Shown piece after piece: positions 1 to 32,480 of a stretch of 32,480 nucleotides of DNA. The stretch comes from Nitrospira sp. Its GTDB lineage: Bacteria; Nitrospirota; Nitrospiria; Nitrospirales; Nitrospiraceae. The DNA is taken from the NCBI GenBank assembly GCA_005116815.1, contig SWDR01000022.1, positions 60,294-92,773 of the forward strand. Direction: 5' to 3'. The notes beneath the pieces were generated by a model that did no database searches, was not told where the DNA came from, and saw only the letters and a list, made by a program, of their open reading frames with translations. The first letter of the stretch is position 1. The number at the start of each line of letters is the position of its first letter. A program made the position numbers and the translations under genes.

Positions 1-1079
1 ATGCGTTTCGAGGGTGCGAGGCCGATTAACTTCGGGACGCGCAAATCGCCGGTAAAGATATAGGCGCGCCATCCATTGAAGCGCTGTTTCAACCAGTCGC
101 CCAGCTTGGGATAGAACGCATCCAGTTCTTCCGGCCGGCTGAGTCGGACTCCATAGGGGGGATTGATCAGGATCACGCCCTGTTCAGCCGGCGCTTCGAG
201 GTCGAGGACGTCGCTTTGCCGCAGGCGGATATCGAACGCGACCCCCGCACCCTGAAACGTCCGCTGGGCGATTTTTACCGCAGCGGGATCCTGGTCGGAC
301 GCATAGATGGGCGCCGGCACCTCTGCCAGTTGTTTCACCCGTGAGGCTTCGCGCAGATGGCCCCACCGTTTGGGGTCGTGGACGATCAAGCGCTCAAAGG
401 CAAATGTCCGCGACTGCCCCGGTGCGATCCGGCGTGCCATCATCGCCGCTTCGAGCGGGATTGTTCCTCCGCCGCACATAGGGTCGAGCAATACCTCCTT
501 GGGCGTCCACCCGGCGAGCCGCAGCAGGCCCGCCGCCAGGTTTTCTCGCAACGGGGCTTCGACGGACACCACTCGATGGCCTCGTTTGAAGAGCGGGTCA
601 CCGGAGGTGTCCAGATAAAAGGTCACCGTGGACTCATCGAGAAACGCGTCGATCCGGAGGTTCGGGTTGTGGGTATCGACATTCGGTCTCTTGTGCCGCA
701 CGGCCATGAACTTATCGCAGACGGCGTCTTTGATCCGCAGTGTGATGAAGTCCAGGCTGGTGAGGGGACAACGGCGCGCACTCACTTTGACCTTGATGGT
801 TTGTGACGAGGTGAACCAGTCCGGCCAGGCAAGACTATAGGCGGCGCGGTAGACATCGTCTTCCGAGAGATAGGGGGCCTGTCCGACTTCCCAGAGCACG
901 CGGCTGGCAATGTGACTCTTGAGATTGACCCAGTACATGGTGGCCCAGGGCGCCAGGAACGCGATGCCTCCGTCCGTCTTTGTGGTCATCGGCACGCCAA
1001 GGTCGTGGAGTTCCTGTTCGAGGACGCCCTCCAGCCCACTTGGGCAGGGTGCAAAGAACCGTAGTTTTGTGCTATCCAT
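1..1079 (-). CDS. rlmL: 23S rRNA (guanine-N2) methyltransferase, RlmL/YpsC type, 3' end outside window
   Basis: This is an AdoMet-dependent RNA methyltransferase of the THUMP-containing COG0116 family, which methylates a guanine N2 in 23S rRNA in the cytoplasm. About 359 residues are visible before the window edge. The N-terminal part (about residues 45-160) matches a THUMP RNA-binding region. The Rossmann methylase follows, with motif I DPMCGGG at residues 199-205 and the catalytic NPPYG at 306-310. The visible end, FTGDLRVPKLIGL...SKR, is the usual place near the C-terminus in the short (about 380 aa) forms, so little is probably missing. The E. coli enzyme carries a second (RlmK) methylase domain; whether one follows here cannot be seen. 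Start ATG at 1079, divergent from the Nudix gene with only 29 bp between. The family is sure; the exact target base is inferred. Confidence 0.88.
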   Translation of the reverse strand, partial: MDSTKLRFFAPCPSGLEGVLEQELHDLGVPMTTKTDGGIAFLAPWATMYWVNLKSHIASRVLWEVGQAPYLSEDDVYRAAYSLAWPDWFTSSQTIKVKVSARRCPLTSLDFITLRIKDAVCDKFMAVRHKRPNVDTHNPNLRIDAFLDESTVTFYLDTSGDPLFKRGHRVVSVEAPLRENLAAGLLRLAGWTPKEVLLDPMCGGGTIPLEAAMMARRIAPGQSRTFAFERLIVHDPKRWGHLREASRVKQLAEVPAPIYASDQDPAAVKIAQRTFQGAGVAFDIRLRQSDVLDLEAPAEQGVILINPPYGVRLSRPEELDAFYPKLGDWLKQRFNGWRAYIFTGDLRVPKLIGLAPSKR

Positions 1080-1108
1080 TTGCGATCACCATCCCACTGA
1101 GTTTCGCG

Positions 1109-1648
1109 ATGAACTATTGCAGCGCTTGCGGCACGTCTGTGACGAAAAAAATTCCAGCCGGAGACAATCGTCTTCGGTTTGTGTGCGATTCATGCCAGAC
1201 TATTCATTACCATAATCCGAAAATCGTCGCAGGCTGTATTCCGGAGTGGGACGACAAAATCCTTCTCTGCCGGCGCGGGATCGAACCCAAATCCGGCCTC
1301 TGGACCTTTCCCGCTGGCTTTATGGAAATCGGCGAGAGCACCGAACAGGCGGCCGCTCGGGAGACCTTCGAAGAAGCGCAAGCGCTGGTGGAGCGGATTT
1401 CTCTCTTTGCGGTCCTGAGTCTCCCGCACATCGGCCAGGCGTACCTGGTCTTTCGAGGGCCGATGGCTTCACCTGAATTCGGTGTCGGTGAAGAAAGCCT
1501 TGAAGTCCAACTGTTCACGCTCGACGCCATTCCCTGGGATGAGATCGCCTTCCCTGTCGTGAAGGAAGCGCTTCGCCGTTACGTCGACGATGTCACGCGG
1601 GGCACGTTCCAGGTCCATGTGGCGAGCCTCTCGGATCGACTCACCTAG
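1109..1648 (+). CDS. Nudix hydrolase with N-terminal zinc ribbon
   Basis: This 179-aa protein hydrolyses a nucleoside diphosphate linked to some other moiety; the exact substrate is not known. A zinc ribbon opens the protein (C4, C7 and C26, C29), followed by the Nudix fold. The Nudix box runs from G70 to A92: G70, E76, R84-E85 and E88-E89 are all present, while the usual late glycine is Q91. Zinc-ribbon Nudix proteins of this form resemble the NADH pyrophosphatase NudC group but lack its long N-terminal domain, so NAD specificity should not be assumed. I chose ATG 1109 because homologues of this type begin just before the first CxxC; a longer reading frame starts at 980 but would overlap the divergent methyltransferase gene. 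The ribosome binding site is weak. Confidence 0.8.
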   Translation: MNYCSACGTSVTKKIPAGDNRLRFVCDSCQTIHYHNPKIVAGCIPEWDDKILLCRRGIEPKSGLWTFPAGFMEIGESTEQAAARETFEEAQALVERISLFAVLSLPHIGQAYLVFRGPMASPEFGVGEESLEVQLFTLDAIPWDEIAFPVVKEALRRYVDDVTRGTFQVHVASLSDRLT

Positions 1649-1650
1649 TT

Positions 1651-1735
1651 TCTAAACTCTGAACGATGAGCGTGGAACGCTGACGTAACAATCGGCCCCT
1701 TGTTCATCGTCCATCGCTCACCGCTTCCTGCCCGG
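1651..1735. repeat. Intergenic inverted-repeat segment built on ACGATGA words
   Basis: After the Nudix stop there is a segment with nested symmetry. ACGATGA at 1663-1669 is matched by TCATCGT at 1704-1710, and a tight hairpin AGCGT-gga-ACGCT lies at 1669-1681. It sits between two convergent genes, so it may act as a bidirectional terminator, but there is no clear T-run. It resembles the word-based segment between trpE and trpG (20913-20982). It could be a remnant of a dispersed intergenic repeat. Confidence 0.35.
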
Positions 1736-1758
1736 CTTCGCCACCTGTTACCGCTTTA

Positions 1759-2073
1759 TTAATTCAGTGTGGGTATCGTGAGGAGTGGCCGGCTGCGGCC
1801 CTCGCCGTCGTGGAGAAAGCGAAATCCTCCGGCCTCGGTGTAGTCGACTGTCACCCCTTCCATCCGCGGCGCACTGCGTCGATCCACTGCGATCGTGAGA
1901 CCGTCGACTTCCTGGACGTCGTCATCGGGCTGGGTCGTGGCTTCCAACATAATATTGAAGCTTAAACGTGATTCATCCAGGTCTCGTACGGACACCCGGA
2001 CGATCGGATCCTCGGGATGGTCGACTTGGATCGATTTCAGTTTTGCGATGGCGGCAATCGTGATGGCAATCAT
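1759..2073 (-). CDS. Cysteine-free A-type (IscA/HesB-like) protein
   Basis: This 104-aa protein aligns along its length with the A-type iron-sulfur carriers IscA/ErpA/HesB: an opening beta strand and helix (MIAITIAAIAKLK), the RVSVRDLDESRLSFNI strand pair, the EVDGLTIAVD and GVTVDYTE segments, and a final GFRF strand. The family normally holds iron or a cluster with three cysteines, one in the GCSG turn and two in a C-terminal CGC. Here there is no cysteine at all: DESR stands at the first site and the C-terminus has none. Cluster binding of the known kind is therefore unlikely. ATG 2073 has an AGGGAG ribosome binding site and overlaps the TGA of the upstream RelE-like toxin gene (ATGA), so the two are probably translationally coupled. 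The fold assignment is good; the function is unknown. Confidence 0.72.
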   Translation of the reverse strand: MIAITIAAIAKLKSIQVDHPEDPIVRVSVRDLDESRLSFNIMLEATTQPDDDVQEVDGLTIAVDRRSAPRMEGVTVDYTEAGGFRFLHDGEGRSRPLLTIPTLN

Positions 2074-2333
2074 GTACGAAGCTCCCTCTGGCGGAGGATG
2101 CGGTGGATGTCGACCAGGTGATCGTTCCGATCGATGGAGTAAAAAATTCGCCAATCCTCGACAGCATATTTCGAAAGGCCTGGCAGGTCCGGCGCGATGG
2201 GTTCGTGCCTCAAGTTATCGACGTTGGAGGCAATCCATTTGGTCTTGTCCAGGAGTCGCTGTGCCATGGCCGGATCCAGGTTCGTGAGATCGTGGAGCAG
2301 CGCTGGTCGATAGGCGAGTCGGTACCAGGCCAT
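2070..2333 (-). CDS. RelE/ParE-family toxin
   Basis: This 87-aa protein has the pattern of RelE-type toxins: an opening beta strand (YRLAYRP), two helices with a DLxxL motif, the LPGLSKY turn, a central strand EDWRIFYSID and a last strand HLVDIHRILRQREL. RelE toxins cleave mRNA on the ribosome; related ParE toxins act on gyrase. The many basic residues in the last strands fit RelE, but the sequence alone does not decide. The start ATG 2333 lies 7 bp after the stop of the small upstream gene, the usual antitoxin-toxin spacing. The stop overlaps the start of the A-type protein gene by four bases. A longer frame beginning at 2378 would overlap the antitoxin gene and is less likely. Confidence 0.8.
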   Translation of the reverse strand: MAWYRLAYRPALLHDLTNLDPAMAQRLLDKTKWIASNVDNLRHEPIAPDLPGLSKYAVEDWRIFYSIDRNDHLVDIHRILRQRELRT

Positions 2334-2340
2334 GATGTGC

Positions 2341-2544
2341 TTACCAGCGGAGCCCGAGCTGATCTGCGAGGTCTTCACCCGAGAGTCTTTCCGTGCTGGA
2401 GAGGGATTCTTTCAAGCGGGCACGCAGCTCCTCGCTCAGTTGGAGGCCGAGGTCGGGATCGCCCAATAATTCGCGCAGGCGATCGTCGACAAACCCGCGT
2501 ACGAGTTCTTTCAGTTGTGTCGGGGAAAGTTGGGCGAGATCCAT
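2341..2544 (-). CDS. Probable antitoxin of the RelE-like toxin
   Basis: This 67-aa acidic, helical protein (LSPTQLKELVRGFVDDRLRE, then GDPDLG, then a second helix) stands immediately upstream of the toxin in the same direction. Size, charge, position and spacing fit an antitoxin that neutralises the toxin by binding it. I do not see a clear ribbon-helix-helix or HTH DNA-binding segment, so autoregulation is not shown. The start is ATG 2544; GTG 2550, two codons earlier, is equally possible, as neither has a good ribosome binding site. The role is inferred from context and from similar small proteins preceding RelE toxins. Confidence 0.65.
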   Translation of the reverse strand: MDLAQLSPTQLKELVRGFVDDRLRELLGDPDLGLQLSEELRARLKESLSSTERLSGEDLADQLGLRW

Positions 2545-2597
2545 ATTCACCGAGGATACGGAGGCTGATGCCTAAAATGCAACTGGGGATGGGCGAT

Positions 2598-2924
2598 CTA
2601 CTGAAGGCCGGCTTTGGGTTGGAGCTGCTTGATCATGAGGCTCAAGCGGTCTTGCTGTGGGGCGGCTATGGTCAGAAACTCTACCCCAATGCCGGCGGAT
2701 CCGGACCAGCGCACGGTGGCATTGTCGATCAGGATCGGTTGAGGCTCGCCTGGAATATGTAATTGAATGGTGATCTGCATGCCGGTAAAGGGGCTGATCA
2801 GACTCTCCACGCGACAGCCCTTGGCCGAAAGGTCTCGGACTGACCCTGTATGGCGGAACTGATTCTGGTGCACTAAGGTGCTGGAGAGCGACACGGGAAA
2901 CCTGGGATGTTTTCTTGTGACCAT
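2598..2924 (-). CDS. PilZ domain protein, probable cyclic di-GMP receptor
   Basis: This 108-aa protein is a stand-alone PilZ domain. Both ligand motifs are present: the arginine pair R4xxxR8 near the N-terminus and DLSAKG (D31, S33, G36). These residues bind cyclic di-GMP in known PilZ proteins, so a receptor role is well supported, although the process it controls is not visible. The rest forms the expected six-stranded barrel, ending in a helix (RLSLMIKQL). It is transcribed away from the FKBP gene and lies upstream of, and in the same direction as, the antitoxin-toxin unit, separated from it by about 50 bp. The ribosome binding site before ATG 2924 is weak. Confidence 0.85.
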   Translation of the reverse strand: MVTRKHPRFPVSLSSTLVHQNQFRHTGSVRDLSAKGCRVESLISPFTGMQITIQLHIPGEPQPILIDNATVRWSGSAGIGVEFLTIAAPQQDRLSLMIKQLQPKAGLQ

Positions 2925-3251
2925 AACGGCGTTGGCTTCTCTAGGCGATGAACTCCTGGAAATGTAGCAGGGAATCCCTCCAGATAGCGAGGGGGCACCG
3001 TTGTTTCATTCAAGCAGTTATTGTCAGGCACCTACGCATTCCTGCACATACTAGGGAGAAGGGGTGGTTGTCAAAAATCTGTCGCGTTCTGAGGGTTCAG
3101 ACTTGGTGCTGAGTGGAAAGCGAGAGTGGGCTATGATAAAAATCCTGGTCGCGAATCATTGATGCAGCCGGACGGCATGCAGGACCGTTCTACCTGTGGC
3201 AGTTGTTGGCTCTTCCTAATTCTCAACCGAACCGCATGGAGGATTCGAGTG
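2925..3251. other. Divergent intergenic region, PilZ gene / FKBP gene
   Basis: These 327 bases separate the two divergent genes. I see no credible gene in them; an open frame running into the FKBP gene from 3126 lacks coding character and a ribosome binding site. The region holds the candidate minus-strand promoter at 3045-3074 and the FKBP ribosome binding site at 3238-3242. I find no clear promoter for the FKBP gene. Confidence 0.5.
3045..3074 (-). promoter_or_regulatory. Candidate sigma-70 promoter for the PilZ gene
   Basis: Read on the minus strand, a perfect TTGACA (3074-3069) is followed by two imperfect -10 choices: TAGTAT after 15 bases or TATGTG after 18. It would give a leader of over 100 bases to the PilZ start at 2924. 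Neither -10 has the ideal spacing of 17, so confidence is low. Confidence 0.3.
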
Positions 3252-3809
3252 ATGGCACGATTGGCATTCCCACGAGGCGTCTGTTTTGTGTGTGTGTTCT
3301 CTTTGGGCATCATGGGTTCTCAGGCCTGGGCCGAGTCTTCTACGCCTGATGCCGGGGTGACTGTTGCTGCCGGGAACGTCGTGTCGTTGGAATACACGTT
3401 GATGCTCGACGATCAATCCGTGCTTGAATCCAACGTCGGCAAGGAGCCGATGACCTATACGCAGGGTGCGCATGAGATTGTTCCCGGCTTGGAAACGGCC
3501 ATGGAAGGGATGAAGAAAGGGGAGCGGAAGCATATCGTCGTGGCTCCTGCTGACGGGTATGGACCTCTTGATCCAGAAGCGATCCGGGAGGTGAAGAAGG
3601 ATCTCATTCCGGTTGCCGCGCAGAAAGTGGGAACCCAGCTTCAAGGGCAGTCTGGTGACGGGGCGACGGCATTCCCTATTGTGAAGGAAGTGAAAGAGGA
3701 TACGGTCGTGCTCGATTTCAACCATCCGCTGGCAGGGAAGACATTGCACTTTGATGTGACCGTTCTGGCCATTACTGGGGGGGCGGTCCCAGCGCAGCCT
3801 GAGAAGTAA
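3252..3809 (+). CDS. Exported FKBP-type peptidyl-prolyl isomerase, SlyD-like
   Basis: This 185-aa protein catalyses cis-trans isomerisation at proline and probably acts as a folding helper in the periplasm. A signal peptide opens it (MARLAFPRG, a hydrophobic core, cleavage near SQAWA). The FKBP domain follows with the SlyD pattern: GNVVSLEYTLMLDDQSVLESN, GAHEIVPGLETAMEGMKKGE, then the inserted-flap region, and the closing NHPLAGKTLHFDVTV. SlyD proteins usually stay in the cytoplasm and end in a metal-binding His/Cys tail; this one is exported and has no such tail. ATG 3252 is preceded by GGAGG at 3238-3242 and begins exactly at the signal peptide, so it is preferred over the longer open frame. 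It stands alone between the PilZ gene and the repair cluster. Confidence 0.88.
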   Translation: MARLAFPRGVCFVCVFSLGIMGSQAWAESSTPDAGVTVAAGNVVSLEYTLMLDDQSVLESNVGKEPMTYTQGAHEIVPGLETAMEGMKKGERKHIVVAPADGYGPLDPEAIREVKKDLIPVAAQKVGTQLQGQSGDGATAFPIVKEVKEDTVVLDFNHPLAGKTLHFDVTVLAITGGAVPAQPEK

Positions 3810-3919
3810 TCTCCGAGATGAGGGTTCCTTGTGCATGGATCGACCCCACTGTGCGATCCAACGGCATTTGATTTTCGGTAGGGGCGCTTCTAAAATGCCG
3901 CCTTTGGATTGACGTTGTC

Positions 3920-4639
3920 ATGCCCACCAGTTCTCGCTCTCGGACAACCGCTTCGCCTAAAAAGAAGACTCGCAAGAAGTCTCTCGGCCTCGATGCGTCG
4001 CACAAGCGCCGGTTCCAGACCAGGCTGCTGAAGTGGTACGCGAAACATGGCCGCGATCTGCCCTGGCGAAAGACCTCCGACCCCTATCACATTCTGGTCT
4101 CTGAAGTGATGTTGCAACAGACCCAGGTCGATCGGGTCATTCCGAAATACCACGAGTTCCTGGATCGTTACCCAAGCTTTGAAGAGTTGGCTGACGCACC
4201 GGTCTCGGATGTGAAGAAGACGTGGTATCCGCTGGGATATAATATTCGGCCTGAACGGCTGCATAGTATCGCGTGCGAGACGGTGGAGCGTTACGGGGGG
4301 CAACTGCCGAGCGATGCGGAGGAGTTGCTGTCGTTCAAGGGCATTGGACGGTACACGGCAGGCGCCATTCGGTCGTTCGCGTTTAACGAAGATGCGCCGA
4401 TCCTGGATACGAATGTGATTCGGGTGCTGCATCGGGTATTTATTGCGAAGGGCGACCCCAAAACGCAGAAGCCGAAGCTCTGGGAATTGTCTGAAGCGCT
4501 GATTCCGAGAGGGAAGGGGTACGACTTTAACCAGGCGATCATGGACTTTGGGGCGACCTGTTGCACGGCGAGGAATCCCTTCTGTGAGAAATGTCCGATG
4601 AAACCGTTCTGTAAGACCTATCCGTTCGATCGGACGTAA
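3920..4639 (+). CDS. mutY: Short MutY-like adenine DNA glycosylase (HhH-GPD, 4Fe-4S)
   Basis: This 239-aa enzyme belongs to the MutY/endonuclease III superfamily, which removes bases in repair; MutY removes adenine opposite 8-oxoguanine. The catalytic pair is present: E62 in SEVMLQQTQV, the MutY signature, and D163 in DTNVIRVL. The helix-hairpin-helix is KGIGRYTAGAI (140-150), and the iron-sulfur loop is C215-X6-C222-X2-C225-X5-C231. The usual GLGYYARAR segment is replaced by PLGYNIRPERL. The protein stops soon after the cluster, so the C-terminal MutT-like domain that reads 8-oxoguanine in classic MutY (about 350 aa) is missing. A free-standing MutT-like gene follows 19 bp later. A basic N-terminal tail of about 20 residues (PKKKTRKK) may bind DNA. 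The base specificity is inferred. Confidence 0.82.
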   Translation: MPTSSRSRTTASPKKKTRKKSLGLDASHKRRFQTRLLKWYAKHGRDLPWRKTSDPYHILVSEVMLQQTQVDRVIPKYHEFLDRYPSFEELADAPVSDVKKTWYPLGYNIRPERLHSIACETVERYGGQLPSDAEELLSFKGIGRYTAGAIRSFAFNEDAPILDTNVIRVLHRVFIAKGDPKTQKPKLWELSEALIPRGKGYDFNQAIMDFGATCCTARNPFCEKCPMKPFCKTYPFDRT

Positions 4640-4658
4640 CCGGGGATGTCGGCTGGCT

Positions 4659-5042
4659 ATGAAGGTGATTGAGGTTGCCGCTGGTCTGATCTGTCGAGAC
4701 GGCCGCTATTTGATCGCCCGGCGAAAACCGGGCGTGCATTTGGCAGGGTTCTGGGAGTTCCCAGGCGGGAAGCGCGAGGCCGGTGAAACGTTGGAAGAAT
4801 GTCTGCAGCGAGAGTTGTTCGAAGAGCTGAATATTCGTATCGATGTGCCGCTGCCCTTCCAGGTCATTCGGCACCAGTATCCTGAGAAAACCGTGGAGCT
4901 GCATTTTTTCCGCTGTCGAATTGAGAGCGGGGATGCCACAGCGATCGACTGCGCGGAAATTCGATGGGTCTGGCCGCACGAATTGGATGCCTTTGAGTTT
5001 CCTCCGGCAGACCGCCCGGTTGTCGAGGCGTTACAACGTTAG
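4659..5042 (+). CDS. mutT: MutT-like Nudix hydrolase (8-oxo-dGTP diphosphatase type)
   Basis: This 127-aa protein matches MutT in length and layout: an opening strand EVAAGLICRDGRYLIARR, then GFWEFPGGK leading into the Nudix box. The box is complete for metal binding: G37, E43, R51-E52, E55-E56. MutT hydrolyses 8-oxo-dGTP to 8-oxo-dGMP, clearing the nucleotide pool of mutagenic oxidised guanine. Because the upstream MutY-like protein lacks its own MutT-like domain, this protein might also work in trans as its lesion-reading partner, but the intact active site argues for a true hydrolase. It lies between the glycosylase and exonuclease genes, with gaps of 19 and 17 bp, so the three probably form an operon. 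Confidence 0.82.
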   Translation: MKVIEVAAGLICRDGRYLIARRKPGVHLAGFWEFPGGKREAGETLEECLQRELFEELNIRIDVPLPFQVIRHQYPEKTVELHFFRCRIESGDATAIDCAEIRWVWPHELDAFEFPPADRPVVEALQR

Positions 5043-5059
5043 ATTATGGGGCAGGAATT

Positions 5060-5776
5060 ATGAAAGTCGTTCTGGACATTGAGACGATTCAAGCGCCTCG
5101 GGAAGAATGGGCCAGGCTGGCCGGGAAAATTCCTGAGGAGACTGCATTCGAACCGGCAGAGGGAAGCTACGATCTCTTTACGGCTGGGGCTGCCGATGAA
5201 CGACGTCGCATCGACGATGAACAATATGCGAAGTCCGCCTTCGATGGTACGTTCAGCCAGATTGTCTGTATCGGGCTATTGGAGTTTTCAGACCAACTCG
5301 AGCCTCGCGGGGCGGTGGCCTGGTTTGGAGGGGATGAGCGGGAGCTGCTGCGGCAGTTCTGGAGCCGATTGGCGCAGAACCGCCCGTCGCTCTTCATCAC
5401 CCATAACGGCCTGGGTTTCGACCTGCCGTTTATTCGAAAGCGATCGATGGTCCATCAAGTTAAGCCGAGCGTCGAGGTGAATCTCGCCAAGTTCAGGACG
5501 GAGCCCGTCTATGACACGATGGCAGTCTGGAGCAACTGGGATACGCGCGGGTGGGTGAAACTCGATGTGCTGGCGAGAGCGCTGAACGTCGAAACGAAGT
5601 CCGGGAGCGGGTCGCAGGTGGCCGAGATGTGGGAGAAGGGACAGGGGCTCGAGCTGGCTCGGTACTGTCTGCAAGATACGTATGTGACGTATGCCTGTTA
5701 TAGCCGGATGAATTTCCGGCAGCCCCTGTCCAGCGAAGTGGTCTTACTCCAACCGGAATTGCTGAATGTCGGTTAA
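5060..5776 (+). CDS. Predicted 3'-5' exonuclease of the DNA polymerase B type (DEDDy)
   Basis: This 238-aa protein is a stand-alone exonuclease domain related to the proofreading domain of family B polymerases (DNA_pol_B_exo2-like). All five DEDDy residues can be seen: D6 and E8 in LDIET, D121 in HNGLGFDLPFI, and Y202 and D206 in YCLQD. These bind two metals and cleave nucleotides from a 3' end. No polymerase domain follows. A good ribosome binding site (GGGGCAGGA) stands before ATG 5060, 17 bp after mutT. Its place behind mutY and mutT suggests a role in repair or end trimming; the real substrate, DNA or RNA, is not known. Confidence 0.82.
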   Translation: MKVVLDIETIQAPREEWARLAGKIPEETAFEPAEGSYDLFTAGAADERRRIDDEQYAKSAFDGTFSQIVCIGLLEFSDQLEPRGAVAWFGGDERELLRQFWSRLAQNRPSLFITHNGLGFDLPFIRKRSMVHQVKPSVEVNLAKFRTEPVYDTMAVWSNWDTRGWVKLDVLARALNVETKSGSGSQVAEMWEKGQGLELARYCLQDTYVTYACYSRMNFRQPLSSEVVLLQPELLNVG

Positions 5777-5782
5777 TGAACG

Positions 5783-6700
5783 TTAGCGCGTGTGGGTCGC
5801 CTCAGCTGTTTTCTTCTTCGGTGCCGGTTTTGCCGATACCTTGGTCGACGTCATCGCTTTCATTTCCTCAGCTCGTTCCCGCAGTTCACGCTTCATCCAC
5901 TCCGATTCCTTGCGCAACATAATGATCTCGGTATCCTTCTTGGCAAGCGCTTCTTTAGCTTTTACCAACTCACCGATCTGCTGCGCGGTCAGTTCGCTCT
6001 CGCTCATATTGGCCGACACCGTCTGAGCCTTCGCCGGAGCGGCTGCCGTCATGGGTGCCATGGGAGCGCTCGGCGTGGCTTTTGCGATTGGCATGGCGGC
6101 AGGCATCGGCGTCTTGGCCAACGCATGATAGTCGATGACCATTGAGATAGCTCCGACGGCGCCACCAGCGACATAGGCTGGAGCTGGCTCGATGCGAGCC
6201 ATGGATTCAGGAAGGAACGCGGTCGGCTTGGCGCCCTTTCCTATGGTGAGGTAGATCGATCCCTTCGAGACATATAGACTGCCCGTGGTGGGTTCAGAGC
6301 CTGACCCTGCCGATGAGGATACGCGGAACCCGACAAGCTGTTCGGGCTTCGCCTTTGATAAGCCTTGTGCGAGCAGGGGAGAAAGAAACTCTGCATCCTC
6401 ATCGCTGAATACTCTCATCGGCTTGCTGCCACCAGCGGACATTTTCGACGTTCCGCTCATGCCGTCATTGCCGTAGATCCCTTTCACGATTTTGATAATG
6501 GTCTGTTGATCGATCACTGCCGGATGGCTGGCTTCAAACGACCAATCAGTCACTTCCTCCAGGGTCACGCTGCCCTTTGTATTGTGCGCCAGTTTCGTCC
6601 CGCCGGCACAGCCGCTGATGGCGAGGGCAAGAGCGGCAATTCCGACGAAGCCCGTGAGGATAGAGTGCTGCATATTCCTTGGTCTGAGGTCGTGTGTCAT
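5783..6700 (-). CDS. Lipoprotein of unknown function with C-terminal coiled coil
   Basis: I do not recognise this 305-aa protein beyond its general class. It has a lipoprotein signal peptide with lipobox I28-S29-G30-C31, so it should be lipidated and anchored in the periplasmic face of a membrane. Residues of about 35-180 form a compact domain (TLEEVTDWSFEASHPAVIDQ, then VFSDEDAEFLSPLLAQGLS and GSLYVSKGSIYLTIG). A linker rich in Ala, Pro and Met follows, then a charged coiled coil (about 230-285) and a basic tail with AKPAPKKK. ATG 6700 has AAGGAG eight bases upstream and is preferred over the ATG nine codons later. The gene lies 73 bp downstream of the 43-aa membrane protein gene in the same direction and converges with the exonuclease gene. 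Confidence 0.75.
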   Translation of the reverse strand: MTHDLRPRNMQHSILTGFVGIAALALAISGCAGGTKLAHNTKGSVTLEEVTDWSFEASHPAVIDQQTIIKIVKGIYGNDGMSGTSKMSAGGSKPMRVFSDEDAEFLSPLLAQGLSKAKPEQLVGFRVSSSAGSGSEPTTGSLYVSKGSIYLTIGKGAKPTAFLPESMARIEPAPAYVAGGAVGAISMVIDYHALAKTPMPAAMPIAKATPSAPMAPMTAAAPAKAQTVSANMSESELTAQQIGELVKAKEALAKKDTEIIMLRKESEWMKRELRERAEEMKAMTSTKVSAKPAPKKKTAEATHTR

Positions 6701-6773
6701 CGAGGCGCTCCTTCTTTGAGGACGGGTGTGTGGGTCGAATTCGGCGAACCGCGATGCTTCGACGGCGTCGGAA

Positions 6774-6905
6774 CTACCAGATTCCCAGGCCCATTAATGT
6801 CACGCTCAGCGCAATCCATCCGAAGAGTCCCATCGCAATGATGGTCTCAAGGCTGGTGGAGGCATCTGCTTTTTCACTGGCGCTGTGATGTCGATTCTCG
6901 ATCAT
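6774..6905 (-). CDS. 43-aa single-pass membrane miniprotein
   Basis: This reading frame is short but has the marks of a gene: ATG 6905 behind TGGAGAAGAG, a polar N-terminal half (MIENRHHSASEKADASTS) and one clear transmembrane helix of about 22 residues (IIAMGLFGWIALSVTLMGLGIW), ending at a tryptophan. The likely orientation is N-terminus in the cytoplasm. It precedes the lipoprotein gene by 73 bp in the same direction, so the two may be transcribed together. Miniproteins of this kind often regulate or stabilise membrane complexes, but no partner is visible. I know no family for it. Confidence 0.55.
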   Translation of the reverse strand: MIENRHHSASEKADASTSLETIIAMGLFGWIALSVTLMGLGIW

Positions 6906-7334
6906 GGCTCTTCTCCAAGGAGTGAGTGTGGGAAATGCGTATAAGTGATTACTTGTAAAGCAAAGGCTATGCCTTCATATGGCAAGGAAGCTGGTGCAAG
7001 AGGTGAGGGAGGGGCTTGAAGGACGAGTAGTGAGAGGCTGTTCCCTCTGTCCGTCAGGTAGGTAGGTGATCTGTCTAGCGAGGTAGTATCTGCAAGCTGT
7101 TGATATAGCGTAAATATAATTACTGTATTGCAAGATATTTCTTGCAGGTTGAGAAGGTGAAATAGCCTGCTTATTTCCTGAGATTTATCGAGAATGGGAA
7201 GTGAATGGGCAAAATATGCCTGCTTCGGAGAGGAGTTAGATGGACTGTGGTGGAGGCAGATCTCGTACAGCGGTGTTCGTTTTTGGATCCGTATCTTGCC
7301 GAATAGGCTTTGGGGAAGGGACGACCGGAACGAT
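6906..7334. other. AT-richer intergenic region downstream of miaB
   Basis: This 429-bp stretch lies between the 3' end of miaB and the start of the 43-aa gene and is richer in A and T than its surroundings, chiefly at 7090-7220. It must hold the promoter of the miniprotein-lipoprotein pair, though I cannot fix its hexamers. It contains the perfect inverted repeat at 7129-7146. A 32-codon frame (7240-7338, plus strand) has a strong GGAGAGGAG ribosome binding site but a composition unlike a protein, and it runs into miaB. No RNA gene is recognised. Confidence 0.45.
7129..7146. promoter_or_regulatory. Perfect inverted repeat, candidate operator
   Basis: TGCAAGA-tatt-TCTTGCA is a perfect palindrome with 7-bp arms and a 4-bp centre, in the AT-richer gap. 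Another TGCAAG word lies at 7091-7096. The size and symmetry suit a dimeric repressor site; it is too weak for a terminator, since no T-run follows on either strand. No target gene or regulator is identified. Confidence 0.35.
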
Positions 7335-8705
7335 TTAATTCACTGGCGGACGTTCTGCGTACAAGGTTGTGGACGAGGCATCGTAAATGGCAAGGGAGAG
7401 CATGTCTCCCGGCTTGGACGGTACTGCGCTCTTATCCCAGATGACGGTGATGTTGCCATCTGATTTGCCCATGCCCTGTGCGGCTGAGCGTTTGGCATCC
7501 CCCTCGACCAAGATGGGGAGCGTGCGCTTGAGATATTCCCGGTTCCGTTCGTAGGAAATATTCCGTTGGAGGTCGAAGAGTCTCGTCACGCGTTCAGTCT
7601 TGACCGAATCGGGAACATCGTCAGGGAACTTGCGTGCCGCGATCGTGTTCTTTCGTTCTGAATATTTGAAGATGAATGCCGAGTGAAACCGTATGTCTTC
7701 GAGAAGCCGGTACGTCTCGGCAAAGTCTTCCTCGCTCTCCCCGCAGAAGCCTCCAATGATATCGGTGCTGAGGACGATGTCGGCTTGCAGGGTGCGGATG
7801 CGGTCGACCAGGGTACGACACTCTTTATTGGTATAGGTCCGATTCATCAAGCCAAGGATACGGTCGCTGCCGGATTGAAGCGGCAAATGAATTTGCTTGC
7901 AGATACGGGGATGCGACACGACGGCCTCTAACAATGAAAGCGGAAAGTCTTTGGGGTGTGGGGACGTGAATCTCACCCGTTCGATGCCCGGTACATCCGC
8001 GACGGCCGTGATCAATCGCGCAAAATCCCAGTTGTCGAATCGATATGAATTGACGTTTTGTCCGAGAAGCGTGATCTGTTTAAACCCTTGCTCGGCGATT
8101 CGTCGAGCTTCCTGCACGATGCCCTCCGGGTCACGGGAGCGTTCCCGCCCTCTCGTATAGGGGACCACGCAGAAACTGCAGAAGTTGTCGCAGCCTCGCA
8201 TGACGGCTATCCAGGCATTCACCTTGTCGTTTCGATCGGGTATGACATCGTGGTAGGTCTCATATTCTGAAAGGTCGACCGCGATTCCCTTTTGATCCTC
8301 TCCTTCTGCTTGGGAGAGCATGGCGTTTCGGATCAACATGGGCAGCTGGCGATAGGCATCAGGGCCGGCGAGCACATCCACCAGTGGCTGGATGTCCGTC
8401 AGCTCCTCTTTGAGGTTTTGTGCCATGCACCCCAACACCCCTACGACCAATGGGCGTTGTCGCTTGAGTTTTTTCAGCTCAGATAAGTGTTTATAGACTT
8501 TGTTGTGGGCATTCTCGCGAATGGCGCAGGTATTCATGAGAATGACGTCCGCACGTTCCCGTTCGTCGGTAAATACAAATCCATCCTGTTTCATCAGCGA
8601 GCGAACGAGTTCCGAGTCGTACTCGTTCATCTGACAACCGAAGGTTTCAAGGTGAACCTGGGTTGGTGCGATCGTGGGCTTCATCATTTCGAGAGGTTTG
8701 ATCAT
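7335..8705 (-). CDS. miaB: tRNA-2-methylthio-N6-dimethylallyladenosine synthase MiaB
   Basis: This 456-aa radical-SAM enzyme adds a methylthio group to isopentenyl-adenosine 37 of tRNAs that read codons starting with U. The N-terminal UPF0004 domain carries the three cysteines of the auxiliary cluster (C24 in FGCQMN, C60 in NTCAIRE, C93 in GCMAQ). The radical-SAM motif CxxxCxxC follows (C172, C176, C179), then the barrel with TLLGQNVNSY and STDIIGGFCGE, and a C-terminal TRAM RNA-binding domain of about 65 residues. These sequences, NTCAIRE and LGQNVNSY in particular, mark MiaB rather than RimO or MtaB. ATG 8705 starts just before the conserved region; a frame reaching upstream to 8861 is unlikely because the added residues are not protein-like. 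No strong ribosome binding site is seen. Confidence 0.94.
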   Translation of the reverse strand: MIKPLEMMKPTIAPTQVHLETFGCQMNEYDSELVRSLMKQDGFVFTDERERADVILMNTCAIRENAHNKVYKHLSELKKLKRQRPLVVGVLGCMAQNLKEELTDIQPLVDVLAGPDAYRQLPMLIRNAMLSQAEGEDQKGIAVDLSEYETYHDVIPDRNDKVNAWIAVMRGCDNFCSFCVVPYTRGRERSRDPEGIVQEARRIAEQGFKQITLLGQNVNSYRFDNWDFARLITAVADVPGIERVRFTSPHPKDFPLSLLEAVVSHPRICKQIHLPLQSGSDRILGLMNRTYTNKECRTLVDRIRTLQADIVLSTDIIGGFCGESEEDFAETYRLLEDIRFHSAFIFKYSERKNTIAARKFPDDVPDSVKTERVTRLFDLQRNISYERNREYLKRTLPILVEGDAKRSAAQGMGKSDGNITVIWDKSAVPSKPGDMLSLAIYDASSTTLYAERPPVN

Positions 8706-8854
8706 AGATGCGCCATTATAGGAAGATCTTCCTGGTAGGAGCAAGGCGCGTGAGCGAATAGGTGGCATCGTTGATTTGGCTTCGGTTGAAGGGCTTCGTA
8801 TCCCATGGTAGGATCTTCTCCATCGTTGCCAGCTCACTATACCGTGAGTCTTTT

Positions 8855-9262
8855 GTGACACCTTCGCCGTTGGCCGCTTCCATTCTCGCCTTCTTTCTAT
8901 TCCTCCTCCCTGAGGCTGGAGGGTGGACGAAGGAAATTCTTCCCATCGAACCGGATCTCAGTACCAGAATCGAAGAACATTACGATCACGAAGCCCGGCT
9001 CTTTCTGATGCTCTATTCTCTGCATGGGAACGGCACCGTCGATTATGTCACCGGGCGTCTCGTGCAGGAATATTCCAGGAACAGTTACGGCAATCCTGTC
9101 TATCAGACTGAGGCCTATCCCTTGTTCTACTGGTGGAACCACACCATGTATAACGATCCGGAGCAGGATGGGGTGAATGGCAATGAACGGGTCTATCAGG
9201 AAAATATGGAATTCGATATCTCCCGCTATAAGCCCTGCAGCTTCAACGGGCAACCCTGCTGA
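8855..9262 (+). CDS. Exported protein of unknown function
   Basis: I do not recognise this protein. Reading from GTG 8855 gives 135 residues, beginning with a hydrophobic signal-like segment (LAASILAFFLFLLP) and followed by a polar, aromatic-rich region (YPLFYWWNHTMYND). A stretch DPEQDGVNGNE has the look of half a calcium loop, and two cysteines sit near the end (C in KPCSFNGQPC) and may form a disulfide in the periplasm. The open frame extends back to a GTG at 8762, but GTG 8855 lies directly before the hydrophobic segment, with a GTGAG six bases upstream. The signal peptide lacks the usual N-terminal positive charge, so the start remains uncertain. It is divergent from miaB and stands before ampG. 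Confidence 0.55.
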   Translation: MTPSPLAASILAFFLFLLPEAGGWTKEILPIEPDLSTRIEEHYDHEARLFLMLYSLHGNGTVDYVTGRLVQEYSRNSYGNPVYQTEAYPLFYWWNHTMYNDPEQDGVNGNERVYQENMEFDISRYKPCSFNGQPC

Positions 9263-9399
9263 GTTTCGCCGTGCGACTGCGTGACTATTGTGCCTCGGCT
9301 CATGGCCAATGTTTTCCCGCCAGACCTTTTTTGAGAATCTCCGAGTCTCTCGTCTCTTCCGATGATATGCTACGCCCCCATGCCTATTGAAACGACTCG

Positions 9400-10668
9400 A
9401 TGAAAGCCCCATCCATCATGCAGACGCTTGCGAACCGGCGCATCGGCATCATGTTGCCGTTGGGGTTCGCCTCAGGGTTGCCATTGGCGCTCACATCCGG
9501 GACTCTGCAGGCCTGGCTGACCGTTGCCGGCTTCGACTTGAAGACCATCGGCATCTTTACGCTCGTCGGGCTCCCATATGCACTGAAGTTCTTGTGGGCT
9601 CCGCTGATGGATCGTGTGGTTCCTCCCTGGCTGGGCCGCCGCCGCGGATGGATGCTCATGATGCAGCTTGGTGTCGCACTCGGCTTGGCGGCTATGGCGG
9701 TGACGGGGCCAGGTGACCGTCCTGAGATATTGGGAATGCTGGCTCTCGTGGTGGCGTTCTTCTCCGCCTCACTCGATATCGTATTCGACGCCTATCGGAC
9801 CGATCTGCTCTTACGACCTGAGCGGGGATTCGGTGCAGCCGTGTGGGTGAATGGTTATCGATGTGCGTTGTTGCTGGCGAGCGCGGGCGCGCTCCTCTTG
9901 GCCGATCATATTGGATGGCGACATACCTATTTGTTGCTCTCTGCGCTCATGGCAACCGGAGTGCTCACGATCCTCGTGAGTCCAGAGCCGCATGAACCGG
10001 CTGCTGCACCGGCAAGCCTGGCTGAAGCAGTCGGTGGACCACTGAAAGAACTGTTTGCCCGTCCGGGGGTACTCGGGCTTCTGGCCCTCATCGTCCTCTA
10101 CAAGGTCGGAGACGCCGTTGCGGCCTCACTGCAAACGGCATTTCTGATAGGAGGGATGGGTTTTTCTGTCAGCGAGGTCGGCTATGTGAAAGGTCTTGGC
10201 CTCGTGGCCACGCTCATTGGTGCATTGGCAGGGGGCGTCGCGATGGCCAAACTCGGAATGGTCCGATCGTTGCTCCTCTTCGGTGTCTTGCAAGCGGTCT
10301 CAAATCTTGGGTTTATGTGGCTCGCCTGGATGGGGAAGAGTTACGCGGCACTCACGACATCCATTCTCGTCGAGAATGTCACCGGAGGCATGGGCACCGC
10401 CGCGTTTGTCGCACTGATCATGTCGCTCTGCGACCATCGGTATACGGCCACGCAGTTCGCGTTGCTCTCTTCCCTCGAAGCGCTCGGACGGGTGTTTTCC
10501 GGTCGTCCGTCGGCCACCTTGGTCGAACTGGTCGGCTGGACACAGTTTTTCTTCTGGTCGTTTCTCATCGCCTTGCCTGGCATCTGGCTGGTGTGGGCGC
10601 TTCGGGCGCAGTTACATCAAGAAGCCGGACGCGATGCGCAAACCAGAGTCGGCTCAGCCGATCTATGA
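9400..10668 (+). CDS. ampG: AmpG-family muropeptide permease (MFS)
   Basis: This 422-aa inner-membrane protein belongs to the AmpG branch of the major facilitator superfamily, which imports GlcNAc-anhydro-muropeptides from the periplasm for cell-wall recycling. The first loop and helix 1 show the AmpG signature GFASGLPLALTSGTLQAWL, followed by GIFTLVGLPYALKFLWAPLMDR. A RRRGW loop lies between helices 2 and 3, and DAYRTDLL follows helix 4, as in AmpG. I count about twelve hydrophobic segments. Other AmpG-like proteins import siderophores or acetyl-CoA, so the substrate is likely but not proven. The last six bases overlap the convergent small membrane protein gene. The ribosome binding site before ATG 9400 is weak. 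Confidence 0.85.
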   Translation: MKAPSIMQTLANRRIGIMLPLGFASGLPLALTSGTLQAWLTVAGFDLKTIGIFTLVGLPYALKFLWAPLMDRVVPPWLGRRRGWMLMMQLGVALGLAAMAVTGPGDRPEILGMLALVVAFFSASLDIVFDAYRTDLLLRPERGFGAAVWVNGYRCALLLASAGALLLADHIGWRHTYLLLSALMATGVLTILVSPEPHEPAAAPASLAEAVGGPLKELFARPGVLGLLALIVLYKVGDAVAASLQTAFLIGGMGFSVSEVGYVKGLGLVATLIGALAGGVAMAKLGMVRSLLLFGVLQAVSNLGFMWLAWMGKSYAALTTSILVENVTGGMGTAAFVALIMSLCDHRYTATQFALLSSLEALGRVFSGRPSATLVELVGWTQFFFWSFLIALPGIWLVWALRAQLHQEAGRDAQTRVGSADL

Positions 10669-10959
10669 CGATTGGATGCGGCGCTGGAGGAACAAGACAA
10701 ATAGCATGAGTGTTGGAAGCGGTGCCAGGACGAAGGGCACGAGCCAGACCCAGACATTCTTCCCGCGCATGCGGGCTTGGTCGATCATCCAGACAAACAC
10801 CCATGCAATCAAGCCGACATAGTTGAGGGCCATCCAGCGCGTCGTATGAATCTTGAGGCCGCTCGTGCTGTCCGGAGCTGCATTGAAGAGAAAGACTCCC
10901 AGCATGAGCACAAACAGCCCCAATAACGTTGCGACAAGTTGCTTGCTCCAAACAAACAT
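10663..10959 (-). CDS. Small three-helix membrane protein, unknown function
   Basis: This 98-aa protein has three hydrophobic segments (about residues 6-24, 43-60 and 68-91). A basic loop, ARMRGKNVW, stands before the third, and a basic end, QRRIQSS, follows it. The pattern ALNYVGLIAWVFVWMIDQARMRGKNVWVWLVPFVLAP recalls small integral membrane proteins of the phospholipase-D-N-terminal-like or DUF type, but I cannot assign a family. ATG 10959 has a strong GGGAGG ribosome binding site eight bases upstream and is clearly preferred to the longer frame from 10998. A good promoter lies upstream at 11023-11051. It converges with ampG, overlapping by six bases. Confidence 0.7.
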   Translation of the reverse strand: MFVWSKQLVATLLGLFVLMLGVFLFNAAPDSTSGLKIHTTRWMALNYVGLIAWVFVWMIDQARMRGKNVWVWLVPFVLAPLPTLMLFVLFLQRRIQSS

Positions 10960-11022
10960 GATGATCCTCCCTGATACAGGCCATGTGTGCAGCGTCATTG
11001 CCGCAGCAGCTATGCGGAGCGT

Positions 11023-11051
11023 AGGCTAATCATGCGTCTATCGTTTGTCAA
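11023..11051 (-). promoter_or_regulatory. Sigma-70 type promoter for the small membrane protein gene
   Basis: On the minus strand TTGACA (11051-11046) is followed after exactly 17 bases by TAGCCT (11028-11023), which keeps the key T, A and final T of the -10. It would start transcription some 55-60 bases before ATG 10959. Confidence 0.5.
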
Positions 11052-11126
11052 AGGGGAGCAGCCCACTGCCGCTCCTATTGCGCCCGCCACGAACAAGGCT
11101 CGGCAGTCGTCACTCTGAGGATTTCG

Positions 11127-11498
11127 ATGAGTCTCCTGCGTTTAATCCTGCTGGTTGTGGTACTGGCTGTTAGTGTCGTGCTGGCACAAACGAACCCCAC
11201 TACCGATCACTATCTGATCTTTGTCCAAGCCGAACTTGCCAAGGCCATGGATCGCATGGATCAATCCACTCCCGACCGGGAAGGGGCGGTGGTCAGAAGT
11301 ATCTTTCGGCGGCATAGCCAGGAGTTGCTCGATAGCATGGTGCGTCCGCATACGATCCGTCACAATTGGGGGCTCTTCAGCCGGTTTGAAACGACGGTGT
11401 TGGGTACTCGGGTTGTGGTCATCGGCATCGGTCATCACTTCATCCCGGTTGAAGGGGTGGACGAAGCTATTTTGGCCCTCGGACGCCGTGTATTTTAA
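11127..11498 (+). CDS. DUF4359-like exported or membrane-anchored protein
   Basis: This 123-aa protein starts with a hydrophobic segment (LLRLILLVVVLAVSVVLA) that is either a signal peptide or an anchor. After it comes the pattern TNPTTDHYLIFVQAEL, then RHNWGLFSRFETTVLG and VVVIGIGHHFIPV. The N-P-T-x-x-Y beginning and the late 'N-x-G-L-F-S ... G-I-G-x-x-F' order match the DUF4359 family as I remember it; its role is unknown. ATG 11127 has TGAGGA at a normal distance. It is divergent from the small membrane protein gene and stands alone before the nrdJ control region. Confidence 0.7.
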   Translation: MSLLRLILLVVVLAVSVVLAQTNPTTDHYLIFVQAELAKAMDRMDQSTPDREGAVVRSIFRRHSQELLDSMVRPHTIRHNWGLFSRFETTVLGTRVVVIGIGHHFIPVEGVDEAILALGRRVF

Positions 11499-11531
11499 TT
11501 TTTCTTCCATGGGTATTCCGTCGCTCGTAAA

Positions 11532-11552
11532 TTGATCGATATTTTCGATCAA
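11532..11552. repeat. Perfect inverted repeat after the DUF4359-like gene
   Basis: TTGATCGA-tattt-TCGATCAA has 8-bp arms and a 5-bp loop, 33 bp past the stop. The stem is AT-rich and no clear T-run follows, so it is a poor terminator; an operator of the nrdJ region is an alternative. Confidence 0.4.
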
Positions 11553-11556
11553 AAGT

Positions 11557-11621
11557 CTGTGGATAAGTCGGCCTAAATCCCCGGCAGATGGCGATTCCCA
11601 ATCGTTTGCAGATATCCACAG
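11557..11621. promoter_or_regulatory. Inverted pair of DnaA-box-like sites upstream of nrdJ
   Basis: A perfect DnaA-box word, TTATCCACA, lies on the minus strand (11566-11558). On the plus strand at 11612-11620 is ATATCCACA, one base off. Together CTGTGGATA (11557-11565) and TATCCACAG (11613-11621) form a 9-bp perfect inverted repeat with a 47-bp interval. DnaA is known to regulate ribonucleotide reductase genes in E. coli, so control of nrdJ by DnaA is a reasonable guess. A replication origin is not supported: only two boxes and no dnaA or dnaN nearby. Confidence 0.4.
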
Positions 11622-11660
11622 GCTTTCCTCTGTTTCCCCAGCCACCCACTACACTTGGTG

Positions 11661-11693
11661 TTGACAATTCATCCTGATCGCTATATGTAGATG
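11661..11693 (+). promoter_or_regulatory. Candidate nrdJ promoter with NrdR-box-like sequence over the -10
   Basis: TTGACA (11661-11666) is followed after 17 bases by TATGTA (11684-11689). The core CTATATGTAG at 11681-11690 differs by one base from the CwATATaTwG centre of the NrdR box, although its outer flanks match poorly. NrdR represses ribonucleotide reductase genes and normally binds two boxes; I do not find a second good one. No cobalamin riboswitch is seen in the leader. Confidence 0.4.
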
Positions 11694-11835
11694 CTCCTTA
11701 GATAGACCAAGCATCAAGATAGCAAAATTTAGGCGTTCATCGCATATCAGCCTGATCAAGATTGAAGCTTAATTATTCCTGTTGGGGATCGAGAGCAGTC
11801 CCACACCAATTACGCAGACTGGGGGAGGGAAAATC

Positions 11836-14800
11836 GTGAGAATAGAACGCCGATTTACACATCGCGGACAAAGTCCCTATGAAGGCCTGCCATTTGTGAA
11901 ACGTTCGTCGGAAATTCGCAATCCCGACGGATCGACCGTGTTTAAGTTGGAGAATATCGACATTCCGGAGCCCTGGTCCCAGCTCGCGATCGACATTCTC
12001 GCGCAAAAATACTTCCGGAAAGCCGGAGTCCCTCAGCGTGATGAGCAGGGAAATCCGATCGTCGGCCCGGACGGCAATCCGAAATTGGGAGGAGAAAACG
12101 ATTCCCGGCAGGTCTTTGAACGACTCGCCGGTTGTTGGACCTCCTGGGGTAAAAACTTCGGCTATTTCAAGACGCCGGAAGATTCAGAAGCCTTTCATGA
12201 CGAGCTGTGTTACATGCTCGCGCATCAGATGGTTGCGCCGAACTCTCCCCAGTGGTTTAACACGGGGCTGCATTATGCGTATGGGCTTTCAGGTCCTGCA
12301 CAAGGGCATTACTACGTCGACCCCAAGACCCGTGAAGTTGTCAAAGCCACCAATGCATTCGAGCATCCACAACCGCATGCCTGCTTCATTCAGTCCGTTG
12401 ACGACGACCTGGTCAGCGAGGGCGGCATTATGGATCTTTGGGTGCGAGAAGCGCGCCTGTTCAAGTATGGATCAGGGACCGGCACCAACTTCTCCAAGCT
12501 GCGTGGCGATGCCGAACCATTGTCCGGTGGCGGCCGTTCGTCAGGATTGATGTCCTTTCTGCGCATCGGCGATCGTGCCGCAGGCGCGATTAAGTCGGGC
12601 GGAACGACCAGGCGGGCTGCCAAAATGGTCTGCCTCGATTTAGATCACCCCGACATCGAAGAATTTATCAATTGGAAGGTCGTGGAAGAGCAGAAAGTCG
12701 CCGCCATGGTGACCGGCTCTAAAATCTGCGCTCAGCGTCTCAATGCCGTCCTCAAGGCCTGCCATGTCGTCGATAGCGCCGGCCAGATGAAAATTGAGAT
12801 CGATGCCAAGCAGAATCCTATCCTCAAGGAGGCGTTGGCCGCTGCTCGGCGCGATGCCGTTCCGGAAGCCTATGTCCAGCGGATGTTTTCTTACGCGCAG
12901 CAGGGATTCACGCATTTTGCGTTTCATGAATACGATACGAATTGGGACGGCAAGGCCTACCAGACGGTCTCCGGCCAGAATTCCAACAACAGTGTGCGCA
13001 TTCCCAACGAATTCTTTGCGGCGTTAGAGGCGGATAGCGATTGGCAGCTGAAGCGCCGGATCGATGGCAAAGTTTCCAAGACCCTCAAGGCACGGGACCT
13101 CTGGGATCAGATCGCATGGGCCGCCTGGATTTGCGCGGATCCCGGTACGCAATACGACACCACCATCAACGAATGGCATACCTGTCCGGCGGATGGCCGT
13201 ATCAATGCCTCCAATCCTTGCTCGGAATACATGTTCCTCGACGATACGGCATGTAACCTGGCCTCGCTCAATCTCGGTCAATTCTTTTCGACCGACGCCC
13301 AATTCGAGCTGGAGAATTTCCGCCATGCCGTCCGCCTCTGGACGGTCGTGCTGGAGATCAGCGTCCTCATGGCGTCGTTTCCCAGCCGTGCCATCGCCGA
13401 GAGGAGTTTTGAGTTCCGGACGTTGGGACTTGGTTATGCCAACTTGGGCACGGTGCTGATGCGGCAAGGCATTCCCTACGACTCACCCAAAGCCTTGGCG
13501 ATCTGCGGCGCCTTGACCGCCATCATGACCGGCGAGGCGTACAGCACGTCCGCTGAAATGGCTGCAGAACTGTGGCCGTTTCCCGGTTATGCCAAAAACC
13601 GCGACGCGATGCTGCGTGTGATTCGCAATCATCGGCGCGCCTCGTACAATGCCGCTCCGGAAGAATATGAAGACTTGACGATTACCCCGATCGGGATCCA
13701 GCCCGAGCATTGTCCGCCCGAGCTGCTCGTTGCGGCCCGCCGCGCATGGGACCGCGCTCTTGAATTGGGGACGGCCTATGGATATCGCAATGCGCAGGTG
13801 ACGGTCATTGCTCCCACTGGCACGATCGGACTCGTGATGGATTGCGACACGACCGGCATCGAGCCGGATTTTGCGCTGGTGAAATTCAAGAAATTAGCCG
13901 GCGGCGGCTACTTCAAGATCATCAATCAAAGCATACCCGAAGCCCTCAGAACATTGGGGTATACCGAGTCTCAGATTCTGGACATCGTGAACTATTGCGT
14001 CGGCCGGCAAACCTTGCAGACTGCACCGTTCATTAACCATGAGGCGTTGAGGAAGAAGGGGTTCGACGACGCCGCACTTGCACGCATGGAAGGCGGATTG
14101 GCGCAGGCCTTTGAGATTCAATTTACCTTTAATAAGTATGCGTTGGGTGAGGATTTCTGCCGGGAGAAGTTGGGATTCACCGATGCACAATTGGCGGAAT
14201 CCAACTTCAATATGCTGCGGGCGCTGGGATTCACACAAGAGGAAATCGCTGCGGCGAATGACTATTGCTGCGGCACTATGACGGTGGAAGGGGCGCCACA
14301 TCTCAAATCCGAGCATCTTCCGATCTTCGATTGCGCCAACCGTTGTGGCCGGATCGGTCAGCGGTATATCGCCGTCGATGCGCATATCCGCATGATGTCG
14401 GCGGCACAACCGTTTATCAGCGGCGCCATCAGCAAAACGATCAACATGCCGGCCGATGCGACATTGGAAGAAGTGAAGTCCTCCTATTTGTTTGCCTGGA
14501 AGAGCATGGTCAAGGCCGTGGCGCTGTATCGCGACGGCTCGAAGTTGAGCCAGCCGTTATCGGCCTCAACTGACAGTGGCAAGACGATTGAATCCTCTTC
14601 AGAAATATTATCGATTGCGGAAAAGATCACCGAACGCGTGATGGTCCGGTATCTCGCAAAACGGCGGCCGCTCCCGGGCAGACGCAACGGGTATACGCAG
14701 AAAGCCGTCGTCGGAGGGCATAAGCTCTATCTCCGTACCGGTGAGTATGAGGATGGCACCTGTGGCGAAATCTTCCTCGATATGCACAAGGAAGGGGCCG

Positions 14801-15375
14801 CATTCCGCAGCCTCATGAACTGTTTTGCGATTGCCATTTCACTCGGTCTCCAACATGGCGTGCCGCTGGAGGAGTTCGTCGAAGCCTTCGTGTTTACCCG
14901 CTTCGAGCCGAATGGGCCGGTTAAGTTGAACGACCGTATCAAGATGTCCACGTCGATCATCGATTATATCTTCCGGGAGCTGGCGGTGACCTATCTCGAC
15001 CGTTATGACTTGGCACAGGTCAAGGAAGAGGATCTTCGAATGGATTCGGTGAAGAAAGACGAGCAGGATCCTGAATGTGTCGATGAGGAGGCCACGCCTG
15101 AAACATTGGCATCGACCTCAATCAGTACGGAAATTTTTCCCTCACGAAGAGGCGCCACGCCGCGCCATAAGAGCAACGGGCATGGAAATGGCCATGCGAG
15201 CGTCACCCATACAGTCGAAATGAAGCGTGAAACCTTGACCTTGACCGCGATCCAAATGGCCCGTCAAAAAGGTTATGAGGGGGATCCCTGTTCCGAGTGT
15301 AAGCAGTTCACCATGGTACGGAACGGAACCTGTCTGAAGTGTGAAACCTGCGGCACCACGAGCGGTTGTTCATAG
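11836..15375 (+). CDS. nrdJ: Vitamin B12-dependent (class II) ribonucleotide reductase
   Basis: This 1179-aa enzyme makes deoxyribonucleotides from ribonucleotides with adenosylcobalamin, so it needs no oxygen and no small subunit. The active-site order is clear: C183 in HACFIQS and C473 in TACNLASL are the expected redox pair, and N460, C462 and E464 in NPCSE form the radical site. The barrel continues with [17 protein letters not shown]-type domain follows ([12 protein letters not shown] ... [15 protein letters not shown]), then a variable linker with HGNGHA and a cysteine-rich tail (CSECKQF ... [13 protein letters not shown]), which should recycle the active-site disulfide. I chose GTG 11836 because GGGAGG lies 7 bases upstream; the frame is open back to TTG 11782. 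Two unknown genes follow closely. Confidence 0.93.
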
Positions 15376-15388
15376 TTGCGAGGACTCC

Positions 15389-15796
15389 ATGAGTACGATT
15401 CTTCGAGAGCAGGGCATCGAAACCATTCATGACCAGGTGGTCAGTCTGGTCGCGCAACGATGGGCGAAGGCTTTTCGTTGCAAGGTCACCATTCACACCA
15501 GTCTTGAGCAGGATCCCTGGGCGGATCCTCAGCAACAGTGCGATATCGTCGGCTGGCAGGTGAGTTCCACCGGGAATACGATGGAATGGATGGCTGAGGT
15601 GGAGACAGCCGACTCAGTCGGGAATCCTGAGACTCTGGTGAAATGGCAGCAGGCGATGGGTCACGGTATTCCATTTTATCTGCTCGTGCCGCGCGGCTTC
15701 AAAGATTCGGCACAGAAGCTGGCAGAGGGGGGAGCTGTCCATTGCAGTGGGATCTACGAATACACGTTCGTGAACGATCTTTGTCAGGTGCTCTGA
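15389..15796 (+). CDS. Conserved protein of unknown function, possibly a PD-(D/E)XK-like fold
   Basis: This 135-aa soluble protein is 13 bp downstream of nrdJ with a GAGGA ribosome binding site before ATG 15389. I do not know its family. It begins with a helix (IETIHDQVVSLVAQRWAKAF), then has a strand with D in CDIVGW, followed by a strand with EVET (EWMAEVETADSV), a helix KWQQAM and a strand IPFYLLVPRG. That order, helix, Asp-strand, ExE-strand, helix, strand, recalls the core of PD-(D/E)XK nucleases, with T in place of the usual catalytic lysine. This reading is inference and the protein may be inactive as a nuclease. Its position suggests co-transcription with nrdJ. Confidence 0.6.
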   Translation: MSTILREQGIETIHDQVVSLVAQRWAKAFRCKVTIHTSLEQDPWADPQQQCDIVGWQVSSTGNTMEWMAEVETADSVGNPETLVKWQQAMGHGIPFYLLVPRGFKDSAQKLAEGGAVHCSGIYEYTFVNDLCQVL

Positions 15797-15859
15797 CCGA
15801 TAATCTGCGCAAGGGTGCGGAATGTTGTTTCGTTTGGTCGTCGTATCGATGGAGATGAG

Positions 15860-16222
15860 ATGAGTTTCTTGAGCCTTCTGCCTCAAATCAGTGTTCCCGC
15901 GATCGAGCCACGAGGCTCCGACGACTCTTGCCAGGCCGAACAATTTGTGAATCGGCTGAAAGCCCGTCTTGCAGAAATGCAGCGTGACCTTGCTACGCAT
16001 GAACAGCTGGACGTGGTTGCGTTTCTCCCTTCTGGCCAAGCGATTTCAGTGGAAGTTATGGGTTATGACAATCCGGCACTTGTCACCCTGCAAGGCCAGG
16101 AGCAGGGGAGCGGCAAATCCTGTACATTGCTCGCGCATCAATCGTCGCTACAAGTATTGGTGTCGATAGAAATGATTCCCTTCGGCGCTCAGCGAAAAAC
16201 GGTGAATTTTGAAACTCGCTGA
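15860..16222 (+). CDS. Hypothetical protein downstream of nrdJ
   Basis: I do not recognise this 120-aa protein. It has no signal peptide or membrane segment. A helix rich in charged residues (QAEQFVNRLKARLAEMQRDLATHEQ) is followed by several short beta strands (DVVAFLPSGQAISVEVMGY, ALVTLQGQEQ, CTLLAHQSSLQVLVSIEMI). ATG 15860 has GGAG five bases upstream; the frame opens earlier, at 15815, with less protein-like residues. It lies 63 bp after the previous gene and 43 bp before the ACT protein, all in one direction, so it may belong to the same transcript as nrdJ. Confidence 0.55.
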   Translation: MSFLSLLPQISVPAIEPRGSDDSCQAEQFVNRLKARLAEMQRDLATHEQLDVVAFLPSGQAISVEVMGYDNPALVTLQGQEQGSGKSCTLLAHQSSLQVLVSIEMIPFGAQRKTVNFETR

Positions 16223-16265
16223 AACGAGCATCCTCACCTACCACGACGTTACGGAGTAACCCACC

Positions 16266-16676
16266 ATGCCCACAACAACACAATTGGTCATTAGCGGAAA
16301 GAGCAAGCCAGGCGTTATCGCCCAAGTGGCCCAGGTTCTCGGAGATGCGAAGGTCAACATTAAGGCCTTTTCTGCTCCGGAGGTCATTGGAACGGGAAAG
16401 CTGAGAGTCTTGGTTGCCGATCTGGAAGGAGCCCGTGCGGCATTAAAAGCGGCGAAGATCAGATTTACTGAAGAAACGGCGCTGATCTTGAGCCTGACGA
16501 ACAAGCCAGGGGCTCTCAGGGAAGTGGCGGATTTGCTGACGAAGTCGCGCATCAATATTAAATGCGGTTATTGCACGCCCTCCCGCGAAGGGAAACGTGC
16601 CATCGTCGTCCTGACTGTCTCTCATACAGCGAAAGCGCTGACCGTCTTGCAGGATCAATCGCTCGACGAATTCTAG
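16266..16676 (+). CDS. Double ACT-domain protein
   Basis: This 136-aa protein is two ACT domains in tandem and nothing else. The first (about residues 4-66) starts with QLVISGKSKPGVIAQVAQVLGDAKVNIKAF, and the second (about 70-134) with ALILSLTNKPGALREVADLLTKSRINIKCGYC. ACT domains bind amino acids at their interface and usually control an enzyme, so this protein is probably a small-molecule sensor or a regulatory partner. Since no catalytic domain is fused and no amino-acid biosynthesis gene is adjacent, its ligand and target are unknown; the trp operon begins about 2.7 kb further on. The gene ends two bases before the rlpA start codon. Confidence 0.85.
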   Translation: MPTTTQLVISGKSKPGVIAQVAQVLGDAKVNIKAFSAPEVIGTGKLRVLVADLEGARAALKAAKIRFTEETALILSLTNKPGALREVADLLTKSRINIKCGYCTPSREGKRAIVVLTVSHTAKALTVLQDQSLDEF

Positions 16677-16678
16677 TC

Positions 16679-17356
16679 ATGTCTCGCCGACCTCAGGCCT
16701 GCTGCGCTCGTTGGCTGGTTCTTCTTCTCGTCGCCCTCCTGGCCGGTACCATGGCCGCTTGTGGAGGCACTCCCAAACCGGTCTATTTCCCCGGCTATCC
16801 GATTGGATTCGTCGAACGAGGCGTCGCCTCGTGGTATGGACCTGGATTTCATGGGAATAAGACGGCAAACGGTGAACGATATGACATGCATCAGCTGACG
16901 GCGGCTCATCGGACATTGCCGCTTGGCTCCATTGCGGTGGTTCGGTCGCTGAGTACCGATCGACAGGTGACCATCCGCATTAACGATCGGGGTCCGTTCG
17001 CGAGAGGTCGTGTGCTTGACCTGTCACTCGCCGGGGCGCAAGCGCTCGGGATGACCGGAGCAGGAACCGATCAGATTGAATTGCGGGTCGTGGGGTATCA
17101 AGGACGAGCAGCCGATATGGGGGTCTTGCGGGTACAAGTCGGGGCGTTTTCCGATCAGCAAAATGCGCTTAATCTGTTAGAACGGGTCAAACATCTCTAT
17201 CCGGGGGGCAGAGTTCAGACGGTTGATTTGCCTGAAGGAAAACGATATCGGGTTCAGATCGGTCAGTTTTCGACGGAGGCCCAGGCAGAAGCTGCCGCAG
17301 CTCATCTCGATTCCATCCTAGGGCTCCAATCCTTTGTTTTTCGCGACGACCCCTAG
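16679..17356 (+). CDS. rlpA: RlpA-like septal/cell-wall lipoprotein with DPBB and SPOR domains
   Basis: This 225-aa protein is an RlpA homologue. In Pseudomonas, RlpA is a lytic transglycosylase that acts on peptidoglycan strands lacking stem peptides at the division septum. A lipoprotein signal peptide ends at C28 (MAAC, with Met rather than Leu at -3). The double-psi beta-barrel follows (about 47-130: GVASWYGPGFHGNKTANGE, AAHRTLPLGS, RINDRGPFARGRVLDLS), with the conserved W, H and D residues expected of active members. A C-terminal SPOR domain (about 145-222) should bind denuded glycan. ATG 16679 begins the signal peptide, three bases after the ACT gene, so the two are probably co-transcribed. 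Confidence 0.9.
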   Translation: MSRRPQACCARWLVLLLVALLAGTMAACGGTPKPVYFPGYPIGFVERGVASWYGPGFHGNKTANGERYDMHQLTAAHRTLPLGSIAVVRSLSTDRQVTIRINDRGPFARGRVLDLSLAGAQALGMTGAGTDQIELRVVGYQGRAADMGVLRVQVGAFSDQQNALNLLERVKHLYPGGRVQTVDLPEGKRYRVQIGQFSTEAQAEAAAAHLDSILGLQSFVFRDDP

Positions 17357-17563
17357 TATCAGTTTCAGCAAACTTGCCATTCCAATTCTTTAGCTATTCT
17401 GCGAACGTGCGACGCAACTGTTTGATATTGTGACATGTTTGCATCATGTGCTTGCTCGACACTCCGTCCTATGATACATGTAGAGTCCAATGGATACAGG
17501 TCCTATAGGTCCCTATCACGTTACTCCGGTCTCCCACATCTCACATTGCTGGTCTACGGCGAT

Positions 17564-17607
17564 AGGGGATAGCCCCTGGGCCTTCTTGCATTCCCGGCCG
17601 ATCAACC
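17564..17607 (+). other. Two small GC-rich hairpins upstream of the truncated transporter gene
   Basis: AGGGG-atag-CCCCT (17564-17577) is followed by CCCGG-ccgatcaa-CCGGG (about 17593-17610). They lie between rlpA and the transporter fragment. Neither is followed by a T-run, so termination of rlpA is only a weak possibility; a structured leader of the transporter gene is an alternative. I do not recognise a known riboswitch. Confidence 0.25.
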
Positions 17608-17639
17608 GGGTCGGATCCCTCTAAGATAGATTGCAACCT

Positions 17640-18095
17640 ATGGACGTGCTCATTCTCTTAGCCCTTATTACTATTTCAGCCGTGATATCTACGGCTGAAA
17701 TCGGCTTCTTTGCTGTGAATGATACGAAGCTGCGGGCGCTTGTCCAGAATCACAATAAACGGGCACAGATGGCACTTCAGCTGCGCAGTGACCCGCAGAG
17801 GCTGCTCGCCACGATACTTATCGGTGACCGTCTCGTCAGCACGGCTATTCCTATGTATGCCGCCTTCTTGACCTTGAATATCTTCGAGGGGGAACGGACA
17901 TTTTTCAACGATTCCGTCGCAGTCGTCGTTGGGTTGCTCACATTTGTATTGCTTGTTTCCGTCGACGTCATTCCAAAGACCTTGGCGGCGAAGTTCGCCA
18001 TACCTGTGACGTTGAACATGTCCTATCCTATCTATGGCGTCGAGCTGCTTCTGAAGCCGCTTCTCTTCGTGATGGTTCCGTTCATCCATAGTCAT
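17640..18095 (+). pseudogene. Truncated CNNM/HlyC-CorC-type transporter gene (5' part only)
   Basis: About 150 residues match the N-terminal membrane domain (DUF21/CNNM) of the CorB/HlyC family, which is linked with magnesium and cobalt export: AEIGFFAVNDTKLRAL, then DPQRLLATILIGDRLVSTAIP and the conserved VIPKTLAAKFA. After PLLFVMVPFIH the sequence ceases to be transporter-like and runs into antisense ligA sequence, stopping at 18158. The CBS and CorC domains of a complete protein (about 350-430 aa) are missing. The start is ATG 17640; the frame opens with TTG 17631. The join lies at about 18088-18098, where the reverse-strand ligA sequence begins. It may be a real rearrangement or a false join in the assembly. 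Confidence 0.8.
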
Positions 18096-18098
18096 TCC
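18088..18098. other. Junction between truncated transporter gene and truncated ligA
   Basis: On the plus strand transporter homology ends at about 18089. On the minus strand ligA homology ends at 18096, the last conserved glycine of ATRGDG. The few bases between could belong to either gene. No insertion sequence, att-like repeat or spacer is present: the two genes meet tail to tail directly. Confidence 0.75.
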
Positions 18099-18515
18099 GT
18101 CGCCCCTGGTCGCTCCACGGGTGAACATTCCATGATCGTAGACCAGTTCAACCGATAACCCATCGAACTTTGGCTCCGCGCTGTACTCAACGGCAGGGGT
18201 TTCCAGTTCGCGTTTCATCCGTTGATCGAATGCCTGGACCTCCTCCTGATCGACAATCGAGTCCAGGCTGAGCATCGGTTGCTCGTGGGGAACCTTGATC
18301 AGCGACTCAAGCGGTGGCGCGCCGACCCGTTGGGTCGGGGAATCGGGCGTGACGAGTTCCGGATAGGCTTGTTCCAGATCTGTCAGCTCGCGGAATAGAC
18401 GATCGTAGTGGGAATCGGAAACCTCCGGACGATCCTTGACGTAGTAGAGATAGTCGTGGCGTCTGATTTCGTCTTTGAGCGCGATCAGTCTGGCAAGGAT
18501 GTCGGCGTGGGCCAT
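18096..18515 (-). pseudogene. ligA: Truncated NAD-dependent DNA ligase gene (first 140 codons)
   Basis: This fragment encodes the N-terminal Ia domain and the beginning of the adenylation domain of LigA. HDYLYYV (residues 20-26), the PDSPTQRVG segment (58-65) and the catalytic lysine K116 in EPKFDGLS are intact, and conservation continues to G140 in ATRGDG. The next codons would normally read TTGEDVT, but here the frame passes into the antisense strand of the transporter gene and ends at 17676. About 530 residues are missing: the rest of the nucleotidyltransferase domain, OB fold, zinc finger, HhH and BRCT. The product could not ligate DNA. LigA is essential in bacteria, so a complete copy must exist elsewhere or the join is an assembly error. 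The start is ATG 18515 without a clear ribosome binding site. Confidence 0.85.
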
Positions 18516-18609
18516 AGGGCTTGAATGGTAACGAACAGAGGAGGTGACAGTTTCGAACCGTACCATAGGGGTAGGGAGTGGGTCAAACGACGAAGGTGCC
18601 ATATTCGCT

Positions 18610-18638
18610 TTGACTTTCGCTGCGTTAGACATTATTCT
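18610..18638 (+). promoter_or_regulatory. Sigma-70 promoter for the LysM-trp gene cluster
   Basis: TTGACT (18610-18615) and TATTCT (18633-18638) are separated by exactly 17 bases, matching five and four of six consensus positions. It lies about 100 bases before the LysM lipoprotein start, and no other good promoter is seen before trpE. The leader shows no Trp-codon peptide or attenuator. Confidence 0.5.
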
Positions 18639-18736
18639 ACTGCTTCTATTTGAGTCGTTTTTTCAGTGTATAGCAGCCGGTGTCCACTTCCTGCTGCGAG
18701 AGGGCAAGTCCCTCTCGACTGTCAGAGGAGGTATCC

Positions 18737-19390
18737 ATGAAAGAGGAGAATTACGTGATCAACTCAATATCTAGATCCATCTATCAGGGTGTGACGATCG
18801 TCTGTGGAATGCTCGTATTGAGCGGATGTGTGATGGCCGAAAAGTACGAGGCGGAAAAGGCGCGCAGCCTGAACTTTCAACGTCTGTTGGCCCAGGAAGA
18901 GAAACGAACCGGCGAACTGGATAATGAAGCGAAGCGGGGCAAGAAAGAATTGATGGAGTTTGAGGCCAGAAATCGTGAGCTCTCGGCGCAGGTGCAAGCC
19001 GTTCGGGAGCAAATGGCCCGTGTGCAGGAAGAAGCCGAAGCCATGAAGGAGTCTGCGCTGCTGGAACGCAAAGCCAAGGCCGATATGAAACGTGCCGCCG
19101 CGCCTGTGCGCAAGGCGCTGCCGCTTGAACCGGCTCTGGATACGACCGAGACCGTGGACCTGAGCGCGGCAGCTCTCGGTGGCGCTCCTGAGGTGCCGGC
19201 TGTGCCAGAGGCAGTCGCGTCGTCGATGGGAAGCTTGCGATCGCCCACCGTTCATGTCGTGAAACCTGGCGAAACGCTTTACCGGATCAGCCGGAAGTAT
19301 GGCGCCACTGTCGACAAGGTCAGGAAGTGGAACAAGCTGCCGGACGACATTATCGAAGTAGGACAGAAACTCATTGTAGGCCAAGAATAA
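18737..19390 (+). CDS. LysM-domain lipoprotein with coiled coil
   Basis: This 217-aa protein is exported, lipidated and probably bound to peptidoglycan. Its lipobox is LSGC with C31. A long charged coiled coil (about 35-115, KYEAEKARSLNFQRLLAQEE ... MKESALLERKAKADMKR) is followed by an Ala/Pro/Val-rich linker. One C-terminal LysM domain follows (about 172-215: HVVKPGETLYRISRKYGATV, then WNKLPDDIIEVGQKLIV). No catalytic domain is seen, so it is more likely a structural or linking factor than a hydrolase. AGGAGG stands seven bases before ATG 18737. The gene is only 12 bp before trpE and shares its direction, so the two are probably one transcript, although their functions are unrelated. Confidence 0.85.
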   Translation: MKEENYVINSISRSIYQGVTIVCGMLVLSGCVMAEKYEAEKARSLNFQRLLAQEEKRTGELDNEAKRGKKELMEFEARNRELSAQVQAVREQMARVQEEAEAMKESALLERKAKADMKRAAAPVRKALPLEPALDTTETVDLSAAALGGAPEVPAVPEAVASSMGSLRSPTVHVVKPGETLYRISRKYGATVDKVRKWNKLPDDIIEVGQKLIVGQE

Positions 19391-19402
19391 TAGGACGATA
19401 CC

Positions 19403-20899
19403 GTGGCGCCGCCGCAATACTCGCTCAGCCTCGACCAATTTCGGCAATATGCCGGACAGGGTAACCTCATTCCGCTCTATCGAGAGATTCTCGCGGACTA
19501 TGAAACGCCCGTCTCTGCCTTTTCAAAAATCGATCATGGCCCATCGGCTTACCTCTTAGAGTCTATTGAGGGGGGGGAGAAGTGGGCGCGTTATTCCTTC
19601 CTCGGTAGTGGTTCTCCCGTTGTCGTCTACGAAGATCGTGGCGACCTGGTTGTCGTGCAGGGCACACGCAAAAAGCGTATTCCCAGTCGTGGAAATCCGC
19701 TTGAACGGTTGCGTGAGATGATGGAGGGTTATCGCCCGGTGACGGTGCCGGATCTACCTCCGTTCGTCGGCGGTGCCGTTGGATATCTGAGCTACGACAT
19801 GGTGCGTACGTTCGAGGATATGGCAACCAGGCAGAAGGATCCTCTGAATCTGCCGGACTGTGCCTTCCTGCTCACCGATACTATGTTGATCTTCGACAAT
19901 GTCGCCCAGAAGATCAAAGTCGTCTCCACTGCGCATATCACGGCGAAGGGGGAGCGTGGCATCAAGGCCGCCTACCGATTAGCCACGGAACGGATCGAGC
20001 GCATGATCGCGCGGCTGAAACGTCCACTTCGCCGTACTCGTCCCCATCGACGCCGGAAGCCGGTGACGTTTACGTCGAATATGAGCAAGGCGGATTTTGA
20101 AAAGATGGTCGTGCGGACGAAGGAATATATTCGGGCCGGCGATATCGTCCAAACTGTGGTTTCCCAGAGATGGGAGACCAACCTGCAAGCGCCGCCGTTG
20201 CAACTCTATCGCGCATTACGTGTGGTGAATCCTTCTCCCTATATGTATTACCTTCGTATTGCGGGGGTTGAGCTGGTTGGGTCCTCTCCGGAAACGCTCG
20301 TCCGTTGCGAAAACGGTGTCATCTCGCTTCGTCCCATTGCCGGCACGCGCCGTCGCGGAGCCACCCCTGAAGAAGATCAGCAGATGGAGAAGCGGCTGCT
20401 GGCCGATGAGAAAGAACGGGCCGAACATGTCATGCTCGTGGATCTCGGTCGAAACGATGTCGGGCGTGTGGCGAAAGCAGGGTCGGTCGTGGTGGATTCA
20501 CTCATGCACGTCGAGCGGTATTCGCACGTCATGCACATCGTCTCGAATGTGACAGGGCAATTGGATGACTCGAAGACCTCGTACGACGTGTTGCGGGCTT
20601 GTTTCCCTGCCGGTACGGTCTCCGGCGCGCCGAAGATTCGCGCGATGCAGATCATCGATGAACTCGAGCCTACCAGGCGAGGGCCCTATGCCGGCGCGGT
20701 GGGGTACCTCAGTTTCTCCGGCAACATGGACATGTGCATCAACATCCGAACCGTCGTCGTCAAAAAGCACCAGGCCTTCATCCAAGCCGGGGCCGGCATC
20801 GTTGCCGATTCGAATCCGGAACATGAATATGAAGAGACCTGCAACAAGGCCCAGGCCATGATGAAGGCCGTCCAATTGGCCGAGCAGGGACTAGAATAA
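19403..20899 (+). CDS. trpE: Anthranilate synthase component I
   Basis: This 498-aa subunit converts chorismate and ammonia (supplied by TrpG) to anthranilate, the first step of tryptophan synthesis. The N-terminal region carries SAYLLESIEGGEKWARYSF, whose LLES motif binds tryptophan in known TrpE proteins, so feedback inhibition is expected. The chorismate-binding domain is clear: RAGDIVQTVVSQRW, SPSPYMYYLRI-like NPSPYMYYLRI, GSSPETLVR, RPIAGTRRRG, DLGRNDVGRV and PAGTVSGAPKIRAMQIIDELE. The start is GTG 19403, with AGGA seven bases upstream, shortly after the LysM lipoprotein gene. TrpG follows after a 93-bp gap that holds repeats. Confidence 0.96.
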   Translation: MAPPQYSLSLDQFRQYAGQGNLIPLYREILADYETPVSAFSKIDHGPSAYLLESIEGGEKWARYSFLGSGSPVVVYEDRGDLVVVQGTRKKRIPSRGNPLERLREMMEGYRPVTVPDLPPFVGGAVGYLSYDMVRTFEDMATRQKDPLNLPDCAFLLTDTMLIFDNVAQKIKVVSTAHITAKGERGIKAAYRLATERIERMIARLKRPLRRTRPHRRRKPVTFTSNMSKADFEKMVVRTKEYIRAGDIVQTVVSQRWETNLQAPPLQLYRALRVVNPSPYMYYLRIAGVELVGSSPETLVRCENGVISLRPIAGTRRRGATPEEDQQMEKRLLADEKERAEHVMLVDLGRNDVGRVAKAGSVVVDSLMHVERYSHVMHIVSNVTGQLDDSKTSYDVLRACFPAGTVSGAPKIRAMQIIDELEPTRRGPYAGAVGYLSFSGNMDMCINIRTVVVKKHQAFIQAGAGIVADSNPEHEYEETCNKAQAMMKAVQLAEQGLE

Positions 20900-20912
20900 A
20901 AAGGAGTGATCG

Positions 20913-20982
20913 GTGATGCGTGATCTGTGAAGAGTTAGAGGGACTAGTTCCTTAACGCATCACACATTACGCATCACACATC
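20913..20982. repeat. Short repeats between trpE and trpG
   Basis: ACGCATCACACATT (20955-20968) is repeated in tandem as ACGCATCACACATC (20969-20982). GTGATGCGT at 20913-20921 is the reverse complement of the ACGCATCAC in both copies, so either copy can pair with it to form a stem. This is the only sizeable gap in the trp operon upstream of trpC, and the repeat may dampen or process the transcript. The word-like build resembles the segment at 1651-1735. Confidence 0.5.
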
Positions 20983-20992
20983 ACGGTCTATT

Positions 20993-21556
20993 ATGCTACT
21001 GATGATCGACAACTACGATTCCTTCACCTATAACCTGGTGCAATACTTCGGGGAGCTCGGTGAAGACGTTCGGGTGTTTCGTAACAATAAGATTACGATT
21101 GAGCAGATCGAGTCGCTGAAACCCAGCCGTATCGTCATTTCTCCAGGGCCCTGCACGCCGATGGAAGCGGGCGTATCGGTCGAGACCATCCGGCATTTCG
21201 GCGGACGACTTCCCCTCTTGGGCGTCTGCCTCGGCCATCAATCTCTCGCCGTGGCGTTTGGCGGTGACGTGGTCCGAGCTGAACGGTTGATGCACGGGAA
21301 GACGTCGAAGATCCGGCATGACGGGAAAACGATTTTCTCTCAGCTCCCCAATCCCTTTGATGCCACTCGTTACCATTCCCTGATCGTGAAACGCGAGACC
21401 ATTCCGTCCTGTTTTGAGATCTCCGCCGAGACGGCGGAGGGGGAAATCATGGGATTGCGCCATCGGACGTTGGGCATCGAAGGGGTGCAGTTTCACCCAG
21501 AGTCGATCCTCACCACGGCGGGGAAGGACCTCCTCCGTAACTTCCTGAAGTTGTAG
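20993..21556 (+). CDS. trpG: Anthranilate synthase component II (glutamine amidotransferase)
   Basis: This 187-aa class I amidotransferase releases ammonia from glutamine for TrpE. The catalytic triad is visible: C79 in GVCLGHQS, and H168 and E170 in FHPESIL. The oxyanion segment is SPGPCTP. The opening, [17 protein letters not shown], is typical of TrpG and of the related PabA; in some bacteria one protein serves both tryptophan and folate synthesis, which may hold here. ATG 20993 and ATG 21002 are both possible starts, neither with a visible ribosome binding site; the repeat lies just upstream. Confidence 0.95.
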
Positions 21557-21580
21557 GAAGGTCCGCCTGGTTTCCCACCC

Positions 21581-22594
21581 ATGATCAAAGACGCAATCAC
21601 TAAACTTGCCGACCGCTCTTCTCTCACCGAGCTAGAAGCGGAATCGGTGATGCTGGAGATCATGGAAGGCGCAGCGACTCCGGCCCAAATTGCCGCTTAC
21701 TTGATGGGGCTTCGTCTCAAGGGAGAAACCGTCGAAGAAATATCCGGTTCCGTGCGGGCGATGCGAGCCAAGGCTGTCCGTATCGCCATCGGAGATCCAC
21801 TCACCGTGGATACCTGCGGTACGGGCGGAGATGGCGCGCATACGTTCAATATTTCCACGACGGCCGCATTTGTTATCGCAGGGGCAGGGCTCACCGTGGC
21901 GAAGCACGGGAACCGTTCTGTGTCATCCAAGTCGGGAAGCGCAGACGTCCTCTCGGAGTTGGGCGTGAAGATCGATCTGCCGATCGAGCGGGTGGCCGAT
22001 TGTATCAATGAGGTGGGCATCGGCTTTCTCTTTGCTCCGCTCTACCATGGAGCCATGAAACATTGCGCCGGTCCTCGGCAGGAGATGGGCATTCGAACGA
22101 TGCTGAATCTCTTAGGCCCGCTGACCAATCCGGCAGGAGCGACCATCCAAGTGCTCGGCGTCTATGAAGGGCGATTGACCGCTCTGTTGGGAAACGTCCT
22201 CATGCATTTGGGTTCGCAACATTGTTTTGTCGTCCATGGGATGGACGGACTCGATGAGATCACCCTGACCGCAAAGACGCAGGTGTCGGAGGCCAAAGGG
22301 GGCGTGCTGTCGAACTATCTTCTGGACCCGGCGGATCTTGGCTTGGCACTGGTCCCTGCGAAACAACTCGCAGGAGGGACGCCACAAGAGAACGCGATAA
22401 TCACGCGCGACATTCTTCAGGGGCGTAAAGGCTCAAAACGGGACATCGTCTGTTTGAATGCCGCTCCGGCTCTTGTCGCTGGGCGCAAGGCGGCAAATCT
22501 TCAAGATGGATTCCGTCTGGCTGGCCAGGCCATCGATTCAGGCGCCGCAGCCGAGAAGCTGGCGCGCCTCATCGCATATACGAATAGGGGATGA
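21581..22594 (+). CDS. trpD: Anthranilate phosphoribosyltransferase
   Basis: This 337-aa enzyme transfers the phosphoribosyl group of PRPP to anthranilate, the second step of the pathway. The PRPP-binding CGTGGDG occupies residues 79-85, followed by NISTTAAFVIAGAGL and KHGNRSVSSKSGSADVLSELG. The substrate region with KHCAGPRQEMGIRTMLNLLGPLTNP is complete. The length is normal for a free-standing TrpD not fused to TrpG. The start ATG 21581 lies 24 bp after the trpG stop; the ribosome binding site is not strong. The end lies seven bases before the GTG of trpC. Confidence 0.96.
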   Translation: MIKDAITKLADRSSLTELEAESVMLEIMEGAATPAQIAAYLMGLRLKGETVEEISGSVRAMRAKAVRIAIGDPLTVDTCGTGGDGAHTFNISTTAAFVIAGAGLTVAKHGNRSVSSKSGSADVLSELGVKIDLPIERVADCINEVGIGFLFAPLYHGAMKHCAGPRQEMGIRTMLNLLGPLTNPAGATIQVLGVYEGRLTALLGNVLMHLGSQHCFVVHGMDGLDEITLTAKTQVSEAKGGVLSNYLLDPADLGLALVPAKQLAGGTPQENAIITRDILQGRKGSKRDIVCLNAAPALVAGRKAANLQDGFRLAGQAIDSGAAAEKLARLIAYTNRG

Positions 22595-22601
22595 CGGTTT
22601 C

Positions 22602-23423
22602 GTGATTCTTTCTCGTATTCTGGAACATAAGAAGGCGGAACTCCGGCATAAACAAAGCCGTGGGTACCTCTCTGAGCTGAAGAAAAGAATTCAGGACGCG
22701 CCGGGTGTGTTAGGCTTCGCCGTCGCGCTCGAAGCGACAAAAACGGCTGGCAGCCCGTCGCTGATCGCCGAAGTCAAAAAGGCCTCGCCCAGTCTTGGTC
22801 TCCTCCGGCCCGAGTTCTCCGAACGGTTTAATTACCTCGAGATTGCCAAGACTTACCATGCCCATGGCGCGTCGGCCTTATCCATCTTGACCGATAAGGA
22901 TTTCTTTCAAGGCAGTCTCGACTATCTTCGCGAGATCAAAGAGTCGGTGCCTATGCCTACCCTGAATAAAGAGTTCATGATCGAAGAGGTCCAGTTTTAC
23001 GAGGCGCGTGCCTACGGAGCCGATGCAGTCCTGTTAATCGTCGCAGCCTTGGAACGGCAGCAATTAATAGACTTCTATGCACTCGCTCGCGGGTTAGGGC
23101 TGGATGTCTTGATCGAAACTCATCATGAGCGAGAACTCGACAGGGTGTTGGAACGTGTCCCGGATGCGCGGCTGATCGGTATCAATAATCGCGACCTGAA
23201 GACCTTTACGACAGATCTCGGCGTGACACTGCGATTGGCCAAACGGATCCCGGCGGACAAGCTCATCATCAGCGAAAGCGGCATCCACACACGTGCTGAT
23301 GTTGAACGGCTCGTTGAAGCCGGTATCCATGCCATGCTCGTCGGTGAATCGCTCATTCGCGCAGAAGATACGGCGGCCAAGATCCGCGAGCTGATGGGAA
23401 CACCGGCTTCATCTCACATTTAA
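22602..23423 (+). CDS. trpC: Indole-3-glycerol phosphate synthase
   Basis: This 273-aa (beta/alpha)8 enzyme closes the indole ring, converting CdRP to indole-3-glycerol phosphate. Landmarks are SRILEHKKAEL at the start, IAEVKKASPSLG (substrate lysine and glutamate), LTDKDFFQGS, LNKEFMI (usually LRKDF), IGINNRDLKTF and IISESGIHT. The chosen start is GTG 22602, seven bases after the trpD stop, with an AGGGG about 11 bases upstream; the frame is open further back into trpD, but the added part is not conserved-looking. TrpF follows after a single base, so the two are nearly fused. Confidence 0.95.
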   Translation: MILSRILEHKKAELRHKQSRGYLSELKKRIQDAPGVLGFAVALEATKTAGSPSLIAEVKKASPSLGLLRPEFSERFNYLEIAKTYHAHGASALSILTDKDFFQGSLDYLREIKESVPMPTLNKEFMIEEVQFYEARAYGADAVLLIVAALERQQLIDFYALARGLGLDVLIETHHERELDRVLERVPDARLIGINNRDLKTFTTDLGVTLRLAKRIPADKLIISESGIHTRADVERLVEAGIHAMLVGESLIRAEDTAAKIRELMGTPASSHI

Positions 23424-23424
23424 T

Positions 23425-24066
23425 ATGTCCTATATCGCTAAAGTGAAAATCTGTGGCATCACCAGCGCTGAGGACGCGAGAGTTGCGGTCGAGGCCGGTG
23501 CCGACGCCCTCGGCTTCATTTTTTATCGGAAGAGTCCTCGATACATCGAGCCTGCGGTGGCCCGGCACATCATTATGAATCTGCCTCCCTTGGTGACCCC
23601 GGTGGGGGTCTTCGTCAATGAAGAGCAATCGGTTGTTAGGAATTTGATGGATGACTGTGGACTTTCGCTCGCCCAGTTGCACGGCAGCGAATCTGCGGCC
23701 TATTGCCAGGAGTTAGGCCGTCCGATCCTCAAAGCTCTCCGCGTGAAAGACCGAAGCGCATTTCTTGCGCTGGCGGAGTATCGTGGACGAGCCGGCGTTC
23801 GAGGGTTCGTGCTGGATGCCTTTTCCGATCAGGCCTATGGAGGCACCGGACAGGTGATCGATTGGGCCGTTGCCGCAGAGGCAGCCAAGGCCGCGAACAT
23901 TCTCCTGGCCGGAGGGCTCACTCCTGACAATGTCGGGAAGGCTATCCAGGCCGTGCAACCCTATGGCGTGGATGTCAGCAGCGGTGTGGAGCGTGAGCCC
24001 GGGAAGAAGGATCACGAGAAAGTGCGCGCATTCATTCGCGCTGCCAAGGTTGTCTCTCGATCATAG
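23425..24066 (+). CDS. trpF: Phosphoribosylanthranilate isomerase
   Basis: This 213-aa (beta/alpha)8 enzyme isomerises phosphoribosylanthranilate to CdRP, the step before TrpC. It starts with KVKICGIT, whose cysteine is the general base, and continues with [35 protein letters not shown] (catalytic aspartate) and GTGQVIDW. The phosphate-binding end is [11 protein letters not shown] and GVDVSSGVE. The start is ATG 23425, one base after the trpC stop, so translation is probably coupled. The gene is not fused to trpC as it is in E. coli. Confidence 0.95.
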
Positions 24067-24110
24067 CCCCGTTTATACTGAATCGACATCAAACGAATGT
24101 GAGGGTGACG

Positions 24111-25304
24111 ATGGGCGCAGTTCCCAATAAACAAGGCCGCTTCGGTGCCTACGGTGGACGGTATGTTCCTGAAACACTCATGCCCGCGTTGCTTGAGTTG
24201 GAGGAGGAATATGCCCGTGCGAAAAAAGACCGGCGCTTCCAGTCCGAGCTGGCCTATTATTTAAAACACTATGTCGGTCGACCCACCTCGCTCTACTTCG
24301 CGCAACGACTCACCAAGCGACTGGGTGGCGCGAAGATCTATTTGAAGCGTGAAGACCTCTGTCATACCGGCGCCCATAAGATTAATAACGCGATTGGCCA
24401 GGGGCTGCTGGCCCTGCGGATGAAGAAGCCGCGCATCATCGCTGAAACAGGGGCCGGGCAACATGGCGTGGCGACGGCAACCGTTGCGGCGATGTTCGGT
24501 CTGCAATGTGAAATCTATATGGGGACCGAGGACATGCAGCGCCAGGCGCTGAACGTGTTTCGGATGCGATTGCTCGGCTCGACCGTGACCGGCGTCGATG
24601 CCGGTAGCCGCACGCTGAAGGATGCGATCAGCGAAGCCATGCGGGATTGGACGACGAACATCCGCACGACGCACTATATTCTCGGTTCAGTGCTTGGGGC
24701 CCATCCCTATCCCATGATGATTCGGGACTTCCAAGCTATCATCGGGCGTGAAACCAGACGACAGATCCTGGCGGCAGAAGGCCGTTTGCCTGATTGCCTC
24801 ATTGCCTGTGTCGGCGGTGGTAGCAATGCCATGGGGCTCTTTTATGCATTTATCAAAGACAAGAAAGTAAAGATGATTGGCGTCGAAGCGGGCGGTCTGG
24901 GGGTCGCGAGCGGAAAACATGCTGCGCGTTTTGAGGGAGGCAAGCCTGGCGTCTTGCAAGGCACCATGACTTACCTGCTCCAGGATGAGGACGGACAAAT
25001 TAATCTGACGCATTCCGTGTCGGCCGGCTTGGATTATGCCGCGGTCGGTCCCGAACATAGTTATTTGCGTGATCAAGGTCGGGCCTCATACACGTCGGTG
25101 ACCGATGATGAAGCGATGGGGGCGTTCGACTTACTGGCGAGAGAAGAGGGGATCATGCCGGCTCTCGAAAGCGCTCATGCCATCGCCCACGCGGTGAAGG
25201 TGGCGCCCACGATGAAGAAGAGCCAGATCCTGGTCGTGAATCTCTCCGGTCGTGGTGATAAGGATGTGCAACAGGTCGCGAAGATGCGAGGAATCACGTT
25301 ATGA
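24111..25304 (+). CDS. trpB: Tryptophan synthase beta chain
   Basis: This 397-aa PLP enzyme condenses indole with serine to give tryptophan. PLP binds to K90 in [10 protein letters not shown], and the phosphate loop is GGGSNAMG. Landmarks [40 protein letters not shown] and [12 protein letters not shown] mark the TrpB1 type that works with TrpA. ATG 24111 gives the usual length and has GAGG six bases upstream; the frame is open from GTG 24099. The stop overlaps the trpA start by four bases (ATGA), which favours equal amounts of the two chains. Confidence 0.97.
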
Positions 25305-26119
25305 CATCGAGACTGGACCGAACCTTTGCGCAACTTCGGCAGAAGGGGGAGCAGGCCCTCATTGCCTATGTGATGGCAGGCGACCCTTCACTGGAAGTGA
25401 CAGAACAACTGGTCGTGGAGTTAGAACGTGCCGGAGCCGACATCATCGAGCTGGGTGTTCCATTTTCAGACCCGATCGCCGATGGTCCCGTGATACAGCA
25501 GGCAGCGGAGCGAGCGTTGCGCAGCGGGACGTCGCTCCGCAAGATCCTTCCCATGGTGACCAGACTGAGGACGAAGACTCAGATTCCATTGGTATTGATG
25601 GCCTACTACAACAATATCCATGCATTCGGTCCTGAGTGGTTTTGCCATGAGGCGGTCCAGGCCGGTGTCGATGGGCTGATTGTCCCGGATATGCCGCCGG
25701 ATGAAGCTGGTCCCCTCAAAGGCCCTGCTGCAGCGGCAGGGCTTCAATTGATTTTTCTCCTTGCGCCCACGAGTACGGCTGATAGAAGAAAATTCGTGGC
25801 GCGCCAATCACAAGGCTTCGTGTATTACGTGTCGCTCACAGGGATCACCGGCGCGAAACTGCTGAACGTGGCCGATGTGGGCAAGAATGTCGAGAAGATC
25901 AGGAAGGTGACGCAGGTGCCGGTGGCGGTCGGTTTTGGGGTTGCGACACCGGAGGATGCGGCCAACGTGGCAGCCATTGCAGACGGTGTCATTGTCGGCA
26001 GCGCCATCGTGAAGCAGATTGCCGCGCACCAGCAGAAGCCGGATATGGTCAAGCAGGTCGCAGAGTTTGTCCGCTCATTGAAAACAGCGATGAACGCATC
26101 GCTGGCTAAGGTCCGCTAG
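25301..26119 (+). CDS. trpA: Tryptophan synthase alpha chain
   Basis: This 272-aa (beta/alpha)8 protein splits indole-3-glycerol phosphate and passes indole through a tunnel to TrpB. The catalytic acids are E50 in [11 protein letters not shown] and D61 in IADGP. Also seen are [37 protein letters not shown] and the phosphate-binding [11 protein letters not shown] and GVIVGSAIV. It closes the operon; the next gene is on the opposite strand, and I see no convincing terminator in the 110 bp between. Confidence 0.97.
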
Positions 26120-26229
26120 TCGTCGATTCTACTCACTCCGTATGGAAAGGCCCGCATCGGCGCTCCTCCATCCCTGATGGCCTGTCAGACGCTTCAACTG
26201 TGATAGGAAGAATTCAGGCGGGGCTGGAC

Positions 26230-26838
26230 CTATCGTTTCGTTTGGGGAGGCATGGCCTTAATCATCTCTGCTGCCAGCTCTTTCGCAATATCTTTTAAGT
26301 TCGGCCGGTAGAACATATAGCTGCTCGACCGTTCATGGCGCGCCTTCCAGACGGTGGTGCCGGTTGTGGCATCGACGAGACGAATGCTCAGGCCCACTCG
26401 CCCGACGTTATCGCCTTCCTTGCGCATGTATTCCCAGGAGTTCACTCGAACGACCAAGAAGGAGTCCACGTTCATCGCCTTGCCCAGCTTCAGCGCCGAG
26501 TCCTTGTCGGACTGGCCGGTCATTTCCAAACGCGAAAAGTAGAACACCAGCGCATCGAACGCTTCCTTGGAAGACTGGAAGATATCCGTCACATTCTCCG
26601 GAGACACGACGCGCTCGATATTGGCGACTTTATTCAAAGCGCTGGATAAGACTTCTTGAATATCCTCGCGAGCGCTGTCGTATTGGCTGGCCATGGGAGG
26701 GAGCACCGCGATGGCTTGAGGCCGGAACATTCGCGCCCCTGGCCCTTCCCAGACTTCCTGTAAGCCGCCACAGCCGGCGATGAGAAGCGGAAGTACAGAG
26801 AGGAGGATGGCACGTCGTAAGTGATGCAGCATGGACAT
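26230..26838 (-). CDS. Lipoprotein of unknown function, CsgG/LpoB-like arrangement
   Basis: This 202-aa lipoprotein has a lipobox LIAGC near residue 23. The mature domain starts with AIAVLPPMASQYDSAREDIQEVLSSALNK and continues with strands and helices ending in VGLSIRLVDATTGTTVWKARHE, followed by a last helix. This order (IAVLP strand, helix, then a paired strand for an attribute 'tied to a type of compound transport') recalls the N-terminal fold shared by CsgG, LpoB, TolB and GNA1162-like lipoproteins; the exact family is not certain. It lies 16 bp downstream of the beta-barrel gene and is probably co-transcribed with it, so the two may work together at the outer membrane. The first ATG (26838) is chosen; a second lies two codons later. 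Confidence 0.65.
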   Translation of the reverse strand: MSMLHHLRRAILLSVLPLLIAGCGGLQEVWEGPGARMFRPQAIAVLPPMASQYDSAREDIQEVLSSALNKVANIERVVSPENVTDIFQSSKEAFDALVFYFSRLEMTGQSDKDSALKLGKAMNVDSFLVVRVNSWEYMRKEGDNVGRVGLSIRLVDATTGTTVWKARHERSSSYMFYRPNLKDIAKELAAEMIKAMPPQTKR

Positions 26839-26854
26839 GGGTTCAGTATACCAT

Positions 26855-27979
26855 TTAGAACGTCAAAGAGAGAGAGCCGGAAACGAGGGCTCCCTTCTCG
26901 CGAAAATCATACCCGCCTCCGAGATCCATGCGAAAGGCAAAGATCCGTAGTCCCAGTCCAGCAGTGGGGGTAAAGGGAGTATTAGCATCTTTCATATTCT
27001 TGAACCCGCCAACCCGAAAAGAAAGAAACTCAGACAAAATGGTCTGTTCCGCACCAAGGCTTAAGACCTGACTCTTCACTCCTGGCACAAAGGTCTTATT
27101 CGCCATAGCATCGACATCCGCCGTTAAGGTAAGAGACGAGTAGGGGTTGATGGCCATACCGCTGCGAATTTGCGGTTCCAGCTTCAATTCTCCACCGCCA
27201 GCGGCATTGAACGTCGGTTGATTGATATCTTTCGCTACCACGGCAAACCGAAGCCAGGAGGAGGGGCGGTAGATGGCACCTATATCGATGCCAAAAGCTG
27301 TCGAAAGTGTGGACTTTCCAAAGTTGTCTCTGATCGATACGTCGCTTCCTCCGGTGAGCGCCGTACTCCCATTGTAGGAGGCGCCTTGGATGATTTTCCC
27401 TGTCACGCCGATTGAGAATGTCTTGTCTGAGAACGCATAGGCGTACGAGAAAGCGGCCTGACGGGCTTCGAGCAAGCGTATTGCCATTGCACCCGTAATG
27501 GCTGTGCCGGACACTTGAACCGGATTGAGGACAAAGCCCCCTCCGGTTGCGACATCTGACACGTTAAACCCGAACGCATGTTCACCCAAGTGACCTTTGA
27601 CGTACAGACCGGCTGACCCATTCAACGACACTGTTGCGCCTGGGCGATTAATTCGCTTGGCAATGTCTTGTGCCTTATCTTGATTCGTTTGAGAGTTGTC
27701 GGACGTATTGAACTTCTCTAGGTCGTGAATGGCATCAGCAATGCCGAGACGATCGATCACCTGAACTCCGCCGACAATCCTGATATCCACGGTCTGCGTC
27801 ATGGCCAAGCCGGCCGGGTTCCAATAAGTAGCCAAGGCATCGGTCGTGACCGCGACACCAGCGCCACCCATACCCATGGCGCGAGGACCCACCGTGACGA
27901 ATTCCACCGCATATGTTTGTGCGGGAATCGCCAAGACCATCAGAGTCGCAATGGTGTACAGCAACCGCAAATAGATCAT
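26855..27979 (-). CDS. Outer-membrane beta-barrel protein, TraF-like (PF13729 type) family
   Basis: This 374-aa protein has a signal peptide (cleavage near TYA-VEF), and then the motif GPRAMGMGGAGVAVTTDALATYWNPAGLA, which is typical of FadL/PorV-like and 'conjugal transfer TraF' annotated barrels. Alternating strands fill the rest, and the protein ends in Phe (SLSLTF), an outer-membrane insertion signal. Despite the database name TraF, no conjugation gene is near, and transport or a scaffold role in the outer membrane is more likely. A short helical stretch rich in Asn and Gln (DLEKFNTSDNSQTNQDKAQ) lies about residue 85-105. The lipoprotein gene follows 16 bp later. Confidence 0.78.
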   Translation of the reverse strand: MIYLRLLYTIATLMVLAIPAQTYAVEFVTVGPRAMGMGGAGVAVTTDALATYWNPAGLAMTQTVDIRIVGGVQVIDRLGIADAIHDLEKFNTSDNSQTNQDKAQDIAKRINRPGATVSLNGSAGLYVKGHLGEHAFGFNVSDVATGGGFVLNPVQVSGTAITGAMAIRLLEARQAAFSYAYAFSDKTFSIGVTGKIIQGASYNGSTALTGGSDVSIRDNFGKSTLSTAFGIDIGAIYRPSSWLRFAVVAKDINQPTFNAAGGGELKLEPQIRSGMAINPYSSLTLTADVDAMANKTFVPGVKSQVLSLGAEQTILSEFLSFRVGGFKNMKDANTPFTPTAGLGLRIFAFRMDLGGGYDFREKGALVSGSLSLTF

Positions 27980-28034
27980 TGAAATCCAATTCCAAGGAGT
28001 TGAGGTATTTTGCTGAGTCTATTGGATGAAACAG

Positions 28035-28057
28035 CTCTCGTCAAGGTGAGACGAGAG
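28035..28057 (-). terminator. Candidate terminator after lolD
   Basis: CTCTCGTC-aaggtga-GACGAGAG is a perfect hairpin with 8-bp arms and a 7-bp loop, 75 bp past the lolD stop. On the minus strand it is followed by TGTTTC, a weak T-run. It would separate the lol operon from the beta-barrel gene. Confidence 0.45.
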
Positions 28058-28132
28058 GACCCTCGCGAAGGTAAACGGGAGGATGGTGCTGTCTTGGGAG
28101 TAAGAGCGAAAAGATCAGATACTTTGGCGGTC

Positions 28133-28795
28133 TTAGACGATCTGGCCATCCTGCATCTGGATGATCCGGTCGGCCTGACCGGACAGCTTATCGTTATGGG
28201 TCACGATGACGAAGGTTGTTCCGCGGGCCTTGTTCAGTTCGCGCATCATCGCAAAGAGAGCGTCGCCCGTATGCGTATCCAGATTGCCGGTCGGTTCATC
28301 GGCCAGCACGAGATCCGGCTTCTGTAAGAGGGCCCGTGCCACCGCCACGCGTTGCTGTTCTCCACCGGACAACTCACCGGGCTTGTGATGTAGGCGTGAT
28401 CCCAGCCCGACTTCCTGTAACAAGGCGATGGCTTCCGGTTCGATATCTGCTTGTTGCCGTCGCTGGATCAGGGCCGGCATACAGGCATTCTCAAGTGCGG
28501 TGAACTCCGGCAGGAGGTGGTGAAACTGAAAGACGAACCCGATCCGCCGATTCCGAAATTCTGCCTGCTCATTTTCCGACATCTGAAACATATCCTGACC
28601 GTCGAAGTGGACCGTGCCTGTCGTGGGCCGATCGAGCATCCCGATAATATGGAGGAGCGTGCTTTTTCCGGCTCCCGACGCCCCGACGATCGAGACGAGT
28701 TCGCCTCGTCGAATGTCCAGGTTGATGCCTTTCAGCACCGTCAGCTCATTCCCGCCCATGACAAACGTTTTCGAGAGATTAGCGACATGAATCAT
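28133..28795 (-). CDS. lolD: Lipoprotein-releasing ABC transporter ATP-binding protein LolD
   Basis: This 220-aa ATPase powers release of lipoproteins from the inner membrane towards the LolA carrier. The Walker A is GASGAGKST (about residues 38-46), the Q-loop is FVFQFHHLLPEFTALEN, whose wording is typical of LolD, the signature is LSGGEQQR, and Walker B is LVLADEPTGNLD. The H-loop is IVTHN. It is 33 bp downstream of the membrane subunit gene on the same strand. ATG 28795 is the likely start; a GTG and a TTG lie two and three codons earlier, and none has a strong ribosome binding site. Confidence 0.92.
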   Translation of the reverse strand: MIHVANLSKTFVMGGNELTVLKGINLDIRRGELVSIVGASGAGKSTLLHIIGMLDRPTTGTVHFDGQDMFQMSENEQAEFRNRRIGFVFQFHHLLPEFTALENACMPALIQRRQQADIEPEAIALLQEVGLGSRLHHKPGELSGGEQQRVAVARALLQKPDLVLADEPTGNLDTHTGDALFAMMRELNKARGTTFVIVTHNDKLSGQADRIIQMQDGQIV

Positions 28796-28828
28796 AGACA
28801 CCAAGAGGGCTAAAGTGGTGAGACGAGT

Positions 28829-30109
28829 TTATTCATAACGCAGGGCCGCCACCGGCTCGAGTTTGGCTGCCTGACGAGAGGGGAGCAGCGTCGCGGCAAA
28901 ACTGATGAGGATCGCCGAGCCGGCAACCAGGAGCACATCGGAGGCCAGCACGTGCACGGGTATGCGTGAGATGTAATAAACCGTCGGGTCGAACGTCCAA
29001 AACGTTTGGATCAACCAGAGAAAGGCATACCCAAGCGGAATGCCGATGGCGGTGCCGGTCAGCCCGATGATCAGCCCGTTCAGCATGAAGATCCGGCGAA
29101 TACTTTTCTTCGTCGCACCCATCGCTTTCAAAATGGCGATCTCTTTTTGTTTTTCGGTCACGATCATCGTGAGGGTGCTGACGATGTTGAACGACGCCAC
29201 GATGGTGATCAGGACCAACAGGAGAAACATCATCGTCTTCTCAAGCTTCAAGGCAGAAAAGAGGTTGCGGTTCATCGCCATCCAGTCTCTCGCTCCGTAG
29301 GCGAATCCCAATGAATGTTCCACCGATCTGGCGGTTTCATCGGCGCGAAAGACGTCGGTCACCTTGATTTCGACGCCCGTGACCGACCCACTCATGTTGA
29401 AAAACTTCTGCGCCTCGGCGAGGTCGATGTAGGCCAGCGAGGAGTCGTATTCATACATGCCGGATTGAAAGATGCCGGCGACGGCGAAGGTCCGGATCTT
29501 CGGGACCATGCCGATAGCACTAATGGGGCCAGCAGGAGGGGAGACGACGTTCACCGTATCGCCCATAAAGGCGCCGAGCCGCAATGCGAGTTCTTTCCCC
29601 AGGATAATACCGGGCTTTTCCGTTTCGACCGGCGTTCCGGTTGGATCGTCAGCCGGTGGTTGTTTGATCTTGACCGGCTTTTGAAGATCGCTCAACTCGC
29701 CAGTCGAAAGATTCTTGGCCAGTTCCGTGACCTTCCCTTCCCGCTGGGGATCGATCCCCCTGATCACGACGCCTTGCACGCCGGATGGCGTGGTCAACAT
29801 GACTTGCTTCAGGATAAAAGGAGTTGCGGCGACCACATCCGGCACCTCCTGTACCTGTAGGGCGACCTTGTCGTAATCGGTCATCCCGTCTTTCATGCGG
29901 TCCTGCACGACGATATGGGCCGTCGTGCCGAGAATCTTCGCCTGGATGTCTTCTTTGAAGCCGGTCATGATGCCAACGGTGCCGATCAAGGCAGCCACGC
30001 CCAGCGTAATGCCCGCGATCGACACGAAGGTGTTGAGGGAAATCGTCCGATTGCGCCGTTTGGCCCGCAAGTAGCGGAGCCCGACAAAAATTTCGTATGG
30101 AACGGTCAT
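28829..30109 (-). CDS. lolC: Lipoprotein-releasing system transmembrane subunit, LolC/LolE family
   Basis: This 426-aa protein has one transmembrane helix near the N-terminus (about 25-48, [22 protein letters not shown]), a periplasmic domain of about 230 residues of the MacB type, and three helices at the C-terminal end (about 290-312, 340-365, 385-410). The coupling region is [23 protein letters not shown], typical of LolC/LolE. It pairs with LolD. Only one such gene is present here; E. coli has both LolC and LolE, while several phyla use a single homodimer-forming subunit (LolF-like), which may be so here. Its ATG overlaps the lysS stop by four bases (ATGA). Confidence 0.88.
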
Positions 30110-31593
30110 TGTGATTTCTCAGGTCTCAATTGTGGAAAGAGGACGACATCGCGGATGGAGGCTTGGTTGGTCAAGAGCATGATTAAGCGGTCGATGCCGA
30201 TGCCTTCGCCGGCGGTCGGTGGCATGCCATACTCCAAGGCTCGCAGAAAGTCTTCGTCGACCAGATGGGCTTCTTCGTCGCCGGCTGCCCGTTGCGCCGC
30301 TTGCCCTTCAAATCGTGACCGTTGATCCAGGGGATCGTTCAACTCTGAAAACGCGTTGGCGATTTCCCGGCCTGCGATATAGAGCTCGAACCGGTCGGTC
30401 AGGGCCGGGTTCGAGTCTTTGCGTCTGGCGAGCGGAGAAATTTCGATCGGGTAGTCGGTGATGAACGTCGGCTGAATCAGGCTCGGTTCGACCGTTTCCT
30501 CGAACAGTTCATTCACGATGTTGAAGAGTGGCCATTTGGGATCGACCGCGACGCCCAGTTGTTTGGCCGCGGCAATCGCTTGATCCTTATCCTGCAGGAC
30601 GGAAGGAGCCAGGTTGTTCACTTCCAGGATCGACTGATGATAGGACCAGCGCCGCCACGGAGCCGTGAGCGTGATCTGTTTGCCCTGATAATCGATCACC
30701 GTGGTACCGAGGACCTGTTGTGCCAGGGAGGAGATGAGTTCTTCCGTGAGGATGATCAAATCTTGATAGTCGGCATAGGCCATATAGAACTCGAGCATCG
30801 TGAATTCAGGGTTATGAATCGTCGAGATGCCTTCGTTCCGGAAATTCCGATTGATTTCGAACACACGGGGAAAGCCGCCGACGATCAGCCGCTTTAAATA
30901 GAGTTCCGGTGCGATGCGGAGATAGAGATCGACCCCGAGAGCATTATGGTGCGTGACGAAGGGTTTGGCCGCCGCACCTCCTGGAATCGGATGCATCATC
31001 GGCGTTTCGACCTCGAGGAATCCTCGTTCGATCAAGAAGGTGCGAATGCCTGCGATGATTCGGCTGCGCGTGGCGAAGATGCCATGGACCTCGGGATTGG
31101 AGATCAAGTCGACATAACGCTGCCGATAGCGGGTCTCCACATCCGTCAAGCCATGCCACTTTTCCGGAAGCGGTCTGAGGGCCTTGCTCAAGAAGGTCAG
31201 CTGGGTAACCTCGACCGTAAACTCATCGGTCTTGGTGCGAAAGAGGAGTCCGGTTACACCGATCCAATCGCCCAGGTCCAGCTGCTCGGCGACACGATAG
31301 GCTTGTTCCGTGAGGTGGTCCTTCTTGAGATAGACTTGCAGCCGGTCCGATCCATCCTGCAGAACCGCGAAGCCTGCCTTGCCGAAGCGCCGCAGTGCGA
31401 CGATCCGTCCCGCAAAGGTGCAGGAAATTTTTTCTTCTTCCAGGACTTCTTTGGTCTTTTCCGAGTGGAGCTTGATCAGCTGGCCTGCACGATCCTTCAC
31501 TTCGAATCGCGTTCCGTAGGGAGCCACGCCTGCCTCACGCAGGACATCGAGCTTCTTGATCCGTTGCTGCTGCTGTTCGTTCAGTTCGTCCAT
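30106..31593 (-). CDS. lysS: Lysyl-tRNA synthetase, class II
   Basis: This 495-aa enzyme charges tRNA-Lys with lysine. The N-terminal anticodon-binding OB fold (about 50-150: [21 protein letters not shown]) is followed by the class II catalytic domain: motif 1 with [17 protein letters not shown], motif 2 with [20 protein letters not shown] and motif 3 with [15 protein letters not shown] near the C-terminus. The wording is that of bacterial LysS. ATG 31593 has AAGGT upstream and lies 31 bp after prfB; the stop overlaps lolC by four bases. The prfB-lysS pair is widespread. Confidence 0.97.
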
Positions 31594-31624
31594 GATCTGT
31601 ACCTTTACCAGTTCGTATGCGTCG

Positions 31625-32480
31625 TCAGTTTTCGAACTCGTCGATGCCGGACTGCTGATAGCTGAGTGCGGTTTTCCCGAGCTGTTTCATCTTTAAGTAG
31701 GCCTCGATGAAGCCATCCAGATCCCCATCCATGACGGCGGCGACCTGGCCCACTTCATGACCGGTCCGGTGGTCTTTCACCATTTGATAGGGCTGGAACA
31801 CGTACGAGCGAATTTGGCTGCCCCAAGCAATGTCTTTTTTCTCGCCCACGATGGCGTTGAATTCCGCCTCTTTTTTCTTCAGTTCCAGTTCGTAGAGACG
31901 GGCCTTCAAGACCTTCATCGCGCCATTGCGGTTCTGGAGCTGCGATCGTTCGTTCTGACATTGCACGACGATCCCGGTCGGCAGGTGGGTCATACGAATG
32001 GCGGTCTCGACCTTATTCACATTCTGGCCACCGGCGCCGCCCGCCCGAAAGGTATCGATTCTGAGGTCTTTATCTTCGATGACGAGGTCGATCTCTTCGT
32101 CCACCTCAGGATAGACGAATACCGAGGCAAAAGAGGTATGCCGGCGCTTGTTGGCATCGAAGGGCGAGATGCGAACCAACCGATGGACGCCGGCCTCAGC
32201 CTTGAGATAGCCATAAGCATAGGGCCCCGTTACGGACAGGGTCACGCTTTTTACTCCGGCTTCTTCTCCAGGAATCAAGTCCAACGTCTCGATCTTGAAC
32301 TTCTTGCTCTCGGCCCAACGGACATACATGCGGAGCAGCATCTGCGCCCAGTCTTGCGATTCCGTCCCGCCGGCACCGGGATGAATCGCCACAATTGCAT
32401 TGTTGGCATCAAGTTCGCCGGACAAAAGAAGTTCAAGCCGCAGGGCGGCGAGCTTCGGCTCGAAGTGGTCGAGTTCGGCT
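31625..32480 (-). CDS. prfB: Peptide chain release factor 2, 5' end outside window
   Basis: About 284 C-terminal residues are visible. Release factor 2 recognises UAA and UGA stop codons and frees the finished protein. The GGQ motif ([18 protein letters not shown]) is present, and the stop-codon recognition motif is SPF ([16 protein letters not shown]), which is that of RF2 and not the PxT of RF1. The [22 protein letters not shown] segment confirms the family. The translation continues to the window edge as ...[19 protein letters not shown]2 genes of many bacteria carry a programmed frameshift near codon 25; that part lies outside. The gene heads the prfB-lysS-lolC-lolD series. Confidence 0.95.

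Follow-up and report, generated by a model that had tools for sequence, protein, structure and literature searches.

Is a gene that overlaps the toxin gene of a toxin-antitoxin (TA) pair a working part of the TA system, or a neighbour that shares its operon? This question is raised by a locus of Nitrospira sp. in which an antitoxin-like gene, a RelE-like toxin gene and a gene for an IscA/HesB-like (A-type) protein follow each other. The locus lies in a stretch of 32,480 nucleotides of contig SWDR01000022.1 (assembly GCA_005116815.1), hereafter called the window, which is carried by a metagenome-assembled genome (MAG) of 1.97 Mb that is 71.6% complete. The initial annotation offered two readings of the third protein, either a new role such as binding partner or chaperone of the toxin, or an unrelated gene trapped by overlap. 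Our analysis favours, with a probability of about 77%, a type II TA operon that belongs to the RelE/ParE superfamily and is autonomous, its last gene being an independent and older cysteine-free A-type gene.

Organization of the locus

The gene order first described, with a gap of 7 bp between the antitoxin and toxin genes (2340-2334) and an ATGA overlap between the toxin and A-type genes, was confirmed in its coordinates, and all three genes are on the minus strand (Table 1). A 4-bp overlap by itself is not unusual in this window, as others are observed between trpB and trpA (25301-25304) and between lysS and lolC/E (30106-30109), the latter being overlapping genes without an obvious common role. 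Of the neighbouring genes, the one at the window edge encodes an RlmL-like protein that matches NF008748 with an E-value of 7.8e-91, yet remains under the cut-off of that model. Elsewhere in the window (17631-18632), a truncated CNNM-domain gene on the plus strand meets a truncated NAD-dependent DNA ligase gene on the minus strand tail to tail, and one ORF reads across the junction, which may be a chimera of the MAG assembly or a real deletion.

Table 1. Features of the TA/A-type locus and of its surroundings, by position in the window.
Feature	Position	Strand	Basis
RlmL-like 23S rRNA methyltransferase gene, next neighbour, continues past the window edge	1..1079	-	UPF0020/THUMP/RlmL_1st
Nudix-type hydrolase gene, convergent, downstream	1109..1648	+	ORF, named from sequence reading; also neighbour in relatives
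Cysteine-free A-type (IscA/HesB-fold) gene, 104 aa, distal	ATG 2073, stop 1759	-	Pfam PF01521; fold model
ATGA start/stop overlap of toxin and A-type genes	2070..2073	-	Same spacing in 26/26 same-genus loci
RelE/ParE-superfamily toxin gene, 87 aa, non-canonical C-terminus	ATG 2333, stop 2070	-	Pfam PF05016; fold model
Antitoxin-position gene, 67 aa, first of the operon	ATG 2544, stop 2341	-	ORF; directly 5' of toxin in relatives; pattern common with distant partners
Candidate operon promoter TTGCAT-18-TATCCT	2553..2582	-	Conserved block 5' of antitoxin
PilZ-domain gene, upstream neighbour	2598..2924	-	PF07238, E 2.4e-12; also neighbour in relatives

The toxin and its probable partner

The naming of the second protein as a RelE-like toxin is borne out by its match to the Pfam family PF05016 (ParE_toxin; E 3.1e-7, above the cut-off), which is obtained for 29/29 aligned members, and by its structural model. 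The model is closest to RelE structures, with a Z-score of 12.1 to 9g12_B and scores of 11-12 over the RelBE structures 9g12, 3g5o, and 4fxe, and Foldseek also finds RelE. The C-terminal residues of RelE, of the GHRxE[IV]Y type, play a role in catalysis. This motif, or a sequence near it, is present in ten distant relatives of the toxin within the phylum (loci L166-L175), where both the R and the Y are found in 10/10. Among 57 distinct Nitrospiria toxins, the motif is not conserved: the Y is not one of the common residues and the R is found in 23, the invariant residues being N40-E44, R62, D68, R69, and H77. The Nitrospiria toxins therefore lack the GHRxE[IV]Y-type residues by which a RelE-type ribosome-dependent RNase would be recognized, and the strong conservation of a toxin that appears to have lost the C-terminal motif of its cousins is possibly a surprise. 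The available part of one report states that the catalytic residues of RNases are missing from ParE toxins (PMC11980606). At two of the distant loci (L166 and L175), an unrelated ORF follows the toxin gene, also with a 4-bp overlap, so that overlap by a third gene may be frequent in this toxin family.

Neither the first protein of the operon nor its 20 aligned relatives gave a convincing family match in Pfam, NCBIfam, or the other libraries searched; no solved structure resembling this protein was matched, and PADLOC returned no useful match. In all ten distant relatives, the toxin gene is directly preceded by a small ORF exhibiting DPDYGL and C-terminal LGL patterns. Because these ORFs carry the DPDYGL...LGL pattern in the same position, the assignment of the first protein as the probable partner of the toxin is sound by position and pattern. 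A small partner gene is conserved beside the toxin in the relatives, except at one distinct linked locus, where a contig edge cuts the gene. What stands of the label antitoxin-like is thus the position and the pattern common with distant partners, to which no family or structure match can be added.

The A-type protein

The third protein matches PF01521 (E 2.2e-7, above the cut-off) and stays under every NCBIfam cut-off. Its AlphaFold model, with a mean pLDDT of 84 and low confidence for residues 92-104, is closest to E. coli IscA (1r94_A; Z 14.5, rmsd 2.0, 93 residues aligned), and both Pfam and the model indicate the HesB/IscA fold. The fold score is lower for DsrR than for IscA (2k4z; Z 12.7, rmsd 2.9, 97 aligned), and the model also aligns with PdhI/YneR (9a4q; Z 9.6, rmsd 3.1, 86 aligned). 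A profile match to DsrR 2k4z was not obtained at an E-value of 10 or better.

As had been noticed from the sequence, this PF01521 member contains no cysteine at all, and the three-ligand C...CxC pattern is missing. E34 aligns with the cysteine that we take to be the first ligand of E. coli IscA, and its column is acidic in 13/13 rows of a first alignment (A1). The toxin-linked A-type proteins have no cysteine, and the unlinked ones have at most one stray cysteine, never at a ligand position, one unlinked clade exhibiting a single cysteine elsewhere. Two A-type carriers with C...CGC are encoded at other loci of the same genome; together with the missing cysteines, they led us to reject an Fe-S carrier role for the protein studied here. 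The loss of the cysteines spans a Nitrospirales-wide A-type group, with or without the TA pair, and so is not tied to the pair, the linkage to which it probably precedes. A loss common to the whole group, pair or no pair, does not point to a new role in TA. A scan of genome contigs for the A-type family, made with one peptide pattern, matched only Nitrospirota, one MAG labelled Nitrospinota, and one record labelled Nitrosospira. A second alignment (A2), comprising the window protein and 43 of the 53 listed references, with the broken L103 and nine others excluded, shows 18 invariant columns over 44 sequences. Apart from L103, the A-type ORFs are intact in nearly all loci.

Conservation of the three-gene order

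In a survey of 61 relatives, all three genes are linked in 26 of the 32 same-genus genomes, that of the window included. The remaining six are MAGs that are 71-89% complete and have no close orthologue of any of the three genes, and genes missing from such fragmented MAGs are weak absences owing to incompleteness. Among the 29 genomes outside the genus, the A-type gene is found in 9 and a close pair in 13, one more genome (G055) having a broken toxin; the genes are linked together in G033 only, 34 bp apart. The linked order is also present in Candidatus Nitrospira defluvii (FP929003) and the Nitrospira defluvii group. In the 54 named loci found with the A-type profile, the toxin is directly upstream in 29 and is not in 25.

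The distance from the toxin stop to the A-type start was compared over 44 distinct linked loci. Identical toxin-antitoxin pairs were counted once, here and in the comparison of the antitoxins, and the duplicate views L033-L040 were skipped in the cysteine, spacing, and antitoxin comparisons. The distance is -4 bp in 28 loci, +2 in 11, +5 in 2, and -7 in 1, with +34 and +87 occurring once each, which places 42/44 between -7 and +5 bp. This near-constant spacing holds across A-type proteins that are only 44-50% identical, and its lasting closeness would agree with selection acting on coupled expression. Within Nitrospira, the three genes do form a tight unit of long standing, although not an obligate one.

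Occurrence of the pair and of the A-type gene apart

Each of the two parts, pair and A-type gene, was found in the absence of the other, also where the chromosomal site is the same; the initial annotation had named such findings as those that would speak against a coupled role. Across 295 genomes of the phylum, the pair is present in 65 and the A-type gene in 52, in a tally that was compiled by hand and excluded toxin matches weaker than E 1e-29. The two are linked in 29 genomes and both present but apart in 9, with the pair only in 27 and the A-type gene only in 14. The third gene does not always accompany the pair, 27/65 pair genomes being without it and 9 having it elsewhere.

In two genera (g6 and g2), the same site holds the pair but no A-type gene, in the order pilZ-antitoxin-toxin-nudix-RlmL. 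The pair lies beside nudix without the A-type gene at L110-L112, L115, L116, L118-L120, L123, and L129, most of them with pilZ and RlmL, and further at L149-L152, L163, and L164. Other g6 genomes keep the Nudix gene with the pair also gone, the PilZ gene being near in L153-L158 and L161 and not in L159, L160, and L162. In other Nitrospirales, the A-type gene adjoins an RlmL-like gene in 11 of the 25 pair-less named loci (L069-L073, L086, L088-L090, L092, and L100). This distribution, which is not a dated tree, suggests that the neighbourhood of the A-type and RlmL genes is the older one.

The separability of the pair and the A-type gene, also at the same site, rules out an obligate three-part system. 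Since either part is kept in relatives that lack the other, we take the third gene to be most probably a neighbour within the same operon, not a component that the TA system needs. Of the two readings first put forward, that of a separate gene sharing an operon fits better, and a role as partner or chaperone is the less likely one.

In genus g6, the A-type gene is located at other places, for example at L136, L139, and L141-L145, mostly in pair-less genomes. Three g6 genomes have both, 20 the pair only, 8 the A-type gene only, and 8 neither (Fisher p 0.027, uncorrected for kinship). This mutual scarcity of the pair and the A-type gene is not predicted by a simple neighbour model.

Promoter, selection and origin

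A promoter-like block, TTGCAT-18-TATCCT, ends 8 bp before the ATG of the antitoxin gene, and this position suggests a leaderless mRNA. In most of the loci shown, the TTGCA...TATNCT block is much alike whether or not the A-type gene is present, the exceptions being L030, L067, and L127, where no such block is evident. A generic sigma-70 promoter scan reported neither this block nor any other promoter, and a terminator scan gave one terminator-like site, which is at chance level.

Over 26 genomes, the median dN/dS is 0.125 for the A-type gene, 0.142 for the toxin gene, and 0.106 for the antitoxin gene, these values being rough as the median dS is near 0.9. All three genes thus appear to be under purifying selection, beyond what chance ORFs would exhibit. 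Their G+C content of 0.571-0.597 compares with 0.556-0.611 in eight other genes of the window. With the toxin as query, tblastn at E 1e-5 found no match in 72,556 plasmid or 50,697 phage records, and the reading as a mobile TA was rejected at that threshold. The pair looks like an old chromosomal one.

Alternative explanations

The A-type protein could be a true third TA component in Nitrospira, that is, a partner or chaperone binding the toxin or the antitoxin, which was acquired in the linked genera and is dispensable elsewhere. The long-lasting order and the near-constant spacing in genera g1, g17, and g21 agree with such a role, as does the finding that, in genomes of the genus, close orthologues of the parts never occur without each other. 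We nevertheless consider it unlikely, as the same site still carries the pair where the A-type gene is missing, and the conserved A-type residues (H19, P20, D22, R26, D31, E44, D51, R70, F84, H88, and others) are common to members with and without the pair. The toxin and the antitoxin are also alike in loci that have the A-type gene and in loci that lack it. In the 44 linked loci, the antitoxin is 67 aa long in 33 and 71-72 aa long in 10, the extra length being N-terminal and a matter of start choice, whereas in the unlinked loci it is 67 aa long and ends with LGLRW in 19/19. The C-terminus LGL[RHK]W is the same in linked and unlinked loci, and no chaperone-addiction-like tail was seen when these were compared; this common end speaks against a tail of the kind found in toxin-antitoxin-chaperone (TAC) modules.

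A similarly improbable reading takes the vertically kept RelE-fold pair, without its usual C-terminal motif, as a regulatory switch, of which the A-type protein, supplied at a fixed ratio through the ATGA coupling, would be a third subunit in the linked genera. If this were true, the A-type subunit would tie the switch to the metabolic or metal state.

We regard as very unlikely that the pair is a domesticated regulator, for example a ribosome- or RNA-binding one, which is no longer a toxin system and acts in the same pathway as the A-type protein. The fixed site and the lack of plasmid and phage matches to the toxin could be explained in this way, as could the 37 invariant columns in the alignment of 29 toxins and the low dN/dS of a protein from which GHRxE[IV]Y is nevertheless missing. 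However, other conserved residues, namely E44, K55, R62, and H77, could form an active site, and the pair is dispensable, since some relatives lost it.

That the A-type gene is decaying and merely rides along by overlap, as its absence from many g6 genomes might indicate, is highly improbable, being disfavoured by its dN/dS as well as by its invariant columns and by ORFs that are intact nearly everywhere.

Proposed model

In our best reading, an autonomous TA operon took in, as its distal gene, an ancestral gene for a DsrR/PdhI-like non-Fe-S protein. This reading builds on the gene order, conservation, separability, folds, missing cysteines, and conserved upstream block observed here. A single promoter just 5' of the antitoxin gene would drive all three genes as a shared transcript, and the antitoxin would bind the toxin directly and thereby neutralise it. 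Coupled translation of this mRNA would also yield the A-type protein. The latter would hold no Fe-S cluster and, like DsrR and PdhI/YneR, would probably be a small regulator that acts by binding a target protein of its own.

If this model holds, an ancestral gene unrelated to a TA pair can be kept in the operon of that pair over long evolutionary times, and it would be wrong to conclude from a shared operon alone that a system has three components. The analysis further delimits, in these important nitrite oxidisers, an A-type family that is without cysteines across the order, and a RelE-fold toxin whose sequence is strongly conserved but whose C-terminal end has changed.

Comparison with known systems

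A partial literature search, covering titles and the starts of abstracts, found no published operon of RelE and A-type genes in Nitrospira, and Nitrospira is not mentioned in the available portion of the main text of a study on the evolution of A-type proteins (PMC7144353). With RelBE modules, the pair described here has in common the toxin fold and a small upstream partner; it differs in the lost C-terminal motif and in an antitoxin belonging to no known family. TAC modules also consist of three genes in a row, and their chaperone-addiction tail is described in the accessible parts of two reports (PMC5105189, PMC6377645). In contrast, the third gene here belongs to PF01521 and is not SecB-like, and the antitoxin is without a tail specific to third-gene systems; the non-SecB-like third gene and the absent antitoxin extension rule out a TAC module.

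The IscA, SufA, and ErpA carriers share their fold and Pfam family with the A-type protein, which is missing their three ligand cysteines. Two proteins with other roles are closer in kind. DsrR of Allochromatium vinosum (2k4z) likewise has the IscA fold; it is 20% identical to the A-type protein, acts in sulfur oxidation, and is not linked to any TA pair in the material consulted. PdhI/YneR of Bacillus subtilis (9a4q), which has an IscA-like fold, binds and blocks the E1 component of pyruvate dehydrogenase according to the available text (PMC10090944); it is also 20% identical to the A-type protein, and its target and context differ.

The arrangement itself resembles higBA-higX of Caulobacter, where an ancestral unrelated gene is likewise located downstream of a TA pair. 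The accessible part of that report presents higX as ancestral and higBA as inserted upstream of it, likely recently, the two being 42 bp apart in Caulobacter (PMC13384398). Unlike higBA-higX, the Nitrospira genes overlap, and the pair is compositionally ordinary and long kept. As far as these sources go, there are precedents for each half of the proposed arrangement, in IscA-like proteins with other roles (DsrR and PdhI) and in higX, an ancestral gene that came to lie downstream of a TA pair.
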